A stretch of DNA of 64,000 nucleotides from contig CASFTW010000001.1 of NCBI GenBank assembly GCA_949297785.1, forward strand, positions 186,001-250,000, in the 5' to 3' direction. This document shows, piece by piece, positions 1 to 64,000 of the stretch (positions are counted from its first letter, which is position 1; each line of letters begins with the position of its first letter). A program made the translations under genes and the position numbers. Source of the DNA: an uncultured Spirochaetales bacterium (GTDB taxonomy: Bacteria > Spirochaetota > Spirochaetia > Sphaerochaetales > Sphaerochaetaceae). The notes under the pieces are model-generated. The model ran no database searches and was not told the DNA's origin. It was given only the letters and a program-made list of their open reading frames with translations.

Positions 1-1
1 T

Positions 2-133
2 GCTGATGACAACGGAGTCACGCTGACATCGGCAGTCGTGCAGGATACGGGGGAGAGTTTTGAGACTCTTTCCCTTTCATATGATGAAATACAGAAAGCG
101 AAACTGACATACCGCTGGGAGGAAAAGAAGTAA
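2..133 (+). CDS. rimP: Ribosome maturation factor RimP, C-terminal fragment
   Basis: The window opens inside a reading frame that ends in TAA at 131-133, one base before the nusA ATG. The 43 visible residues end in DEIQKAKLTYRWEEKK, which resembles the end of the RimP C-terminal SH3-like domain (typically a KI-KARL---W pattern). RimP acts in late 30S subunit maturation. A rimP-nusA-infB order is common in bacteria and supports the call, although the conserved N-terminal domain lies outside the window. Confidence 0.75.
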   Translation, partial: ADDNGVTLTSAVVQDTGESFETLSLSYDEIQKAKLTYRWEEKK

Positions 134-134
134 C

Positions 135-1631
135 ATGAGTACTGATTTGAGAGATGCTATAAGAAGCATGATAGAAGAGAAGAACTATACCCGTGATATG
201 GTTCTCGAGACTGTCAGAGAATTCGTCAAGGCAGCATACAAGAGAAGATACGGCACAGATTCCAATGTCGAGATCTCATTCTCCGATGATGACGAGCTCA
301 CTGTCTGCTCAAGAAAAATCGTTGTAGACGAGGACAATTATTACAACGAGGTTACTGAAATTCCTCTCGACGAAGCCTTGGAACTCAGTGAGGATGCAGA
401 GATCGGAGATGAGCTTCTCATACCGATTGATCTCTCCACATTCGACAGAGGTGCTGTACAGTCTGCAAAGCAGAGGGCACAGCAGACATTCAAGGAAGTC
501 CAGAACAACAGAACATACAAGGAATTCAAGGCAAAGGAAGGCGAGATCATTCTCTGTATTGTCAACTCAATACTTCCCAACGGTGATATAAGACTGAATG
601 TCGGAGGAGGAGTTGAAGGTCTTCTTCCTTATAAGAACCAGTCACCGAGAGAGACTTATGATCAGGGTACTGAAGTCAAGTGCTATCTTGAGAAAGTCGA
701 GAATGCTGACAGTGCCAAGGATCCTGCCGTGAACCAGAAGGGCAGAAAGCAGAAGAAGGATGTCAGGATCATCCTCTCCCGTACTTCCCCGAAGCTCATC
801 GAGAAGCTTCTCTCAATCCAGGTTCCTGAGATTTACGACAGGGAAGTCGAGATCGTTAAGATTGTGAGAACTGCAGGTCAGAGAACAAAGGTTGCCGTTA
901 AGAGCAACAGCCGCGATATCGACCCGGTGGGAGCTACAGTCGGTCTCAAGGGAAACAGAATCCAGAGCATCATCACTGAAATCGAAGGCGAGAAGATCGA
1001 TGTCATTCCATATGATGAGAATCCTATCAACTTCATCGCATCCGCACTGACTCCGGCTCATGTCGAGAAGGTCTACCTTATCGACTTCACCACAAAAAGG
1101 GCAGTCGCTATCGTTAACCAGAAGGATGTAGGCCTTGCAATCGGCCCGAAGGGTGTCAACGTAAACCTCGCGAACAGTCTCTGTGACTGGATGATCGAGG
1201 TGATGACACAGGAGCAGTTCGATGCTCTCGATATTTCACAGGAGACAAGGGAAAAGGCTGAGGCCATCTTCACAAACGGCATTCCTCTTGATGAGAATAT
1301 GGAAGTGGCTGCAGACAAGCCGCTTACAGCTCAGGAGCTCGGAATCGATGAAAATGAGACCCTGCTTTCAGAACTCAGCATCTCTCCCGAGCTTGTCCAG
1401 AAGCTCAACTTCCGTGATATCTACACAGTTGAGGAATATGCAAACCTCACTGACGAGGAGCTTGACGACATCGGACTTTCTCAGGAGGAAAGAGATTCCA
1501 TCAATGAGTACATCTCTGTCGAAGAAGAAGTTGAAGAGGAGTTTGAGTGTCCCAACTGCGGTCACAGCGTCAAGGTCGGGACAACTGTATGCCCCAACTG
1601 CGGCGTAGAGTTCGAATTTGAAGAAGAGTAA
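135..1631 (+). CDS. nusA: Transcription termination/antitermination factor NusA with C-terminal zinc ribbon
   Basis: NusA binds RNA polymerase and nascent RNA and modulates pausing, termination and antitermination. The 498-residue protein shows an N-terminal RNAP-binding domain (about 1-125), an S1 domain (about 133-215, with a charged insertion rich in K near 190-205), and two KH domains (about 225-375, including GLKGNRIQ and GPKGVNVN). A helix-hairpin-helix-like acidic segment covers about 395-465. The last 30 residues hold two CPNCG motifs, a zinc ribbon that E. coli or Bacillus NusA does not have. The ATG lies one base after the rimP stop, so the gene is translationally coupled in the rimP-nusA-infB operon. 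Confidence 0.95.
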   Translation: MSTDLRDAIRSMIEEKNYTRDMVLETVREFVKAAYKRRYGTDSNVEISFSDDDELTVCSRKIVVDEDNYYNEVTEIPLDEALELSEDAEIGDELLIPIDLSTFDRGAVQSAKQRAQQTFKEVQNNRTYKEFKAKEGEIILCIVNSILPNGDIRLNVGGGVEGLLPYKNQSPRETYDQGTEVKCYLEKVENADSAKDPAVNQKGRKQKKDVRIILSRTSPKLIEKLLSIQVPEIYDREVEIVKIVRTAGQRTKVAVKSNSRDIDPVGATVGLKGNRIQSIITEIEGEKIDVIPYDENPINFIASALTPAHVEKVYLIDFTTKRAVAIVNQKDVGLAIGPKGVNVNLANSLCDWMIEVMTQEQFDALDISQETREKAEAIFTNGIPLDENMEVAADKPLTAQELGIDENETLLSELSISPELVQKLNFRDIYTVEEYANLTDEELDDIGLSQEERDSINEYISVEEEVEEEFECPNCGHSVKVGTTVCPNCGVEFEFEEE

Positions 1632-1647
1632 TTGAATAAGGGTGAGT

Positions 1648-4266
1648 ATGAGCGAAGAAAAGACGAAAATCAGAGTTATTAAGAAGAGCCAGACTCCGGC
1701 GCAGAGCGCACCTGTGCAGAGTGCACAGCAGTCTGCCGCATCTTCAAATCCTGAGAAGAAGGTCGTTGTCATCAAGAAGAAAATCGTGACAGTGAAGGCC
1801 AAGGTAAAGGATGAGAAGAAGGAGGAAACTGCATCAGCTCCCGTTCAGCAGAGCGTACAGACAAAACCGGAAGTCAGGAACACCCTTGTGCAGCCTTCTG
1901 TGTCCCCGCAGATAAAACAGGCTTCTTCAAGCGGTAACAGCCGTCTTTCTCCGACCATTCCGGCAGCAAACAGAAATCTTGTCGGAGGAGAGAGGGTAAA
2001 CAGCATTCTTCACAACGGTCCGGTTGTCATAAAGGCCAGCAACCTTCCGCCGGTTCCCGGTCAGGTTGTCTCGACACCTCAGCCTTCTGGAAGACCGAGG
2101 GTTGCGGGCATTGTCGGCGGAAGACCTACACGCCCGGCAGGTCAGCGCTACGGTAACAGCAATAACAATGCCGGCGGCAGGCGCTTTCAGGGAGGATCCT
2201 CCCCTCAGGGCGGTGACGGCCGCCGTCCGTTCAACAGGGATGGCTCTTCCCGTTTCGGCGGCAGCAATGCAGGCGGACAGGGATTCAGCCGGCAGGGCGG
2301 TGCTTTCACGCGTCCGGCACGTCCTGCAGCCGGTTCTGCAGGCGGAGCGGAAAGTCTTGATCTCAATCAGAAGAGCGGTGCCAGAAAGTCAGGCGGAAAG
2401 AAGAAGGATACAAACGACTACAGGAACAGAAGGGATCAGGAAGTCGATTTCCAGTATCAGCAGAAGAAGAAAGAGGAAAGCAAGCTTGCTGCCGTTCCCA
2501 AGTCGATTGACATCATGGAGAACATCACTGTCAGTGATCTTGCAAAGAAGATGAACCTCAAAGCGAGCGACATCATATCAAAGCTCTTCAAGATGGGCAT
2601 GATGGTAACCATCAACCAGCAGATCGATCATGAGACTGCCGAGATCATCGCATCTGAGTTCGGCTGTTCCGTGCACCTTGTCTCTCTGTATGATGAAACA
2701 GTCATCGAGAACGAGGAGGACAGGGAAGAGGACATGGTTCCGCGTGCGCCAATCGTCACGATCATGGGTCATGTCGACCACGGTAAGACCAAGCTTCTTG
2801 ATGCTATCAGATCAAGTAATGTTGCAGAAGGCGAGTTCGGCGGTATCACACAGCATATCGGTGCCTACAAGGTCAATGTTCCCGGCAGAGGCGATGTTGT
2901 CTTCCTCGATACCCCGGGTCATGCTGCATTCTCAATGATGAGAGCCCGCGGCGCTCAGGTTACCGATATCGTTGTGCTTGTTGTCGCTGCCAACGACGGT
3001 GTCATGCCGCAGACAAGAGAGGCCATCGACCATGCCCAGGCAGCAAAGGTGCCCATAATCGTTGCAATCAACAAGTGCGATCTTGCCGACAGCAATCCTG
3101 ACAGGGTCATGCAGCAGCTTTCCGAAATCGGTCTTGTTCCTGAGGAATGGGGCGGTCAGACGCTCTACTGCAGGATATCTGCACTCAAGAAGGAAGGTAT
3201 AGATGATCTTCTCGACACCATCCTGCTTCAGGCCGAAATGCTTGAGCTCAGGGCAAATCCGAACTGCAGGGCAGTTGGAAAGGTTCTTGAGTCACGGATC
3301 GATCAGGGCCGCGGTACGGTTGCAACTGTGATTGTCCAGAAAGGCACTCTGCACCAGGGCGACTATTATGTTGCCGGTATTTATCCCGGAAGGGTCAGGG
3401 CCATGTTTGACGACAAAGGCAAGAAGATCCAGAGTGCAGGACCTTCAACACCTGTCGAAATCATCGGACTTTCAAACATACCGTCCGCAGGTGACCCGTT
3501 CCAGGTTACAGAGGATGAGAAGCAGGCAAGAATGGTAGGTGCCAAGAGACAGGAGCTTGAGAGACTCGGCAATACAGGCGGCGGCAACAAGGTCACGCTT
3601 GAGAATCTCTATGACAAGATCAAGGAAGGCGAGATCAAGGACTTCAACGTCATCATCAAGGGTGATGTTCAGGGTTCTGTCGAAGCTCTTCAGGGTACGC
3701 TTGAGAAACTCAGCACAAGCGAGATCCGCCTCAACGTCATCCGTGCATCCGCCGGTGCCATCATCGAAAGCGACATCACACTGGCTGCCGCTTCAAATGC
3801 GCTTGTCATCGGCTTCAACGTCCGTCCGACTCCGCGTGCCCAGGCTCTTGCCGAGCAGGAGAAAGTCGAAATCAAGAAGTACAACATCATTTATGACGTT
3901 GTTGATGACATCAAGGCAGCAATGGAAGGCATGCTCTCACCTGAAATCAGGGAAGTTGACCTCGGCACTGCCGAAGTCAGGGAAGTCTTCCGCGTTCCCA
4001 AGATCGGTCTTGTCGCAGGATGCTACATTCTTGATGGAAAGGTTACAAGGAATGCTTATGTCAAGGTTATCAGGGACAGCATCCAGATCAACAAGGAGAA
4101 CATCAAGATGATGTCCCTCAAGAGATTCAAGGATGATGTCAAGGAAGTCACAGCCGGCTACGAATGCGGTATCGGTCTTGAGAACTTCCAGGATCTCCAG
4201 AAGGGAGATATCCTTGAATTCGTACAGATGCAGGAAATTGCAAGAAAATTGGATATACCGGAATGA
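1648..4266 (+). CDS. infB: Translation initiation factor IF-2
   Basis: IF-2 is the GTPase that delivers fMet-tRNA to the 30S subunit. The 872-residue product has a long low-complexity N-terminal region rich in K, Q, G and R (about 1-270), an IF2-N-like segment near 290-350, and then the G domain: G1 GHVDHGKT, G3 DTPGH, G4 NKCD. C-terminal domains II, III and IV follow. I chose the ATG at 1648 because AAGGG lies 5 nt upstream; a GTG at 1642 would overlap that ribosome site. The 3' end overlaps rbfA by 4 nt. Confidence 0.95.
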
Positions 4267-4616
4267 GTCAGTATTCAGAAGAAAGACTGGAATCAAGGAT
4301 ACTTGAAAGTATTTCCACAATGATAGTGACGGGTGTCATAAAGAACCCGTCGCTATCCCGTTTCTGTTCGGTCACGGAGGTCTCCCTGTCCCCGGACAAT
4401 GCCTACGCCGATGTCTTTGTCTCATGCCTCATGGAGAAGGATCTTGCAAAGAGCGTGAAGGCACTCAACAGCGCCGCCGGCTTCATTCAGGGGCATCTTG
4501 CCAAAATTCTGAAAACCCGCAATACGCCGGTTCTCAGATTCATCCCCGATACAAGCTATCAGGAAGGCGAGAGAATAAACAACCTCATCGACAAAGCACT
4601 GGGAAAGCATGAGTGA
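4263..4616 (+). CDS. rbfA: Ribosome-binding factor A
   Basis: RbfA is a small KH-fold factor that binds the 30S neck and is needed for 16S 5'-end maturation and cold adaptation. The 117-residue product has the usual family length and position. Family-like stretches are the PSLSRFCSVTEVSLSPDNAYADVFVS core and the LRFIPDTSYQEGERINNLIDK end. It starts in an ATGA overlap with infB and runs into truB (8-nt overlap), so the three genes are tightly coupled. Confidence 0.93.
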   Translation: MSQYSEERLESRILESISTMIVTGVIKNPSLSRFCSVTEVSLSPDNAYADVFVSCLMEKDLAKSVKALNSAAGFIQGHLAKILKTRNTPVLRFIPDTSYQEGERINNLIDKALGKHE

Positions 4617-5478
4617 CTTTGCGGTAATAATCACCAAAAAGGAAAGCGGAGTCACAAGCTTCCAGTCCCTTTCACCGATCAAGAAAATCTATAAAGGCAG
4701 CAAGGTCGGTCATTGCGGGACACTCGACAAGTTCGCATCCGGCCTTATGATTGTCCTCACGGGTGAAGCTGCAAAACTCAATCCCGTTTTTTCCGGTTTC
4801 GACAAGTCTTACAGAGCCAGGATAATGCTGGGATGCGAGACCGACACGCTGGATCCGGAAGGCGAAGTCGTAAGACGCTCTGATCATATTCCCTCCCTTG
4901 AGGAAATAGAGGAAGTTCTTCCTTCTTTCACAGGAGAGATCGAACAGATCCCTCCTGTGTACTCCGCAATCCATGTCGGGGGCAAAAGGGCATATGAACT
5001 TGCGCGAAGCGACAGGGAAGTGGAGATGAAGGCGAGAAGGGTGAGGATTCACTCTCTTTCGGTTATTTCATATGAAGCTCCCTATCTTGTCATCGACTGC
5101 CGCGTGAGCAAAGGAACTTACATACGTTCCCTTGCCCGCGATATAGCTGCGGCAGTGGGAAGCGCCGGTCATCTTACGGCCCTCGAACGTTATTCCATCG
5201 GGCCTTTCGGCTATGGTGACATCACACAGATCCCGTCTTCTGCCCGGGAAACGGAGGATAGACTGAAAGCCGTAATAGACGGTGTGATAGATTTTGCCGA
5301 CACAGGGCTCTTTCGTCTGAGAAACGGCTATGTCCAGCCGGGTGCGGTGAGATATAAAAGCGGATCTTCAAGCGGTTATTATCTTCTGTACAACAAAGGC
5401 AGGCTGCTTGGTGTCCTTTGCGACAAGGAGGGAGGCGGTTATACGATAACGGCCATGGTGAACCGTGAAGATATATGA
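4609..5478 (+). CDS. truB: tRNA pseudouridine-55 synthase TruB
   Basis: TruB converts U55 of the T loop of tRNAs to pseudouridine. The 289-residue product has the family signature HCGTLDKFASGLM with the catalytic Asp in GTLD, followed by the KSYRARIMLGCETDTLDPEG segment and the PPVYSAIHVGGKRAYELAR motif (about residues 110-128). A C-terminal PUA-like region is short. The start codon lies within the end of rbfA and the 3' end overlaps ribF by 14 nt. Confidence 0.93.
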   Translation: MSDFAVIITKKESGVTSFQSLSPIKKIYKGSKVGHCGTLDKFASGLMIVLTGEAAKLNPVFSGFDKSYRARIMLGCETDTLDPEGEVVRRSDHIPSLEEIEEVLPSFTGEIEQIPPVYSAIHVGGKRAYELARSDREVEMKARRVRIHSLSVISYEAPYLVIDCRVSKGTYIRSLARDIAAAVGSAGHLTALERYSIGPFGYGDITQIPSSARETEDRLKAVIDGVIDFADTGLFRLRNGYVQPGAVRYKSGSSSGYYLLYNKGRLLGVLCDKEGGGYTITAMVNREDI

Positions 5479-6262
5479 CTTTTCGACATGCCTCAGGGAA
5501 GGTTTTCTCAAAGACCGTGACATCGCTCTTGCAATCGGAGTGTTCGACGGTGTGCACCTGGGGCACAGGAAGATATTCACGACTCTTTCCGATTACAGGC
5601 TCACGCATCCCGGATGTGAGACCTGTGTCATCACTTTCGCCGTCAATCCGAAGAATATAAACACGCCGTCACTGGACACTCTCAGGCTCAGATGTTCATA
5701 CATTGAAAGTTTTTTCACGGATTACACTCTGGTTATTGACTTTTCCCGGGATTTCAGTATGATATCAGGTCGTGAGTTCATTCACTTGCTATGTACGATG
5801 TGCCGTGTAAATGCCGTCATAGTCGGGGAGGACTTCAGATGCGGTTACGCAGGGAATCAGATTACGGCTTCAGAAATGTCCCTTGCGTTTGAAAGCGAAG
5901 GCGTCAGTGCGGATGTCAGGATAATTCCGCCTGTTCTTGATGCCTGCCGCGTCAGAATTTCTTCCACCAGACTCAGAGAGCTTCTTGCACAGGGAGACAT
6001 CGCAGGCGTGAACAGACTCGCAGGCAGTGCCTACCGCTATGATCTGACAGAGAACGTGTTTGTCAGACAGGAGGGATGGTACACCAGCACGGCAGTGACT
6101 GGTCAGGGGCTGCCCGGGGACGGGGAATACGCAGCTGTTCTCATTTTTCTCAACAAGTCCTGTGAGGACTGCGTTCTGAGAGTTGAGGGCAGGAAGCTGT
6201 ACATCCTCTCTTCATCTCCTCTGGACAGGATCACTGCAGACTCAATCATGATATCAAGTTAA
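5465..6262 (+). CDS. ribF: RibF-type FAD synthetase; riboflavin kinase half degenerate
   Basis: The N-terminal part is a clear FMN adenylyltransferase (nucleotidyltransferase fold): GVFDGVHLGHRKIF near residues 24-37, then GEDFRCG near 118-124 and ISSTRLRELL near 162-171. In bifunctional RibF proteins the following roughly 120 residues form the riboflavin kinase with a GFPTAN motif. Here only about 85 residues follow and I find neither that motif nor the usual GVY/PT sequence, although the region still starts with a family-like LAGSAYRYDLTENV stretch. The product of 265 residues is short for the family. Start is GTG at 5465 inside truB. Whether it still phosphorylates riboflavin is doubtful. 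Confidence 0.85.
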   Translation: MKIYDFSTCLREGFLKDRDIALAIGVFDGVHLGHRKIFTTLSDYRLTHPGCETCVITFAVNPKNINTPSLDTLRLRCSYIESFFTDYTLVIDFSRDFSMISGREFIHLLCTMCRVNAVIVGEDFRCGYAGNQITASEMSLAFESEGVSADVRIIPPVLDACRVRISSTRLRELLAQGDIAGVNRLAGSAYRYDLTENVFVRQEGWYTSTAVTGQGLPGDGEYAAVLIFLNKSCEDCVLRVEGRKLYILSSSPLDRITADSIMISS

Positions 6263-6275
6263 GGAGAAAACTTAG

Positions 6276-6542
6276 ATGATTACAAAGGAAACAAAGCAGG
6301 AAATCGTTTCACAGTATGGCGGCAACACAACCAACACAGGTGACGTAGCTGTTCAGGTCGCACTTCTCACAGCAAGGATCAATGATCTTCAGTCCCATTT
6401 CAAGACTCATCCGAAAGATCATGCTTCAAGACGCGGTCTTCTCAAGATGGTAGGTCAGAGAAGAAGGCTTCTCCGCTACATCAAGAACCGCAACATCAAC
6501 GAATACAGAGAGCTCATCGCCAAACTGGGTCTCAGAAAATAG
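6276..6542 (+). CDS. rpsO: 30S ribosomal protein S15
   Basis: The 88-residue product matches the universal S15 length and pattern: [24 protein letters not shown], then the conserved [23 protein letters not shown] 16S-binding helices. The start has AAGGAG 8 nt upstream. As in most bacteria the gene directly precedes pnp. An intrinsic terminator-like hairpin follows at 6552-6578, so part of the upstream transcription probably stops before pnp. Confidence 0.97.
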
Positions 6543-6551
6543 ATTAATTAT

Positions 6552-6578
6552 AAGCCAGGCTGTTTCAGTCTGGCTTTT
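6552..6578 (+). terminator. Hairpin after rpsO
   Basis: A 7-bp stem AAGCCAG/CTGGCTT (6552-6558 and 6570-6576) with an 11-nt loop is followed by a short T run. It sits between rpsO and pnp, where an RNase-processed hairpin or a partial terminator is commonly found. Confidence 0.7.
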
Positions 6579-6622
6579 GCACACAAAAAAGAACAAAGAA
6601 AGAACAGAATAAGGATTATTTT

Positions 6623-8755
6623 ATGTCAAACGTAACTTCAGTCTCCGTCATGGTTGGAGACACAGAGCTTGTCTTCGAGACAGGTAAAATCGCAAAGCAG
6701 GCCAACGGTGCCGTCTATGCACATTATTCAGGTTCTGCGGTCATCGCAACAGTATGCTGCGGCGCAGCACCAAGCGAACCTATCGACTACGTTCCGGTTT
6801 CAGTCGAGTACAATGAAAAGTATTATGCAGCCGGTAAGATCCCCGGAGGTTTCCTCAAGAGGGAAAGCCGCCCGAAAGACAAGGAGATTCTCGTCTCCCG
6901 TCTTATCGACCGCCCGATGAGACCTCTCTTCGACAAGGCATTCGGACGTGAGATCCAGATCGTACCGACAGTTGTTTCCTCAGATATGTCACACACACCT
7001 GATATCGTTGCAATCAACGCAGCCAGCTGTGCAGTGACAATTTCAGACATTCCTTTCTATGGTCCCATCGCAGCTGTAAGGGTTGCATTGATCAACGGAG
7101 AGTATGTCATCAACCCGACATTCCAGCAGATTCCTTCCGCTTCCCTCGATATCGTTGTTGCAGGTACTCATGACGGTATCACAATGGTTGAAGGCGGTGC
7201 AAAGGAAGTAAGCGAAGACGAGATGCTCGGCGCAATCAATGCAGCACAGCCTGTCATCACGAAGATCTGTGAGGCACAGATGAAGATGAGAGAGATGTGC
7301 GGCAAGGAGAAGCTGCCTCTCATGGAGATCAAGGAAGATCTTTCATGGCTCGAGCCTGTAAGGGAGTATGCCACTCCGCTTGAGAAGGAAGCGAGTTTTG
7401 TAAAGGGCAAGCAGAACCGCTATGCGGCTCTTGAGAAGGCTCATCAGCAGGTAAGGGAGCATTTTGCCGACCTCATCGCTGAAGATGAGAAGAGAGAAGG
7501 TCAGCTTGCTGCAATGTTTGAAGATCTTGAATACAATATCCTGCGTTCATCAATCCTCAATGACGGACTGAGAACCGACGGAAGAGGAGTGAGAGATATC
7601 CGCCCGATCACATGTGAGGTCGGACTTCTTCCCTGCACACACGGTTCAGCGCTCTTCACACGCGGCGAGACACAGTCTCTTGCAGTCACCACGCTCGGCA
7701 CTGCCAATGACGAGCAGATGTTCGACACGATCGACGGTGACAAGACATATTCCAACTTCATGCTTCATTACAACTTCCCGCCGTATTCGGTCGGTGAGTG
7801 CGGACGCCTTACAACAGGCAGAAGGGAGATCGGTCACGGACATCTCGCACAGAGAGCACTTGAAGCTGTGATCCCATCAAAGGAAAGCTTCCCGTATACA
7901 ATCCGCGTGGTATCTGAAATCATGGAATCCAACGGTTCCTCTTCCATGGCTTCAGTATGCGGCGGCTGTCTGTCTCTCATGGATGCAGGTGTTCCGATAA
8001 AGAAGCCGGTTGCAGGTATTGCAATGGGTCTCATCACTGAAGGTGCCGACTATGCGAAGTATGTTGTCCTTTCCGATATCCTCGGCGAGGAAGATCATCT
8101 CGGTGACATGGATTTCAAAGTTGCCGGTACAAAGGACGGCATCACTGCATTCCAGATGGATATCAAGATCGCAGGTGTCACACCGGAAATCATGTCAAAG
8201 GCTCTTTCACAGGCCAAGGAAGGCAGAATGCATATCCTCGGCATCATGGCAGAGACTCTTCCTGCTCCGAGAAGCGAGCTTTCAGAGCTTGCTCCGAAGA
8301 TTCTTTCCTTCAAGGTTCCTGAAGATGCAATCGGTGCAATCATCGGTACAGGCGGAAAGAACATCAAAGCCATCGCACAGCAGACAGGTGCCGAGATCAA
8401 TATCGATGACTCCGGTATGGTCACTGTTTACGGCAAGAACAATGCATGTGCACAGGAAGCAAAGAGACTTGCACTTGCAATCATAGAGAAGCCGGAAGTC
8501 GGCAAGATCTATCACGGTACCGTAAAGAGAATCGTCGATTTCGGTGCCTTCATCGAGATTCTTCCTGGCAAGGAAGGTCTGTGCCACATCTCTAAGCTTG
8601 CAAAGACAAGAGTGAAGCAGGTCAGCGATGTTCTTCAGGTCGGCCAGCAGGTTGATGTCAAGCTTATCGACATTGACAGAATGGACCGTCTCAATCTTTC
8701 CTATATCGATGCACAGCCTGATGCGGGAAAGAAGGACGATAAGGAAAAGAAATGA
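6623..8755 (+). CDS. pnp: Polyribonucleotide nucleotidyltransferase (PNPase)
   Basis: PNPase is the phosphorolytic 3'-5' exoribonuclease. The 710-residue product has two RNase PH domains (first about 10-225, with FLKRESRPKDKEILVSRLIDRPMRPLF; second about 315-545, with SFPYTIRVVSEIMESNGSSSMASVCGG). A KH domain (IGAIIGTGGKNIKAI, about 565-580) and an S1 domain (about 625-695) follow. The lysine-rich C-terminal tail is short. ATG has AAGGA about 9 nt upstream. The stop overlaps the dut start by 4 nt. Confidence 0.96.
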   Translation: MSNVTSVSVMVGDTELVFETGKIAKQANGAVYAHYSGSAVIATVCCGAAPSEPIDYVPVSVEYNEKYYAAGKIPGGFLKRESRPKDKEILVSRLIDRPMRPLFDKAFGREIQIVPTVVSSDMSHTPDIVAINAASCAVTISDIPFYGPIAAVRVALINGEYVINPTFQQIPSASLDIVVAGTHDGITMVEGGAKEVSEDEMLGAINAAQPVITKICEAQMKMREMCGKEKLPLMEIKEDLSWLEPVREYATPLEKEASFVKGKQNRYAALEKAHQQVREHFADLIAEDEKREGQLAAMFEDLEYNILRSSILNDGLRTDGRGVRDIRPITCEVGLLPCTHGSALFTRGETQSLAVTTLGTANDEQMFDTIDGDKTYSNFMLHYNFPPYSVGECGRLTTGRREIGHGHLAQRALEAVIPSKESFPYTIRVVSEIMESNGSSSMASVCGGCLSLMDAGVPIKKPVAGIAMGLITEGADYAKYVVLSDILGEEDHLGDMDFKVAGTKDGITAFQMDIKIAGVTPEIMSKALSQAKEGRMHILGIMAETLPAPRSELSELAPKILSFKVPEDAIGAIIGTGGKNIKAIAQQTGAEINIDDSGMVTVYGKNNACAQEAKRLALAIIEKPEVGKIYHGTVKRIVDFGAFIEILPGKEGLCHISKLAKTRVKQVSDVLQVGQQVDVKLIDIDRMDRLNLSYIDAQPDAGKKDDKEKK

Positions 8756-9192
8756 GTGAAGTGGTAAAGATTACCCTTCAGGAAGGCGCTGCAGAACCCA
8801 GCTTTGAAAGCCGCGGAGCTGCCGGTGCTGATGTGCGGGCCTGTCTTCCTGACGGGCCCGTTGTTATCAGAAGCGGGGAGGCGAAACTCATTCCCACCGG
8901 TATTTCCGTGGAAATTCCGGAAGGATTTGAAATTCAGGTTCGTCCCCGTTCCGGTCTTGCCCTCAAAAAGGGCATCACCGTACTCAATACGCCGGGTACG
9001 ATTGACAGCGACTACCGCGGTCAGGTCGGTGTGGTCCTCATAAATCATTCAAAGAACGACTTCACCGTTAACCACGGCGAGAGAATCGCACAGTTCGTCT
9101 TCGCAAAGGTTGAAGCCGTCAGGTATGAAGTGGTCGGCAGTCTGAGCGAGACGGAGCGCGGAAGCGGGGGCTACGGCTCCACCGGAGTCTGA
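8752..9192 (+). CDS. dut: dUTP diphosphatase (dUTPase)
   Basis: This trimeric dUTPase hydrolyses dUTP to dUMP, keeping uracil out of DNA and feeding dTMP synthesis. All family motifs are visible in 146 residues: motif 1 AGADVRA, motif 2 PRSGLALKKG, motif 3 GTIDSDYRGQVGVVLIN, motif 4 RIAQFVF and motif 5 RGSGGYGSTGV at the C-terminus, the arm that closes over the active site. The ATG overlaps the pnp stop (ATGA). Confidence 0.95.
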   Translation: MSEVVKITLQEGAAEPSFESRGAAGADVRACLPDGPVVIRSGEAKLIPTGISVEIPEGFEIQVRPRSGLALKKGITVLNTPGTIDSDYRGQVGVVLINHSKNDFTVNHGERIAQFVFAKVEAVRYEVVGSLSETERGSGGYGSTGV

Positions 9193-9194
9193 AA

Positions 9195-10469
9195 TTGAGG
9201 GGTAGAAGAGCTCGGTTTTTCTTACTTGATTTTCATGTGGCAAGGGAATTCATTCTGAATTTCCTTGTCTCGTTCATGTTCTTCTTCTTCATATTTTTCA
9301 TAAACCAGATTCTTCTACTGGTACAGCAGATCCTTCTCAAGAATGTAGATATCAGGACAATCATAATTCTTGTACTGAGCGCCGTACCTCAGTTTCTGCA
9401 GTATGTTGTGCCATTTGCGACACTCTCCGCGTCTTCAATGGTTCTGGGGGATCTAGGGGCCAGCAATGAACTCATGGCACTGCGCTCATGCGGAATAAAC
9501 CTGACCAAGGTCTATAAGGTTCTTATAATCCTCTCACTTGCTCTTTGTATTTTCACATTCTATATCTCAGACTATCTCATGCCGCTCAGCAGCAGGACGT
9601 ATCAGGAGATGCTGACAAACGTCATGAGGGATCTTCCCACTTTCGAGATAACCCCCGATACAACAAATGCGGTCGGCGATGTTGTCATGAGGAACGGGGA
9701 AGTGGAAGGCGATGAGATCAGCGATATTATCCTCTTCACAAACCGCAGCGAACCATATATGAGCGTCACAAGCGTACATGGAAAACTGGAGCTCATAGAC
9801 CCTGCAAGCTTCGTCTACGCTCTCTCTCTTGATGATGCCCGTCTTCTGCTCAGCGAGGACAATATAAACTCATCGATGCTGAGTGACAGCGAAAGCGCAG
9901 TCATGTATCTTGATTTCTCCGATCAGGTTCCGGCCCTTACCAGCAGTGATCCTTCAAACCTTTCCAACAGGGAGCTGCTGCCTCTTATGGAGAGCCGCAG
10001 GGAAATGAGGGACAGGGATGTCAGGGAATTCCACAGACAGAGAGAGGAAAGCCTCATGAGAATCGCCTCTGCAGTCAGTTCTCTTGAACATGTCGAGGAT
10101 CTTGAAATGAGGCAGGATTCTCTTGACAGAGATATTAACCGTCTTGAAGCACTGGGAGAAGATGAGCCGATACAGTTCTATTACCAGTATTATTCTGCGG
10201 AATTCAACAAGAAATTCGCTCTTGCACTTGCGCCTCTTGCCCTGACGGTTGCAACGCTTCCTCTCAGTCTCATCAAGATAAAACACGGACGTCTCGTAGG
10301 TTTCGGCCTCAGCCTTCTGATTGCCGTGTCCTACTGGTACATACTCTTCTTCAGCCAGCTGAAGATTTTCGATTATTCATTCAATGCCGGAATCCTCATG
10401 TATATTGCCGATTCTGTCATGATTGCTTCAGGTCTCATCCTGCTTTTCATGAAGAGGAGGACTTCATGA
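9195..10469 (+). CDS. lptF: LptF/LptG-family permease (first of pair)
   Basis: Member of the YjgP/YjgQ (LptF/LptG) family, inner-membrane subunits that with LptB extract LPS-type lipids. The 424-residue product shows three N-terminal membrane segments (about 18-42, 53-80, 104-125), a long periplasmic part (about 130-335) and three C-terminal membrane segments. The periplasmic part includes a charged, probably helical stretch at 265-325. No ATG is near the 5' end; the TTG at 9195 has GGAG 7 nt upstream inside dut. The following gene is the partner permease. Treponemes and sphaerochaetes are generally described as lacking classical LPS, so the cargo is uncertain. Confidence 0.8.
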   Translation: MRGRRARFFLLDFHVAREFILNFLVSFMFFFFIFFINQILLLVQQILLKNVDIRTIIILVLSAVPQFLQYVVPFATLSASSMVLGDLGASNELMALRSCGINLTKVYKVLIILSLALCIFTFYISDYLMPLSSRTYQEMLTNVMRDLPTFEITPDTTNAVGDVVMRNGEVEGDEISDIILFTNRSEPYMSVTSVHGKLELIDPASFVYALSLDDARLLLSEDNINSSMLSDSESAVMYLDFSDQVPALTSSDPSNLSNRELLPLMESRREMRDRDVREFHRQREESLMRIASAVSSLEHVEDLEMRQDSLDRDINRLEALGEDEPIQFYYQYYSAEFNKKFALALAPLALTVATLPLSLIKIKHGRLVGFGLSLLIAVSYWYILFFSQLKIFDYSFNAGILMYIADSVMIASGLILLFMKRRTS

Positions 10470-11551
10470 AGATTCTAGACAGGTATATAGCGTTCTCCAT
10501 CCTGAAAACATCACTGGCGGCCCTTGTGATCTGCACTCTGCTCATCATTGCCGTGAACATGTTCTCATCGATGAACAATTATGTGACGAATTCGGTTGAT
10601 CTCATTACGATTCTCTATCTTGCGGTTCTCGCTTCTCCTGAGTATCTGATGATGGCATCATCCGTCTCCTTCCTTTTCGGCACGACTTTCTTCCTCTCAC
10701 AGCTTGAAAGCAACAACGAGATGATCATGCTGCTGAATGCCGGAATAAGCTACCGGCGCGTATGCAGCACGGTAATGATCATGACACTCATCGTCACGCT
10801 TGTTTTCTCGCTTTTCAGTGAAACGGTCCTCATCGATGCATCGGTTGAGCATGACAGGCTGTCACGTGAACTCTTCGGCCAGAGTTCCACCCAGGACAGC
10901 CGTGACATAAGCCTCGGCGATCTGACAGGAAGATATATAATCAACGCATCGTATTACGAGGAAAGCAGCCAGAGGCTTTTCGACGTCAATGTAATCGAAG
11001 TGGATGAAAGCCACAGACTGACCAGAAGAATGGAAGCTTCCTATGCTGACTACGAAGAGGGAAACTGGGTGCTCAATGAAGGCAGGATTTATGATGTGCT
11101 TCCGGATGCTACCGTTTCAGCTTCATTCTTCGATTCATACGATGCTGATGAGCTTACGCTCCAGCCTTCGATGTTCCGCAATCAGTCGAGGAACATATCA
11201 ACAATGGAAATATCCGACGCGCTTGACTATCTTGCACGCATAAAGGTCATAGACAGGGAAGTGTGGTATTCAGTCCAGACTGATTTCTATTCCCGGCTTT
11301 TCTCTCCTCTTGCAATCTTCACGCTTGTCTTCATTTCTCTCCTGATGAATTACCGCTTCAAGAAGAATGTCTTTCTTTTCTCCATCATACAGTCACTGTG
11401 TACGGCAGTTGTGTTTTATGTGTGCGAGATGGTTGTCACGATAATGTGCACTCAGGCTATCCTCGCACCCATATTTTCTGTTATCATTCCGAACGTGAGC
11501 ACGCTTATGCTCTCATTGATAATAAGATTGATCGGATCAGGAAATGCATAA
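10466..11551 (+). CDS. lptG: LptF/LptG-family permease (second of pair)
   Basis: Second YjgP/YjgQ-family permease, 361 residues, overlapping the first by 4 nt (ATGA). It has the family start MKILDRYIAFSILKT, N-terminal membrane segments at about 15-35, 45-75 and 100-125, a periplasmic beta-rich segment (about 130-265), and C-terminal membrane segments from about 275 to the end. The tandem arrangement matches lptF-lptG in other diderms, where the two proteins form the membrane part of the LPS extractor. No lptB ATPase is seen in this window. The assignment of F versus G is by order only. Confidence 0.78.
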   Translation: MKILDRYIAFSILKTSLAALVICTLLIIAVNMFSSMNNYVTNSVDLITILYLAVLASPEYLMMASSVSFLFGTTFFLSQLESNNEMIMLLNAGISYRRVCSTVMIMTLIVTLVFSLFSETVLIDASVEHDRLSRELFGQSSTQDSRDISLGDLTGRYIINASYYEESSQRLFDVNVIEVDESHRLTRRMEASYADYEEGNWVLNEGRIYDVLPDATVSASFFDSYDADELTLQPSMFRNQSRNISTMEISDALDYLARIKVIDREVWYSVQTDFYSRLFSPLAIFTLVFISLLMNYRFKKNVFLFSIIQSLCTAVVFYVCEMVVTIMCTQAILAPIFSVIIPNVSTLMLSLIIRLIGSGNA

Positions 11552-12677
11552 GAATATTTATACATGTACATTACAGGACAAGGACAGCAATGCCCGTCTG
11601 GGCTATATCGACCTTCCGCACGGAAGAGTTGAGACTCCGGCCTTCATGCCGGTAGGCACAAATGCGACAGTGAAGGCCATGTACCATGACAAGATAAAGG
11701 ACATCGGATACAGACTCATTCTCGCAAACACCTACCATGTGTATCTGAGGCCGGGACTTGATGTAATAAAACAGTTCGGCGGCCTTCATGAGTTCTGCTC
11801 ATGGGACGGCAACATACTCACTGACTCCGGCGGTTTCCAGGTGTTCTCTCTTTCAGGACTGAGAAAGGTTAAGGACAGCGGAGTCACTTTCCAGAGCCAT
11901 ATCGACGGTTCCCGTCATGTGTTCACTCCCGAGAAGGTTGTCGATATCCAGTCGGTTTTCGGCAGCGATATCGCAATGGTTCTCGATGTCTGCACACCTC
12001 CCGACATTGAGTACAGGAATGCAAAGGAAGCATGGAGAGTCACGAAGCTCTGGGCAGAACGTTCTCTGGAGGAGAGAAAACGGCTTGGAGAACAGTTTCG
12101 TGGCAACCTCTTCGGCATAGTGCAGGGTAACTTCTATCAGGATCTCAGGAAGGAAAGCGCACTCACAATAAGCGATATGGACTTCCCCGGTGTGGCGATC
12201 GGCGGCCTTTCAGTCGGGGAAAGCAAGAACATGTTCAACGATTTCCTCGGTTATACCAGCGAATACATAACGAAGGAAAAGCCTCGTTACGTCATGGGAA
12301 TCGGCTCTCCTGACTACATCTTCGAATGCGTTGCAAACGGAATCGACCTCTTTGACTGTGTCCTTGCAACACGCATGGCCCGTAACGGAGGACTTTTCAC
12401 TGATGACGGCGTCATCACAATGAAGAAGGCCGTGCACAAATTCGATATGAGACCGATTCAGGAAGGCTGCACCTGCACTGCCTGCACGAAATATACGAGA
12501 GCATATGTCCATCATCTCATAAAGTGCAATGAAATATTCGGGGCAATGCTTGCGACCGAGCATAACCTCACGTATCTTTACAACCTGATGGAAAGGATCA
12601 AGGCATCCATCCGAAACGGCACGTTTGTCAGTTTCAAGAAGGAGTATCTGGAACGCTTCTATGGAAAGAAAGAGTGA
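11544..12677 (+). CDS. tgt: tRNA-guanine transglycosylase
   Basis: Tgt exchanges guanine-34 of GUN-anticodon tRNAs (Tyr, His, Asn, Asp) for the queuosine precursor preQ1. The 377-residue product shows TPAFMPVGTNATVKAM, NTYHVYLRPG, the catalytic-region LTDSGGFQVFSL (Asp near 94) and the second catalytic-region FDCVLATRMARNGGLF. The zinc ligands are in CTCTACTKYTRAYVHHL near 313-325. The start overlaps lptG by 8 nt, and the 3' end overlaps murJ. A substrate, tRNA-Tyr(GTA), is encoded later in the window. Confidence 0.95.
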   Translation: MHKNIYTCTLQDKDSNARLGYIDLPHGRVETPAFMPVGTNATVKAMYHDKIKDIGYRLILANTYHVYLRPGLDVIKQFGGLHEFCSWDGNILTDSGGFQVFSLSGLRKVKDSGVTFQSHIDGSRHVFTPEKVVDIQSVFGSDIAMVLDVCTPPDIEYRNAKEAWRVTKLWAERSLEERKRLGEQFRGNLFGIVQGNFYQDLRKESALTISDMDFPGVAIGGLSVGESKNMFNDFLGYTSEYITKEKPRYVMGIGSPDYIFECVANGIDLFDCVLATRMARNGGLFTDDGVITMKKAVHKFDMRPIQEGCTCTACTKYTRAYVHHLIKCNEIFGAMLATEHNLTYLYNLMERIKASIRNGTFVSFKKEYLERFYGKKE

Positions 12678-14172
12678 GTCATCATCCCTTGTGATGATGG
12701 TTTCGACCTTCATCTCAAGACTGCTGGGAATATTGAAGAGCAGGGCACTTGCCGTGTTTTTCGGCGCCGGTGCACTGAGCGATGCAGTCAACTTTGCATA
12801 CAATATTCCCAACAATTTCAGGAAGCTGTTTGCCGAAGGCTCTCTTTCACAGTCCTATCTTCCGCTTTTCTCTTCATTCACTCAGGACAGGGAAAGAAGC
12901 AGCAGACTGTACAGCCAGCTTGTGAGCTTCCTCTTCCTGATCTTTTTCTTTCTTTTCATCCTTTCCCTGTTTTTTTCAAAATCCCTCATAAAACTCATTT
13001 CCGGTTTCAGTGACGAATACAGAACTGGAGTCGCCGCATCGCTTCTTCCTTATTTCACTCTTTTCCTTTTCTTCATATCGCTGTCCACGCTTGTCAGCAC
13101 GATACTGCAGACCAGAAAGAGATTCATCGCATCAAGCATCGCACCTGTCTTTTTCACTCTCGGCATACTTGTCTCTCTTCCGCTGCTGAGCGGAAAGCTG
13201 AGCTATTATTCAATGGCCGTTGGTGTGATAACAGGCTCAGCCGCCCAGTTCCTCATTGTCTATTCCGGCTTCAGGAAACTCGGTCTTTGCTTCCGCTTCG
13301 ATTTTTCCTTTTCCTCTCCTGATTTCCGCTGTGTGCTTTCACGCTGGCTTCCTTCCAGCATCAGCAGCATTATTGCCATAGTTTCGCAGTCACTCACTCT
13401 CTTTCTGGCATCGGGCCTTGCGGAAGGTTCGGTGACAGCTTTCAGCAATGCCGTAATTTTCTATCAGGCGCCGTACGGAGTTTTCTTCGCATCCATTGCC
13501 GCAGTCTATTTTCCGCAGTTCTCGCAGGCGTCAGACGAGAAGGAAAGGGCAGGTCTGCTTTGTAAATCGATGGGGTACCTGTATACATTCCTACTGCCGT
13601 CCATGCTTATACTTTTTACCCTGAGCAGGGAATGCGTTGCTGTCGTACTGCAGAAAGGTGCATTCACGCTTGATGATACGCTGCTTACTGCCGGGGTGCT
13701 TGATTACTACCTTATTGCAATGCTGCCGCTGTCATTCTATTCAATACTGCAGCGCTATATGTTCAGCATAAACAGGTATTACACAAACCTGATTGTATCG
13801 GCATCTGTCACACTTATTGACCTCATGCTCACACTTTTCTTCATAAGATGCGGTTACGGGGTTTCATCCCTTGCAATCAGCTATATCTTCTCATCCCTTG
13901 CCGGTGCACTAATCCTCTTTGTCTTTGTAAGGGAATTTGAATACGGAAAACTATTCAGACAGCTTGTGAGACTGACACTCATAAACCTGCCGCTGATCAT
14001 CCTGTGTGCGGGATATAAAATATGGAGCCCGTCATTCTATGAGACAGGCTCCACACTTGTCAATTTCATCAGGACTTGCCTGACCGGACTTTCTTTCGCG
14101 GCAGTCACGGTGATTATGTACGTTATCTGCCGTGTAGATTTCCTTTCACAGCTTAAAAGGAAGCGGTCCTGA
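12661..14172 (+). CDS. murJ: Lipid II flippase MurJ (MviN family)
   Basis: MurJ flips undecaprenyl-linked lipid II across the inner membrane for peptidoglycan synthesis. The 503-residue product is polytopic with about 14 hydrophobic segments. It has the family N-terminus SSLVMMVSTFISRLLGILKSRALAVFFGAG and the AFNIPN-like DAVNFAYNIPNNFRKLFAEGSLSQSYLPLF block. I chose the ATG at 12661, inside the end of tgt, because upstream in-frame codons give no conserved sequence. It runs convergently into the greA gene, with a 20-nt overlap of coding regions. Confidence 0.92.
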   Translation: MERKSESSSLVMMVSTFISRLLGILKSRALAVFFGAGALSDAVNFAYNIPNNFRKLFAEGSLSQSYLPLFSSFTQDRERSSRLYSQLVSFLFLIFFFLFILSLFFSKSLIKLISGFSDEYRTGVAASLLPYFTLFLFFISLSTLVSTILQTRKRFIASSIAPVFFTLGILVSLPLLSGKLSYYSMAVGVITGSAAQFLIVYSGFRKLGLCFRFDFSFSSPDFRCVLSRWLPSSISSIIAIVSQSLTLFLASGLAEGSVTAFSNAVIFYQAPYGVFFASIAAVYFPQFSQASDEKERAGLLCKSMGYLYTFLLPSMLILFTLSRECVAVVLQKGAFTLDDTLLTAGVLDYYLIAMLPLSFYSILQRYMFSINRYYTNLIVSASVTLIDLMLTLFFIRCGYGVSSLAISYIFSSLAGALILFVFVREFEYGKLFRQLVRLTLINLPLIILCAGYKIWSPSFYETGSTLVNFIRTCLTGLSFAAVTVIMYVICRVDFLSQLKRKRS

Positions 14173-16846
14173 TGGAAAGAACCTTGTAGCTGTACGGATT
14201 GCCGTTAATTGAGAAGTCAAGCTCATCACCGACAGTCTTGTTCAGAAGCTTCATTCCAAGCGGCGTCTTGAAGTTCAGTATACCGTTGTCGGGGTCGGAC
14301 TCCCACTGGCCGAGAATGGTGTAGGTGATATCTTTGTCCTGCAGATTGTCATGGAGGGTGACTTCTGTTCCGAAACTGATTTTCGAGTCATTAACCATGT
14401 CAGGAGTGATGACCTGAGCCTTCTCGATTTCATCGGTAAGGGTTCTGAGCCTTGCATTGAGGTTTTTCTGCTTATCCTTGCCGTACTGGTATTCCGCATT
14501 CTCCCTGAGGTCCCCAAGCGCTCTTGCATCGGCAATCTCGCTTGCCACTTCCTGAAGCTCTACATGCTCGATGTGCTCTTTTTCCTTTATCTTCTCATCA
14601 AGGGCCTTCTTCGTGCACAGGAAGCCCATCGGAATGAGACTGTCCTCATCGATTGTGATGTGCTGGTCGTCAAAGAAGGTGAAGTCGGGATAGAGCTCGC
14701 CGATGAAATGCTTGACTTCAATCACCAGACCCTTGTCAATGTTCTTGTCATTGGCAATGATCGAATAGATTTTGGATGCAAAGCTCTCGTCACCGCTCTT
14801 GAGCGCCTTGTATATTTGCTTTTCCTTGAAGAGGTAGTTCACGACAAGATCCTTTCTCTTCTTGTTCTCGCTGACATCTTTCTTCACATCGATGAGGGAT
14901 GCGGTATAGTCAAGAACGAGGAGAAGGGTGAGTATGAGCTCATCGGCACTGATGCCGGCCTTTGTCCACTCGGCCTCGCTCGCATTCTTGTAGTTCCAGA
15001 GGAATACATCGACGTTCTCCTTGTAGGAGCGGACACTGGATGAGAGAATATCGAGATAGATGCTCTCCTTGCCGTTTGCCTTGAGAATGTTCGGGATCCA
15101 GGAATATGTGTAGTATGCGAAACATTTCCTGAACACATCAGGCCAGTTCCTGTCACAGTTCATCACGTTCTCAAGATAGCTCTTCTTGAGATCTGCATTG
15201 TTGATGGAATCGAATACTGCGGTCTTGTCCTCACAGTTTTTATAAAGGTCTGCGAAGGAAACGCTGGTATCGATGACAGCTGTCGGTATATGAAGCTGGT
15301 TCCTGAAATTGTCAAGCAGCAGGAAGGATGCCATGACTTTATCGTCAACACCGCTCTTCATATTCGCAAGCTCGCTGTTGAAATATTTGACCATTTCGGA
15401 GAAAGCCTCTGATTCTGTATCCAGATCAAGGGCGATGAACTCCTTTGCAATCCTGATCCTGCCGTAGAAATCCTTCTCTCCGAGGAATGTGACAAGCTGC
15501 TTCTCCTCCTGTGTGATCGGAGTGGTCCTGAGAGTGTAGGTGTCATTCTCGCCTGCGATCGATGAGAAATAAGGATCTTCCTGAAGTATCTTCTTCGCCT
15601 TCGTCTTGAAATCATCCCACTCTGAAGCATTTAGGACGGAAGGAACAAGCTCTTCCTTGATCTCCTTGATCGAACACTTGTTGTTGCGGCTTTCCATGAT
15701 TGTCACAAGAGCCCAGCGGGTGTCGGCCTTGACCTTTGCGGCAAGCTTTGCGGGGATTGCGGTCTTGAGCACGAGAATATTGTTCTTGGGAAGCGGAGTG
15801 AGAGCCTTGAATGCCATATCCGGTGACATGGAAATCTTGCTGGCCTTGTTGAAGGCTACAACAACTTCCCTGTCGTTTATGCTCTGTATGAGGCCGAGCC
15901 TGTCCGTGCTTCTCTGATATACGAAACTGCCGACATCAAAACCGATATCGGTTTCGAAGAAGCTTATCGCCTTGTTCACATCTTCCCCTGGATTTGCAAG
16001 ACCTGAACGCTCAATGCATTTACTGAGGCGTGCGGACTTCTCGTACTTCTTCCTGTAAACCTTGATGAGCTCTTCCCTGGGTCTCTTCTCCGACGGGTCG
16101 ATCTCAAGAGCCTTCTTGAGTATCTGTATGGACTTGTTCACATCAGATGCGAAATGTGTGTAAAGGTCTGAAAGCAGTTCGATTGCAAGTGCCTTGCTGA
16201 GTGATGCCGCAACCTTTTCACCGATGCCGAGGAAATAGCCGAAATCATCATTCTGGATGGAAAGCAGGAGCGACCATATGTTCTTCACGCCTTCGGCGTC
16301 CTTTGCGCTTATATAGCGTGTGAGCGCACGGCGGTAATAGAGGAGGGCCTTGTCTTTATCTCCTTTCTCCATGAAATGATCTGCAAGATTCTTTGTGATC
16401 TTCTTTTCCTCGAAGTCGACCTTGACGAGTCTTTCGAGTATGCCCCATCTTTGCTCATCACGGCCTTCTTCCTCATAGCAGTCTGCAAGAATGCGCAGTG
16501 CGAGTTTGTTCTCGCTGAATGAAAGGATCTTGCGGCAGAGGAATTCCACGACAATCCAGTTGTGGTTGTCATAGAAAGTGATCAGAAGATTCTGCATTAT
16601 TATGTTGTCTTCATGGGGACGGCGGATGAATGCGATTGTGCCAAGCACATAGCGGGCATATACGGAATTCTCCCTCTCGCCCGTGATCTCAAGCGCCTTT
16701 GCTGAAAGCTCGCTCAGATCTTCGTAGTCAAGCTTGTTCGCGCACTTGTCGATTTCAAAGAAGCTGTCAGTCGGGAATGAGGCAAGTTCAGCCTTTGAGA
16801 AATCCCTGTCTTCCTTCAGTATTTTTGTAATGGAGTTGCTTCTCAT
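14153..16846 (-). CDS. greA: Long GreA-type transcription elongation factor with N-terminal helical-repeat extension
   Basis: The last roughly 155 residues are a complete GreA: coiled coil with the tip motif GDLRENAEYQYGKDKQ (acidic residues that enter the RNAP secondary channel) and the C-terminal FKBP-like domain ending in NPYSYKVLSI. GreA rescues backtracked RNA polymerase by stimulating transcript cleavage. The preceding 740 residues are an extension with TPR-like helical pairs in the first 300, as seen in spirochaete GreA proteins of this size; a typical GreA is about 158 residues. The ATG at 16846 has AAGGAG about 9 nt upstream; a TTG two codons earlier overlaps that site. A hairpin and T tract lie in the leader. 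Confidence 0.9.
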   Translation of the reverse strand: MRSNSITKILKEDRDFSKAELASFPTDSFFEIDKCANKLDYEDLSELSAKALEITGERENSVYARYVLGTIAFIRRPHEDNIIMQNLLITFYDNHNWIVVEFLCRKILSFSENKLALRILADCYEEEGRDEQRWGILERLVKVDFEEKKITKNLADHFMEKGDKDKALLYYRRALTRYISAKDAEGVKNIWSLLLSIQNDDFGYFLGIGEKVAASLSKALAIELLSDLYTHFASDVNKSIQILKKALEIDPSEKRPREELIKVYRKKYEKSARLSKCIERSGLANPGEDVNKAISFFETDIGFDVGSFVYQRSTDRLGLIQSINDREVVVAFNKASKISMSPDMAFKALTPLPKNNILVLKTAIPAKLAAKVKADTRWALVTIMESRNNKCSIKEIKEELVPSVLNASEWDDFKTKAKKILQEDPYFSSIAGENDTYTLRTTPITQEEKQLVTFLGEKDFYGRIRIAKEFIALDLDTESEAFSEMVKYFNSELANMKSGVDDKVMASFLLLDNFRNQLHIPTAVIDTSVSFADLYKNCEDKTAVFDSINNADLKKSYLENVMNCDRNWPDVFRKCFAYYTYSWIPNILKANGKESIYLDILSSSVRSYKENVDVFLWNYKNASEAEWTKAGISADELILTLLLVLDYTASLIDVKKDVSENKKRKDLVVNYLFKEKQIYKALKSGDESFASKIYSIIANDKNIDKGLVIEVKHFIGELYPDFTFFDDQHITIDEDSLIPMGFLCTKKALDEKIKEKEHIEHVELQEVASEIADARALGDLRENAEYQYGKDKQKNLNARLRTLTDEIEKAQVITPDMVNDSKISFGTEVTLHDNLQDKDITYTILGQWESDPDNGILNFKTPLGMKLLNKTVGDELDFSINGNPYSYKVLSIRTASF

Positions 16847-16885
16847 ACACAAACTCTCCTTAAATTTTTTTCTTCCGGATAATCG

Positions 16886-16917
16886 AAAAACAAACCGGGC
16901 AGGGCATTCCTGCTCGG
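16886..16917 (-). terminator. Intrinsic terminator after the AI-2E permease gene, or attenuator of greA
   Basis: On the minus strand a 9-bp stem CCGAGCAGG/CCTGCCCGG with a 5-nt loop is followed by TTTGTTTTT. It lies 75 nt after the permease stop and about 40 nt before the greA start. Because a promoter candidate lies upstream of it (16932-16960), it could also act on greA transcripts. Confidence 0.8.
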
Positions 16918-16931
16918 CTGTTTACAACATA

Positions 16932-16960
16932 ATAATAACATCAAATTTTTTCTTTGGCAA
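16932..16960 (-). promoter_or_regulatory. Candidate greA promoter upstream of the hairpin
   Basis: Minus strand: -35 TTGCCA (16955-16960), 17-bp spacer, -10 TATTAT (16932-16937). Initiation would be near 16925, giving a leader of about 80 nt that contains the 16886-16917 hairpin and T tract before the greA ribosome site. Confidence 0.5.
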
Positions 16961-16991
16961 ACAATTCATATTAAATAATCATATGTTGTTT

Positions 16992-18167
16992 TTACGTAGG
17001 TCCTGACGGCTTTTCCCCATCATTTCCGGCTTCTGAGACTTTGCCTTTCACGCTGAGCCTTGACAGCCTGTATTCCTTCAGGAGCGTGAAACAGATTGAG
17101 CCGACCGGTATTACAAAGAGCATGCCGGCAATGCCGAAAAGCGCACCTGAAAGCGTGACGAGGGTAAACGTGTATACGGAAGGCAGTCCCATTGAGCCCC
17201 CGACGACCTTCGGGTATATGAGGTTGCCCTCAAGCTGCTGCAGGATGATTATGAATACTATGAAGAAAACCGCCTTCAAAGGTGATGTTGCGGCAATGAT
17301 CAGGGCGCCGGACACAGCTCCCGCATATGCTCCGTATACCGGAACAAGAGCGGTTATGCCGGTAAGCACGCCCACTGCCGCTGCATCCGGAAGGCGGAAG
17401 ATCAGCATTCCCGCTGTGCACAGGATGCCTATTATCGCAGCTTCCGTCACCTGTGCGCTTATGAAACGGGAAAATGCGCTGTTCGCAACACTGGCGATGT
17501 GGATTATCCTGCTGACTGTCTTTTCACTGAAAACAAGCGAGATCAGTGTTTTCACATGACGGGAAAGCATTTCCTTCGAGCTGATGAAATAAACGGCGAA
17601 GATAAGTGCTATGAAGAAAGTCACGGCTGACGATACGGTGAGCATTATCGTGTTTATTGTGGTTCTGATGAAAGCGGGCGAGCTGTCTTTAAGATATGAT
17701 GTCACCATATCTTCAAGTTCCTCAATGCTCATGCCGAGCCAGGAAAGGAGGTCTTCAATAAGATCCGCAAGCTGCGTTCCACCGTCTGAGGAAGCTTCCA
17801 GCCGGTATATAAGGCTGTCAATTGATGCGACAAGCGTTCCAAGAGCCTGGGTGAGGGAGGGGATGATGAACATCAGCAGTGCGGCACACAGAGCGATGAG
17901 ACACACAATGGATATCACAATGGAGAAAGCCCTGCTGTATTTCTTCAGAATCCCGTTTCCTTTTGTCTTTCCTATCAGCCTTTCAATGAAACTCACCGGT
18001 ATATTGAGAATGAAAGCCGTTATGAAGCCGAGCGTGATCGTGGAGAAGCCGGTAGAGAGGAATGAGGTGACATCGCTCAATGCCGATGTGAAATTCTGCA
18101 GGAAGGTGTAAAGGACAATGAAAAATGATCCCAGAAGCAGAAGCGCGAGTATCTGTTTTTTGTTCAT
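16992..18167 (-). CDS. AI-2E family (PerM/TqsA-like) membrane permease
   Basis: A 391-residue polytopic protein of the AI-2E/PerM family (old UPF0118). It has paired N-terminal membrane segments (about 8-30, 35-55), a central soluble region (about 110-165) and C-terminal membrane segments. These include the family-typical PDAAAVGVLTGITALVPVYGAYAG and the QQLEGNLIYPKVVGGSMGLP motif near residues 313-332. Substrates differ between members (autoinducer-2, ions, unknown), so none is assigned. There is no Shine-Dalgarno sequence; TTGAAA-17-TATCAT lies 7 nt before the ATG, so the mRNA looks leaderless. The gene is divergent from rpe. Confidence 0.85.
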   Translation of the reverse strand: MNKKQILALLLLGSFFIVLYTFLQNFTSALSDVTSFLSTGFSTITLGFITAFILNIPVSFIERLIGKTKGNGILKKYSRAFSIVISIVCLIALCAALLMFIIPSLTQALGTLVASIDSLIYRLEASSDGGTQLADLIEDLLSWLGMSIEELEDMVTSYLKDSSPAFIRTTINTIMLTVSSAVTFFIALIFAVYFISSKEMLSRHVKTLISLVFSEKTVSRIIHIASVANSAFSRFISAQVTEAAIIGILCTAGMLIFRLPDAAAVGVLTGITALVPVYGAYAGAVSGALIIAATSPLKAVFFIVFIIILQQLEGNLIYPKVVGGSMGLPSVYTFTLVTLSGALFGIAGMLFVIPVGSICFTLLKEYRLSRLSVKGKVSEAGNDGEKPSGPT

Positions 18168-18174
18168 GTGGATG

Positions 18175-18226
18175 ATGATAGTTTCTAAAAGCTTTTATTT
18201 CAATTATTCTTCATTTGGGTTATACT
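18175..18226. promoter_or_regulatory. Divergent leaderless promoters sharing one -35 hexamer
   Basis: Minus strand: TTGAAA (18198-18203), 17 bp, TATCAT (18175-18180), 7 nt, ATG of the AI-2E permease. Plus strand: the same hexamer read as TTTCAA (a weak -35), 17 bp, TATACT (18221-18226), 7 nt, ATG of rpe. Neither start codon has a ribosome-binding site. Expected transcription starts fall on or next to both ATGs. Confidence 0.7.
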
Positions 18227-18233
18227 CATTCAC

Positions 18234-18911
18234 ATGTATGACAAGCGAATAGAAATTGCACCTTCGATTCTTTCCGCCAGTTTCGCATCAGTGCTGAACG
18301 CGCTCAGGGATGCGGAAGAGGCCGGAGCCGAGTATCTTCACCTGGACGTGATGGACGGAGTCTTCGTTCCGCAGATAACTTTCGGATCGAAATTCATCAA
18401 GGACATAAGACCGCACAGCGACCTGCTGTTCGATGCCCATCTGATGATAGTGAATCCCGAGAACCATATCGATGATTTCATTGATGCCGGATGCAACATG
18501 ATAACCATCCATCAGGAAAGCACTGTTCACCTTCACAGGGTTCTTTCACATATAAAGGAAAGAGGCGTGAAATGCGGCATATCGATCGTACCGTCGACAC
18601 CGGTGAGCGCCATAACACCTCTGCTGGACATGGTTGATCTTGTGCTCGTAATGACGGTTAACCCGGGCTGGGCCGGACAGAAGCTGATTCCCGGCTGCAT
18701 CAACAAGATAGTCGAGCTCAAGGAACTGCGCGAGAGCGAGGATTATGATTATGCCATCAGCGTTGACGGAGGTGTGAACCTCGGTACAATCCAGGATGTC
18801 GTGGCTGCAGGAGCCGACATTGCCGTGGCGGGATCTGCTTTCTACAATGAAAGCGACAAGCTTTCCTTCATGCAGAGAATGCAGGAACTTGCAATGGAGA
18901 GTTTCAAATGA
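18234..18911 (+). CDS. rpe: Ribulose-phosphate 3-epimerase
   Basis: Rpe interconverts ribulose-5-phosphate and xylulose-5-phosphate in the pentose phosphate pathway. The 225-residue TIM-barrel protein shows IAPSILSASFA, the metal-binding HLDVMDGVFVPQITFG with the first catalytic Asp, DAHLMI, and VLVMTVNPGWAGQKLIP. The second catalytic Asp is in ISVDGGVN and the phosphate loop is VAGSAFY. The ATG has no ribosome site and sits 7 nt after TATACT, so the transcript is probably leaderless. The stop overlaps the dtd start (ATGA). Confidence 0.95.
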   Translation: MYDKRIEIAPSILSASFASVLNALRDAEEAGAEYLHLDVMDGVFVPQITFGSKFIKDIRPHSDLLFDAHLMIVNPENHIDDFIDAGCNMITIHQESTVHLHRVLSHIKERGVKCGISIVPSTPVSAITPLLDMVDLVLVMTVNPGWAGQKLIPGCINKIVELKELRESEDYDYAISVDGGVNLGTIQDVVAAGADIAVAGSAFYNESDKLSFMQRMQELAMESFK

Positions 18912-19381
18912 TAGCTGTCATCCAGAGTGTTGAGAACGCATCCGTGTCGATCGGCGGCTCTCCTGTTTCTTCCATCGAGAAGGGCATGCTTGTCTATTTC
19001 GGTGTGGAAAAAGGCGATGATGAGGCTGTTCTTGACAAGTTCCTTGAGAAAATGATGAAGCTGAGGATCTTCAAGGATGAGAATGAGAAGATGAATCTTT
19101 CCCTTTCCCAGACAGGGGGAGATGTCATGATGATCAGCCAGTTCACCCTTACCGGCGACATATATAAAGGCAACCGCCCCGGTTTCGACAATGCCGCATC
19201 TCCCGATGATGCCAGACAGCTTTACGAGAAAGCCGTCGGCATGCTCCGCGATATGGGATACAGGGTTGCGACAGGAATGTTCGGAGAGCATATGAAGGTG
19301 GTGTATTGCAATGACGGGCCGGAAACTTTTATTCTTGACTCCGCACGTCTTTTGCACAGATCTCAGAAAAAATTTGTATAG
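18908..19381 (+). CDS. dtd: D-aminoacyl-tRNA deacylase
   Basis: DTD removes D-amino acids (and glycine) mischarged on tRNAs. The 157-residue product has the family motif SQFTLTGD with its catalytic-site Thr, a GNRPGFDNAA block corresponding to the usual KGxRPSF motif, and DGPETFILDS, standing in for the Gly-cisPro GPVT motif (here GPETF). A C-terminal tail of about 12 residues is extra. It overlaps rpe by 4 nt and is followed 21 nt later by recA. Confidence 0.93.
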   Translation: MIAVIQSVENASVSIGGSPVSSIEKGMLVYFGVEKGDDEAVLDKFLEKMMKLRIFKDENEKMNLSLSQTGGDVMMISQFTLTGDIYKGNRPGFDNAASPDDARQLYEKAVGMLRDMGYRVATGMFGEHMKVVYCNDGPETFILDSARLLHRSQKKFV

Positions 19382-19402
19382 ATATTCAGTAGGAGTTATA
19401 AA

Positions 19403-20467
19403 ATGTCAAAGATTACTGAAATTTCAAGCGACGTACAGAAAGCCCGCTCGCAAGCACTTGAAGCGGCAAGAAGCCAGATCGACAAGCAGTTCGGCAAAGG
19501 TTCCCTGATGAAGCTGGGTGATGCGCAGGGCACGCTGGATGTCGAGGTCATTCCAAGCGGCTCCCTCTTGCTGGATGAGGCATTGGGAGTGGGAGGATAC
19601 CCGAAGGGCAGGATCATTGAGATATACGGACCGGAAAGCTCCGGCAAGACGACCCTTGCGCTGCACGCGATCGCGGAAAGCCAGAAGCTTGGCGGAATCG
19701 CGGCATTCATCGATGCAGAACATGCCCTTGATCCGACTTATGCAAAGAACCTCGGAGTTAACATAAATGAGCTGTGGATAAGCCAGCCGGACAATGGAGA
19801 GCAGGCCCTTGAGATCACGGAGTCCCTCGTGCGCTCCGGTGCTGTGGACATAATCGTTGTTGACTCAGTTGCCGCACTGACGCCGCAGGCGGAGATTGAC
19901 GGCGACATGGGTGACAGCCACATGGGTGTGCAGGCCCGTCTCATGAGCCAGGCTCTGAGAAAGCTTACCGGCATTCTCGCAAAGAGCAACACGACGATCA
20001 TTTTCATAAACCAGCTGAGAATGAAGATAGGTGTCATGTTCGGCAACCCTGAGACGACCACAGGCGGAAATGCGCTGAAATTCTATGCCTCCATAAGGAT
20101 GGATGTCCGGAAAGTCGAATCCATCGGCAAGAGTCAGGATGATCTTGTCGGCAACAGGGTGAGGGTGAAGATCGTAAAGAACAAGGTTGCCCCTCCATTC
20201 AAGAAATGCGAGCTAGATCTTCTCTTCGGAAAGGGTATCAGCTATGTGGGCAGCATGCTGGATGCCGCACTCAAATACAACATGCTCGAGAAGTCTGGTT
20301 CATGGTATTCCTACAACGGCGAGAAGGTCGGACAGGGACGTGACAAGACGATCGAATACTTTGAGAACAACCCTGAACTTGTGAATGAAATCGTTGCAAG
20401 CCTGAGGGAAAAGATGTTCCCCAAGAAAGCTGAAGAAAACAGCAGCCGGGAAAAAGGCAGGGAATAA
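19403..20467 (+). CDS. recA: Recombinase RecA
   Basis: RecA forms the strand-exchange filament on ssDNA. The 354-residue product carries Walker [10 protein letters not shown] (about 68-76), Walker [13 protein letters not shown], the L1/L2 region with [31 protein letters not shown], and a short acidic/basic tail. The start has AGGAG 7 nt upstream. I see no E. coli- or Bacillus-type LexA box upstream; the promoter must lie within the end of dtd unless the gene is read from rpe. The scpA start follows 3 nt after the stop. Confidence 0.98.
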
Positions 20468-20470
20468 AAG

Positions 20471-21421
20471 TTGCAGGACGACAGGGACGATCTGATATTT
20501 GACAGGGAAGAAAAGCAGGTCTTCGTGACTCAGGAGTTCGAAGGCCCGCTTGATCTTCTTCTCTACCAGATACAGAAAGCTGAGATAAACATCTATAACA
20601 TTCCCATTGCCGAGATAACGCAGCAGTTCCTCTCCTACATTGAGGAACATAAATCCAATCTGAAGAACCTTGCCGATTTCTACAAGATGGCGGCTGATCT
20701 GCTTTACATCAAGTCAAAAATGCTGCTTCCCGTTGCAGGCGAGATCGACGAGGAATACGAGGATCCGCGCCAGGAGCTGGTCGAGCGGCTGCTGGAGTAT
20801 CAGAAATTCAAGAAATACACCGATCTTCTCACAGGTGCGGCGGTGGGAGACAATTTCCATATTCCCCGCAAGGAGAATTTCTTTGCACTCCCGTTCCTGG
20901 ATGAGGATCTCTTCCGCGGTGTGAGCATAGATGACCTTTTCAGCACTTTCCGCACCATACTGGAGAAAAAGGCTCCGACAAAGCTCTTCAATGTCTATGA
21001 GGAGGTTTCCGTAAAGGAAAAGAGAACACTCATGCTTGAGCTTTTCGAGACAAAGGACCAGATCACGATCAGCGAGGTCATCATCCATTTCGACCAGCCG
21101 CTTCACATCATATGTTCATTCATGGCGATTCTGGAGATGGCAAAGGACAAGATAATCGTGTTCCAGCAGAAAGAACCTAACGGGGAGATCTACATAGTGC
21201 TCCGTCCTCAGGACTGGAGACCGGAGCTTGCCGATGAGTACGACAAGGATTACGATGAGGTTGTCGACAATGATCTCAGTGATCCTGATGACTATTCGAT
21301 AATATCTCCCGAGCGGAAGGCTGAAGTTGATGAAGAGCTTGCGGAAGAGGAGATGGAAGAAAATGAAGCGGAGGAATACGTCGGAGATGAAGAGGATCTT
21401 CTTGACGACGATGAAGAGTGA
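20471..21421 (+). CDS. scpA: Segregation and condensation protein A
   Basis: ScpA is the kleisin that bridges SMC heads. The 316-residue product has the family start FEGPLDLLLYQIQKAEINIYNIPIAEIT near residues 18-46, the PRQELVERLLEYQKFK segment, and a winged-helix C-terminal region (about 175-250). The last 60 residues are a very acidic tail (many E and D), longer than in many ScpA proteins. Start is TTG at 20471 with AGGGA upstream. It is followed by scpB, and the partner SMC is encoded near 53.9-56.7 kb. Confidence 0.93.
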   Translation: MQDDRDDLIFDREEKQVFVTQEFEGPLDLLLYQIQKAEINIYNIPIAEITQQFLSYIEEHKSNLKNLADFYKMAADLLYIKSKMLLPVAGEIDEEYEDPRQELVERLLEYQKFKKYTDLLTGAAVGDNFHIPRKENFFALPFLDEDLFRGVSIDDLFSTFRTILEKKAPTKLFNVYEEVSVKEKRTLMLELFETKDQITISEVIIHFDQPLHIICSFMAILEMAKDKIIVFQQKEPNGEIYIVLRPQDWRPELADEYDKDYDEVVDNDLSDPDDYSIISPERKAEVDEELAEEEMEENEAEEYVGDEEDLLDDDEE

Positions 21422-21426
21422 GGGTT

Positions 21427-22029
21427 ATGGCAAAAACTGGTAATACAGGTCTGATGAGCACGGATGCCAGACTGGTTGAAACCGTGCTGTTTATAGAAAA
21501 CGAGGCTCTTGACGAGGAAAGACTGTGCAGCATGACGGGGCTTGATGCAAGAGCCGTGCAGAGGGCGCTCAAGGAACTTGGCGAAGTATTTGAGGAGAGG
21601 GGACACGGCATAAGGCTGAAGGAGAATTCCGACGGCTCTTATGAATTCGCCCCATGTACGGATCTTTATGACATGCTGCGCTCCACATACGGACGCAAGG
21701 TTGACCGCCGCCTCACACGTGCGGCACTGGAAACCCTTTCCATTGTCGCCTATTCACAGCCGATAACAAGAAGGGAGATTGACAATATACGCGGTGTTGC
21801 ATCAGACTCGATAGTCCGTCTTCTCAGGGAAAGGGAATACATAAAGGTCGTGGGCCGCAAAGATGTACAGGGGCATCCCTGTCTTTACGGCACGAGCCGC
21901 AAATTCCTTTTCGAGTTCGGTCTGAAGTCGATAGGCGATCTGCCCAAGCTCAGCGCAATTGACAGAATGCGCTTCGACAAGGAAGAAGATGAAAGCTCAG
22001 AAAATGAGGGAGAGGATAACAATGAGTGA
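21427..22029 (+). CDS. scpB: Segregation and condensation protein B
   Basis: ScpB dimers with tandem winged helices bind the kleisin ScpA in the SMC-ScpAB complex. The 200-residue product shows VETVLFIENEALDEERLC, the RAALETLSIVAYSQPITRREIDNIRGV motif (family hallmark, about 96-123) and GRKDVQGHPCLYGTSRKFLFEFGL. The ATG at 21427 is preferred. A GTG at 21418, overlapping the scpA stop, is also possible and would add three residues. The 3' end overlaps rluB by 8 nt. Confidence 0.93.
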   Translation: MAKTGNTGLMSTDARLVETVLFIENEALDEERLCSMTGLDARAVQRALKELGEVFEERGHGIRLKENSDGSYEFAPCTDLYDMLRSTYGRKVDRRLTRAALETLSIVAYSQPITRREIDNIRGVASDSIVRLLREREYIKVVGRKDVQGHPCLYGTSRKFLFEFGLKSIGDLPKLSAIDRMRFDKEEDESSENEGEDNNE

Positions 22030-22834
22030 AAATGATCTCAGGCTTCAGGTCTACATGGCAAAATGCGGAGTCGGCAGCCGCCGTTTCTGTGAAAGCCTCA
22101 TCGAACAGGGCCGTGTCATGGTCAACAACAGGACGATAAGGGAGATGGGTGTCAAAGTCGCTCCGTCTGATATCGTTCAGGTTGACGGTGAGACGATCGA
22201 GCCTGTGGAAAATGTATATTACATAGCCCTCAACAAACCTCGCGGTTATGTCTGTACGAACTACGATCCAAATGAGGACAAGTATGCCAGATCCCTAATA
22301 ACCATCAGGGACCAGCACCTCCTGTTCAATGTCGGACGTCTGGACAAGGATTCAAACGGACTCATAATCTTCTCAAACGACGGGGATTTCGCAAACAAGG
22401 TCACACATCCGAGAAACCAGATCGAGAAAGAGTATGTCGTGCACCTTGACAGGAAACCGCAGGTGGAAGACCTGAAAAAAGCCCTGCAGGGCCTTTATAT
22501 AGACATGAGCCAGCCCTACAGGATAAAAAGCTATGAATTCATCCCCCAGAGAAGGGATTACATAAAGGTTGTCCTCACGGAAGGCAAGAACAGGGAGATA
22601 AGGAAAATCTTCAGTTTCCTGGGCTATGAGGTGAAAGGTCTGACACGCATCAGGATAGGCTGCATCGAACTCGGTTCCCTTCAGCCGGGTGAATTCCGCA
22701 ACCTCTCTAGAAAAGAGATAGAAGGTCTTATTGAAGGAAAGAACACTCTTGTGGCCAGGAAGAAATTCGGTGCCGCCCTGAAAAGGGAAAAAGCCGCAAG
22801 GGCGAAGAAAAACGACGGGAGGAGTGAAAAATGA
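22022..22834 (+). CDS. rluB: Ribosomal large-subunit pseudouridine synthase, RluB/RsuA family
   Basis: The 270-residue protein has an N-terminal S4 RNA-binding domain (LQVYMAKCGVGSRRFCESLIEQGRVMVNN) followed by the RsuA/RluB catalytic domain with LNKPRGYVCTN, the catalytic-Asp motif GRLDKDSNGLIIFSNDG and EGKNREIRKIF. Enzymes of this group modify one uridine of 23S (RluB, near 2605) or 16S rRNA (RsuA). Position in a scpA-scpB-rluB-cmk row fits RluB. The ATG at 22022 has GAGAGG 6 nt upstream; the reading frame extends further upstream inside scpB without conserved sequence. Confidence 0.9.
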   Translation: MSENDLRLQVYMAKCGVGSRRFCESLIEQGRVMVNNRTIREMGVKVAPSDIVQVDGETIEPVENVYYIALNKPRGYVCTNYDPNEDKYARSLITIRDQHLLFNVGRLDKDSNGLIIFSNDGDFANKVTHPRNQIEKEYVVHLDRKPQVEDLKKALQGLYIDMSQPYRIKSYEFIPQRRDYIKVVLTEGKNREIRKIFSFLGYEVKGLTRIRIGCIELGSLQPGEFRNLSRKEIEGLIEGKNTLVARKKFGAALKREKAARAKKNDGRSEK

Positions 22835-23487
22835 TCGTTGCAATTGATGGACCTGCCGGATGCGGCAAAAGCACTGTTGCGAAGCTTGTGGCATCACAGC
22901 TGGGCTATTATTTCCTCAATACGGGTTCCTTCTACCGTGCTGTGACATACGCCCATCTGATGAAGGGCGGAGACTGCAGTGACAGGGATGCCTGCCTTGA
23001 AACGGCAAGGAACGTGAGCATAACAGTGAGAAACGGAGACATATATCTTGACGGAACCGATGTCGAAGACAAGCTGCATACTCCGGATGTTGACATGAAT
23101 GCGAGCATCGTCTCCTCTGATCCCCGGCTCAGGGAGATTGTGACCGCTGCCGTCAGGAAAATTGCCGGCAGTATGGACATCGTGACGGAAGGACGTGACA
23201 CAACCACCGTCATTTTCCCTGATGCACAGTGTAAATTCTACTTTGACGCTTCCAGCGAAGTGCGTGCACGCCGCCGTACTGAGCAGCAGAATGACGGCCA
23301 GAGCTATGAGGAAGTTCTCGCCCTCATCGAGAAAAGGGACGCCAATGACAGAAATAAGGAAGTCGGTTCGCTAAAAATTGCAAAAGACGCCGTATATATA
23401 GACACTTCTCACTTGACGATAAATCAAGTTTGTGAGAAAGTTGTTTCAGTTGTGCAGTCAAGACTCAGGGACTGCCCGGCTAAGTAA
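22831..23487 (+). CDS. cmk: Cytidylate kinase
   Basis: Cmk phosphorylates CMP and dCMP. The 218-residue product has the P-loop GPAGCGKSTVAK near residues 7-18, the substrate-site LNTGSFYRAVTY, the EGRDTTTVIFPDAQCKFYFDAS motif (family: GRDIGTVVFPDA), and the lid RRRTEQQ. GRDTTT replaces the usual GRDIGT. Start overlaps the rluB stop by 4 nt. The next gene encodes an S1-domain protein, the same order as cmk-rpsA in many bacteria. Confidence 0.93.
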   Translation: MIVAIDGPAGCGKSTVAKLVASQLGYYFLNTGSFYRAVTYAHLMKGGDCSDRDACLETARNVSITVRNGDIYLDGTDVEDKLHTPDVDMNASIVSSDPRLREIVTAAVRKIAGSMDIVTEGRDTTTVIFPDAQCKFYFDASSEVRARRRTEQQNDGQSYEEVLALIEKRDANDRNKEVGSLKIAKDAVYIDTSHLTINQVCEKVVSVVQSRLRDCPAK

Positions 23488-23506
23488 TTGGTTAGGAGAA
23501 AAAGAA

Positions 23507-25204
23507 GTGGAAGATGAAACTCAGATGACTGACATGCAGACTCTGCTGCAGGAGCAGTATCTAAAGTCACTTGCTGGCATTGAAGACGGTCAGATCGTAA
23601 CCGGAACTGTTGTACAGTTAAATAACGACTATGTGTTTGTTGACGTAGGCTACAAGAGCGAAGGAAAGATTCCTGTGGACGAGTTTATCGAGCTGCCGAA
23701 GATCGGTGACAAGGTGAACGTCGCAATTGTCAACAAAGAAGGAAAGGGCGGACAGGTAATTGTCTCGAAGAAGAAGGCCGATGCAAGGGAAAGGGCAGAG
23801 GCTCTCAGAGAAGCTGCGGAAAGCGGCACACCTGTTCTCGGTAAATTCAGTAAGGTTATCAAGGGAGGCTATGAGGTTGACCTTGGTGCTGACTATAAGG
23901 GATTCTGCCCGCTTTCAAAGGCAGATATCGTAAGAATCGAGGATCCTGAAACTCTGATCGGAAAGACAGACTATTTCATCATTGACAAGTACCATACAGG
24001 AAGCAAGATGAAGAGTGTCGTTTCCCGCAAGGAATACCTCGAGAAGATCATCGCACAGAACAAGGAGAAGTTCTTCTCATCCGTTCAGATCGGTGATGTC
24101 GTTCAGGGTGTCGTCAAGTCATTCACAAGCTTCGGTGCTTTCATCGACCTCGGCGGTTTCGACGGTCTGCTTCATATCAACGATATGGGCTGGGGTCATG
24201 TCACAAAGCCGAAAGATTATGTGAAGAAGGGCCAGGTCATCCAGCTCCGCCTGATCAACATCGATCCTGACACACAGAAGATCAATCTCTCCCTCAAGCA
24301 CATGACTGAGGATCCGTGGACAAACTTCGAACAGCGCTATCAGGTTGGCGATGTCATCAAGGCTCCTGTCACAAAGATCACATCATTCGGTGTGTTCATC
24401 GGTATCGAGCCGGGTATTGAAGGTCTTGCACATATTTCCGAGCTCAGCTGGACAAAGAAGGTCACCAACCCTGCAGAGATCTACAAGATCGGCGATGTTG
24501 TTGAAGCAAAGATCCTCGGTTACGACCTCGACAAGAAGCGTGTCTCACTCGGCATCAAGCAGTTGCTTGAGAATCCGTGGGATACGATCGCAGAGCGCTA
24601 TCCGGTGGGAACAGTTCTCAAGAGAAAGGTTGTCAAGCTCACCAACAGCGGTGCATTCGTGAATCTTGAGGACGGCATTGACGGCTTCCTCCATATCGAT
24701 GATGTTTCCTGGACAAAGAAACTCAAGAACATGTCACAGTTCTGCAAGGAAGGTGACGAGATTGAAGTTTCCGTTTCCAGAGTCGAGCCGGAGAACAGAA
24801 GAATCCGTCTGTCAGTCAAGAACCTCGAGGGTAACCCATGGCAGAATCTCAGAAGATCCAATCCGAAGGGATCAGTCATTACCGGCACAGTTTCCAATGT
24901 CACTGATTTCGGTGTGTTCGTAAAGGTTCCCGGCGATATTGAAGGTCTTATTTCAAAGTACAATCTGGTCGGACCGGATGAAGAATACACAGACAAGGTT
25001 CTTGAGAACTTCAAGGTCGGTGATGAGGTGACTGCAATGGTTGTTGAAATCAACCCGCAGACTCAGAAACTCTCACTCTCTATCAAGGAGATGATCAAGA
25101 AGAATCAGGAGTCTGAAATGGCCAAGTATATGGCTGACGGTAAGGAAGATGACGACACATTCTCTCTTGCCGACATGCTGAAGGCTAAAGACGAAGAAAT
25201 CTGA
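23507..25204 (+). CDS. rpsA: S1 RNA-binding domain protein (ribosomal protein S1)
   Basis: A 565-residue protein made almost entirely of S1 domains. At least six repeats are visible, each beginning with a GDVV-G-V or PVGTVLKRKVV-like strand and containing G-F--(D/G)GFLH--D/E-SW signatures. Ribosomal S1 binds mRNA upstream of weak ribosome sites. The reading frame extends upstream into cmk, but GTG at 23507 has AGGAG 8 nt before it and is the likely start; ATG at 23525 is an alternative. A stem-loop follows the stop. Confidence 0.9.
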   Translation: MEDETQMTDMQTLLQEQYLKSLAGIEDGQIVTGTVVQLNNDYVFVDVGYKSEGKIPVDEFIELPKIGDKVNVAIVNKEGKGGQVIVSKKKADARERAEALREAAESGTPVLGKFSKVIKGGYEVDLGADYKGFCPLSKADIVRIEDPETLIGKTDYFIIDKYHTGSKMKSVVSRKEYLEKIIAQNKEKFFSSVQIGDVVQGVVKSFTSFGAFIDLGGFDGLLHINDMGWGHVTKPKDYVKKGQVIQLRLINIDPDTQKINLSLKHMTEDPWTNFEQRYQVGDVIKAPVTKITSFGVFIGIEPGIEGLAHISELSWTKKVTNPAEIYKIGDVVEAKILGYDLDKKRVSLGIKQLLENPWDTIAERYPVGTVLKRKVVKLTNSGAFVNLEDGIDGFLHIDDVSWTKKLKNMSQFCKEGDEIEVSVSRVEPENRRIRLSVKNLEGNPWQNLRRSNPKGSVITGTVSNVTDFGVFVKVPGDIEGLISKYNLVGPDEEYTDKVLENFKVGDEVTAMVVEINPQTQKLSLSIKEMIKKNQESEMAKYMADGKEDDDTFSLADMLKAKDEEI

Positions 25205-25226
25205 GATAGAGATATCCTGAATGGAG

Positions 25227-25259
25227 TAGGCGGGAGACAAACAGCCCGCCTATCTATTT
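25227..25259 (+). terminator. Stem-loop after rpsA
   Basis: An 8-bp stem TAGGCGGG/CCCGCCTA (25227-25234 and 25245-25252) with a 10-nt loop is followed by TCTATTTC. The T tract is imperfect, so read-through into the next gene is possible. Confidence 0.6.
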
Positions 25260-25272
25260 CTAAGGGGGATTT

Positions 25273-25959
25273 ATGAAGAAGGATAAGAATTTAACTTCAT
25301 CTGAGAAAATTGCAGCCAGAACAGAGTCATTCTTTGCAAAGAATGCAAGACTTCTTGCGATAATCGGAATTATAGTTGTTGTGCTTTGTGTCGTGATTGC
25401 AGTTGTATCCATCACAAGCAACAGCAGCAGGGATAAGATTGCAACGGCAACATACAATCTTGAGCAGGATTATTACAATCTCCTGGTCATGGATGAGACG
25501 AGCGATGAGTACAATACAGCTTCAAGTGAATTCATTGCTTCTGCCGATGCCATCATTGCCGAGGCTGGTACAGGTGACTATGCAAGTCTCAAGGCAAAGT
25601 ATCTGCTTGGTCTTTATTACTACAATGCTGAAGACTGGGCAAATGCTCTCTCATACTTCGAGCAGGTCGTGAACGAAGGAGGAGACACATATCTTGTTTC
25701 TCTTTCAATGATGAACGCTGCTGCAAGTGCTGAGAATGCAGGTGACACAGATACAGCTCTCTCATACTACAACAGAGTATGGGATACATATGCTGCAGAA
25801 GCTCCGGAAAGCCCGAAGGCTCTCTTCAACTCTGCACGTATCTATGAGCAGACAGGCGATACAGAGCTTGCAGTTGCAACATATTCACAGCTCAGAGATG
25901 AGTTCACAACATCTGAATACGCAGCTCTTGCCGAAGCACGCTTGCTTGTACTTGAATAA
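25273..25959 (+). CDS. Membrane-anchored TPR protein
   Basis: A 228-residue protein with a charged cytoplasmic start, one membrane segment (about 27-49, very rich in I and V), then an extracytoplasmic part made of helical repeats. TPR-like pairs are visible, for example AKYLLGLYYYNAEDWANALSYFEQVV and a second unit around SALFNSARIYEQTGDTELAVATYSQL-type residues 195-220. This resembles YfgM/tol-pal-type TPR proteins but no specific function can be assigned. AAGGGGG lies 4-5 nt before the ATG. It may be read from the S1 gene. Confidence 0.75.
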   Translation: MKKDKNLTSSEKIAARTESFFAKNARLLAIIGIIVVVLCVVIAVVSITSNSSRDKIATATYNLEQDYYNLLVMDETSDEYNTASSEFIASADAIIAEAGTGDYASLKAKYLLGLYYYNAEDWANALSYFEQVVNEGGDTYLVSLSMMNAAASAENAGDTDTALSYYNRVWDTYAAEAPESPKALFNSARIYEQTGDTELAVATYSQLRDEFTTSEYAALAEARLLVLE

Positions 25960-26007
25960 GGTTAATAACTAACTTAAAAACCGACTACAATACAGGAGGA
26001 TGGATTT

Positions 26008-26808
26008 ATGAGGAAAGTCATCATACTTTTTCTTATTTCCATCCTTTTTCTTTCCTCCTGCGGCATTCCTAATTACCGCGATTATTCTGATTACATAAGT
26101 GTTTCCAAGGTATCGAGAGTAAACGGTTATGACATTGAATATGATGCGGGCTTCAGAGTTGAGCTGAGTCATTCCGGACTGAGCAATATGCAGGAAGGAT
26201 CTCCCTCTGTTCTGCTGATGTATTCAATTGCACCTGGTACAGGTTCCCTTACTACAAGTTTCAACAGATACATAAGAAACTATAACAACTATTACAATGG
26301 CTCTCCGGCCACGTTCAGTGCCAGCGGACGATTAAACAACGTGGAATCCACTCTGGAAGGAAATCCTATTTATCTCTATGCCTTCCGCGGTGATAACGGA
26401 CAGCCTCTTTCAACACCGCTTGAATACACATTCGGAAGTCTTAATCAATACAGGTATTATTACTTCATGATCAGGACATCCGAAAGGGATGGAAGCAATA
26501 ACTTCCATTTAATTATGGATGTTTATGGTGCTACTTCGCTTTCTTCTTCAGAGCATATGCTTATTGCTTCTGATATAAATCTCTACAGATACAGCGGTTC
26601 AAACACACAATTCACTGCAACTACGGACGGGCATTCATCAAATGATGATTATTCTTACTACTATGTAAGAGAAGAAGATGACTCTTCTGAATATGTGATA
26701 AACATTGCCCTTGCTGTAAATGTTGTTTCAACCGAGTATAACAATATTTACTGGTATCAGATTGTATTTGATGATGTAGATCCTTTGAGACTTACTGTGG
26801 ATCGGTAG
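26008..26808 (+). CDS. Predicted lipoprotein of unknown function
   Basis: A 266-residue protein beginning with MRKVIILFLISILFLSSC, a signal peptide with an LSSC lipobox, so a lipid-anchored surface or periplasmic protein. The mature part is rich in Y, N and S, with runs such as RYIRNYNNYYN and an acidic patch near 220-232. No family was recognised. The start has AGGAGG 7 nt upstream. It lies 48 nt after the TPR gene on the same strand, and A+T content rises from here on. Confidence 0.75.
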   Translation: MRKVIILFLISILFLSSCGIPNYRDYSDYISVSKVSRVNGYDIEYDAGFRVELSHSGLSNMQEGSPSVLLMYSIAPGTGSLTTSFNRYIRNYNNYYNGSPATFSASGRLNNVESTLEGNPIYLYAFRGDNGQPLSTPLEYTFGSLNQYRYYYFMIRTSERDGSNNFHLIMDVYGATSLSSSEHMLIASDINLYRYSGSNTQFTATTDGHSSNDDYSYYYVREEDDSSEYVINIALAVNVVSTEYNNIYWYQIVFDDVDPLRLTVDR

Positions 26809-26910
26809 TTTTAAAGCAGTTTTAAGTCAGTACCGTATTAATAAAATTTTATAATCGAATGACTTTTTACCCTGCTATTAACGATTTACTGATAATATTG
26901 TTCTGCAAAA

Positions 26911-26947
26911 TACAAAAAATCCTACTGCCGGTTAGGGCAATAGGATT
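26911..26947 (-). terminator. Terminator of the Ig-like lipoprotein gene
   Basis: Minus strand: stem AATCCTA (with one A/C mismatch, then TGCC) pairing with GGCA and TAGGATT, followed by a TTTTTT run. It lies 22 nt after the stop codon of the minus-strand gene. The same hairpin faces the end of the preceding plus-strand lipoprotein gene and could serve both. Confidence 0.8.
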
Positions 26948-26969
26948 GCGAATTAAAATTCTTCTGAAT

Positions 26970-29900
26970 TCATTGTTTTGTCAGTTCTGTTTTTGCTATT
27001 TCCATGCCACCTGAATACATAGAGAAATAGATTGAACCATCCTCATAGATTATCAGGTTAATTTTTGCATCCGTATCAGACTGGATAACATCAAGAGAAT
27101 AAATCGAGCATTTACATCCTAAGTCATCTGTTGTTTCTGTTTCGAATTTCTGATCAACAATTACAGCAAAACCAGATAACGATGATCCATCAACAATTAT
27201 ATCGTTTTGAGTAACAGTCAATCGAATATTCATAACTGTGCCTGAATATGTACCATGAAAAATAGATGGAATATCTATCACTGGTGGATCAACAGTCGGA
27301 TCATCGGGAATTTGACCTGTAGTCTCGTCGATAATATTGATTGCATTTGTTATGTATCCTCCTTCATCGCAGAAATAGAACATAATATCGTGAATACCAT
27401 TATCATATACAGACAAAGCTACAATATAGTTTCCTGATGAAGAGGAGAATTGAAGCGCATAACCAGATGTATCTTCGCCTCCTATTGAATTACTGAATTT
27501 CTGCCGGCTGATTATAACTGTGTCATCTGAAATTAAATATTCTGAGCCCAAATCATCAGTTATACGGATGTCAGCATTACTGATTTCAAAATTCAGCAAT
27601 TGTCCCTCAGGGGTGTAACCTGTGAAATTACCTTGGAAAATAACAGGAATCGTTATTCTCACGTTTCCTAAATCAGTATCAAGCATGGAGAAGAGAAGAT
27701 CACTATGCATATCTCCTTCACCGAACATATCTCCATTTAGGCGAAGGAATGTATTTGCAGAATTAAGTTCAGCTCCTGTTGCTTCTCCCATACCGACTAT
27801 GCTGAAAAAGTCCAGACTTACGTTTCTTCTATTTGAATCTTGATATGAAGAGCCTGAACCGGATATTTTGTATTCAATCGGCTCTTCTGGCATAATGTAA
27901 TCTGTTACAACTACATCTGTAAATCCGAACTCAAAATCTTTGATATTCTCAGGGATGCTCAAATCTTTAACAGTCACAGCTACATTTCCGCTGAAATTGA
28001 ATTGCTCCCAATCATATTCTCTTGGCTTCAGCTTATAATGGAATTTTTCCCCTGTCTCAGATGTCATCAACTCTTCGCTTGACTGTATCTGTGAAACAAC
28101 TCCATTTGCATACATGAATCCACCGAAAACCTTGAATATGCTTTTTATGATATCGTAGCTGAGATATGAGTAATCTTCACCATTGATAGTGAATTTCATG
28201 ATCTGTGAATCCATTGTGTCATTACTTAATTGATACGCATATACAACCATCTCAACTGAGCCATACACAGACATATCCGCTTTGACAGTGAAGATTCCTG
28301 GATCTTCCGGAGTACAGCTCTCATTGAGAATATTTTCAGTAACCTCAATTTCATATGAATTTACAGTAATATCCTCTTCAAAGAATTCAGATGCATATCT
28401 ACTCAGTACTTCAAGAGTGGAGTCATCAAAGACATAATGAGTTTCCATATCTTCTTCCATATCTTCTGTTGGAAGTATCAGGTAATACAATCCGTAAAAA
28501 CGCGGAGCAAATTCGGTTGAGATTTCAAGATCATCATACTTTTTTGATTCTTCATCTTTAATCAGAGGGATATCATTTTCTTCAATTTTATCATTCGAAA
28601 CATTAGCCCAACCGTCTATAGTAATCTGGCCGCCAAGACTTGACATAGTATGCCACTGATTATCCAGTTCCACGATTCTGAAAACGAGAACTCCCTTTCC
28701 TGAAGGTGTGAGGCCGGATTTTTCGCAGTCAACAATAACAGTTCCGACATCAGGAACATCCAATGTTATTTCTTCCATAATGACGCCGACTTTATCGAGC
28801 TGAGTTATGGCCATATCCAATACCTTTCCAAGTCTTGACAGCAGATCTGTATTGGAGAAGGCTAGGGCCACAGGAATAAAAGTATCACTGTCTATTTCAA
28901 GAGGAACATTATCTACAGTAGCAGATGTGGATACAGGTTCAACTCCTGTAATTTTGTCGTTTTCTACTGTCAGAGTACTTTCATAGTCAAGTGTGACCTG
29001 TTTGTTCTCTTTGTCCTTGGCTTTGCCGATTTCGATCTTGAGATCGTACTTCGAAGAAGATCCAATACTTCTTGCTACTGGTTTGCTGACTGCAGAGATA
29101 TAGCCTTCTTCAATTGTCATATTCGGAATATCAATTCCGTTCAGAAGAACTCTTCCACCAGAAGAAAGTGCTTCCTGTACTTTACCAAACAGACTGTTGA
29201 TAGTACTCTCAACAACAAATTCATCTTCTGTTATTTTTTCAACAAGAGAACCTTCTTCCGTAAGTTCCGGCTCTTTTCCGGGTTCAGGATCCGGTTCTAC
29301 AACTTCAATTTTCCAGTGTGCATAAAGTGTAATATCACTGGTAATCGGTGTCGAGAAATCAAATGCAGTTTCAGCATCAAAAGATTCATACCAGCCTTCA
29401 AATGTATAGCCTGCAAGAGAGGGATCAGATGAAGGTTCAGGAATCTTTTCTCCTTCATTTACCTTGATTTCAGAAGGAATACCAGTTACATCAACTTCAG
29501 CATCAGCTGGTTTGTTTGCATCAAATGTGACAGTGTATTTTGTAATCTCAGTACCTTCTTTTATCCATTTTGCATAAAGTGTGGTATTTTCAAAAATGGC
29601 TGTTTCAAAGTTAAAGGGCGTATCAGTGTCAGTAGTTGTATACCAGCCCATGAATTCATAGCCGTCAAGGGTAGGTGATGTAGGTGGTTCTTGGACTTTT
29701 GCACCTTCAGTAACTTCAATTGTAGAAGGCATATCATTCACTTCTGCATCAACACCGTCAGGTTTGTTTTCATCAAATGATACTGTGAAGGTGCTCTTTG
29801 GATTTACGACAGACAGTGTTATCTCATCTTTCAGCCCATTTGAAGCAACAGCTGTAATAGTTACTTTACCTTCTTTCAATGCTGTTACAGCACCTGTGGA

Positions 29901-30137
29901 ATCTACAGTAGCTATCGTTTCATCTGACGTTATCCATGTGACCTTTTTATCAGTTGCATCATCAGGTAAAATCGTTGCTGAAAGTTGAGTAATTGTTTCT
30001 TTTTCCACCTCCTGTGATTCTGCTGCACCGGTAATTGTTATGCTTGTGACTTCAATAACCTTAGGCGTATCTTCTTCACAAGAGATAAATGAAAAAGTCA
30101 GCAAAGCTGCAAAAAATATAATGAATGCTTTCTTCAT
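26970..30137 (-). CDS. Large Ig-like (BIG2) and InlB-repeat surface lipoprotein
   Basis: A 1055-residue protein starting with MKKAFIIFFAALLTFSFISC, a lipoprotein signal with an FISC lipobox. Residues about 30-112 form a BIG2 bacterial Ig-like domain (VTSITITG ... LSATILPDDATDKKVTW). Two InlB-B/Listeria-Bacteroides repeats follow (about 117-195 and 198-275), each with DGYEFMGWY or AGYTFEGWY and a TLYAKW or TLYAHW end. A PDPEPGKEPE linker leads to about 770 residues, probably beta-rich, that I cannot assign. BIG2 and InlB repeats occur in adhesins and other secreted proteins. GGAGGGG lies 6 nt before the ATG. The promoter spacer holds a G9 tract, and the divergent neighbour is an XRE regulator. 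Confidence 0.85.
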   Translation of the reverse strand: MKKAFIIFFAALLTFSFISCEEDTPKVIEVTSITITGAAESQEVEKETITQLSATILPDDATDKKVTWITSDETIATVDSTGAVTALKEGKVTITAVASNGLKDEITLSVVNPKSTFTVSFDENKPDGVDAEVNDMPSTIEVTEGAKVQEPPTSPTLDGYEFMGWYTTTDTDTPFNFETAIFENTTLYAKWIKEGTEITKYTVTFDANKPADAEVDVTGIPSEIKVNEGEKIPEPSSDPSLAGYTFEGWYESFDAETAFDFSTPITSDITLYAHWKIEVVEPDPEPGKEPELTEEGSLVEKITEDEFVVESTINSLFGKVQEALSSGGRVLLNGIDIPNMTIEEGYISAVSKPVARSIGSSSKYDLKIEIGKAKDKENKQVTLDYESTLTVENDKITGVEPVSTSATVDNVPLEIDSDTFIPVALAFSNTDLLSRLGKVLDMAITQLDKVGVIMEEITLDVPDVGTVIVDCEKSGLTPSGKGVLVFRIVELDNQWHTMSSLGGQITIDGWANVSNDKIEENDIPLIKDEESKKYDDLEISTEFAPRFYGLYYLILPTEDMEEDMETHYVFDDSTLEVLSRYASEFFEEDITVNSYEIEVTENILNESCTPEDPGIFTVKADMSVYGSVEMVVYAYQLSNDTMDSQIMKFTINGEDYSYLSYDIIKSIFKVFGGFMYANGVVSQIQSSEELMTSETGEKFHYKLKPREYDWEQFNFSGNVAVTVKDLSIPENIKDFEFGFTDVVVTDYIMPEEPIEYKISGSGSSYQDSNRRNVSLDFFSIVGMGEATGAELNSANTFLRLNGDMFGEGDMHSDLLFSMLDTDLGNVRITIPVIFQGNFTGYTPEGQLLNFEISNADIRITDDLGSEYLISDDTVIISRQKFSNSIGGEDTSGYALQFSSSSGNYIVALSVYDNGIHDIMFYFCDEGGYITNAINIIDETTGQIPDDPTVDPPVIDIPSIFHGTYSGTVMNIRLTVTQNDIIVDGSSLSGFAVIVDQKFETETTDDLGCKCSIYSLDVIQSDTDAKINLIIYEDGSIYFSMYSGGMEIAKTELTKQ

Positions 30138-30176
30138 TATTTTCCCCTCCGTCCTGTTTTAAGTTTTTTCATTCAA

Positions 30177-30204
30177 AGAGTACCCCCCCCCATTTGGTTG
30201 TCAA
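30177..30204 (-). promoter_or_regulatory. Promoter of the Ig-like lipoprotein gene with poly-G spacer
   Basis: Minus strand: consensus -35 TTGACA (30199-30204), a 16-nt spacer made of 7 nt plus nine G, and -10 TACTCT (30177-30182), which keeps the first, second and last -10 bases. Initiation would fall near 30170, leaving about 33 nt of leader with a strong ribosome site. One extra G would give the optimal 17-bp spacing. Confidence 0.7.
30183..30191 (-). repeat. Homopolymeric G9 tract (C9 on the plus strand)
   Basis: Nine consecutive C residues on the plus strand, the only G/C homopolymer of this length noticed in the window. It lies exactly inside the promoter spacer of the lipoprotein gene, where a length change by slippage would alter -35/-10 spacing. 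Confidence 0.95.
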
Positions 30205-30253
30205 TGCTTTGACGTGGGTCGATATCAATTTTTACTGATTGCGCCTTTTAAAC

Positions 30254-30282
30254 ATGAAAAATGACCAGTAATGGCGTATAAT
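30254..30282 (+). promoter_or_regulatory. Leaderless promoter of the XRE regulator
   Basis: ATGAAA (30254-30259, -35-like), 17-bp spacer, consensus TATAAT (30277-30282), then 7 nt to the ATG at 30290. Inverted half-sites TTACTG (30232-30237) and CAGTAA (30266-30271) flank and overlap this promoter and could be operator sequences. Confidence 0.65.
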
Positions 30283-30289
30283 GTAAAAT

Positions 30290-30604
30290 ATGAGGAAGAG
30301 AGGGGAAGAGCTTATCCTTATGGAAAACATTACTGAAAACAAAAATTATTCTGATGAACTGGTTGATCCGTTTGAGATGGATTTCTTCAAAGAATTCAAA
30401 AAGGAAGAAACTCCTGGCGGTAATATGCGTTTCTACAGAAAATTGATTGGATTGACTCAAAAAGAACTTGCCTCAAAGCTTGAGACTTCTGTTCAGGTAG
30501 TTTCTCATATGGAGAATAATCTTAGGCTGATAAGCCGTAAAGCGGCCAAAAACTTGCTGATATTTTTGATGTTTCAGTTGCACGGTTTATCTGATAAAAG
30601 ATAA
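30290..30604 (+). CDS. Small XRE-family helix-turn-helix regulator
   Basis: A 104-residue protein with a charged N-terminal half and a Cro/CI-type helix-turn-helix at about residues 45-95: MRFYRKLIGLTQKELASKLETSVQVVSHMENN. The product is cytoplasmic and probably binds DNA. The ATG at 30290 is 7 nt after TATAAT, suggesting a leaderless mRNA. An internal in-frame ATG (30320, MENITEN) with a GAGGGGAAG sequence upstream is an alternative start. It is divergent from the Ig-like lipoprotein gene (152 nt apart), which suggests it controls that gene, itself, or both. Confidence 0.8.
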   Translation: MRKRGEELILMENITENKNYSDELVDPFEMDFFKEFKKEETPGGNMRFYRKLIGLTQKELASKLETSVQVVSHMENNLRLISRKAAKNLLIFLMFQLHGLSDKR

Positions 30605-30636
30605 GCCCATAGAAATCATACGAGATCTATGGGCTT
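30603..30636. terminator. Bidirectional hairpin between XRE and trxB genes
   Basis: A perfect 11-bp stem AAGCCCATAGA/TCTATGGGCTT with a 12-nt loop lies between the convergent XRE gene and trxB. On the minus strand it is followed by a TCTTTT stretch. T tracts are weak on the plus strand. Confidence 0.7.
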
Positions 30637-30656
30637 GTTGTCAGAGTAGGTAAAGC

Positions 30657-31871
30657 TCAGAGAGCTGCTTCAATTGCAGAAAGGTTGAAGTTTTCCTTTG
30701 CTGAAGCTGTAGCAGCAACCTTACCGTTCTTATAGAGTGCAACAGTGAGAGGGGAACCGCCGAGGATTTTCATCACCTTGTCGCTCTTATAGATGTCAAC
30801 TGGCTTGATATCGACATTATGCTCTTTAGCGAATGTCTCCATCTTGAGGAGGGTTGCCCTGTCGTTTTCCTCACTTGCGTTGTAATAGAAAACGAGAATC
30901 TTTTCCTTTGAAAGGATGTCGTCATGGATTGTCTCAAGATCGCCGATATAGCGCTCTGCCATATAACCTGCAACAGCACCGTCTCCTACAGCTGTTGAAA
31001 CCTGGCGGAGAGTCTTGGAGCGTACATCGCCTGCGGCAAAAATACCGGGCTGGCTTGTTTCCATATCGACAGTTGTTTTGATATATCCTCTCGGATCAAG
31101 CTCAACAAGGCCTTCGAAAAGCTGTGTGTTCGGAAGATAGCCGATGAAGAGGAAACATCCGTCAATATCAACAGGAATGATTTCACCTGTCTTGAGATTC
31201 TTGAGGTTGACTCTCTTGAGCATGTCATCGCCTTCGAAAGAATCAACGGAAGTATTCCAGATGAAGTGCATCTTCTCGTTCTTGAATGCTTTTTCCTTTG
31301 CAACTTCGTTTGCATCGACATGACCTTCATCATGAACTACAGATACCCATACTTCTGAGCAGAAGCGGGTGAGAAACATGCCTTCTTCGATTGCTGCATC
31401 ACCGCTTCCGATGATGAGAACTTTCTTTCCTGTGTAGCGTGCTGCATCGCATGTTGCGCAGAATGAAATACCTTTATCAAGGTACTTCTCTTCGCCCGGA
31501 GCACCTGTCAGACGGTTTCTGCCGCCTGTTGAGATTACAACAGCCTTTGCATGGTAATCAGTTCTGAAAGTGGAGACATTCCATCGTCCGTCTTCCAGTC
31601 TTGTGACACCCTTGCAGTCTGTCAGCTTGACATTTACGCCGAACTTCCTGAACTGCTTGTCAAAGAGCTTCATGAGCTCTGTTCCGTCGATTCCTTCAGG
31701 AAATCCGGGATAATTCTCGATTTCACTTGTGTATGTTGCCAGACCTCCGATAAGAGACTTTTCCATGAGGAGTGTCTTAAGACGTGCACGGCCAGCATAC
31801 AGAGCAGCAGTCATACCGCCGGCACCGCCGCCGATGACAACCACATCATAATCTTCAATTCTTTTTTCCAT
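30657..31871 (-). CDS. trxB: Thioredoxin reductase with C-terminal thioredoxin-like domain
   Basis: Residues 1-315 form a low-Mr thioredoxin reductase: FAD-binding VVVIGGGAGGMTAALYAGR, redox motif CATC near 138-141, NAD(P)H-binding IIGSGDAAIEEGMFL, and the second FAD motif GIFAAGDVR. An extra C-terminal domain of about 85 residues (LVFYYNASEENDRATLLKMETFAKE ... GSPLTVALYKNGKV) has thioredoxin-fold character but no cysteine pair at the expected place. The gene is last in an operon with tusA and the yeeE transporter, so it may supply electrons for handling imported sulfur. The ATG has GGAG 11 nt upstream. Confidence 0.9.
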   Translation of the reverse strand: MEKRIEDYDVVVIGGGAGGMTAALYAGRARLKTLLMEKSLIGGLATYTSEIENYPGFPEGIDGTELMKLFDKQFRKFGVNVKLTDCKGVTRLEDGRWNVSTFRTDYHAKAVVISTGGRNRLTGAPGEEKYLDKGISFCATCDAARYTGKKVLIIGSGDAAIEEGMFLTRFCSEVWVSVVHDEGHVDANEVAKEKAFKNEKMHFIWNTSVDSFEGDDMLKRVNLKNLKTGEIIPVDIDGCFLFIGYLPNTQLFEGLVELDPRGYIKTTVDMETSQPGIFAAGDVRSKTLRQVSTAVGDGAVAGYMAERYIGDLETIHDDILSKEKILVFYYNASEENDRATLLKMETFAKEHNVDIKPVDIYKSDKVMKILGGSPLTVALYKNGKVAATASAKENFNLSAIEAAL

Positions 31872-31896
31872 ATAAAAATTATCTCCAGTTTAACAG

Positions 31897-31925
31897 AAAT
31901 GTCCCCGCCGTGGGCGAGGACATTT
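31897..31925 (-). other. Strong intercistronic hairpin between yeeE and trxB
   Basis: A 13-bp stem (31897-31909 pairing with 31913-31925, one G-T wobble) with a 3-nt loop lies between the yeeE stop and the trxB start. On the minus strand no T run follows, so it is not a standard terminator of this operon. It may protect the upstream mRNA end or set relative expression. Confidence 0.7.
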
Positions 31926-31939
31926 TTAAGAGGAAAGAA

Positions 31940-33154
31940 TCAGTTAAAGGAACTTCTCTTCTTTCCTTCCCACCACCATGCAAGGATCCAGAGGCCGAGA
32001 AGGGCGAGGAGCTGGATGATGAGGGCCGGAACAAGTCCGCCGAATACTGCAGGGAGGTAAACCTTTGAACCGGCTGTGAACCATGTGCCTGCTGTAGCTT
32101 TTGTGATTGCACCTGCAACTGCGTTTCCGAGACAGAAGAATGGGAAACAGATCCAGAGCTGGACATAGCCTTCACCCATTCTGACGAATGTACCGGAAGC
32201 ACAGCCACCGGCAAGAACAGCACCGATACCGAAGATGAATGCACCGAGGCACATCTGGATATTGATGACATTGCCCGGCATATTGTCGGCTGTGAGCTTT
32301 GAAAGATCAGTACCGAATGTGCCGGCATGCTTGCCGAAGAAGAAGATTGTTGAAAGTGCGAAAGCAACAATGACAGCTCTTGTGAGCTTTGTCTCACCTG
32401 TAAGGCCGGGATCTCTGTAAGCTGCTGTGAAGCAGAAGCGTGAGCGCTGGAGAGCATAGCCGAGGCCGATACCGATGACCATCAGAAGAGGTGCATTAGG
32501 ATAGGTCGGAGCAACAACGAATGCAACGATCATGAGAAGAACGATGATTACGCATGCTGCGATGATCTGGATTTTCTTGTTTCTTGCTTTCTGCTCAGCT
32601 GTGAGTCTCTTTCTGTTCGGTCTCTTGTTTGATACAGGAGGCATGAAGAGCTTGAGAAGCTTTCCGCCCACTGTAGCGCCAAGGAAGACAAAAACAAGGA
32701 AGAACCATGCGGCGAGAGAGAACTGGGGAAGCTGTGAGAACAGACCTCCGATGTTACATCCGCCGGCCATCTTTGCACCGATACCCATTGCAAGACCGCC
32801 GATGATTGCAGCGAGAGCCTGCTTGTAGTGCTTGATGTTTCTGATCTTCCACTGTGCAGCAAGAAGACATGCAATGAGAGCACCGAGAAGGATACCGATA
32901 TCGGTGATTGAAGCCTGGTTAGCAAAGAACTTGTATGTGCTTGTATCTGTGCCGAAAACAGCTTTTGTGTCAATTCCGAAAAGGGAAAGGAACATATTGC
33001 CCCACATTCCGAGAGCACCGGAAACACCCCATGTGCTGCCGAACATGCAGAGGGCCATTGCAAAGATCACAATGAGAACGGAACCTGTGTAGTAGGACCA
33101 TTCTTTCTTGAGAACGATATCATAGAGAGTAGGTTGAATCTGCTTTTCTTCCAT
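31940..33154 (-). CDS. YeeE/YedE-family sulfur-compound transporter (TsuA-like)
   Basis: A 404-residue polytopic protein with two related halves, each carrying the family hallmark: KMAGGCNIGGLFSQLPQ (about 127-143) and AVLAGGCASGTFVRMGEGYVQLW (about 304-326). A further cysteine is in LQRSRFCFTAAYRDP. The conserved cysteines relay thiosulfate in the characterised Spirochaeta thermophila member (TsuA); other YedE proteins are linked to selenium. A TusA protein is encoded immediately upstream, as in tsuA-tsuB pairs. The ATG at 33154 is preferred because AGAGG lies 7 nt upstream; the frame continues into tusA. Confidence 0.9.
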   Translation of the reverse strand: MEEKQIQPTLYDIVLKKEWSYYTGSVLIVIFAMALCMFGSTWGVSGALGMWGNMFLSLFGIDTKAVFGTDTSTYKFFANQASITDIGILLGALIACLLAAQWKIRNIKHYKQALAAIIGGLAMGIGAKMAGGCNIGGLFSQLPQFSLAAWFFLVFVFLGATVGGKLLKLFMPPVSNKRPNRKRLTAEQKARNKKIQIIAACVIIVLLMIVAFVVAPTYPNAPLLMVIGIGLGYALQRSRFCFTAAYRDPGLTGETKLTRAVIVAFALSTIFFFGKHAGTFGTDLSKLTADNMPGNVINIQMCLGAFIFGIGAVLAGGCASGTFVRMGEGYVQLWICFPFFCLGNAVAGAITKATAGTWFTAGSKVYLPAVFGGLVPALIIQLLALLGLWILAWWWEGKKRSSFN

Positions 33155-33165
33155 TTTTCTGCCTC

Positions 33166-33393
33166 TTAGCAAGTCTTCTCAATGACAACTTCCCATTCGC
33201 CGTCACCGACTTCCTCGATTTCGACGTTGTAACCCTGTCCGCGGGCCCAATCCGGTACGTTTTTCATTGCACATGTGTGGTCGATGCCTACAACAAGCAC
33301 ATCTCCGACATTCATTTCCTTGATTGCGTTCTGTGTCTTTACGAGTGGCACTGGACATGCTTCGCCAAGACAATCAAGATACTTTTCTGCCAT
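33166..33393 (-). CDS. tusA: TusA-family sulfur carrier protein
   Basis: A 75-residue TusA/SirA-like protein. It has the diagnostic CPVPLVKTQNAI motif (CPxP with the persulfide-carrying Cys near residue 13) after an LDCLGEACP-like N-terminus, and the short two-layer fold length. Such proteins carry sulfur as a persulfide between donors and acceptors; those next to YeeE permeases (TsuB) are needed for thiosulfate uptake. AAGGAG lies 8 nt upstream. It is the first gene of tusA-yeeE-trxB and has a Crp-like palindrome and promoter upstream. Confidence 0.93.
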   Translation of the reverse strand: MAEKYLDCLGEACPVPLVKTQNAIKEMNVGDVLVVGIDHTCAMKNVPDWARGQGYNVEIEEVGDGEWEVVIEKTC

Positions 33394-33434
33394 AAAATTT
33401 TCTCCTTATATTGTGTAAAAAGTACTATTTAAGA

Positions 33435-33490
33435 ATTACATCACGTTAAAAGGCAAACTTCAATTTTTGCTTTGTGATATTTCGACACAA
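33435..33490 (-). promoter_or_regulatory. tusA operon promoter with Crp/Fnr-type palindrome
   Basis: Minus strand: palindrome TTGTG-9-CACAA (33472-33490), 8 nt, -35 TTGAAG (33458-33463), 17-bp spacer, -10 TGTAAT (33435-33440). Initiation would be near 33428, and the palindrome centre lies about 53 bp upstream of it. The site overlaps the 3' end of the adjacent Crp-family gene, making one of the two neighbouring Crp proteins the obvious candidate. Confidence 0.6.
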
Positions 33491-33491
33491 G

Positions 33492-34145
33492 TCAGATATT
33501 TTGCAGTTTAATAGGGTCAAGAATCTTTATACGGCCTCTCATCATCTTTATTATGCCTTCAGCTTCAAGCTCACAGAGGATGAATGACACCTGTGAACGG
33601 GCGATTGCTATATCACGGCTGATCTGCAGCTGCGTTATCTCGATACAGTCGCAGTCCGCATTGTATGAACAGTCATAGATGTAGCTTGCGACAAGCTGTT
33701 TTGAAGAAGAAAGCAGCTTTGCCTTCATGATATACAGAATGTCATCAAAACGGTCCATGAAATTACGGCGCAGAAATGTGGACATCTCGGGATATTTGTC
33801 CTTGAGCTTATTGTAAAACGAGCTTGGAGTCTTCAGTATCCTGACATCCGTATCGGCATACAGCGTGATTTTTGATTTTATGCCGTACAGATCCTCACTG
33901 GCCGCCAGTGTGCAGATATCGCCTTCATTCAGATAATAGAGCAGGAGAGACCTTTGGCTGTCGATTAGACAGCTCTTGAGTCTTCCTTCAATGACAACTA
34001 TTATGTTGAAGCATTTTTCCTCTGGAGATATTATGACATCTCCGGCATCGAATTCCTGGGTATAGCTGAGATACGCCATTTCGCTCTGATCTTCCGGTGC
34101 CAGATTCTCGAAAAAGGGAAAAAATGTTTTCAAAAGATTCTTCAT
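33492..34145 (-). CDS. Crp/Fnr-family transcription regulator (first of divergent pair)
   Basis: A 217-residue regulator with an N-terminal cyclic-nucleotide-binding-like beta barrel (about 20-120: FDAGDVIISPEEKCFNIIVVIEGRLK) and a C-terminal helix-turn-helix (about 165-205: IEITQLQISRDIAIARSQVSFILCELEAEGII). Fnr-type N-terminal cysteines for an iron-sulfur cluster are absent; the cysteines present (43, 59, 77, 163, 169, 171) are not in that pattern. The ligand is unknown. It precedes the tusA-yeeE-trxB operon on the same strand. TATATT lies 7 nt before the ATG and no ribosome site is seen. Confidence 0.88.
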   Translation of the reverse strand: MKNLLKTFFPFFENLAPEDQSEMAYLSYTQEFDAGDVIISPEEKCFNIIVVIEGRLKSCLIDSQRSLLLYYLNEGDICTLAASEDLYGIKSKITLYADTDVRILKTPSSFYNKLKDKYPEMSTFLRRNFMDRFDDILYIMKAKLLSSSKQLVASYIYDCSYNADCDCIEITQLQISRDIAIARSQVSFILCELEAEGIIKMMRGRIKILDPIKLQNI

Positions 34146-34198
34146 AGCGTTTAATATAATATTATGGTAATAATATAATGTGTGAAAGGGGGTTTCAT

Positions 34199-34852
34199 GT
34201 GATTTCAGCTCAGGATTTCGATGATATTGTCATTTATATGCCCATACTGGCGGAACTGGACAGTAATGACAGGAAAGATTTCATCACACGCTGCAGCAGA
34301 ACCTTTTTTCCGAAAGGTACAATGCTGAGGGACAAGAAAAACTCGGTTGACGCCGTGATGCTCATAAAGAAAGGTCTGCTCAGGGTATACACAACAGGAT
34401 CGAATTCCAGCGAGCTTCTGCTGTATTATATTTCAGACAATACGGGTCTGCTGCTTTCAGCTCCGAAGCTCTGTCAGAGCATGGCCATTGATTATAAAAT
34501 CCGCGCAATAGAGAATACAGAAGCTTTTGTCATCCAGGATGAGTATTTTTCGTACCTTGAGAGAAAATACTCGAAAATCCGTGTGATGGTCGACAAGGCT
34601 CTTGCTGTCCGCTTTGATTATCTTCTTACGGTCATCAGCTCGTCAATTCAGGATGATCTGTCGACAAGACTGAAAAAATACCTTAAATATATATGTAACG
34701 AATTCAAATCAAATGACATTAATCTTACACACGAGGCAATCAGCAGGGATCTGAACTGCAGCCGTGAAGTCGTTACAAGATTTTTGAGCGAGTACAAGGC
34801 CGAAGGTCTTATTGAATTATCAAGGAATCACATCAGAGTCATAAATTTGTGA
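34199..34852 (+). CDS. Crp/Fnr-family transcription regulator (second of divergent pair)
   Basis: A 217-residue regulator, the same length as its divergent neighbour, with a cNMP-like barrel (about 25-115: FFPKGTMLRDKKNSVDAVMLIKKGLLRVY) and a C-terminal helix-turn-helix (NLTHEAISRDLNCSREVVTRFLSEYKAEGLI). The two proteins share overall layout but little identical sequence, so they are distant paralogues. GTG at 34199 is preferred because AAGGGGG lies 6 nt upstream; ATG at 34178 would add seven residues. The coding regions are only 53 nt apart, so the divergent promoters must overlap. Confidence 0.87.
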   Translation: MISAQDFDDIVIYMPILAELDSNDRKDFITRCSRTFFPKGTMLRDKKNSVDAVMLIKKGLLRVYTTGSNSSELLLYYISDNTGLLLSAPKLCQSMAIDYKIRAIENTEAFVIQDEYFSYLERKYSKIRVMVDKALAVRFDYLLTVISSSIQDDLSTRLKKYLKYICNEFKSNDINLTHEAISRDLNCSREVVTRFLSEYKAEGLIELSRNHIRVINL

Positions 34853-35203
34853 AAAAGGCCCAAATGCGGCTTTTAAAGGCAGGTTTTATAAAATTATATA
34901 TAATCGATATTCTGTCAACTAGGATATTATATACAGCTTTTTGACCAGCAACGTTAAGATAGTCAGAAAAAAATATGGATTAACCTTACAAAGTTTAAAA
35001 TAATGTCAGAAACAGATATGTAATGTTTTATTGATATTTTATGTAAAGTTTTATATTAGACAGGTTTTATTATTAAAATTTTACAATAAAACTTGATTAA
35101 AAATAAAATTCCAACATTTCTTTTTATTTTTTAATAATAAAACATGTTAAATCAAAAAAAAATAAAGTTTTATTACCATTTTGTAGCAATAAAACTTAAC
35201 ATA
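34853..35203. other. A+T-rich convergent intergenic region with repeated GTTTTATT octamers
   Basis: A 351-nt stretch without a credible gene between a Crp-family gene and the nucleotidase gene, both ending here. It is very rich in A and T. The octamer GTTTTATT occurs three times on each strand between 35025 and 35195. Four copies form two inverted repeats with 13-nt loops (35064-35092 and 35167-35195). The second one is also the probable terminator of the nucleotidase operon. Confidence 0.8.
35150..35197 (-). terminator. Terminator of the phn-nucleotidase operon
   Basis: Minus strand: perfect 10-bp A+T-rich stem AAGTTTTATT/AATAAAACTT (35165-35174 and 35188-35197) with a 13-nt loop, followed by TATTTTTTTTT. 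It lies 6 nt after the nucleotidase stop codon. Confidence 0.65.
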
Positions 35204-36688
35204 TCATTTTTTTACTGAAAAATTGGTTTTTGAAGGGACCTCAACTACTCTGTTTTCAAAACTTGCAATCAGGGCGTCCTGGATATCCACACTGATGGCT
35301 CTGATATTCCTCATCTTTCTGTATACATCGTAACCGCCGGTTCCGGATGCTCTGTAGCTGTTGAGGACAATTTTCATCTCTGTTTCAGGATTTTCCAATA
35401 GATCAATATTTCTCCAGATCAGCCTTTTTACTCTTTCACCTTTCTTTTCACTCAAATCAAACGTATATGATATTCCGCGGTAGAAATCATAATTATAGCG
35501 TTCATCCTTTCCCGGGGCGAAGTCATCAGCTTCAACGAATTCTCCGTTCCTGAAGTCAACGAAGGAAGCACTTCGCTCAATGGCCGTTTTCAGCTGGGCT
35601 CCGGTAATATCAGCAGTGACAAGAGTATTTGAAAAAGGATAGGCCTGAAGAATGTTCTTCATTGTAACCTCATGTGACAATGATACAGGTGTATTGAAAA
35701 GCGATGCAGCGGAAATATCAGCACCGGTAATGGAAAGCTGGAGATCGTTTATATAATCCGCAAGTGAAGAGCCGTGTACAAAGCTGTATATTCTGCTTCT
35801 GTCTTCGAGAATGCCATCCACCTCCCCTGCTTTTCTGTCAAGGTAATTTTCAAGGTCTGTTTCCAGCCGGCTTTCATGTTCTCTGAGCTTTTTCATTTTG
35901 TCATTCAGCTGGAAATCCTTTTCAGGATAAATTATTTCAGCTTCCGGCTTCTTTCCTTTTTCAAGCCGTATGTGTGCGCAGCATGATGCTTTGCTTCCGG
36001 CCTGCAATGTCAGAAGTGAATCATGTATATAATAAGGTTTTATTATCTGATGCTGGTGTGCTGTAAGCAGAATGTCAAAACTGAGTTCTGCGATTTCACC
36101 GGCTCTGTTCTCCTTCAGACTTCCGGATTCATTGCCGAATCCACCATGATAAACGCAGATACGGAAATCAGCAGCAGCGGCATCTTTTTCCTTCAGAACT
36201 GTTTTCAGGGCATTCACTGAGTCTGTTATCCTGAGACCTGCAAGCTTGTCCTTGTCCCAGACATTGACATAATCGGTAACTGCACCGGTGATGAAGACTT
36301 TCACGCCCTTTTTCTCAATAACTGCATACGGCCTGATTTCCAGCAAGCCTTTCTCATCCTGAAGATTCGCACATACAACTTCAGCATCAAGTGAAGCTGT
36401 AAAACTTCTGAGAGTTTCATAGCCGAAATCAAAATCATGGTTTCCAGGGACGAAGACATCAAGGCCGGCCGCATTGAAAGCTTTTGACGCCATGAGAGGA
36501 CTGTTTCCTCTCTTCATCTCAAAACGGACGAGAGGAGAGCCCTGCAGGACGTCTCCTCCGTCGATTTTTAAAGCATCATCTTTGAACATTGAAGAAAGCA
36601 CCATATAACCTGTTGCTTTATCTTCACGGCTCACATAGTCAGTCGGATATACATATGAATGTGTATCGCTTGTGTAATATATTTCCAT
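35204..36688 (-). CDS. 5'-nucleotidase / cyclic phosphodiesterase family protein, cytoplasmic
   Basis: A 494-residue metallophosphoesterase of the UshA/CpdB type. Metal-site motifs are visible in order: SDTHSY (D-x-H), KIDGGDVLQGSP, PGNHDFDFG, VYHGGFG and TAHQHQ, where the usual GH-x-H has lost its Gly. A C-terminal 5'-nucleotidase substrate domain starts near 305 (SSLADYINDLQLSITGADIS). There is no signal peptide, unlike periplasmic UshA/CpdB, so it should act on imported or internal nucleotides. The ATG at 36688 overlaps the phnE2 stop (TGATG) with GAGGGG upstream. It is the last gene of the lacI-phnDCEE operon. Confidence 0.85.
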   Translation of the reverse strand: MEIYYTSDTHSYVYPTDYVSREDKATGYMVLSSMFKDDALKIDGGDVLQGSPLVRFEMKRGNSPLMASKAFNAAGLDVFVPGNHDFDFGYETLRSFTASLDAEVVCANLQDEKGLLEIRPYAVIEKKGVKVFITGAVTDYVNVWDKDKLAGLRITDSVNALKTVLKEKDAAAADFRICVYHGGFGNESGSLKENRAGEIAELSFDILLTAHQHQIIKPYYIHDSLLTLQAGSKASCCAHIRLEKGKKPEAEIIYPEKDFQLNDKMKKLREHESRLETDLENYLDRKAGEVDGILEDRSRIYSFVHGSSLADYINDLQLSITGADISAASLFNTPVSLSHEVTMKNILQAYPFSNTLVTADITGAQLKTAIERSASFVDFRNGEFVEADDFAPGKDERYNYDFYRGISYTFDLSEKKGERVKRLIWRNIDLLENPETEMKIVLNSYRASGTGGYDVYRKMRNIRAISVDIQDALIASFENRVVEVPSKTNFSVKK

Positions 36689-37503
36689 CAGCCCCTCATG
36701 AGTTTTGTCCTGAGTCTGTTCGAGACCCATTCAACGATCAGAACCAGAATGATGAGACCAAGCAGAATCGCTCCGACATCATTCCAGCGGTAGCTGTTCA
36801 TTGCGAACATGAGCGGAGATCCGATGCCGCCGGCTCCTACGAGACCGAGGACAGATGCATCCCTCAGATTCATGTCAAATCTGTAGATGAGAGTTGATGA
36901 GAAAGATGGCATCAGCTGTGGAAGGATGCCGTATCTTATCTTGTCGAATGTATTGCATCCCGATGCATCCAGGGATTCAAGTATTCCTCTGTCCAGTTCT
37001 TCTATTGACTCAGTGAACATCTTTGAAAGCATTCCGATTGAACATGTCGACATTGTCAGGAGACCGGCGAAAGCACCCGGGCCTGTGACCATGATGAACA
37101 TGAGACCGTAGACAAAGGCCGGTATCGTTCTTATGGCCATCACCATGAGTCTGATGACAAGAGCCACTGGTTTTGGAACAATGTTGGATGCTCCAAGGAA
37201 AGCAAACGGAATTGAAAGGACAGCTCCTACCAGTGTGCCCAGAAATGCGATCGCCACTGTTTCAAAAAGAAGATACGGAACTCCGTCATCTCCGAGCGTC
37301 AGCAGAAGAGATGGTGTCGGATGAAGGATTCCGCTGATTATTCCCTTTGCCACGGAAAGGCCTGAACCGCCTGTCGAGTTGGACTGCAGTGCGCTCCCTG
37401 ACCATGAGAAAAGAAGAACACAGATCAGGACTATCACCAGTGTGGATATCCACTTTCTAGGTTCCCTGCTCAAGGTTTCGGCATATGTAAGTTTGATTTC
37501 CAT
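36688..37503 (-). CDS. phnE: Phosphonate/phosphate-type ABC permease PhnE (second copy)
   Basis: A 271-residue ABC inner-membrane permease with six membrane segments. Its EAA-type coupling loop is ESLDASGCNTFDKIRYGILPQLMPSFSSTLIYRFDMNLRDASVLGLVGAGGIG (about 178-230), typical of PhnE. The upstream gene encodes a similar permease, so the two probably form a heterodimer. AGGAGG lies 8 nt before the ATG. The substrate class (phosphonate, phosphite, phosphate or organophosphate) cannot be read from the permease. Confidence 0.9.
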   Translation of the reverse strand: MEIKLTYAETLSREPRKWISTLVIVLICVLLFSWSGSALQSNSTGGSGLSVAKGIISGILHPTPSLLLTLGDDGVPYLLFETVAIAFLGTLVGAVLSIPFAFLGASNIVPKPVALVIRLMVMAIRTIPAFVYGLMFIMVTGPGAFAGLLTMSTCSIGMLSKMFTESIEELDRGILESLDASGCNTFDKIRYGILPQLMPSFSSTLIYRFDMNLRDASVLGLVGAGGIGSPLMFAMNSYRWNDVGAILLGLIILVLIVEWVSNRLRTKLMRG

Positions 37504-37515
37504 TCCTCTTCCTCC

Positions 37516-38352
37516 TCAGGCAAGTTTCGATCTCAGATATGAGCTTATGCTTTCGATGATCACAACGGTCACAAAGAGTGCAAGCAGGATCATTCCCACT
37601 CTTGCATACTCCATCCACCCTATTCTCTCATTCAGGATGAGACCGAGTCCTCCGGCTCCTACATAACCGAGGATTGAAGCATAACGCACATTTCCCTCAA
37701 AACAGAAAAGCACTGTTGATATGAACTGAGGAAGAACCTGCGGCCAAATGGCATACCGTATAGCCGAGATACGGCCCATTCCAAGAGCCTCAAGGGCTTC
37801 ATGGCTTCCCATATCAGCCGTTTCGATCTGTTCATAAAGGATTTTGCCGCAGTAGGCAAATGTGAATACAGCTATTGCAACTGTGCCGGCAAAAGTGCCG
37901 AGACCGAAAATGTATGTTGCTATCAGGGCAATAACCAGGGTCGGAAGCGTCCTGACAATAGAATAGAAAAGCTTGAAGAAACCCGTCACAAGCTTTGTCC
38001 TGATCAGGTTTGATGCACAGAGCACTGAAAAAGGAATGCAGAGAACTGCACCTATGAGGGAACCGAGAAGACTCATCTTTATCGTATCCATCAGAGGTTG
38101 CCATACACGCGGCATATACGCCCAGTCAGGAGGAACCATGTCGCACAGAATAACAAAGAAATAATTTATTCTTTTGACAAGAGTTGAAAAGCTGAAACCG
38201 GTGAGCTCGCCAGAAACGACGGTTGCAATCAGCAGGATAATGAGCACAAGAGGCAGACGGGATCTTTTTTCCTGTATCTGCTTTCCGTCTTCAAGCGTAT
38301 ATGTCCTGGGTTTGAAGAGCCTGTCATACAAAGATAGATTATCACTCTTCAT
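37516..38352 (-). CDS. phnE: Phosphonate/phosphate-type ABC permease PhnE (first copy)
   Basis: A 278-residue permease paralogous to the next gene, with an extra roughly 35-residue charged N-terminus before the first membrane segment (about 35-55). The coupling loop is EALEALGMGRISAIRYAIWPQVLPQFISTVLFCFEGNVRYASILGYVGAGGLG. The ATG at 38352 lies inside the end of phnC (11-nt overlap). The frame is open for a further 63 codons upstream, but these lie within phnC and have no permease-like sequence. Confidence 0.9.
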   Translation of the reverse strand: MKSDNLSLYDRLFKPRTYTLEDGKQIQEKRSRLPLVLIILLIATVVSGELTGFSFSTLVKRINYFFVILCDMVPPDWAYMPRVWQPLMDTIKMSLLGSLIGAVLCIPFSVLCASNLIRTKLVTGFFKLFYSIVRTLPTLVIALIATYIFGLGTFAGTVAIAVFTFAYCGKILYEQIETADMGSHEALEALGMGRISAIRYAIWPQVLPQFISTVLFCFEGNVRYASILGYVGAGGLGLILNERIGWMEYARVGMILLALFVTVVIIESISSYLRSKLA

Positions 38353-39088
38353 CAGCAACTCCGTAAATTGAATCAAGGACAGCCTGATCGACATCACTGG
38401 CTTTACCGTCATATACAATCTCGCCTGCCTTGATGCCGATGACACGGTCACAGTATTCAAGGGCAAGTTCAACATGATGTATGTTGATGAGCACAGTGAT
38501 GCCCATTTCCCTGTTGATTTTCCTGAAATCGTCCATGACAACTTTCGCTGTCACGGGATCCAGAGCGGCAACCGGTTCGTCTGCAAGGATTATTGACGGG
38601 TTCTGCGCAAGAGTCCTGGCCAGTGCGACTCTCTGCTGCTGGCCTCCTGAGAGCTGGTCAACTCTTGTAAAAGCCTTCTCAAGTATCTCCACCTTATCAA
38701 GGCATTCAAGTGCCTTGAGCTTATCTTCCTTTTTGAAGAGGCCGGTGATTCTTCTCCACAAAGGAAGATCCGGAACAAATGCAGTCAGTACGTTTTTTAT
38801 CACCGTGGTACGTGTGACAAGGTTGAATGACTGGAAGATCATGCCGATACGGCGGCGGAGGCTCCTGAGTTCTTTGTTTGAAAGCTTCTCAACATCAATT
38901 CCGTCAACCGTAAGTGTTCCGTCCGTAACCGGGTGCATTCTGTTTATTGCCCTTATCAGAGTGGATTTTCCTGCTCCCGAACGTCCGATTATCGCGACAA
39001 ACTCACCGTCTTCAATCGTCAGATTCACATCCTTCAGGCCGACTGTGCCGTTAGGATATACCTTTGAAACATTACCAAACTGTATCAT
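38342..39088 (-). CDS. phnC: Phosphonate/phosphate-type ABC transporter ATP-binding protein PhnC
   Basis: A 248-residue ABC ATPase of the PhnC group: Walker A GRSGAGKST (about 35-43), Q-loop GMIFQSFNLV, a PhnC-typical insertion around LPLWRRITGLFKKEDK, signature LSGGQQQR, Walker B IILADEP with PVAALDP, and H-loop IHHVELA. It energises import through the two PhnE permeases. The ATG at 39088 has GGAG 9 nt upstream. The frame continues 17 codons upstream into the intercistronic hairpin, so the longer start is rejected. Confidence 0.93.
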   Translation of the reverse strand: MIQFGNVSKVYPNGTVGLKDVNLTIEDGEFVAIIGRSGAGKSTLIRAINRMHPVTDGTLTVDGIDVEKLSNKELRSLRRRIGMIFQSFNLVTRTTVIKNVLTAFVPDLPLWRRITGLFKKEDKLKALECLDKVEILEKAFTRVDQLSGGQQQRVALARTLAQNPSIILADEPVAALDPVTAKVVMDDFRKINREMGITVLINIHHVELALEYCDRVIGIKAGEIVYDGKASDVDQAVLDSIYGVADEE

Positions 39089-39106
39089 CGTAAAAAACTC
39101 CAAAAG

Positions 39107-39132
39107 TGAGGCATGGTCGTCACCATGCCTCA
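39107..39132 (-). other. Intercistronic hairpin between phnD and phnC
   Basis: A perfect 11-bp stem (TGAGGCATGGT/ACCATGCCTCA, 39107-39117 and 39122-39132) with a 4-nt loop, 13 nt after the phnD stop. On the minus strand only CTTTTGG follows. Such hairpins after binding-protein genes usually stabilise the upstream mRNA or cause partial termination, so that the binding protein is made in excess. Confidence 0.8.
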
Positions 39133-39145
39133 GATTCAAATCAGC

Positions 39146-40183
39146 TCAGCCGTTGAGGCTTCTCATGATTTCCTGTGCAGTTCTCTCGTTGTCATAGTCA
39201 GAACTTGTGGCAGGAAGATAACCTGTATGGCTGTAAATTGCAATTACGCCCTTGCCTTCTTCTGTCTTGTTGAGGTTCATGAATGCCTGCTGGAGGGCAG
39301 CGACGAAATCGTCAGTCATGATTTCGCTTGTCTTTGAAACACAGACAGTATCGTTATAGATCATCGGTGTCACACCGATAAGATCTGTGTCTTCCCAGAT
39401 TGAATTCTGCATGCCGAATGTAGTGTTCCAGTCTTCCTCATAATCCCTTCTTGCATCTGCAAAGGTGCACAGCACGTCAACCTGTCCGGATGCAAGGCGT
39501 GCAAAAGCAGATGGATAGGAATCAACCTGAACAGTATGTGCGAGATCAGCGATTGTCTTGTTGTCGTATTTCTCCATGATCCACATTGTCGGATATACAT
39601 AACCTGCACTGCTCGTGCTGCTCATGACTGCCCAGTTTGCACTGTTGAGATCATCCCATGTGAGAGCTTCTCCGGCATTGACCTTTGCAGCAAGTTCCTT
39701 ACCCTTTTCAGAAGGACCTGCGACGATGATTGCTCTGTAGCCTACAGCCTGTTCTGTGCTTGCAGTGATGGGTTCGTTGTTGTTCCAGTCTCTAGGATCG
39801 TCACTGTCAACGGAAAGTCCGTCTCTTGTTGCTGTGAGAATTACATCACATCCCTGATCATAGAGCAGATAGGTATTTGCCGGCATGCCGACGGAAACAT
39901 CCGCACTGCCTGCTGTAAGAGCAACACCGACAGCTTCATAGTTTGTACCGACTGAGATGTCGATATTCTCAACAGTATACCCCTGTGCGGCAAGCTCCTG
40001 TGTGAGAAGCTCCTTGAGAGGTGCGGTGGCTGTGATGATTTCTTCCGGCTCACGGCTTGGCACATACATGATTCTGAGATTCTCAATCACGTTGGAATCT
40101 GTGTCTGTGCTTTCACCTGAACCGCCGGCAAAGAGACTCATGGCAGCAAGAGCCACAAGACATACAGTCAAAATTTTTTTCAT
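39146..40183 (-). CDS. phnD: PhnD-type periplasmic substrate-binding protein
   Basis: A 345-residue phosphonate/phosphate/phosphite-type binding protein. The signal peptide MKKILTVCLVALAAMSLFAG ends in FA-GGSGES without a lipobox Cys, a pattern common in sphaerochaete and treponeme binding proteins. The mature part shows RIMYVPSREPEEI, an SADVSVGMPANTYLL segment, MSSTSSAGYVYPTMWI and VLCTFADARRDYEEDW, as in the PhnD family. The ATG at 40183 has GGAGG 7 nt upstream. No C-P lyase or phosphonatase gene is near; a nucleotidase ends the operon instead, so the ligand may be phosphate or an organophosphate. Confidence 0.88.
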   Translation of the reverse strand: MKKILTVCLVALAAMSLFAGGSGESTDTDSNVIENLRIMYVPSREPEEIITATAPLKELLTQELAAQGYTVENIDISVGTNYEAVGVALTAGSADVSVGMPANTYLLYDQGCDVILTATRDGLSVDSDDPRDWNNNEPITASTEQAVGYRAIIVAGPSEKGKELAAKVNAGEALTWDDLNSANWAVMSSTSSAGYVYPTMWIMEKYDNKTIADLAHTVQVDSYPSAFARLASGQVDVLCTFADARRDYEEDWNTTFGMQNSIWEDTDLIGVTPMIYNDTVCVSKTSEIMTDDFVAALQQAFMNLNKTEEGKGVIAIYSHTGYLPATSSDYDNERTAQEIMRSLNG

Positions 40184-40205
40184 AAAATATCCTCCTACCC
40201 TGGAA

Positions 40206-41120
40206 TCAGGGAGTAATTTCAATCAATGCAGAAGGAGCATAAATGCTGTAGCTCTGCTTTCTCTCTCCGGTGATCTTCTCGACAAGCAGCTTCAGTGCCG
40301 TTTTCAGGATGTCAGAAGGGAATATGAGCAGAGCATAAGTGCTTTCAGCATCCTCCGCAAAAAAATTCACATATGTCACGCTGAGTGCATCAGACTGTCT
40401 TTCCTTCAACGCTTTCACAGCACCCTTCGCACTGTCGGGATCCCCGAAGATAAACGCCGGAGGAAGATCTTTTATTGACATGATGCTTTTGTATCCCGCC
40501 TCCTGCCTCATTGCCGACACCGCAAAACAGGAGGGATCATACATGGCATATTTCCTGAGAAGGCTTTCAAACTGTCTTGCCCTGTTGAGTCCTATCTTCA
40601 GATTAGCCCTGTCGTATGTCCCGCCGATGTAGCCTGCCCTGCTTATACCTTTGTCAAGGAACATCTTCACAACCATCTCCTCGCTCTGGGCATAATCCAT
40701 CATAATGGAATCATGGGAATAGCTTGTACCGAGATTGTTTATCATGAGAAGGTTACCGCAAGTGCTTTCCAAATCCTTGACTTCATCCCTGCTGAACTCT
40801 CCGATTGCGATTATTCCGTCGCTTTTCCGGTTAGGATTATATAGCTGTATTTCATAGCCGCTTCCCGCAATTTCCCTGTATTTCCCAACAAGTCTTTCCT
40901 CAAAACCGGGTTTGTCAAACGGGGAAAGTGCAAGTGAAATGGTGAATGTCCTCTCGCTTCTTTTCTGACGCGGAGTCCTGTAGCCGACACGACGTGCTTC
41001 ATCCTCGACTCTGGTCCTGACAGCAGTGCTCACGCTCAGTGACGGATCATGACTCAGGATCCTTGAGACGGCTGTCGGACTGACATTGCACGCATTGGCG
41101 ATTTCCTTTATTGACGCCAT
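40206..41120 (-). CDS. LacI-family transcription regulator
   Basis: A 304-residue LacI/GalR-type repressor with the N-terminal helix-turn-helix MASIKEIANACNVSPTAVSRILSHDPSLSVS, the hinge region and a periplasmic-binding-protein-like effector domain (GIIAIGEFSRDEV, GYIGGTYDRANLKIG, PPAFIFGDPDSAKGAVKAL). The ATG at 41120 has GGAG about 7 nt upstream; the longer frame overlaps the promoter. It lies 22 nt before phnD on the same strand and very likely controls its own operon through two palindromes (41154-41167, 41207-41220). The effector is unknown; LacI proteins usually sense sugars or nucleobases. Confidence 0.9.
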   Translation of the reverse strand: MASIKEIANACNVSPTAVSRILSHDPSLSVSTAVRTRVEDEARRVGYRTPRQKRSERTFTISLALSPFDKPGFEERLVGKYREIAGSGYEIQLYNPNRKSDGIIAIGEFSRDEVKDLESTCGNLLMINNLGTSYSHDSIMMDYAQSEEMVVKMFLDKGISRAGYIGGTYDRANLKIGLNRARQFESLLRKYAMYDPSCFAVSAMRQEAGYKSIMSIKDLPPAFIFGDPDSAKGAVKALKERQSDALSVTYVNFFAEDAESTYALLIFPSDILKTALKLLVEKITGERKQSYSIYAPSALIEITP

Positions 41121-41138
41121 ATCTTCTCCATCGGTTTC

Positions 41139-41168
41139 ATTAAACAATAGCACTGACAGACCTGTCAA
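41139..41168 (-). promoter_or_regulatory. Promoter of the lacI-phn operon
   Basis: Minus strand: perfect -35 TTGACA (41163-41168), 18-bp spacer, -10 TTTAAT (41139-41144). Initiation would be near 41132, giving a leader of about 12 nt with a GGAG ribosome site. The first operator palindrome overlaps the -35 and the start of the spacer. Confidence 0.75.
41154..41167. promoter_or_regulatory. LacI-type operator O1
   Basis: Perfect palindrome TGACAG-AC-CTGTCA overlapping the -35 element of the lacI-phn promoter. Binding here would exclude RNA polymerase. A second near-identical copy lies 53 bp upstream. Confidence 0.75.
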
Positions 41169-41206
41169 TAATGTTAGTAAATTTTAGTAAATATTTTACG
41201 TTCATT

Positions 41207-41220
41207 TTACAGATCTGTCA
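41207..41220. promoter_or_regulatory. LacI-type operator O2
   Basis: TTACAGATCTGTCA, matching O1 at 12 of 14 positions, centre 53 bp from the O1 centre, close to five helical turns. The phasing suits looping or cooperative binding by dimers on the same DNA face. Confidence 0.7.
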
Positions 41221-41334
41221 TGAAAAACAATTCAGAATACTGGAAAATTAATTATATTAAAACAATAATATACTTATTGTTAAAATATTATTATCATATG
41301 AAATATAAATAATAACTCTATAATTTATATAGGA

Positions 41335-41363
41335 TTGTTTTTTCATAATATGTACGCTATCAT
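41335..41363 (+). promoter_or_regulatory. Leaderless promoter of mazG
   Basis: TTGTTT (41335-41340), 17-bp spacer, TATCAT (41358-41363), then 6 nt to the mazG ATG at 41370. No Shine-Dalgarno sequence is present upstream of the start. Confidence 0.65.
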
Positions 41364-41369
41364 TTCAGC

Positions 41370-42182
41370 ATGATTGAATATCAGCTGAAGAAAGCCGAGG
41401 ATCCCTCCTCAGCGTTTGAAAACCTCTATGAAATCATTTCTCTTCTGAGAAGCGAGAACGGATGCCCGTATGACAGGGCGCAGACGGAAAAGACCTCACT
41501 GGGCAATCTTATAGACGAATCATATGAATATCTTGAAGGAATAAACGAGGAAGACAAAGATATCTGCAAAGAAGAAATCGGAGATATTCTCCTCAATGTT
41601 TTTTCCATGCTTCAGATTCATGAAGACAAAAAAGACTTCACCACCACTGATGTCATAAACGCTCTGTGCGAAAAGCTGTACAGGCGTCATGCCCATGTAT
41701 TCGGTAATGTTGAAGCGGCAAGCGCCGATGACGCTGTTGCCTCATGGAACAGCGAGAAGGAAAAGGAAAGAAAGGACAATTCGATCAAGGCTGTTCTTGA
41801 ACATGTCAGCACAGCCCTTCCTCCTCTTGAAAAAAGCTATGAGATACAGAAAAAGCTTAGCAGCTACGGTTTTGAATGGGAAAGCATAGATGACGTGATC
41901 GACAAAGTCTATGAAGAACTGGATGAAGTGAAGGAAGCCATAGGTGAAAACAACAGGGATCATATCGAGGATGAGCTTGGTGATGTATTCCTGACTCTTG
42001 TCAATCTTGCCAGATACCTCAAGGTAAGACCTGATCAGGCACTTGAGAGAGCAAACTACAAGATAACAAGCCGCTTTGTCAGACTCTGTGAGCTTGCAGG
42101 TGAAAAAGGTGTTCCTGTTGACAGGGATCACCTGGCAGAACTTGATGAGCTCTGGAATGAAGTCAAAAGAAGCGAAACCTAG
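41370..42182 (+). CDS. mazG: Nucleoside triphosphate pyrophosphohydrolase MazG
   Basis: A 270-residue MazG with two helical MazG domains. The first has NGCPYDRAQTEKTSLGNLIDESYEYLEGI and EEIGDILLNVF (metal-binding EExxE/ExxD-type residues). The second has KVYEELDEVKEAIGENNRDHIEDELGDVFLTLVNLARYL. MazG hydrolyses NTPs and dNTPs to monophosphates and can clear abnormal nucleotides. It is a single gene, divergent from lacI and convergent (4-nt overlap) with a lipoprotein gene. The start lacks a ribosome site; -10 TATCAT is 6 nt upstream, so a leaderless transcript is likely. Confidence 0.93.
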   Translation: MIEYQLKKAEDPSSAFENLYEIISLLRSENGCPYDRAQTEKTSLGNLIDESYEYLEGINEEDKDICKEEIGDILLNVFSMLQIHEDKKDFTTTDVINALCEKLYRRHAHVFGNVEAASADDAVASWNSEKEKERKDNSIKAVLEHVSTALPPLEKSYEIQKKLSSYGFEWESIDDVIDKVYEELDEVKEAIGENNRDHIEDELGDVFLTLVNLARYLKVRPDQALERANYKITSRFVRLCELAGEKGVPVDRDHLAELDELWNEVKRSET

Positions 42183-42982
42183 TAGCTGCTGATCCTTTTC
42201 TGCACAACCTGAGGATATTCCTCATAGGCCTCGCTGTAATAAGTCGAGGCCTTATCTATATCTCCCTCATCAATATAAATATCGCCGATGAGGATGGCAA
42301 TCAGGGCATTGCCTGAATCATTGTAACAGGAGATGGCAAGAGGAAGGAGTATCGCCCCGTCGCCTCTCTGAATCATAAGATTTGCCGCCCCTGCAAGTGC
42401 CCTTCTGAAATCATCACTGTATCCGGATTCGGTATACCAGGCTTCAAGATTTGACGTTATGAGAGTTGATGAGGAACGTGCGGCAATGCACATGAATGCG
42501 GCAGTCTGGGCAGAAAGGCTGCTTCTTATCTCATTATAGAGGTCTGCCGCTTCCTGGAAACGGCCGCCGTCCATGAGAGCAATGAAATATGCCGCATAAT
42601 CATCAGCCCTGGCTCCCTGTGTCTGTGTGAGCAGCTTTCCGGCATATATCGACATTTCCACATCACCTTCACTGTGGTAAAGCATTATGCTCAGTGCATC
42701 ATTGATCTGTTTTCCTCTATCATCATTGAACATTGCGTAATAAAGCTGGGCACATTCCACTGCCTGATCAAATTCCCCAAGGCGGTAATGAGAAACCATT
42801 TTGTAATAGAGAGGAGTTTTCTCTATCCCGGATGCAAGATCACTTTCTGCCTGAAGTATTATCTCGTTATAATTCCCGCTTGCGTATGATTTTTCATAGT
42901 TGAATCCGGATGTGCATGATGAGAGGTGAAAAAGAAAGAGGAAGACAAGAAATATGTTTTTCACAATCATCAGTTTTCTCAT
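42179..42982 (-). CDS. TPR-like lipoprotein of unknown function
   Basis: A 267-residue protein with a lipoprotein signal (KNIFLVFLFLFHLSSC, lipobox LSSC) and a mature part made of helical repeats (for example ALIAILIGDIYIDEGDIDKASTYYSEAYEEYPQ). TPR-type lipoproteins often act in envelope assembly, but no specific role can be named. The ATG at 42982 has a GGAAG ribosome site; the frame stays open further upstream into the end of rnpB, which cannot be coding. It is 28 nt downstream of rnpB on the same strand. Confidence 0.8.
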   Translation of the reverse strand: MRKLMIVKNIFLVFLFLFHLSSCTSGFNYEKSYASGNYNEIILQAESDLASGIEKTPLYYKMVSHYRLGEFDQAVECAQLYYAMFNDDRGKQINDALSIMLYHSEGDVEMSIYAGKLLTQTQGARADDYAAYFIALMDGGRFQEAADLYNEIRSSLSAQTAAFMCIAARSSSTLITSNLEAWYTESGYSDDFRRALAGAANLMIQRGDGAILLPLAISCYNDSGNALIAILIGDIYIDEGDIDKASTYYSEAYEEYPQVVQKRISSY

Positions 42983-43010
42983 ATTCCCATCTTCCTCATA
43001 ATATATAAAA

Positions 43011-43340
43011 CCGGTCAGCAATAAGCCGAGTTCTGTATAACGACAATCATCTATCTGGACTCAGAATTACTCCTGAGCTCTAGCGGCTTACCCGCGGAGT
43101 ATTGTCCAAGGCGGGACACTCCGCTGCTCAGCCTTGCTCCTGATGAGGTTTGCACTGCCGTCCCTGTCACCAGCGACGCGGTGAGCTCTTACCTCGCCTT
43201 TTCACCCTTACCGTTTCCGGCGGTATATTTTCTGCTGCACTTTCTGTTGCATTACTGCACCTGGGCGTTACCCAGCATCATGCCTTGAGGAGCCCGGACT
43301 TTCCTCTCCAACTTAATGAAGCGATTGTCTAGCTGACCGG
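43011..43340 (-). ncRNA. rnpB: RNase P RNA (bacterial type A)
   Basis: Read on the minus strand, the 330-nt RNA closes with a 9-bp P1 helix (CCGGTCAGC at 43332-43340 with GCTGACCGG at 43011-43019). It contains the conserved elements GAGGAAAGTCCGGGCTCC near the 5' end, GGTAACGCCCAGG, AAGGGTGAAAAGGCGAGGTAAGAGCTCACCG, GCAAACC and the 3' ACTCGGCTTA. RNase P RNA is the catalytic part of the enzyme that trims tRNA 5' ends. It starts only 7 nt after the stop codon of the zinc-ribbon gene, so it has either a promoter inside that gene or is processed from its transcript. A TTTT run follows the 3' end. Confidence 0.97.
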
Positions 43341-43347
43341 AAAAAGA

Positions 43348-44172
43348 TCAAAGGTTGTCAAGATCCTCGTCAGAGATTGCACCTGCAAAGAAGTCGTCGC
43401 CGCCTGCCTCGCTCTCGAAGTCTGTAAGGTCGATTGCTTCTTCATCTTCTTTGTAGTACAGAATTCTGGAGCAGTACGGGCAGTACTCAATGGTATTGGT
43501 ACCCAGACGCACATCGTTTACGAACTGCATGGGAAGGATCATATGACAGCCGGAACATACCTGACCCTGAATGATCGGTGTGATGCCGAGTCCGGACTTG
43601 TTCTTCACGATCCTGCAGAACTTCGCATAGATATCGTCAGAGACACCTTCTGTGCGGATCTCATCACATCTGGCATCAAGCTCGCTGATCTTGGCTTTCT
43701 TCTGTGCAAGGAGATCATCAATCTTTGCCCTTTCCTCTTCGACCTCAGCCTTGAGTGAATCACAGACTTCGCTCTGTTTCTCAAGCTTGCCGGTAAGTTC
43801 CTCAACAAGCGCGTTGGAAGCAGTGCGTGCCTTGAGAAGCGCGTTCTCAACAACTCTTGCCTCATCGATCTGCTTTGTCAAAGCTTCGTACTCTCTCTGA
43901 AGCGAGATCTTCTCGACCATCTTCTCAGCATCAGTTCTTGCCCTGACTGCATCATCATACTTGATTGAATTTGATGTAGCCTCCTGCTTTGCCTTAAGAC
44001 AGGCTTCGTTCAGCTCAAGATATCTGCTGTTTGCGATATTGAGGGCATTTTCCTTTTCCCTGAGGTTTGCAGGAAGCGCCTCGATCTCGCTTTCAAGGGA
44101 GAATTTCTCCCTGAGAACGTCCTGAAGCTGTAATAAAAGAGTGTGTACGTGCTGTAATTCGTTTTCAGCCAT
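43348..44172 (-). CDS. Coiled-coil zinc-ribbon protein (CT398/zf-RING_7 type)
   Basis: A 274-residue protein with a long N-terminal coiled coil (about 1-195, rich in E, K, L and A) and a C4 zinc ribbon near 210-245: VCSGCHMILP and EYCPYCSRILYY. This is the layout of the C4-type zinc-ribbon family known from Chlamydia CT398 and from spirochaetes. An acidic tail ends the protein. Its biochemical role is not settled; in chlamydiae it has been linked to sigma-54 and secretion. Here it lies directly downstream of rpoD. The ATG at 44172 has AGGAG 10 nt upstream. Confidence 0.88.
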   Translation of the reverse strand: MAENELQHVHTLLLQLQDVLREKFSLESEIEALPANLREKENALNIANSRYLELNEACLKAKQEATSNSIKYDDAVRARTDAEKMVEKISLQREYEALTKQIDEARVVENALLKARTASNALVEELTGKLEKQSEVCDSLKAEVEEERAKIDDLLAQKKAKISELDARCDEIRTEGVSDDIYAKFCRIVKNKSGLGITPIIQGQVCSGCHMILPMQFVNDVRLGTNTIEYCPYCSRILYYKEDEEAIDLTDFESEAGGDDFFAGAISDEDLDNL

Positions 44173-44192
44173 TATTGTCAATCTCCTGTAAT

Positions 44193-46685
44193 TTATACAT
44201 AATCCTTGAGTTTTCTGCTTCTCTTCGGATGTCTGAGTCTTCTAAGCGCCTTGGCTTCTATCTGTCTGATTCTCTCACGGGTAACATCAAAATACAAGCC
44301 AACCTCTTCAAGTGTCAATGGATAACCGTCATCGAGACCGAAACGCATCCTCAAAACTTCCTGCTCACGCGGAGGAAGAGTCGTGAGAACTTCGGATATC
44401 TGCTCCTTCAGAAGCACATATGCAGTCTGGGTTGCGGGATTCTCCACATCCTTATCCTCAATGAAGTCGGAAAGAAGACTGTCTTCTTCCTCACCAACCG
44501 GAGTTTCAAGCGAAATGGGTTCTCTTGAAACAGACTTGACGGCCTTGACCTTCTTCTCATCCCAGCCGAGCTTTTCGGCGATTTCCTCATCGGTCGGCTC
44601 ACGTCCGAACTGCTGGAGAAGTGAACGGGATTCCCTTACGACCTTGTTGATCTGCTCGATCATATGAACAGGAACACGTATAGTCCTTGCCTGATCGGAA
44701 ATGGAACGTGTTATAGCCTGTCTGATCCACCATGTGGCATAAGTCGAGAACTTGAAGCCTTTCCTGTATTCAAACTTCTCAACGGCCTTGATAAGTCCGA
44801 TGTTTCCTTCCTGGACAAGATCAAAGAACTGAAGACCGCGGTTTGTATATTTCTTTGCAATAGAAACAACGAGACGGAGGTTTGCCTTGATCAGCCTGTC
44901 CTTGGCATCCTTCATCATCTTCTGTCCCTTCTTTATCTTCTTTACGGACTCAAGGATCTTCTCCGTTCCGCTCTTGAGAACTTTATCAGGATCTGACGGA
45001 TCGGGTTTATCGTCAAACGACTCGAATTCATAGCAGATCTGCTTGAGTTTCTTCTCAGTCACCTGAAGAGACTTTATGTCTTCCTTGATCTCATCTGCGG
45101 AAAGAGAGAGACGTTCCTCAATGGACTTTGTCTTCGAGCGTGTTGCAAGGTCGCGTCCCAGCTGGCGAAGTTCACGGGCAGTTTCATTGGGATCATGGGA
45201 AATCTTAAGCCTGTTGATGAGATATGCCTCTTTCTGGTTGCATTCATTTATGAAATCAGCCGCTTCAACAAAACGGTTCGTCATCTCATCAATCTCATCC
45301 TGCTCAATCAGGATTGGATAATACCAGATCGGAAGCTTCTCGCTGCAGGCAGCACTGCTGGCTTCAAGAATCTGCGAATAGTCGGCATCCTTCCTCAGAG
45401 CGTCAAATGAGCCTTCAGCCTGCTGTTCTTCTTCTCCGCTATCCCCATCTTCACCAGAAAGATTTTCCGTCTCAGCATCGAACTGTGCGAAAACGGACTG
45501 ATCGTTCTTGTCTACAATATGGTTTCTGGAAACGACAATCTTATTTCCATACGGCGTGACAATCCGTACATACTGTCTGAGTGTCTCATCATCGGCATCC
45601 CTGGCCTCAAGACCGAGAGATTTGACAAAGTCAGCTTTATTTGAAGGACTGAAGAACTCGATTTCATCCGCTCTGACCTCAAAACCGCCGAGATAAAGCT
45701 TCATGAGCTCGTCTCTCTTCTGCCTGAATTTCTCATCATTGATGATATCCTCACCTGTGAGGATGGCTCTCTGGATATTCTCGTTGTATTCCTTAAGCTG
45801 TTTGGTGCAGTCCTTAAGGGCATCCCTGTAACAGCTGGTGTAATGCTTCTGTCTGGATAAAAGAACCTTGAGCTCCTCAGGTGAAATCGAATCATCTTCC
45901 TCATCAACCCGTGTCGCAAGCTGGTTGCTGATCTTCGTGAAAATCGAAATGAGCAGTCCGCTTTCCCTGATGACGGAGCGGATGACCTCATCACCTGCTT
46001 CCATCTGTTTTGAAAGAGTGACTTCCTGAGCAGCATCAAGCAGATTTTCCTTTCCGATTTCCTTCAGGTAAAGGCGGATCGGGTCATCGCCGGATGCCTC
46101 CAGCTTGTCGTTGCCTAGAATTGTATGGGACTTTACGTCATGATCACTTGAATCGCTTATCTGTGTGATGTCGACATACTGAACGGAAGAACCGATGTGG
46201 TCATCCTCGCTGCTCGCAAGCGAACTGAGAGAGGGTGCATCAGTGTCGATATCATCTTCCCTGTCCTCATCCTCCTCATCATAGTCCTCATCTTCATTCT
46301 CCTCATCATCGCTGTCGGAGGATTCATCTTCAACCGGGATATCATAATCGGCCTCGACATCATCAGAAGCAAGATCCTCATCATCCATCGGATAGTCGTC
46401 AAGACTGTCCTCTTCGAGTTCCTCTTCCGTCATTGAATCGACATCGATATCGCCGTCCTTTGCAGCCTCGCTGGCACTTTCATGATATGCGATATCACTC
46501 TCGCTCAGTTCATTGACGATGTCATCAAAGTCTGTCGACTTGTTGATATCTTCTTCCCTGAGGTTAAGAACAGAAAGAACATCCTCTTTCAGCACATAAC
46601 CTTTGACAAAGCCGATCCTGGACAGTTCCTTAATGTAATGAGTCTTTTCTTCTAATGTCATCAACTCTCTTTTCCCTTTCATCAT
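44193..46685 (-). CDS. rpoD: RNA polymerase primary sigma factor RpoD
   Basis: An 830-residue sigma-70. Region 1.1 occupies the first 65 residues, followed by an unusually long acidic stretch (about 70-170, mostly D, E and S). Region 1.2 follows ([23 protein letters not shown]), then a large non-conserved region, and the highly conserved core: [49 protein letters not shown] (2.3-2.4), region 3 and the region 4.2 helix-turn-helix [31 protein letters not shown]. Region 2.4 and 4.2 are standard, so consensus -10/-35 promoters are expected. The ATG overlaps the dnaG stop, as in the widespread dnaG-rpoD operon. Confidence 0.96.
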
Positions 46686-48490
46686 GCCTTCTGAAGCTTT
46701 TCCTTAAGATCCCTGATGTCGCAGTCTATACTGACTTTCTCATTCAGGAGTTCCTTGAGGTCATCTTCATCAAGGCCTTCCACTTCACCCTGCCTGATCT
46801 GTAGCAGAATAAGACGTCTGTCTTCTTCCAGTTTCCTCAGCGCCATACGATCCAGGATTTCATTTATCACCCCCTCAGGGTTTTCCACCTTGAATTCCGG
46901 TAATTCAAAACTGGTGGCCACGTCATGCCTGACCTGATCGTCCGCGATAAGGGAAAGAAAGAGTTCATCAGTCTTGCCGATCCCATCCCGTCTAACGTTT
47001 TCCAGTGCCAAATAGATGATCTGGGCTTCCCTGTCTTTGAGGTCCCCGAAACGGAAAGCCCTGGTATAGGAAGCAAACAGTTCCCTGTGATTTGCAAACA
47101 TCAGCATGAGGTACAAATCAGGGGAAATATTGCCGGGTTTAAGAAATGCATAATGCCTCGACTGATCCGCGTCCTCCCTTATGCGGCCTGATGGCTGCTG
47201 GAAGGAAGTCAGATCCGATCTGATCTGCACCTCTCCTGTACCAATTATTTCCGCAATCTGTCTGACATATGCATCCTTTTCCACATTACTCTTTGTAGCA
47301 TTAAGAAAAGGAGCCAGATATCCGACAAATTCAGACTTCCCTTTTGGCGTTCTAGTATTATACAAACTTAGTGCTCTGTTTACAAGATATCTGAATCCGT
47401 CAATTGATTGATTCAGCGAGTTTTTAAGAGCTTCCCCTCCGGCCTTCTCAAGATATTCGGAAGCATCCTTGAATCTGTCGAGTGAAAGCACTTCACAGGG
47501 GATGTCCTTTTCCTGAAGCATCGTTATTGCCTTGCTTGTGGCCTCCATACCCGCGTTGTCGGTGTCGAAGAGCAGCTGGACACGGCTGACATAGCGGCTG
47601 AGGAGTCCGGCCTGTTCGCTTGTGAACGCGGTGCCGAAAGGTGCAACGGCATACGTGAGCCCCGCCTGATTCAGCGAGATCGCATCGAAGTTCCCTTCAC
47701 AGACTATGGCCTTATGCTCCTTCTTTATCGTCTCGAGACATTCATAGAAAGCATAGAGATTGTGCTTCTTGGAGTAAATCGCAGTGTCGGGCGTATTGAT
47801 GTACTTCGGCGCATCATCCCTGAATGAAAGATCCCTTGCACCGAATGCGACTACTTTCCCCTGCCATGATGATACGGGAAACATGAGACGGTTGCAGAAA
47901 AGCGGATAGGGGTACTTGTTTTTTGAGAAAAAACCGGAATCCTGAAGGAATGAATCACTGTAGCCGGCTTTAATCATGTAGTCATGGAGCCATCTGCTGT
48001 CCTTAGGCGCATAGCCAAGGCGGAAGCGTTCTATCGTCTCCTGGGTTATCTTGCGCTTTGCAAGATAATCACGGGCGGTCTCTGCTTCAGGCGATACAAG
48101 CAAAAGCTGATGGAAGACCTTGGCCATCTGCTCATTGAGCTCATAAAGGGATGTCTTCTCTTCCTTCCTCACCCTTTCCTGCGGTGTCTCATCTTCTATG
48201 CTCACACCTGCCCTGGAAGCAAGTTCCCTCACCGCTTCCGGAAAAGTGATATGTTCCATTTTCATGACAAAGTCGAACATACTGCCATGTTCCTGACATG
48301 CAAAGCAGTAGAAGCTGTTCCTCTCGAGATTGAGCTTGCAGCTGGGGGTGCGTTCGTTTCCGTTTCCATGGAACGGACATTTGATCCAGAACCCGTTGCT
48401 CCGGTTGAAAACCTGAGTATAAGAGGATACAACATCCACAATGCTCAGTTTCGCTTTGATTTCTTCTATGGTTCTGTCGGAAAAACTCAA
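46682..48490 (-). CDS. dnaG: DNA primase
   Basis: A 602-residue bacterial primase: N-terminal CHC2 zinc domain ([13 protein letters not shown] and CFACQEHG, ligands C-H-C-C), the RNA polymerase/TOPRIM core ([30 protein letters not shown] with the acidic metal ligands), and a C-terminal helical DnaB-binding-like region (about 430-600). The start appears to be TTG at 48490; an in-frame stop lies two codons upstream and AGGGG is 10 nt upstream. The 3' end overlaps rpoD. Confidence 0.95.
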
Positions 48491-48546
48491 TTCTCAATGA
48501 CCCCTGTTATCTAAAATATCTGCTTATCGCCGGCAAGGCAATGAAA

Positions 48547-48984
48547 TTATTTTACTATTGTCAGCAATTTTTCCGTAAGCGTCGAACGGATTCCTTCTCT
48601 TATCTCGGCAGCACTTCTCAGCTCGCCTTTTCCAAGTCCGGGGCAGGCTTTTTTCTCTTCCTCGAAAAGAGCTTTGTCATCAAATACATGAGACCAGAAA
48701 GGATATGTCCTGCACTGAAGCGGCCTCACCTCGTAAATGGAGCAGCCTTTATCCGTAAGGAACTCACAGTCGTAGTTTTCCCTCTCCTTCAGCGATACCT
48801 GGTAATATGTTCCCATATCAACAAGACGGGTGTGCTGTGAAAGGAATTCGTCTCTCTTCATTGAAAGATATGATGATATCCTGTCGGCATCGCCGGTGGA
48901 AATGAACACATACCCCGGTTCTCCACAGCAGCAGTGGGAACACCTGAGACATGTGAAACGGATTCCTTTGTCATACCAAGCCAA
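48547..48984 (-). CDS. YkgJ-family cysteine cluster protein
   Basis: A 145-residue protein of the YkgJ (UPF0153, putative zinc/iron-chelating) family: CLRCSHCCCGEPGYVFIS, then CEFLTDKGCSIYEVRPLQCRTYPFW and a later KKACPG. Eight or more cysteines are arranged as in the family and probably bind an Fe-S cluster or zinc. The function is unknown. In-frame ATGs further upstream fall in the tRNA-Tyr terminator, so I prefer TTG at 48984, which has AAGGGG 6 nt upstream. Transcription may come from tRNA-Tyr read-through. Confidence 0.8.
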   Translation of the reverse strand: MAWYDKGIRFTCLRCSHCCCGEPGYVFISTGDADRISSYLSMKRDEFLSQHTRLVDMGTYYQVSLKERENYDCEFLTDKGCSIYEVRPLQCRTYPFWSHVFDDKALFEEEKKACPGLGKGELRSAAEIREGIRSTLTEKLLTIVK

Positions 48985-49003
48985 GACACACCCCTTACAG
49001 ACA

Positions 49004-49028
49004 AGAAAACCTCTCATTTTCTGAGAGG
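49004..49028 (-). terminator. Terminator of tRNA-Tyr
   Basis: Minus strand: 7-bp stem CCTCTCA/TGAGAGG with a 5-nt loop followed by TTTTC, starting 13 nt after the tRNA 3' end. Confidence 0.75.
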
Positions 49029-49040
49029 CTTTCATCGTGA

Positions 49041-49122
49041 TGGAGAGAGAAGGATTCGGACCTTCGAAGGCTGAGCCAACAGATTTACAGTCTGCCCCCT
49101 TTGACCGCTCGGGAACCTCTCC
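49041..49122 (-). tRNA. tRNA-Tyr (GTA)
   Basis: An 82-nt class II tRNA: acceptor GGAGAGG pairing with CTCTCC-type 3' strand, D-arm with CCCGAGCGGTCAAAGGGG, anticodon loop ACTGTAAATC giving GTA, a long variable arm, T-arm GAAGGTCCGAATCCTTC and discriminator A. CCA is not encoded. It is a substrate for Tgt encoded in this window. Confidence 0.96.
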
Positions 49123-49136
49123 GTCAAACACGAGCA

Positions 49137-49165
49137 CTTTAACAAATAATCCGATAAAGTGTCAA
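49137..49165 (-). promoter_or_regulatory. Promoter of tRNA-Tyr
   Basis: Minus strand: perfect -35 TTGACA (49160-49165), 17-bp spacer, weak -10 TTAAAG (49137-49142), with expected initiation about 8 nt before the tRNA 5' end. Confidence 0.55.
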
Positions 49166-49223
49166 CAAGTTTTGCAAATATTTTTTCATCAATTTCACAA
49201 CATTTTATGGTGCAGGAAATTAA

Positions 49224-49715
49224 CTATTTAATATCTGTCTTTTTCCTCAAAAGCTCGACAACCTGCCGTGGAACAAGAGAAGAGACGTCAGCACCGAAAG
49301 CCGCCATTTCCTTTATCTGGGAGGAACGCAGCATGAAATAATTCGGATCCGTCGGCATGAAGAGCACCTCAAGATCATTCATCATCTGCTTGTTCGTCAT
49401 CGCCAGCTCGAATTCGTAGCCGAAGTCTCCAACTGCCCTGACACCGCGGATCATGACGCCCACATTGTTCTCCTTTGCGAAGTTGACCATGAGTCCGTCA
49501 TAAGCCACGATCTCGACATTGCTGCTGTCACGGAAAATATCTTTAAGGACATCGACACGTTCCCTTGCCGTGAACAGACATTTCTTTGCTATATTATCCG
49601 CAACAACGACGTAAAGCTTGTCATACAGCCTCAGGCTCCTTTCTATGATGTTGATATGCCCGAGCGTAGGCGGATCGAAACTTCCGGGAAACATTGCCAC
49701 ATGCGGATCCGTCAT
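49224..49715 (-). CDS. coaD: Phosphopantetheine adenylyltransferase
   Basis: CoaD makes dephospho-CoA from 4'-phosphopantetheine and ATP. The 163-residue product has the nucleotidyltransferase motif FPGSFDPPTLGHINII, the MIRGVRAVGDFGYEFELAMTNKQM substrate loop and the LRSSQIKEMAAFG segment (family ISSTxVKE). It overlaps the upstream small zinc-motif gene by 4 nt and lies in the same operon. CoaX, the first enzyme of CoA synthesis, is encoded near 60 kb. Confidence 0.95.
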   Translation of the reverse strand: MTDPHVAMFPGSFDPPTLGHINIIERSLRLYDKLYVVVADNIAKKCLFTARERVDVLKDIFRDSSNVEIVAYDGLMVNFAKENNVGVMIRGVRAVGDFGYEFELAMTNKQMMNDLEVLFMPTDPNYFMLRSSQIKEMAAFGADVSSLVPRQVVELLRKKTDIK

Positions 49716-50191
49716 ACCTTGTTCTCCTCAACGAAACTCTTCATCTTCGCATAGTTCTCGCCTGATTCATACGGGATGCGCCTGAGTATTGTCCATTTGT
49801 CATCTTCGCTCTTCTGGCAGATTGCGAACTCTCCTTTGCCGATATAGGAAATCGTCTGGTTCTCAAGAACCGGATTGGCTTCCTTTATTCTCTCAAGCAC
49901 ACAGTCGAAATGGGCATGACCGCCGTCCGGAGTGACAAAGCTTGAAGCTATTGATTCTATCATCTGTCCGCAGTATGCACACTTTTCAAAAGGCTCCTTG
50001 ACAAGCTTTGCCTCAGGTACGGGAATGCGGGAATGGAAGGAATAAGGTTTCGGGCCGCCGGCAACCTGATTGAGGGTCGTGAAATTCACGAGCTTGCTGT
50101 CATCCTTCTTCCTTCTGCCTCTGCCTTTGGACTTCCTGGGATATGACGGTTTTTCTTTACTGGTATTCTGATAGCGGGAATTTTTCTTCAT
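49712..50191 (-). CDS. Small basic protein with Cys/His zinc-like motif, unknown function
   Basis: A 159-residue protein with a very basic, disordered-looking N-terminus (KKNSRYQNTSKEKPSYPRKS, then RGRRKK) and a central EKCAYCGQMIESIASSF plus HAHFDCVLERI, a plausible CxxC/HxHxxxC metal site near 80-110. No family name is assigned with confidence. The start at 50191 has no ribosome site; TTGTAA-17-CATTAT lies 7 nt upstream, so the mRNA looks leaderless. It is coupled to coaD. Confidence 0.75.
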   Translation of the reverse strand: MKKNSRYQNTSKEKPSYPRKSKGRGRRKKDDSKLVNFTTLNQVAGGPKPYSFHSRIPVPEAKLVKEPFEKCAYCGQMIESIASSFVTPDGGHAHFDCVLERIKEANPVLENQTISYIGKGEFAICQKSEDDKWTILRRIPYESGENYAKMKSFVEENKV

Positions 50192-50198
50192 GTGTTTA

Positions 50199-50227
50199 AT
50201 AATGAACAATTGGGATGAATATTACAA
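50199..50227 (-). promoter_or_regulatory. Leaderless promoter of the small zinc-motif gene and coaD
   Basis: Minus strand: -35 TTGTAA (50222-50227), 17-bp spacer, -10 CATTAT (50199-50204), 7 nt, ATG at 50191. It directly follows the rplS terminator, which makes an independent promoter here necessary. Confidence 0.65.
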
Positions 50228-50234
50228 GTCAAAG

Positions 50235-50265
50235 CAAAAATAAACCGGACAGAAAAACTGTCCGG
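50235..50265 (-). terminator. Terminator of the ffh-rplS operon
   Basis: Minus strand: perfect 8-bp stem CCGGACAG/CTGTCCGG (50245-50252, 50258-50265) with a TTTTT loop, followed by TTTATTTTT. It lies 25 nt after the rplS stop. Confidence 0.9.
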
Positions 50266-50290
50266 CCTGTGGGAAACTGATGGCTGAAGT

Positions 50291-50647
50291 TCAGTCAGCC
50301 TTCTTTCTGATAAGCTCCTTGACCTTTGCTGCCTTACCGACTTTGGAGCGGAGATAATAGAGCTTCGCTCTTCTGACTCTGCCCTTTCTGACAACTTCAA
50401 TTCTGTCAATTCTCGGTGAGTGAAGCGGGAAGATTCTCTCAACGCCCACACCGTAGCTGATCTTTCTGACAACAAATGTGCGGCGGACGCCTACATTGTT
50501 CTTTGCGATTACGATACCTTCAAAAACCTGAATTCTTTCTGTGGTACCTTCAACGATTCTGAAGTAAACCTTAACTGTATCACCGACAGAGAAGTTTTCT
50601 GCATCCTTCTTGATCTGTCTTGCCTCAATAGTCTTGATGATGTCCAT
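50291..50647 (-). CDS. rplS: 50S ribosomal protein L19
   Basis: The 118-residue product shows the L19 pattern: [92 protein letters not shown]. The ATG at 50647 gives the family length; the frame extends eight codons upstream. It is the last gene of ffh-rpsP-khpA-rimM-trmD-rplS and is followed by a strong terminator. Confidence 0.97.
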
Positions 50648-50654
50648 AGCGACA

Positions 50655-51383
50655 TTACCCCTTGATTTCATTTATAAGTTCTATCAGTCTTTTTCTGCAT
50701 GCAAGGTCGAGAGAGGCCCTGCTAAGCACTTCCGGTCTGCTCAGCATCGTTTTTTCGAGCTTACGGAAAACACGCCAGGTAGCAATCCTTTCGTGATGAC
50801 CAGACAACAATACACCAGGTACGGATTTTGTGCAATACCTTTCAGGCCTGGTATATTGAGGATATTCCAGTAATTGTGAAGAAAAACTTTCATCTTCCAG
50901 ACTTTCACTGCTGATTACACCGTCAATAAGCCTGTAAAGCGCGTCAATGATGACAACAGTGCTGGTCTCTCCGCTGGAGAGCACATAGTCCCCTATCGAT
51001 ATCTCATCATCGACGTAGGTATCGATGACACGCTGGTCAAGCCCCTCATAATGACCGCAGATGAATACGAGATTCTCTTCCCTGCTGAGATCTTCGGCAT
51101 ATGCCTGATTGAAAAGCCTGCCGGAAGGACTGGGAAAGACAACCCTCTTGTCCCTGGCACCGATGCTGTCAAGTGCAGCAAAGAGCGGCTCACATTTCAA
51201 TACCATGCCGGCTCCGCCCCCGTATGGAATGTCATCGCATGTCCTGTGGCTGTCTGTTGCGAAATCCCTGAAGTTTATTATTCTGTAGCTCACCAGTCCT
51301 CTCTCCACGGCACGGGCCATGATGGAGGATGTGAAAAAGCTTTCAACCATCTGGGGAAACAGAGTGAGAATATCTATATGCAT
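50655..51383 (-). CDS. trmD: tRNA (guanine-N1)-methyltransferase TrmD
   Basis: TrmD methylates G37 of tRNAs with SAM, preventing frameshifts. The 242-residue SPOUT protein shows [31 protein letters not shown], the knot motifs [12 protein letters not shown] and [12 protein letters not shown], and [11 protein letters not shown] followed by [17 protein letters not shown]. Its ATG immediately follows the rimM stop. The order rpsP-rimM-trmD-rplS is classical. Confidence 0.96.
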
Positions 51384-51384
51384 T

Positions 51385-51897
51385 TCAGGATTCCAGGAGT
51401 TCCTTCATCAGTATTGTGATTGAATTGGTCTCGAAATCAGGCTTTGAGACAAAAGGCTGCATATTGGGTATGAGAATCGTCTTTCCGTCATTCTTTCTTA
51501 TCATAAGATAATCGGCCTGTGCACCGTCGCATACGGCTTCAACCGTTCCTATGACATCTCCGTCGCACAGGACGGAAAGGGAATAGAGGTCGGCGATATA
51601 ATACTCACCCTTCTTCAGTTTAGGAGCCTGGCTTCTTTCAATCAGAATGCGTCCGCCTGAGAGCACGGCGGCTTTTTCCTTTGTATCGTATGATGTGAAC
51701 TTCATGAGAAAGCAGTCAGCATGTTTCCTGGTCTGTAAGACAGAAACAGCTACCTGTTTCCCGTCCCGCTTTTCAACGACACATTCCTTCAGCTTTTCAA
51801 GATGGCCTGTCTCCCCGCTCATCGGGTGGATTCTGAGAAAGCCTTCATAGCCGTGTGTCTTTCCAATTGCGGCAGTAACAAGTAGCTTTTTGTCCAT
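51385..51897 (-). CDS. rimM: Ribosome maturation factor RimM
   Basis: RimM assists assembly of the 30S head and binds S19. The 170-residue product has the N-terminal barrel (AAIGKTHGYEGFLRIHPMSGE) and a PRC-barrel C-terminus (KKGEYYIADLYSLSVLCDGDVIGTVEAV ... ILIPNMQPFVSKPDFETNSITI), matching the family GExYxxDLxG and LIP--pxfv patterns. It abuts khpA upstream (TGA/ATG overlap) and trmD downstream. Confidence 0.94.
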   Translation of the reverse strand: MDKKLLVTAAIGKTHGYEGFLRIHPMSGETGHLEKLKECVVEKRDGKQVAVSVLQTRKHADCFLMKFTSYDTKEKAAVLSGGRILIERSQAPKLKKGEYYIADLYSLSVLCDGDVIGTVEAVCDGAQADYLMIRKNDGKTILIPNMQPFVSKPDFETNSITILMKELLES

Positions 51898-52130
51898 CAG
51901 TCAAGAATCTCCAGAACGGCACGCTTCCCGTCTTTTGTAGCACAGGCTGAAAGAATTGTTCTTATAGCCTTAGCAATACGGCCCTGCTTGCCGATAACCT
52001 TGCCAACGTCATCACTTGCAACACGAAGCTCAAGAATTGTTGATTTCTCGCCTTCAACCATATTGACGCTTACTTCGTCAGGATTGTCGACAAGACTCTT
52101 GACCAAGAATTCAACTAATTCTTTCTCCAT
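51897..52130 (-). CDS. khpA: KH-domain RNA-binding protein KhpA
   Basis: A 77-residue single-KH protein with the GXXG loop [16 protein letters not shown]. KhpA proteins sit between rpsP and rimM in many bacteria and bind RNA together with KhpB/Jag. The ATG at 52130 has GGAG 6 nt upstream; a TTG two codons earlier overlaps that site. It overlaps the rimM start by one base. Confidence 0.93.
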
Positions 52131-52150
52131 ACGCAACTCCGAAACAGTTT

Positions 52151-52414
52151 TCAGTTCTGGCTCTTGCGTGAAAGAGAAACACCCTGCTTATTAAGAATTT
52201 TCTTAACAGTTGCAGAAGGCTGTGCGCCCTTAGCAATCCAAGACTCTACCTTTTCCTTGTCAAGTGTGACCTGTCTGTCCTCAGCTTCAACCGGATGATA
52301 GGTTCCAACCTCATCAATTGTCTCGCTGGTTCTGGCAGCTCTGTTGTCCATTACAACAATACGATAGTAGGGTCTTTTCTTTGCCCCGAAGCGCTTTAGT
52401 CTAATACTAACCAC
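52151..52414 (-). CDS. rpsP: 30S ribosomal protein S16
   Basis: The 87-residue product has the S16 hallmark [38 protein letters not shown] and the [25 protein letters not shown] end. Start is GTG at 52414 with AGGAG about 9 nt upstream. It lies between ffh and khpA in the usual order. Confidence 0.96.
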
Positions 52415-52450
52415 GGTTTCTACTCCTTATTCTACATGATAAGCCCAGAA

Positions 52451-53782
52451 TTATGAGAAATTCTTCATCATCTGAGCCATTAATTTCTTGTTATTCATGA
52501 CTTTCCTGAGCATGAGCTTCTGCTTTTCGAAAGTCTTCAGGAGTCTGTTCACATCGGCAACCGATGTTCCGGACCCCTTTGCAATTCTCTTCCTTCTGCT
52601 CGGGCCGATGATCCTGTAGTTCTCCCTTTCGAATCTGGTCATCGACTTGATGATGGCTTTCTGGATTTCGAACTGCTTCATGTCGATGTCATCCTCACTG
52701 ATGTTTCCCTTGGCTCCGGGAATCATTTCGATCAGCTTATCGACAGAACCCATTTTATTCATCTGTTCCAGCTGGTCAAGATAGTCCTGCAGGTCGAAGG
52801 TGTTTTTCTGCATCTTCCTTGCAAGCTTCTCGGCCTCCTTCTCATCGTACAGCTCCTGAGCCTTCTCGACAAGAGAGACGACATCGCCCATTCCCAGAAT
52901 GCGCTGTGCGATACGGTCCGGATGAAAGACCTCGAGGTCTTCCATCTTCTCGCCGGTACCGATGAATTTGAGAGGCTTGCCGACAACGCTCTTGAGAGAG
53001 AGCGCCGCACCGCCTCTTGTATCAGAGTCGAACTTCGAGAGCACGACACCGGAAATTCCGACCTTTGATTCAAACTCCTGCGCAATGGAGACAGCGTTCT
53101 GGCCTGTCATTGCATCTGCGACAAAGAGGGTCTCGTCCGGATTCACGGCTCTTGCGACGTTCTGGATTTCATTCATCAGGACTTCATCAAGATGCATTCT
53201 TCCGCTGGTATCGACGATGAGAGTGTCATAAAGCTCGTGTTTCGCTGTGGAAAGCGCCTCGCGTGCAACCCTGACAGGATCCTTCTCACCTGGAATGGAG
53301 AATACTCTCACACCCACCTTGTCACCGAGGACCTGCAGCTGCGTGACTGCGGCCGGACGGACAAGGTCGGCAGCGACGAGCATGACCTTTCTGCCCTCTT
53401 TGTTTTTGAGCATATTGGCAAGCTTGGCTGCAGTTGTGGTCTTACCGGAACCCTGAAGGCCCATCATGAGTATGACTGATGTTGTATCCTTGCCTTTCAG
53501 ATGAAGACCCTGATCCTCACCTCCGAGAAGTGCGACCATCTTGTCATAGACGATCTTTGTGAACTGCTGGCCCGGATCGACGGAAAGGAGGACTTTCTCG
53601 CCGAGTGCCTCTTCAAGAGTGGAGTTTATGAAGCGCCTGACTACACGAAGATTGACATCCGCATCAAGAAGGGAGATCTTGATCTCCTCCATCGCATCGC
53701 GGATGTTCTTCTCAGTAATCTTGCTCTTTCCCGATAATGTCTTCATTACCGAGGTGAATTTCGTACTTAAGCTATCAAACAT
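52451..53782 (-). CDS. ffh: Signal recognition particle protein Ffh
   Basis: Ffh with SRP RNA targets nascent membrane proteins to FtsY. The 443-residue product has the N-domain, G-domain motifs GLQGSGKTTTAAKLA, DTSGRMHLD, TRGGAALS and FIGTGEKMEDLEVFHPDR, and the methionine-rich M domain. Helix motif FERENYRIIGPSRRKRIAKGSGTSVADVNRLLK binds SRP RNA. I chose ATG at 53782 (MFDSLSTKF). GAGGAAG is 11 nt upstream, partly in the 3' arm of a palindrome. The SRP RNA gene was not seen here. Confidence 0.95.
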   Translation of the reverse strand: MFDSLSTKFTSVMKTLSGKSKITEKNIRDAMEEIKISLLDADVNLRVVRRFINSTLEEALGEKVLLSVDPGQQFTKIVYDKMVALLGGEDQGLHLKGKDTTSVILMMGLQGSGKTTTAAKLANMLKNKEGRKVMLVAADLVRPAAVTQLQVLGDKVGVRVFSIPGEKDPVRVAREALSTAKHELYDTLIVDTSGRMHLDEVLMNEIQNVARAVNPDETLFVADAMTGQNAVSIAQEFESKVGISGVVLSKFDSDTRGGAALSLKSVVGKPLKFIGTGEKMEDLEVFHPDRIAQRILGMGDVVSLVEKAQELYDEKEAEKLARKMQKNTFDLQDYLDQLEQMNKMGSVDKLIEMIPGAKGNISEDDIDMKQFEIQKAIIKSMTRFERENYRIIGPSRRKRIAKGSGTSVADVNRLLKTFEKQKLMLRKVMNNKKLMAQMMKNFS

Positions 53783-53801
53783 ATACTTATATTCTTCCTC
53801 T

Positions 53802-53817
53802 GCCCGGGCAGAGTGCA
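53802..53817. other. Perfect palindrome in the ffh leader
   Basis: CTCTGCCCGGGCAGAG, 16 bp. In RNA it would form a 6-bp stem with a CCGG loop within the predicted ffh leader, next to the purine-rich ribosome site. It could be a binding site or a translation-modulating hairpin. Confidence 0.6.
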
Positions 53818-53826
53818 ACGAGGGTA

Positions 53827-53856
53827 TTTATACACATTTTTCTTCCCACTCGTCAA
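53827..53856 (-). promoter_or_regulatory. Promoter of the ffh-rpsP-khpA-rimM-trmD-rplS operon
   Basis: Minus strand: -35 TTGACG (53851-53856, overlapping the smc stop codon), 18-bp spacer, -10 TATAAA (53827-53832). Initiation near 53820 leaves a leader of about 38 nt that contains the 53802-53817 palindrome. Confidence 0.65.
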
Positions 53857-56693
53857 GATTTTTCCTTTCTTTTTCCGTCCTTGTCGAAATCAACGCGTTC
53901 ATTGTCCTCATCAAGGATGACCGGCTGTCCTTCGATATTGGCAAGCTTGTATGTGACGGTTGTGGACACACCTGCCTCCATCTGGGTGACACCGAGCAGC
54001 GATGTCGAGCCCATAACCGTATGTGTGTTGTGCGTGATGATGATGAACTGGCTTGTCTGGCTGAAGTCCTGAAGCACGGAAAGGAAATATCCGATATTCT
54101 TGTCATCAAGTGCGGCATCGATCTCGTCAAGGATACAGAACGGACTCGGCTTGACAAGGTAAGTCGCAAAGAGAAGCGCGACAGCGGTCATGCTCCGCTC
54201 ACCGCCGGACAGGAGAGTCAGGCTGATAAGTTTCTTTCCAGGCGGCTGGGCGAAGATATCAATACCGCTTGAAAGGATGTTCTCCTCATCCGCAAGAGTG
54301 ATCTCTGCCCTTCCTCCGTTGAAAAGACGCTTGAACATGGCCTGGAAGTTGTCGCTTATCTGCTTGTAGGTCGTAAGGAACATCTCCTCGCTCTTCTGCT
54401 GGATTTCGGCAAGGACTTTTTCAAGATCCGCCTTCGCCTTGTTCAGGTCATCAAGCTGCTTTGTGTAGAAATTATACTGTTCCTCGACTTCCTTGAAATC
54501 ATCGATGGCCATATGGTTGATGTTCGGTCCGAGCGCGGCTATCTGCTTGCGCACTTCATCAAGCTCGTTCTTGATGAGGACTTCCTCGGGAAGATCAGAT
54601 GCCTCCAGTCTGTCCTGATACTCATTGAGACTTCTGTTGTATGTGTTGAAGAAGCCGGTGAAAAGCATCTTGATCTGATCATCAATCTGGCTCTGCCAGA
54701 GCTCGGCCTTGTCTATTTCCGTCTTGAGGGTCTGTATTGTCTCTATCGTCCTGTCCTTCTCCGCCTCACGGCTGACAAGCGTGGAATTGAGAGCAGTGAT
54801 CTCATCCTTGACAACGAGAAGATCTTCCTTCAGATCTGCGATCTGCGAGGTAAGATCCTTTTTCTCCTCGTCAGTCGCCTTCAGACTGTCACCGATGGTC
54901 TCGATACGCTGGGAGAAGAAACGCAGCTTGTCCTCGCTGTCCTCAAGATTCACAGTATTCTCCTCAATTGTTCTCTTGAGGTTCTGGACAATGGTTTTGA
55001 AGGATTCAAGGCCTGCCCTTATCGAGCTCGCCTTGATCTCCATGGACTTCACGGTCTCCCTGAGACTTTCGACTTCATCTGTGAGTGATGCTATATCCTG
55101 ACGGGCCTGGGCGATGCGCTGACGGCTTTTCTCTATTCCGCTGCGGCATTTCTCCTCATTCTCCTCAATGCTTCTCTTTTTTGTCAGCAGGCCTTCCGGC
55201 GCGAGTAGGGAATCAATGAAAGGAGGAACTGCGGCCCTGTATGAATCAAAATGTGATTTCAGCGTTTCAAGGGATTCAAGGATGGAGTTGAAATCAGCCT
55301 CTAGTTTTCCCCTGACATCGCTTCCATCCGGAAGGGATGCATAAAATGAGATCTTCTCCCTGATGCGGCGGCACAGGGCATCAAGCCTCTCATTGAAGGA
55401 ATCCTCGCTGTTTTTCCTCTTCTGATAGGAGTATTCCTCTCCCATCTTCTGGTCAAGCTCGACGGCAAGATTCTCAATAACACCCTTCAGCTCATCGGAA
55501 AGGGAAGCGGTCTCATTCTCAAGGACAAGGATGTTCGCCTCTTCCGTCCTTACCAGATCCTCAAGAGAAGAAATCCTGGAAAGATCATCCGCAATCATCG
55601 CATTTGCGCGGTTGATCTGCTGTACGGATTCCTCAAGGATCTCCTCCTTCTCGCTCATGTTGGCCTGATTTGTGTCAAGCTCGGCCTTGTCTCGGTTGAT
55701 TATATTTCTCAGGGATTCAAGGGAAAGTTCGGTCTCATTCTTGTTCTTGAGATACTCACGGTACTGCTCCTCAAGCATCCTGACTCTCTCATTGCGGCTT
55801 CTGATGGCCTCTTCCGCCTTGTTTATGTTCGTCTGGATTTCGTAGGAACGTGTGTTCTTTTCTCTCAGGAGGATCTGTTCTTCCTCAATATTGTTCTTGA
55901 AACTGTCAAGGGAAGACATGAGGGCTTCAAGCTGTTTTTCATTGCTGGCTTTCTGTTCGGCACGGAATGTCTTCAGCTTTGTGAAGGTCTGAAGCTGTAT
56001 GGCATGCAGTGTGATATCAAGATCAAGCTGCTGCTTTATGAGATTGTTGTAGCTTATGGCCTTGTCCGCCTGTCCCTTGAGAGTCGTATAGCGTCTCTTC
56101 TCGCCTGCAAGCAGATTCTCAACCTGAAGAATGTTTTCATTCGTCCTGTCGATCTTCTTCTGTGCCTCATTGCATTCAGCCTTGAAACGTGATATACCGG
56201 CAGCCTCCTCAAAAATGTAACGCCTGTCCTCGGGTTTTGATGAAAGGATCTGGTCGATTTTTCCCTGTTCAAGGATTGAATATGCCGATTTTCCGATGCC
56301 GGTATCGAAGAAAAGCTCCCTGATGTTCTTCAGAAGACATCTCTGTCTGTTCAGGTAGTATTCGCTTTCTCCCGAACGGAACACCCTTCTCTTGATTTCT
56401 ATTTCGGTGAGCTCAGTCTGCAGTTTGTGTTCGCTGTTGTCGATTGTCAGGGCTACTTCGGCAAACTGCAGCGGCTTTCTGGTATCGGTTCCGTTGAAGA
56501 TGACATCTTCCATCCTTCCGGCCCTGAGCGTCTTTGTGGACTGCTCCCCCAGTACCCACTTGATCGAGTCGACAATATTCGACTTGCCGCAGCCATTGGG
56601 CCCCAGCAGGCTTGTTATACCGTCGGCAAAATCTATATGGGTCTTGTCTGCAAAGCTTTTGAACCCGTTGATATCAAGAGACTTTAAAAACAA
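53853..56693 (-). CDS. smc: Chromosome segregation protein SMC, short (P115-like), no recognisable hinge
   Basis: SMC-family ATPase of the chromosome-compacting SMC-ScpAB complex; scpA and scpB are at 20.5-22 kb. The N-terminal head has GPNGCGKSNIVDSIKWVLGEQS (Walker A, near 32-53). The C-terminal head has the signature LLSGGERSMTAVALLF and Walker B FCILDEIDAALDD. Long coiled coils fill the middle. At 946 residues it is about 200 shorter than typical SMC, and around residues 480-520 I see only a short linker (RAAVPPFIDSLLAPEG) instead of a 150-residue globular hinge. Start is TTG at 56693 with AAGGAG 8 nt upstream. Confidence 0.92.
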   Translation of the reverse strand: MFLKSLDINGFKSFADKTHIDFADGITSLLGPNGCGKSNIVDSIKWVLGEQSTKTLRAGRMEDVIFNGTDTRKPLQFAEVALTIDNSEHKLQTELTEIEIKRRVFRSGESEYYLNRQRCLLKNIRELFFDTGIGKSAYSILEQGKIDQILSSKPEDRRYIFEEAAGISRFKAECNEAQKKIDRTNENILQVENLLAGEKRRYTTLKGQADKAISYNNLIKQQLDLDITLHAIQLQTFTKLKTFRAEQKASNEKQLEALMSSLDSFKNNIEEEQILLREKNTRSYEIQTNINKAEEAIRSRNERVRMLEEQYREYLKNKNETELSLESLRNIINRDKAELDTNQANMSEKEEILEESVQQINRANAMIADDLSRISSLEDLVRTEEANILVLENETASLSDELKGVIENLAVELDQKMGEEYSYQKRKNSEDSFNERLDALCRRIREKISFYASLPDGSDVRGKLEADFNSILESLETLKSHFDSYRAAVPPFIDSLLAPEGLLTKKRSIEENEEKCRSGIEKSRQRIAQARQDIASLTDEVESLRETVKSMEIKASSIRAGLESFKTIVQNLKRTIEENTVNLEDSEDKLRFFSQRIETIGDSLKATDEEKKDLTSQIADLKEDLLVVKDEITALNSTLVSREAEKDRTIETIQTLKTEIDKAELWQSQIDDQIKMLFTGFFNTYNRSLNEYQDRLEASDLPEEVLIKNELDEVRKQIAALGPNINHMAIDDFKEVEEQYNFYTKQLDDLNKAKADLEKVLAEIQQKSEEMFLTTYKQISDNFQAMFKRLFNGGRAEITLADEENILSSGIDIFAQPPGKKLISLTLLSGGERSMTAVALLFATYLVKPSPFCILDEIDAALDDKNIGYFLSVLQDFSQTSQFIIITHNTHTVMGSTSLLGVTQMEAGVSTTVTYKLANIEGQPVILDEDNERVDFDKDGKRKEKS

Positions 56694-56713
56694 ATGGAAT
56701 TCTCCTTTTCACC

Positions 56714-56742
56714 TTGACTGATAAACAACACCACAATAACAT
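56714..56742 (+). promoter_or_regulatory. Promoter of rnhB, near-leaderless
   Basis: -35 TTGACT (56714-56719), 17-bp spacer, -10 TAACAT (56737-56742), 13 nt to the ATG at 56756, so the leader would be about 6 nt and too short for a ribosome site. It overlaps the start region of divergent smc. Confidence 0.65.
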
Positions 56743-56755
56743 TTTTAAACGTATT

Positions 56756-57388
56756 ATGGAAGAACAACTTTCTCTTTTCGACTTTGACGAGAGCGATCTG
56801 AAAAACGGCTGGATCTGCGGCTGCGATGAGGCAGGGCGCGGTCCGCTTGCAGGTCCCCTCACCGTTGCGGCGGTGATACTCCCTCCTGATTTCGACACAT
56901 TCATCCTCAATGATAGCAAGAAAATGAGCGAGAAAAAAAGAGAGGAAGCCGCGCTTGTCATCAAAGAGAAAGCCGTAGCATACTCCGTGGTCTTCATAGA
57001 CGAGAAAACGATTGACAAGATCAACATCCTCCGCGCAACGCTGTCTGGAATGAAGCAGTGCTATGAGGAAATAAGGAAATGTCATGAAATTGCGGCATAC
57101 TATGTCGACGGAAACAGAAAACCCGACATCAGTGACGGCACCTATGTGGAAGCCGTGGTCAGGGGAGACGGGAAAATACCGCAGATCATGGCCGCAAGCA
57201 TTCTTGCGAAGACGGAAAGGGACCATTACATGAAAAAGATGGATGTGCTGTATCCTTATTACGGTTTTGCCGCGAACAAAGGATACGGAACAAAAAGTCA
57301 TTTTGAAGCACTTAAGAAATACGGCCCCTGCCCGATTCACAGAAAAACATTTCTTCCCAAAGAAGAAGATTCTGCTCTTGAGCTATGA
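56756..57388 (+). CDS. rnhB: Ribonuclease HII
   Basis: RNase HII cuts RNA in RNA/DNA hybrids and at single ribonucleotides in DNA. The 210-residue product has GCDEAGRGPLAGPLTVAA with the catalytic Asp-Glu, NDSKKMSEKKREE, the YYVDGNRKP segment, KGDG-like VVRGDGKIPQIMAASILAKTERD and the C-terminal YGFAANKGYGTKSHFEALKKYGPCPIHRKTF. I prefer ATG 56756 because a TTG at 56714 would be part of the -35 element. The product overlaps zupT convergently by 6 nt. Confidence 0.95.
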   Translation: MEEQLSLFDFDESDLKNGWICGCDEAGRGPLAGPLTVAAVILPPDFDTFILNDSKKMSEKKREEAALVIKEKAVAYSVVFIDEKTIDKINILRATLSGMKQCYEEIRKCHEIAAYYVDGNRKPDISDGTYVEAVVRGDGKIPQIMAASILAKTERDHYMKKMDVLYPYYGFAANKGYGTKSHFEALKKYGPCPIHRKTFLPKEEDSALEL

Positions 57389-58150
57389 AAGAAGTGCCAG
57401 GGTGATTCCCATGAGGAACATACCGGCTATGACTGAATATATCACCAGGTGGTGATGTCCGTAATTCTCAGCCGCCGGCAGCAGCTCGTCAAATGCAAGG
57501 TAGACCATGATTCCGGCGACAAGTGCATAGACAAGGGCAAATGTCGTATCACTGAAGATGGATCGCAGGAAAAGAAAGCCGAAAAGTGCACCAAGAGGTT
57601 CTGCAAGTCCTGAGACCAGTGTGTACAAAAAGGCTTTCCTCCGGCTTCCGCTTTCATGATAGATCGGAGTGGAAACCGTGATTCCTTCCGGAATGTTGTG
57701 CAGTGCGACTGCAACGGCAATTGAAATTCCGCTTACCGGGTCAGAAAGCGCACTCATGAAAGATGCAAGACCTTCAGGAAAGTTATGGATCGCTATTGCC
57801 AGTGCCGACATAATCCCCATTTTTCCCAGCCCCTTGGCTTCATGACCGAATTCATGAGGGTTCTCATCTTCTGGAACCAGCTTGTCGATCAGGGCGATAA
57901 CTGCAATGCCGATGAAGAAAAAAAGAAGTGAAAGCAGGCCTGCCGTCCTGCTGCTGTATACATTTTCAAGCGAGGACATTGAATGTGCAAGCATTTCCAT
58001 GAAGGAAATATAAACCATCACACCGGCTGAAAGACCGAGTGCGAATGAGAGGAACTTCACATTTGTCTTTTTCGTGAAAAAAGGAATTATGCCGCCTATG
58101 CAGGTCGAAAGACCGGCACCGAGCGACACAAGAAAGGCGAAAAGATACAA
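57383..58150 (-). CDS. zupT: ZIP-family metal transporter (ZupT-like)
   Basis: A 255-residue ZIP transporter with eight hydrophobic segments and the two metal-coordinating motifs HNFPEG and HNIPEG in segments 4 and 5 (about 120-125 and 151-156), plus FMEML in segment 2. Family members import divalent zinc, iron, manganese or cobalt. Start is TTG at 58150 with GGAG 6 nt upstream, 3 nt after bpuR, so the two genes form one operon. Confidence 0.92.
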   Translation of the reverse strand: MYLFAFLVSLGAGLSTCIGGIIPFFTKKTNVKFLSFALGLSAGVMVYISFMEMLAHSMSSLENVYSSRTAGLLSLLFFFIGIAVIALIDKLVPEDENPHEFGHEAKGLGKMGIMSALAIAIHNFPEGLASFMSALSDPVSGISIAVAVALHNIPEGITVSTPIYHESGSRRKAFLYTLVSGLAEPLGALFGFLFLRSIFSDTTFALVYALVAGIMVYLAFDELLPAAENYGHHHLVIYSVIAGMFLMGITLALLS

Positions 58151-58153
58151 GAA

Positions 58154-58414
58154 TTACTCCTCCGCCTCCTGCTTTGAAGACTTTCTGGCATGCATCTTCA
58201 GATAATCGAGACTTTTCTGCATTTCCTTGACGAACTCGCCCACATCTTCCTGATAGACAAGTACGGACTGTCTGAGGAACCTTCCGCCTTCCGTCGGCTT
58301 GCTCTCCACTATGTTGAGATAGAGATCACCGTACATATTTTCTTTTACATTGAAGAAATAGGTTCTGTCGTTCCTGACAAGTCTTGAAGAGAACAATTCA
58401 CCACGCTGTCCCAT
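58154..58414 (-). CDS. bpuR: PUR-domain nucleic-acid-binding protein (BpuR-like)
   Basis: An 86-residue PUR-alpha-type protein (DUF3276). The sequence RGELFSSRLVRNDRTYFFNVKENMYGDLYLNIVESK closely follows Borrelia BpuR, which binds DNA and RNA and acts in gene regulation. PUR-domain proteins of this kind are typical of spirochaetes and Bacteroidetes. The ATG at 58414 has GGAGG 6 nt upstream; the 20 extra upstream codons have no conserved sequence. It is cotranscribed with zupT. Confidence 0.9.
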   Translation of the reverse strand: MGQRGELFSSRLVRNDRTYFFNVKENMYGDLYLNIVESKPTEGGRFLRQSVLVYQEDVGEFVKEMQKSLDYLKMHARKSSKQEAEE

Positions 58415-58525
58415 AGAGACCCTCCCGAAATTGAATTTCCCTTGATTTAACCACCAAGCATATGTATCTGTCAAGTAGTTAATTCCTTACAAGAAAGGAG
58501 AATACAAAATATTTCAAAAAATGTG

Positions 58526-58554
58526 TTGACTAAAAGTCCGCACTTTGCTATGTT
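58526..58554 (+). promoter_or_regulatory. Promoter of tRNA-Gly
   Basis: -35 TTGACT (58526-58531), 17-bp spacer, -10 TATGTT (58549-58554), with expected initiation about 6-7 nt before the tRNA. Confidence 0.75.
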
Positions 58555-58567
58555 TTCTCTCGTTAAT

Positions 58568-58639
58568 GCGTCTGTCGTATAATGGCTATTACCCCAGCCT
58601 TCCAAGCTGAAGATGCGAGTTCGATTCTCGTCGGACGCT
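58568..58639 (+). tRNA. tRNA-Gly (TCC)
   Basis: A 72-nt cloverleaf close to E. coli glyT: acceptor GCGTCTG with CGGACGC, anticodon loop CTTCCAA giving TCC, T-arm GCGAGTTCGATTCTCGT, discriminator T. CCA is not encoded. A perfect terminator follows 13 nt later. Confidence 0.97.
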
Positions 58640-58652
58640 TAAAACTGAAATG

Positions 58653-58682
58653 AACTCCCTGACTCAGGGAGTTTTTATTTTT
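58653..58682 (+). terminator. Terminator of tRNA-Gly
   Basis: Perfect 9-bp stem AACTCCCTG/CAGGGAGTT with an ACT loop followed by TTTATTTTT. Confidence 0.92.
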
Positions 58683-58711
58683 ATATTCCGATTTTGAGAG
58701 GCCGTTTACAG

Positions 58712-59881
58712 ATGAATTATCTTGCAGACAGGTATGCACACTACATCGTTCACAGAATGCTCCGCCTTGAAGAAGGAGAAAAGCTCACGGTAAACGCAGA
58801 TGAGGAAAGCATGGAGTTTTCCCACAAAGTCGCGCACGAGGCTGCCGAGTCTAGTGGCGTTGCGGTCGCCCTCATTTCGATTGAAAACGGTAAAGTACAG
58901 TCGGTGGATGAAATTGAGCCATCTTATCCGGCAAAAGCGGCACGCGGAAATGTCATGCTGCATCTTGCATCATTTGTCCCAAGCGAATTCAGGGAAGATG
59001 AGGAGAATGATGCCGTAAGTCTTCAGAAGCACCGTCTGCTTGCAGATCCCATTTTCCTTGACAGGAGGATATCCATCCCATGGGCTGTCGCATATGTGCC
59101 GACTGCATCCTGGGCTGAGTATGTATACGGAAGCGGTGCTACCGTTGATCAGCTTTATATTGATCTTGCATCATATCTGGGCTTTGACGATGAGGATGAG
59201 GATTTCGATTCAACTGGAACTCTTGAAAGATCGCTTGCCATGCGCTGCAGCGCTCTTGAGAAGATGAAGATAAAATCACTGCATCTTGAAAGCCCGTCGC
59301 TTGAACTCAACCTGTATCCTGCATCAGGTGCATCAATCGGCACAAGCGCCGTTAGACTTGATGGCGGAAGATTCTTCTATCCTTCTCTTCCATGCGAGGA
59401 TATAATATTCCCTCTTGACTGCAGGAAGGGTGATGGCTGGTTCAAGTCAACGCTTCCATTCCGTTTTTTCGATAAGCCCTTCCAGAGCGTTGATGTGAAG
59501 ATCAGGGACGGCAGGATCACGGGTTTTGAAAGCGAGGATGCGAAATATGTCAGGCGTTTTCTAAACATTGACGACAAGTCATCTGCCGTGAGCGAACTCA
59601 TCCTCTGTGAGAATCTTACAAGAAGCGCAGGTTTCCCGCTCAGTTTCGGCATCCCGATTCTTGACCGCATGAGAACAAGCCAGATCGTATTCGGAGGCAT
59701 CTCTCCTGAACATATCACACTGAAAGATGAAAAGGAGCTTGATTCATACGGACTCAACACAAGTTTCGCCCGTCTTGAAATCCCGGTGGGAAGCCGTGAA
59801 CTCTGTGTCAGCGCACTTCTGGAAGACGGAAGAGAGGAACTTATCTATGAAGACGGTCTGTTCGTTTCAGAAATTCAGTGA
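58712..59881 (+). CDS. M29 aminopeptidase-like protein, probably missing metal ligands
   Basis: A 389-residue protein resembling M29 metallopeptidases (aminopeptidase T/S). Family-like parts are the start YLADRYAHYIVHRMLRLEEGEKL, the DPIFLDRRISIPWAVAYVPTASWA segment, SLPCEDIIFPLD (family NIPTEEVFTTP) and VKIRDGRITGFE. Later blocks differ: the expected Glu is kept in SELILCEN, but the DENAACHIALG block reads LDRMRTSQIVFGG with no His, and HVDFMIGS reads RLEIPVGS. Catalysis by the usual two-metal site is therefore doubtful. ATG 58712 has GAGAGG 10 nt upstream. It is convergent with coaX (15-nt overlap). Confidence 0.7.
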   Translation: MNYLADRYAHYIVHRMLRLEEGEKLTVNADEESMEFSHKVAHEAAESSGVAVALISIENGKVQSVDEIEPSYPAKAARGNVMLHLASFVPSEFREDEENDAVSLQKHRLLADPIFLDRRISIPWAVAYVPTASWAEYVYGSGATVDQLYIDLASYLGFDDEDEDFDSTGTLERSLAMRCSALEKMKIKSLHLESPSLELNLYPASGASIGTSAVRLDGGRFFYPSLPCEDIIFPLDCRKGDGWFKSTLPFRFFDKPFQSVDVKIRDGRITGFESEDAKYVRRFLNIDDKSSAVSELILCENLTRSAGFPLSFGIPILDRMRTSQIVFGGISPEHITLKDEKELDSYGLNTSFARLEIPVGSRELCVSALLEDGREELIYEDGLFVSEIQ

Positions 59882-60631
59882 TGCGATGAGACGCAGCCCG
59901 TTGAGGGTATGAAGCTTGTCAAGCATGTCTATTCTGGGTATAAGAGGTGAAATGGTCTTGCTTAAGCCCCCCGTCGCAATGACGAAAAGCCGCTCTCCCC
60001 TCTCTTCTTCCGTTTTTCCGATTATGCTGTTTACAAGGCCGGCATAGCCGTACATTATTCCGGCTCTTATGGAATCCTCGCTGCTGCGGCCCAGAGCTGA
60101 TGACGGGATTCTCAGCTCAACCTGCGGCAGCTGTGCCGTCGCACCGAAAAGCGCATGAACGCCTGTAAGCAGACCGGGAACTATTGCCACTCCAAGCACT
60201 TGTCCGTCCCTGCTGACAGTGGAGAAAGTCAGTGCTGTGCCGAAATCGACAGTCATGACCGTGTCATCAGGTTTCAGATAGTGTGCATAGGCAAGATTGC
60301 ACAGAAGATCACTGCCAAGTTCGACCGGAATCGAAGAACGCACGAGACCTGTCCTGACATCGTGTGAGACGAGAAGCGCTTCCTTATTGAAAAGCCTTTT
60401 CACATTCTTCTGTATGGAAAGCGTCAGATTCGGAACAACTGAGGAAATTATTACATTGTCTATTCTGGAAACATCAAGCTTTTCGCTTTCAAAGAGAGAA
60501 CGGAAGATGACATAATACTCATCTCCCGTCTTCTTCTCATCTGAATGGACACGCCATGTATGTATCCATGATTTTCCGTCATGGACGGCAAGCACTATAT
60601 TCGTATTCCCGATATCAATACAGACCAGCAT
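59867..60631 (-). CDS. coaX: Type III pantothenate kinase
   Basis: CoaX phosphorylates pantothenate, the first step of CoA synthesis; type III enzymes are insensitive to CoA feedback. The 254-residue product has the ASKHA-fold motifs DIGNTNIVLAV (phosphate 1), GSDLLCNLAYAHYL, the catalytic-region TVDFGTALTFSTV, PGLLTGVHALFGATAQLP and VIATGGLSK (adenosine). It starts in a TAATG overlap with the ABC-F gene upstream. Confidence 0.95.
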   Translation of the reverse strand: MLVCIDIGNTNIVLAVHDGKSWIHTWRVHSDEKKTGDEYYVIFRSLFESEKLDVSRIDNVIISSVVPNLTLSIQKNVKRLFNKEALLVSHDVRTGLVRSSIPVELGSDLLCNLAYAHYLKPDDTVMTVDFGTALTFSTVSRDGQVLGVAIVPGLLTGVHALFGATAQLPQVELRIPSSALGRSSEDSIRAGIMYGYAGLVNSIIGKTEEERGERLFVIATGGLSKTISPLIPRIDMLDKLHTLNGLRLIASLNF

Positions 60632-62268
60632 TACAGCAGCACCACGGTATGTTTGCCTTCGTAGGCCTTGTCACGGATGGCCTTGACAGACTCATCGTTG
60701 ATGTAGTTCTCGAAGTTGGTGTACCTGTCGATGAGGCCAGCCGGAGTGAACTCGATGATCCTGTTTGCGACTGAGTCGACGAACTGGTGGTCATGGCTGT
60801 TGAAAAGCAGTGTGCCCCTGAAATTGATGAGTCCGTCGTTAAGCGCCTGGATCGCTTCAAGATCAAGATGGCTTGTGGGTTCATCGAAGATCATGCAATT
60901 GGCACCTTCAAGCATCATTTTGGCAAGGACAACCCTTACCTTCTCGCCTCCTGAAAGAACACGGCAGCTCTTGAGGGCCTCATCACCGGTGAAGAGCATT
61001 CTTCCGAGGAACGAGCGGACGAAAGTATCGTCATCTTCCTTGCTGAACTGCTGGAGATAGTCCGCAATCGAGATATCACTGTCGAACATCTTCGTATTGT
61101 CCTTCGGGAAATAGCTGAGAGATGTCGTGACACCCCATGTGTATGAACCGGAATCGGGTTCCATCTCGCCCGCAAGAATCTGGAAAAGGACTGTCTTTGC
61201 GTAATGGTTCGGACCTACGAATGCAACCTTGTCATTCGGGTTGATCGTGAGATTGAGGTGGTCGAATATGACCTGACCGTCAATCGTCTTGCAAAGATCC
61301 TTGATCTCAAGACAGTTCTTGCCGATTTCCCTTTCCGGCTTGAATGCGACATAGGGGAATCTTCTGCTGGACGGCTTTATGTCATCAAGAGTGAGCTTGT
61401 CGATAAGCTTTTTCCTGCTGGTTGCCTGCTTTGCCTTCGCAACGTTTGAGCTGAAGCGCTGGATGAATTCCTTGAGTTCGGCGATCTTTTCCTCCCTTCT
61501 CTTCTTCTCATCCTTCAGCTGTTTTGCCGCAAGCTGGCTGGACATATACCAGAAATCATAGTTTCCGACATAAAGCTGAATACGGCCGTAGTCGATATCA
61601 CAGATATGAGTGCATACTGTATTGAGGAAGTGTCTGTCATGGCTGACAACGATGACTGTGTTGTTGAAGTCGGCAAGGAAGTCTTCAAGCCAGTGGACAG
61701 ATTCAAGATCGAGGTGGTTCGTAGGCTCGTCGAGGAGCAGGATATCGGGATTACCAAAAAGAGCCTGAGCAAGAAGGACACGGACTTTGAGATTGTCTTC
61801 AATATCTTCCATCTTCTTGTCGTGAAGATCTGTGGGAATTCCAAGACCGTCAAGCATCTGGGCCGCCTCGCTTTCAGCTTCCCATCCGCCCATCTCGGCA
61901 AATTCATTCTCAAGTTCGGCCGCTCTCAGTCCGTCTTCTTCGGAGAAATCTTCCTTTGCATAGATCTCATCCCTTTCCTTCATGACTGAATACAGCTTGT
62001 CATATCCCATGATGACAGTCTCGAGAACACCGTACTTGTTGAATGCGAAGTGATCCTGTCTGAGAGCCGTCATTCTCTCGCCCGGAGTGATGATAACCTC
62101 ACCGCTGTCAGCTTCAATTTCCCCGGAGAGGATTTTCAGGAATGTTGACTTTCCGGCTCCGTTTGCTCCGATGATTCCGTAGCAGTTGCCGGGTGTGAAT
62201 TTGATGTTGACATCCTTGAAAAGGACCTGTGTTCCATAAGAAAGCGAAATGTTGCTGGCTGTAATCAT
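60631..62268 (-). CDS. ybiT: ABC-F ATPase, YbiT-like
   Basis: A 545-residue ribosome-associated ABC-F protein with two ATPase domains and no membrane part. The first has Walker A GANGAGKST, signature-type region and Walker B DILLLDEPTNHLD. A charged linker (about 240-320) follows. The second has LSGGEKVRVVLAKMM and CMIFDEPTSHLD, but its Walker A reads GPNHYAKT, with Ala in place of the invariant Gly before Lys. Overall sequence follows E. coli YbiT. The ATG at 62268 is chosen; the frame upstream runs through tRNA-Glu. ABC-F proteins act on the ribosomal E site during translation stress. Confidence 0.92.
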   Translation of the reverse strand: MITASNISLSYGTQVLFKDVNIKFTPGNCYGIIGANGAGKSTFLKILSGEIEADSGEVIITPGERMTALRQDHFAFNKYGVLETVIMGYDKLYSVMKERDEIYAKEDFSEEDGLRAAELENEFAEMGGWEAESEAAQMLDGLGIPTDLHDKKMEDIEDNLKVRVLLAQALFGNPDILLLDEPTNHLDLESVHWLEDFLADFNNTVIVVSHDRHFLNTVCTHICDIDYGRIQLYVGNYDFWYMSSQLAAKQLKDEKKRREEKIAELKEFIQRFSSNVAKAKQATSRKKLIDKLTLDDIKPSSRRFPYVAFKPEREIGKNCLEIKDLCKTIDGQVIFDHLNLTINPNDKVAFVGPNHYAKTVLFQILAGEMEPDSGSYTWGVTTSLSYFPKDNTKMFDSDISIADYLQQFSKEDDDTFVRSFLGRMLFTGDEALKSCRVLSGGEKVRVVLAKMMLEGANCMIFDEPTSHLDLEAIQALNDGLINFRGTLLFNSHDHQFVDSVANRIIEFTPAGLIDRYTNFENYINDESVKAIRDKAYEGKHTVVLL

Positions 62269-62327
62269 AAAAATACTCCAAACGAAAAAAATGGCAATCT
62301 GTTTCAGTTCCAGATTGCCGTCATTGT

Positions 62328-62399
62328 TAGTTCCTAGGGGAATCGAACCCCTATTTAGAGACTGAGAATCTCCCGTCCTAACCGTTAGACGAAGGAACC
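62328..62399 (-). tRNA. tRNA-Glu (CTC)
   Basis: A 72-nt cloverleaf: acceptor GGTTCCT with AGGAACT, D-arm CGTCTAACGGTTAGGACG, anticodon loop TTCTCAG giving CTC, T-arm AGGGGTTCGATTCCCCT, discriminator A, no encoded CCA. It lies 17 nt after tRNA-Gln, in the same transcript and upstream of the ABC-F gene. Confidence 0.94.
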
Positions 62400-62416
62400 G
62401 CTCATTTATCAAAAAT

Positions 62417-62487
62417 CTGGGATGGAGGGATTCGAACCCCCAAAGGCAGAACCAGAATCTGCAGTGTTACCATTACACTACATCCCA
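62417..62487 (-). tRNA. tRNA-Gln (CTG)
   Basis: A 71-nt cloverleaf starting TGGGATG, pairing with CATCCCA. The anticodon loop is TTCTGGT, giving CTG. The T-arm is GGGGGTTCGAATCCCTC, discriminator G, no encoded CCA. It is the first gene behind the 62509-62537 promoter. Confidence 0.95.
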
Positions 62488-62508
62488 ATCTGTTTTCAAT
62501 CCTCGTGT

Positions 62509-62537
62509 ACCTTACAGAAAAGAAGGAGGACTGTCAA
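62509..62537 (-). promoter_or_regulatory. Promoter of tRNA-Gln, tRNA-Glu and probably ybiT-coaX
   Basis: Minus strand: perfect -35 TTGACA (62532-62537), 17-bp spacer, -10 TAAGGT (62509-62514). Initiation would be about 14 nt before tRNA-Gln. No terminator is seen between tRNA-Glu and the ABC-F gene. Confidence 0.7.
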
Positions 62538-62617
62538 TAAGATTTACAAAAAATATTTCAAAAAATTTTGAGCCGGATCCGCTGTTTTCCATGTATATAA
62601 ATGTGGAGGATGAGAAA

Positions 62618-62866
62618 ATGTACAGAAAAATGATGAGCGAGGATGAGGCTTTCATCAGGAACAGGAAGAATTTCGCGGCACTAATCAACAGCATATGCTG
62701 CACAGGAAGGCAGAAATTCAGGGCGGAAGATCTTGAGAATGTGGAGAAAGAACTACTGGACAGGAATGCCCAGAAACAGATCTTCCCCCATTATGTACGC
62801 TGCATCACCATGCATTCGCCCAGAGGCGACATCAAGCTGATACAGCTGGATGCTGTAAGACGCTAG
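62618..62866 (+). CDS. Small conserved-looking protein of unknown function
   Basis: An 82-residue product, rich in E, R and K, with one central CC pair: MYRKMMSEDEAFIRNRKNFAALINSICC at the start and a PHYVRCITMHSPRGDIKLIQL end. No family was recognised and no membrane segment is predicted. A strong GGAGG lies 8 nt before the ATG at 62618, which makes translation credible. An upstream in-frame ATG at 62591 precedes that site and is rejected. It is convergent with tsaD (4-nt overlap). Confidence 0.7.
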   Translation: MYRKMMSEDEAFIRNRKNFAALINSICCTGRQKFRAEDLENVEKELLDRNAQKQIFPHYVRCITMHSPRGDIKLIQLDAVRR

Positions 62867-63876
62867 CCTTTCTTGAATGCCGCGACACGGGCACTAGCTG
62901 TCAGATGGACATCATCACGGCAGCCGTCGCTGAGGTAGCGGTATGCAAGACCTGCAACCATAGCACCGTTGTCAGTGCAGAGCTTGAGAGACGGGAAAGT
63001 GACGGTGTAACCGCCCTTTTCCAGATCTTTCAGCTCACTTCTAAGCAGACTGTTCGCAGCGACCCCTCCTCCGGCAGAGACTCTTTTCAGACCGGTATCC
63101 TTCAATGCGGCCTTCACCCTCTTCATGAGAATTCCGACAGCGGCTCTCTGAAATGAGGCGGCAATATTCTCAGGCGTTGCAGCGGCATCTCCGTTTTGGA
63201 ATTTGTCCAGCTGATTGATAACTCCCGTCTTGAGACCGCTGTATGACATGTCATAGGGGTGTTCCTGACGGTTCAGCGTCGGTCCCGGGAACAGGAAAGC
63301 CATGCTGTCACCGCTTTTGCTGAGTCTGTCGATGACAACGCCGCCGGGATAGCCGAGGTTGTAGAATTTGGCAACCTTGTCGAAAGCCTCACCGATTGCA
63401 TCGTCTATTGTCGTTCCCAGGACATCGATATCATCATATCCGTTCACGCGGCAGATGACAGTGTGTCCACCTGAGACCAGCACCCCGAGATACGGATATT
63501 CAAGCGGAGTCTCTATCTGCGAAGCATAGAGATGTGCCCTGATGTGGTCGATTCCGATCACAGGTATATCCAGGGCATATGCGAAAGACTTTGCGAAATT
63601 CACGCCGACAAGCAGCGAGCCGAGCAGTCCCGGCCTGTTTGACACAGCAACGGCATCAAGATCACTGTTCTCCAGTCCCGCCTGTGCTATGGCAGCCTTG
63701 ACTACCTGGCTTATCCACTCGGTATGAAGGCGTGATGCCAGTTCCGGCACCACTCCCTGATACGGTTTATGCAGCTCTATCTGAGTTGCAATGACATTCG
63801 AAAGTATTTTCCTTCCATCTTTAACGACGGCTGCTGAACATTCATCACAGCTCGTCTCTATTCCTAAAACAATCAT
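62863..63876 (-). CDS. tsaD: tRNA N6-threonylcarbamoyladenosine transferase TsaD
   Basis: TsaD transfers the threonylcarbamoyl group to A37 of ANN-decoding tRNAs, working with TsaB and TsaE. The 337-residue product has the ASKHA motifs LGIETSCDECSAAVV, the metal-binding HIRAHLYAS (HxxxH), VSGGHT, GEAFDKVAKFYNLGYPGG and the C-terminal GGVAANSLLR plus CTDNGAMVAGL. The start is 8 nt after the stop of the partial gene upstream. Confidence 0.96.
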   Translation of the reverse strand: MIVLGIETSCDECSAAVVKDGRKILSNVIATQIELHKPYQGVVPELASRLHTEWISQVVKAAIAQAGLENSDLDAVAVSNRPGLLGSLLVGVNFAKSFAYALDIPVIGIDHIRAHLYASQIETPLEYPYLGVLVSGGHTVICRVNGYDDIDVLGTTIDDAIGEAFDKVAKFYNLGYPGGVVIDRLSKSGDSMAFLFPGPTLNRQEHPYDMSYSGLKTGVINQLDKFQNGDAAATPENIAASFQRAAVGILMKRVKAALKDTGLKRVSAGGGVAANSLLRSELKDLEKGGYTVTFPSLKLCTDNGAMVAGLAYRYLSDGCRDDVHLTASARVAAFKKG

Positions 63877-63884
63877 GTCAACTG

Positions 63885-64000
63885 TTAATACAATTCCATG
63901 CCGTCTTCGTCAAGATCATATTCCTCATCGAAGTCAAATCCGGCGAACTGGTTGAAATAAAGATAATTATAGAAATCGTCAGCCAATATCGACTGATAGT
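63885..64000 (-). CDS. C-terminal fragment of an unidentified gene
   Basis: An open frame enters from the right edge and ends with TAA at 63885-63887. The visible roughly 38 residues end in FNQFAGFDFDEEYDLDEDGMELY, an acidic tail that I cannot assign. Spacing of 8 nt to tsaD suggests one operon. Confidence 0.6.
   Translation of the reverse strand, partial: YQSILADDFYNYLYFNQFAGFDFDEEYDLDEDGMELY

Follow-up and report, generated by a model that had tools for sequence, protein, structure and literature searches.

Two putative overlapping divergent promoters, probably leaderless, between rpe and an AI-2E family transporter gene in an uncultured Spirochaetales bacterium

Results and discussion

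Organization of the locus

The window analysed here, a stretch of 64,000 nucleotides from an uncultured Spirochaetales bacterium, contains a gene encoding an AI-2E family transporter on the minus strand and the gene encoding ribulose-phosphate 3-epimerase (rpe) on the plus strand. These genes are divergent and are separated by 66 bp (Table 1). The hexamers, coordinates and spacings given for this gap (18168-18233) in the original prediction were all found to be correct when the sequence was read directly. The minus strand carries a full set of promoter elements, and TTGAAA-17-TATCAT, which agrees with the consensus at 10 of 12 positions, is among the best promoter-like sites nearby. On the plus strand there is a good -10, accompanied by a -35 with only three of the six consensus bases; the consensus scan lists the minus-strand promoter only and the rpe promoter is absent from it. 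Moreover, none of the Shine-Dalgarno (SD) motifs AGGA, GGAG, GAGG, AGGT, AAGG and GGTG was found between positions -18 and -4 of either gene, and both genes figure among the SD-less candidates. The gene encoding the D-aminoacyl-tRNA deacylase overlaps the stop codon of rpe (ATGA) and these two genes are likely to be co-transcribed.

Table 1. Features of the rpe/AI-2E intergenic region and of the adjoining genes, with positions numbered within the window
Feature	Position	Strand	Evidence or remark
AI-2E family transporter gene	16992..18167	minus	ATG 18167-18165, 391 aa; Pfam PF01594, E=2.2e-38
Gap between -10 and AI-2E ATG, CATCCAC, 7 nt	18174-18168	minus	No Shine-Dalgarno sequence
AI-2E promoter -10, TATCAT	18180-18175	minus	Direct sequence read; consensus scan
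AI-2E promoter spacer, 17 nt	18197-18181	minus	Direct sequence read
AI-2E promoter -35, TTGAAA (5/6)	18203-18198	minus	TTG at a spacer of 17-18 in 9/11 orthologues
Putative rpe -35, TTTCAA (3/6), weak, probably no true -35	18198-18203	plus	0/10 rpe orthologues with TTG
rpe promoter spacer, 17 nt	18204-18220	plus	Direct sequence read
rpe promoter -10, TATACT	18221-18226	plus	TANNNT 6-8 nt before start in 21/30 relatives
Gap between -10 and rpe ATG, CATTCAC, 7 nt	18227-18233	plus	No Shine-Dalgarno sequence
rpe, ribulose-phosphate 3-epimerase, 225 aa	18234..18911	plus	TIGR01163 above cutoff
D-aminoacyl-tRNA deacylase gene	18908..19381	plus	TIGR00256; SD-like GGAGAG

After 200,000 dinucleotide shuffles, 0.8% of the shuffled 66-bp sequences presented a -10 on both sides, scored as TANNNT 6-8 nt away from the ATG, and 0.05% combined the two -10s with a -35 of at least 5/6 on one side. 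The arrangement is therefore unlikely to be pure chance.

The AI-2E gene is adjoined by a gene encoding a GreA of 899 aa that is considerably extended at its N-terminus (14153-16852, minus strand) and scored 685 bits against NCBIfam PRK14720, for which the cutoff is 714. This long GreA and the gene content agree with a spirochaetal origin of the genome. In several relatives rpe directly faces the GreA gene, from which it diverges. A search for RNA structures and riboswitches returned two snoRNA matches only, both far under the gathering score and thus attributable to chance, and a search for AI-2E among genome contigs returned distant unrelated loci only.

Conservation of the starts and of the gene adjacency

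The two species closest to this one, G001 and G010, still have both -10s 6-7 nt from the ATGs and preserve the exact 17/17 spacing around the central hexamer. In G010 the minus-strand -10 is substituted to TATGAT and one nucleotide is deleted before the ATG, and the distance between them is still 6-7 nt. The look-alike 7-mers CATCCAC and CATTCAC were considered as a signal and rejected because they are not conserved (CATCCTC/CATTCAC in G001 and TCTGAC/CATTGAC in G010).

Among a wider set of relatives, rpe has TANNNT 6-8 nt before its start in 21 out of 30, compared with 0-6 (mean about 3) at eight control offsets. For AI-2E, a -10 is present 6-8 nt before the start in nine of the 11 genus orthologues listed, with the forms TATCAT, TAGAAT or TATAAT in other species; in G011 the distance to the ATG is 6 nt. 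In G008 and G014 the AI-2E -10 and the presumed start codon are separated by 9-10 nt, which would allow a leader of 2-3 nt. Beyond G001 and G010 the upstream neighbours of rpe are a Vut_1 transporter gene and a gene without Pfam match, or the GreA gene, and the AI-2E orthologues are mostly divergent from the Vut_1 transporter gene (PF02592) and not from rpe. As the -10s are kept with differing neighbours, the feature belongs to each gene separately and is independent of their adjacency. Alignment of the intergenic region in relatives had been proposed as a check on the claim that both messages lack a leader; the -10/ATG spacing did turn out to be conserved for both genes, and this conservation, along with the genome-wide class described below, indicates that both mRNAs are probably leaderless. 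Further promoters may exist upstream, in addition to the predicted leaderless ones.

In a tree of rpe and AI-2E, G014 groups with the present genome (G000), G001 and G010 with a support of 81. In these four genomes the Vut_1 gene is located elsewhere, which makes AI-2E and rpe direct neighbours. The gap in G014 is 95-98 bp, and with this wider gap the 66-bp overlap is observed in G000, G001 and G010 only. Six other genomes (G012, G002, G009, G015, G008 and G005) have AI-2E divergent from the Vut_1 (YhhQ-like) transporter gene with gaps of about 60-83 bp, most sides of which look leaderless. The 60-bp gap of G015 presents interleaved -35s, TTGCAC-18-TATATT versus TTGAAA-17-TAGAAT.

A predicted leaderless class in the same genome

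The survey covered 831 kb of the same genome, which totals 2.2 Mb in 50 contigs, with gene calls and starts from a home-made caller. For 192 first genes devoid of an SD, 68 matches to TANNNT were counted 6-8 nt before the start, whereas 12.8 were expected from distant offsets. In the same 831 kb no excess was seen for first genes with an SD (five matches in 205) or for operon-internal genes (four in 291). In the 66 candidate genes, the frequency of TTG is highest when the spacer is exactly 17 (14/66, against about one for each other spacing) and a pyrimidine occupies position -1 in 56. Neither of these signals was used in choosing the candidates, and both fit transcription starting at the A of the ATG. 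A TTG-type -35 at 16-18 bp is visible in a third of them. In Leptospira, another spirochaete, leaderless mRNAs are common by dRNA-seq (PMC5243855), and predicted leaderless genes have been put at about 4% on average in six of 18 spirochaete genomes (PMC3160421). The present group of spirochaetes probably has leaderless expression that is both old and widespread, and rpe provides a well-conserved example of it.

Tight double-leaderless pairs were rejected as a genome-wide rule, since a -10 at 6-8 nt is present on both sides in nine of 95 divergent pairs against 3-5 at control offsets, a mild excess only. Among the double -10 cases of these 95 pairs rpe/AI-2E is the sole one as tight as 66 bp. 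An apparent preference of divergent gaps for 62-67 bp was also discarded, as it became weaker when the sample was enlarged. In addition, the G+C content is 35% in G000:C2:1-20000 and 39% in G000:C3:1-20000, compared with about 47% in most of the sampled genome; foreign DNA or a binning error are possible explanations for these two stretches.

The lepB pair and its symmetric -35

A second tight divergent pair (67 bp, G000:C1:167952-168018) is placed about 18 kb before the window. This lepB pair is composed of the gene encoding signal peptidase I (PF10502) and a gene with an FGE-sulfatase domain (PF03781). Its gap contains the near-palindromic TTGTCAA, which reads as TTGTCA on one strand and as TTGACA on the other, with a -10 on each side at 17-18 bp and 6 and 9 nt from the ATGs; across the genus the distance between these -10s and the ATGs is 6-10 nt. 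In the lepB upstream regions, TTGTCAA flanked on either side by TANNNT at 17-18 bp is present in 22 of 23 species, belonging to eight genera and two families; the alignment was anchored on TGTCAA, so the core matches by construction, and the flanking -10s lie outside the anchor. Moreover, TTGNCAA with -10s on both sides has a single match in the 831 kb, which is the lepB pair itself. Judging from its sequence, this pair is the true form of one symmetric -35 for two predicted opposite promoters, and it offers a clean natural test of whether two opposite promoters can hold one -35 and whether this double duty slows evolution. Another divergent gap, of 65 bp (G000:C1:101457-101521), also has a central TTGTCAA and no good minus-strand -10 with the called start.

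Assignment of the -35 hexamer and alternative explanations

The original prediction regarded the hexamer between rpe and AI-2E as a -35 shared by the two genes. The part that concerns AI-2E stands: nine out of the 11 orthologues of AI-2E have a TTG 16-18 bp from the -10, and the -35 remains TTGAAA at 17 bp in two genomes with AI-2E opposite Vut_1, namely G015 and G008. As the TTG is conserved with AI-2E even opposite Vut_1, the hexamer can be assigned to the AI-2E promoter. The part that concerns rpe is not supported, because TTG at this distance is present in none of ten rpe orthologues and because TTTCAA matches TTGACA at three positions, compared with five for TTGAAA. Three of six is the background level, being the best match at 34% of random positions. 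The presence of the same hexamer for rpe can be explained by the fact that every hexamer has a complement, and TTGAAA is not symmetric. A symmetric -35 with a good match on both strands and conserved with both genes was thus not found at rpe/AI-2E, and transcription of rpe seems to rely chiefly on the -10 of its promoter.

The lepB pair nevertheless leaves room for a broader explanation, in which one symmetric -35 for two leaderless promoters would be a distinct compact design, of about 62-69 bp from ATG to ATG, fixed in the family at lepB. The rpe/AI-2E gap would then be a younger or half-formed example, with rpe also using the AI-2E -35. We regard this as doubtful, albeit conceivable.

It is unlikely that sigma region 4 binds the one hexamer both ways, with a single -35 serving both genes and switching them in a mutually exclusive manner. 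The exact 17/17 spacing, which G001 and G010 also present, would agree with it, as would the existence of a true shared -35 at lepB in the same genome; however, both the background-level match of TTTCAA and the distribution of TTG among the orthologues argue against it. As for the switching, the products of rpe and AI-2E have no evident opposed roles, and five bidirectional promoters of E. coli showed no competition at basal activity, which appeared only with one side strongly activated (PMC12825309).

Even less probable is the explanation that the conserved middle of the gap, AAAGCTTTTATTTCAATT, serves as the operator through which a regulator acts on both genes. Although 18 bases, including the AT-rich near-palindrome TAAAAGCTTTTA, are identical in G000, G001 and G010, this identity covers three close species only, the middle was not found upstream of the more distant orthologues, and in G010 the palindrome is broken (TTAAAGCTTTTA). 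Finally, it is highly improbable that the -10-like hexamers are due to chance and that transcription starts further upstream, within the neighbouring genes, because, even though the 66 bp are AT-rich and a -10 at 6-8 nt is obtained on at least one side in 20% of the shuffles, the hexamers are conserved across family-level relatives and in orthologues with unrelated flanks, and neither gene has an SD.

Proposed arrangement and occupancy

From the evidence of sequence and conservation we consider it quite probable that the gap holds two overlapping divergent leaderless promoters, that of AI-2E with a -35 and a -10 and that of rpe driven mainly by its -10. The 66 bp would consist of two back-to-back promoters for the housekeeping sigma factor, with overlapping polymerase sites, and the first base of each transcript would be the A of the ATG or lie one or two bases from it, leaving no leader. 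The AI-2E promoter would be of the ordinary -35/-10 type (TTGAAA-17-TATCAT). In the rpe promoter TATACT would be the main element, accompanied by a poor -35 or by none, and the complement of the AI-2E -35 would stand at the right distance by chance. The tightness of the gap can be explained by the predicted lack of a 5' leader on either side, along with the fact that AI-2E and rpe are immediate neighbours in this group of species. In this way, the lack of leaders would allow two divergent genes to be as close as 66 bp, their polymerase sites overlapping each other.

Taking the textbook size of the polymerase footprint, the two footprints are expected to overlap by spacing, as the predicted starts are 66 bp apart and the -35 regions coincide. 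With the upstream halves of both sites coinciding, two sigma-70-type holoenzymes should not be able to bind together on grounds of geometry, which agrees with the earlier proposal that one polymerase could occupy the site at a time. Mutually exclusive expression of rpe and AI-2E is possible; since the effect of the overlap depends on occupancy, as in the E. coli promoters mentioned above, exclusion is not expected by default.

Comparison with known systems

Leaderless genes with a -10 adjacent to the open reading frame have been described in Deinococcus, Mycobacterium and Leptospira, where they likewise have TANNNT at some 6-8 nt from the start codon, lack an SD and form a genome-wide class (PMC12340547, PMC3898074, PMC5243855, PMC3160421). 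Both rpe and AI-2E have the -10 at 6-8 nt and no SD. The class differs here in being a predicted one and in that a third of the candidates have a visible TTG-type -35 with a spacing of 16-18 bp. The adjacent genes prpD and Rv1129c of M. tuberculosis are also divergent and both leaderless (PMC3898074), and the likeness to rpe/AI-2E refers to orientation and leaderlessness. The PCR and PM promoters of the EcoRV system are likewise divergent, with partly overlapping polymerase sites that cannot be occupied simultaneously (PMC5333194); however, they are under the control of the C protein and the C transcript is not leaderless, whereas rpe/AI-2E has no known regulator. The bidirectional promoters with -10 symmetry described by Warman, Grainger and colleagues also produce two opposite transcripts from a short DNA. 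These promoters share the -10, and the distance between their starts is 18 bp in the usual case and 7-25 bp by definition (PMC10268837), whereas at rpe/AI-2E the predicted starts are 66 bp apart, the -10s are separate and any common part is the -35 area, which places it outside the -10-symmetric definition. The rpe/AI-2E gap thus belongs to known kinds, namely leaderless genes and overlapping divergent promoters.

Follow-up and report, generated by a model that had tools for sequence, protein, structure and literature searches.

We identified a putative phase-variable promoter of the sigma-70 type at positions 30177–30204 of the minus strand of a 64,000-nt stretch of a draft Sphaerochaetaceae genome (hereafter the window, at its full length), and we estimate at roughly 80% the probability that it switches the expression of a surface lipoprotein. 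The same design, with different numbers of G, is found upstream of dozens of lipoprotein genes in related genomes, which makes it very likely that the G tract works as an on/off switch prone to slippage. A preliminary description of this DNA had proposed a phase-variable promoter. Our results support that proposal, since the module recurs before many lipoprotein genes, the length of the tract differs among orthologues and paralogues, and poly-G is exchanged for poly-C in some of them.

Read on the minus strand from 30204 to 30177, the promoter has the structure TTGACA-ACCAAAT-GGGGGGGGG-TACTCT, within the context ...AAAGCATTGACA ACCAAAT GGGGGGGGG TACTCT TTGAATG.... The −35 element TTGACA (30199–30204) is an exact match to the consensus and is found at the same position before other G tracts. 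It is followed by a 16-nt spacer (30183–30198) composed of ACCAAAT and nine consecutive G (30183–30191), the proposed site of slippage, and then by the −10 element TACTCT (30177–30182), which abuts the tract. On re-reading the sequence, we recovered the minus-strand coordinates, the spacer length and the nine G exactly as first described. A homopolymer of at least about eight nucleotides is thus found between recognisable sigma-70 hexamers. The −10 element matches TATAAT at three of its six positions, namely TA...T, which are the most important positions of this element. It is a poor −10 by consensus, and a consensus promoter scan of the window made no call at 30177–30204. Both hexamers are presumably used as a promoter, and transcription of the lipoprotein gene would start near 30170. 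The ATG (30137) lies 45 nt downstream of the promoter elements, and the predicted 5′ leader of about 33 nt contains the ribosome binding site GGAGGGG (30144–30150).

The gene downstream (26970–30137, minus strand) encodes a lipoprotein of 1055 aa with a signal peptide, a lipobox (FISC), a Big_2 domain at residues 30–103 and two List_Bact_rpt/InlB-type domains. This domain search agrees with the earlier assignment of the target as a BIG2/InlB-repeat lipoprotein. The lipobox and the Big_2 and InlB-type repeats suggest that the protein is surface-exposed. Its C-terminal part has a fold without assignment, and a structure model of this part was unusable (mean pLDDT of 43.5 from three sequences). 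A divergent HTH_3 regulator gene (30290–30604, plus strand) shares the intergenic region with the lipoprotein gene and possesses its own promoter-like site at 30254–30289; its product may regulate the lipoprotein gene. The domain search also revealed a CRP-like gene nearby.

The lipoprotein gene and the HTH_3 gene belong to the same variable insert (26809–30656), which comparison with relatives places between a 266-aa lipoprotein gene and a TrxR-like gene; the flanks are rpsA-TPR-lp266 on one side and the TrxR-like gene on the other. In genome G013, whose TrxR is 99% identical, the site is empty and the flanks are about 195 bp apart. It is also empty in G009, G002, G011, G008 and G015, amounting to six relatives with an empty site. 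At the same site, G014 carries the gene of an unrelated lipoprotein of 952 aa, with a G9 tract beside the gene start (C2:4586–7444, L311), and G012 carries two other genes. The window gene therefore lies in a variable site. Judging from these comparisons, the gene and its promoter behave like a cassette that occupies a variable position of the chromosome, and this position serves different poly-G lipoproteins.

In G013, we also observed several copies of a mobile element, bounded by TGAGCTGACCCCCTGAAGGTAGACA...TCAGTTCA, that is inserted between the −35 element and the G9 tract. Copies were found at C1:451297, C6:135879, C13:79 and C18:82 (L218, L220–L222, L319–L322; left ends L323 and L324). 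All four right ends present a 3-bp duplication (CTA, CTA, TTA and GAC), followed by one base and then G9, and the two left ends present the matching flanks TTGACATTTTCTCTA and TATTGAC. The element seems to target poly-G promoters, and its ends look IS3-like.

The source genome (G000; a 2.22-Mb draft of 50 contigs) contains about 20 tracts of G8–G10, seven of which have TTGACA or TTGACT 0–10 nt upstream (window, C9:3170, C9:47831, C17:39520, C20:28320, C41:7966 and C27:6802). Five of these tracts are G9 tracts that follow TTGACA and precede genes with a lipobox of 252 to 1056 codons (window on C1, C9:3170, C9:47831, C17:39520 and C20:28320), and at least two of the five lipoproteins (C9:3170 and C17) are Big_2 or InlB-repeat relatives of the window protein. 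We infer that the window promoter is one of a set of switches, of which at least five would act on lipoprotein genes in this genome. The tract at C41:7966 (L098) is part of a complete TTGACT-N10-G9-TAGCAT module without a long ORF behind it, a candidate orphan promoter or remnant of a lost gene. Other tracts are found without TTGACA, and some are located within coding sequence, where they more likely serve to switch the reading frame. Four G8/G9 tracts lie inside or just before the start of an ORF (C9:48582, C4:97430, C4:67260 and C1:161156; respectively, L085, L087, L088 and L092); three of these ORFs are lipoprotein or surface-like, and all four tracts are candidates for translational rather than promoter switching. 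Finally, a G9/C9 tract at C7:84761 (L090) falls inside an ORF of 919 codons that resembles, by eye, a DUF1156-type DNA methylase, a candidate phase-variable methyltransferase.

We further analyzed the recurrence of the module across Spirochaetota. Across the genus (16 genomes), the pattern TTGAC-N(0-14)-G7 yielded 88 raw matches vs 2 for the reversed pattern, a long tract being counted more than once among raw matches. Its G8 form was present in 64 of the 139 genomes of the window's family (f1). Within this family, genus g10 (about 48 genomes) often presented at least 10 raw matches per genome with the uniform arrangement TTGACA-N10-G8..12-TAnnnT. The more complete pattern TTGACA-N(3-14)-G7-TAnnnT (tracts G(8-13)) was found in 70 of 393 Spirochaetota genomes, of which only three are outside the class, and the reversed-pattern control gave a single match. 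The module was also found in 65 of the 145 genomes of a second family, f3, which its size suggests to be Treponemataceae. A version with a perfect TATAAT, also outside the window's family, was found at 55 loci in a search of 274 genomes (control: 0). The poly-C version gave 17 raw matches genus-wide vs 6 for the control and is therefore the exception.

The genes that these tracts precede were counted at 69 loci, 29 from genus g1 and 40 from g10, the latter loci having been chosen by the pattern. TAnnnT directly follows the tract at 59 of the 69 loci (24/29 and 35/40, respectively). The start of a gene with a lipobox is located within 130 nt downstream at 53 or more of them (22/29 and 31/40) under a strict rule that misses several obvious lipoproteins, relative to a baseline of only 2 out of the 50 long ORFs of the window. 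The remaining genes mostly encode ordinary signal peptides, and the ATG is found at a median of 38–39 nt downstream of the tract.

These counts bear on the possibility that a random G9 happens to fall between promoter-like hexamers and serves no function. The G9 tract is unremarkable by itself in 64 kb: G8 is expected to yield 0.52 matches, and 14 of 100 shuffles reach two matches, so that a single such tract is not rare. The rarity lies in the setting, the combination of promoter and tract, and not in the G9 run. However, several hundred genomes gave almost no matches to the reversed controls against hundreds to the pattern itself, and almost all of the genes downstream encode secreted lipoproteins. 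The comparative counts already contradict an origin by chance, which we regard as extremely improbable.

We then compared the length of the tracts, which was taken from assemblies with one genome per species and thus represents a single (consensus) length per locus. Lengths of 8 to 17 occur, with a distance between tract and TTGACA of 0 to 13 nt, and nine G is the modal length (19/29 loci in g1 and 27/40 in g10). Several promoters with near-identical flanks differ in their tracts: G11, G10 and G9 at L248, L253 and L265; G10 vs G8 at L249 and L264; and G12 vs G9 in two paralogues of one genome. Of 29 pairs of listed promoters that share the same −35, upstream spacer and −10, 18 differ in the number of G. 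A tract without TTGACA, at C1:161156 of the source genome, is likewise G8 vs G11 in its G013 counterpart. In orthologues of the window gene, the tract is G11 with a spacer of 20 nt (G009), C8 with a spacer of 15 nt (TTGACATCTCATCCCCCCCCATATGCT; G011) and C7 with a spacer of 13 nt (TTGACAGGAACTCCCCCCCTAAGAT; G015). The nearest full-length orthologue (L039) presents G9 followed by TAG without TTGACA, which speaks against the switch. Length differences between conserved flanks were therefore found at sister loci, whereas the flanks have diverged among the orthologues of the window locus. A tract fixed at nine G in all relatives, which the preliminary description had named as evidence against a switch, is not what these orthologues present. 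The exchange of G for C at the same position suggests that a homopolymer is what is selected, rather than a sequence bound by a protein.

Alternatively, the tract could be a binding site or structural element of fixed length in the promoters of a regulon (for an activator, or as a spacer tuned to A-like DNA), its changes in length being noise. A fixed element would also give the predominance of nine G in both genera, and the arrangement TTGACA-N10-G9-TAG is strikingly uniform in g10. However, the range of lengths, even between near-identical promoters, the C tracts of two orthologues and the shifting distance to TTGACA all argue against it. Moreover, poly-G tracts of such length are variable in vivo in Treponema pallidum: the tract of tprL varies from 7 to 11, and of 17 further poly-G targets analyzed, 76% vary in length (PMC7864442). 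A fixed element is therefore improbable, and variation of the tract within a single population presumably takes place.

In a phase-variable promoter, slipped-strand mispairing at the G tract during replication would lengthen or shorten the tract, each time by one or two bases. The spacer would change by the same number, shifting the distance and the helical phase between TTGACA and TAnnnT, and the binding of the sigma-70 holoenzyme would change with it. Transcription at the window locus would then follow the length of the tract, and the lipoprotein would be switched or graded in individual cells. Switching of this kind, by slippage that alters spacer length, is established for porA and tp0126, and 17 nt is the best spacer for tp0126 (PMC7864442). 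It is plausible that 17 nt, i.e., one extra G, is also the strongest state at the window locus; the 16-nt spacer given by nine G would then be an intermediate state.

The spacers of the assembled genomes are mainly 14–20 nt long with no preference for 17, and some are extreme (9–11 and 22–24). This is consistent with a second alternative, in which the tract is phase variable but acts through the binding of a regulator, as proposed for opc, or through DNA shape rather than through spacing. Indeed, in tprL the poly-G and the −10 overlap and the effect does not come from spacing, and the tpr promoters are modulated by a homologue of CRP (PMC7864442); the divergent HTH gene and the CRP-like gene near the window locus are likewise compatible with a regulator. 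However, in most loci the tract is confined to the spacer between the hexamers and directly adjoins the −10, which is the geometry of porA and tp0126. We consider an action other than by spacing unlikely, although a less remote prospect than a fixed element. Three attempts to gain more from spacer lengths were abandoned. A dip at 17 nt in f3 (10 observed vs 20.6 expected; P = 0.004), which suggested that dominant lengths avoid the 17-nt optimum, was dropped because it did not reappear among the 32 loci that the complete TATAAT set added (five at 17 and one at 16). Compensation between the tract and the rest of the spacer was not relied on as proof of selection on spacing: the variance was below that of permuted data in f3 (P = 0.002) but not in f1. 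Canonical TTGACA-N-TATAAT promoters showed no excess over the reversed control in the window's genus, and therefore provide no yardstick of preferred spacing.

Taken together, these results suggest, with somewhat better than even odds, that a single module (TTGACA, short spacer, G tract and TAnnnT) drives many unrelated secreted lipoprotein genes, often about 10 in a single genome, throughout a large part of two spirochaete families, and that modules travel with gene cassettes in shared chromosomal sites. With the module on many lipoprotein genes of a genome, the set of surface lipoproteins that is expressed would vary at random from cell to cell. Among spirochaetes, promoter switching by poly-G is on record for a small number of genes in the syphilis agent; in the uncultured spirochaetes studied here, the same geometry appears as a standard promoter for lipoprotein genes. 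Stochastic surface variation across the whole genome could then be predicted from the sequence, and the prediction could be tested on metagenome reads that already exist. The mechanism is already known, and the scale of its use appears unreported in the literature that we searched, mostly open access with few subscription papers, where no paper pairing Sphaerochaeta with phase variation was found. The work that we found concerns mainly T. pallidum, Neisseria, Campylobacter and Helicobacter, and neither this locus nor the lipoprotein module was found in it. As the preliminary description had surmised for the locus, both the locus and the regulon-like use of a repeated module on lipoprotein genes appear to be undescribed.

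Among known systems, the opc promoter of Neisseria meningitidis has a poly-C tract, for which action through a regulator has been proposed. Poly-C (C8 or C7) is also carried by two of the orthologues of the window gene, but the tract of opc is located at the −35 region, whereas theirs lies between the hexamers. N. meningitidis porA presents a homopolymeric G tract between the hexamers of a surface-protein promoter, as in the window, where spacer length would likewise set transcription. However, porA is one locus, whereas the window module, known here from sequence alone, is found on many unrelated lipoprotein genes with TAnnnT abutting the tract. The precedents first cited from T. pallidum (tp0126 and the tpr genes) are confirmed by the published work (PMC7864442). 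The promoters of tprL and tprE/G/J are similar in having a nearby poly-G of about 7–11 whose length varies in vivo, but the tract of tprL overlaps the −10, whereas that of the window is in the spacer. Finally, tp0126, an OmpW homologue from the same phylum, has its poly-G between the −35 and the −10 (PMC7864442), as at the window locus; it differs in that its target is an outer-membrane beta-barrel and not a lipoprotein, in the 16-nt spacer of the window and in belonging to a different family.
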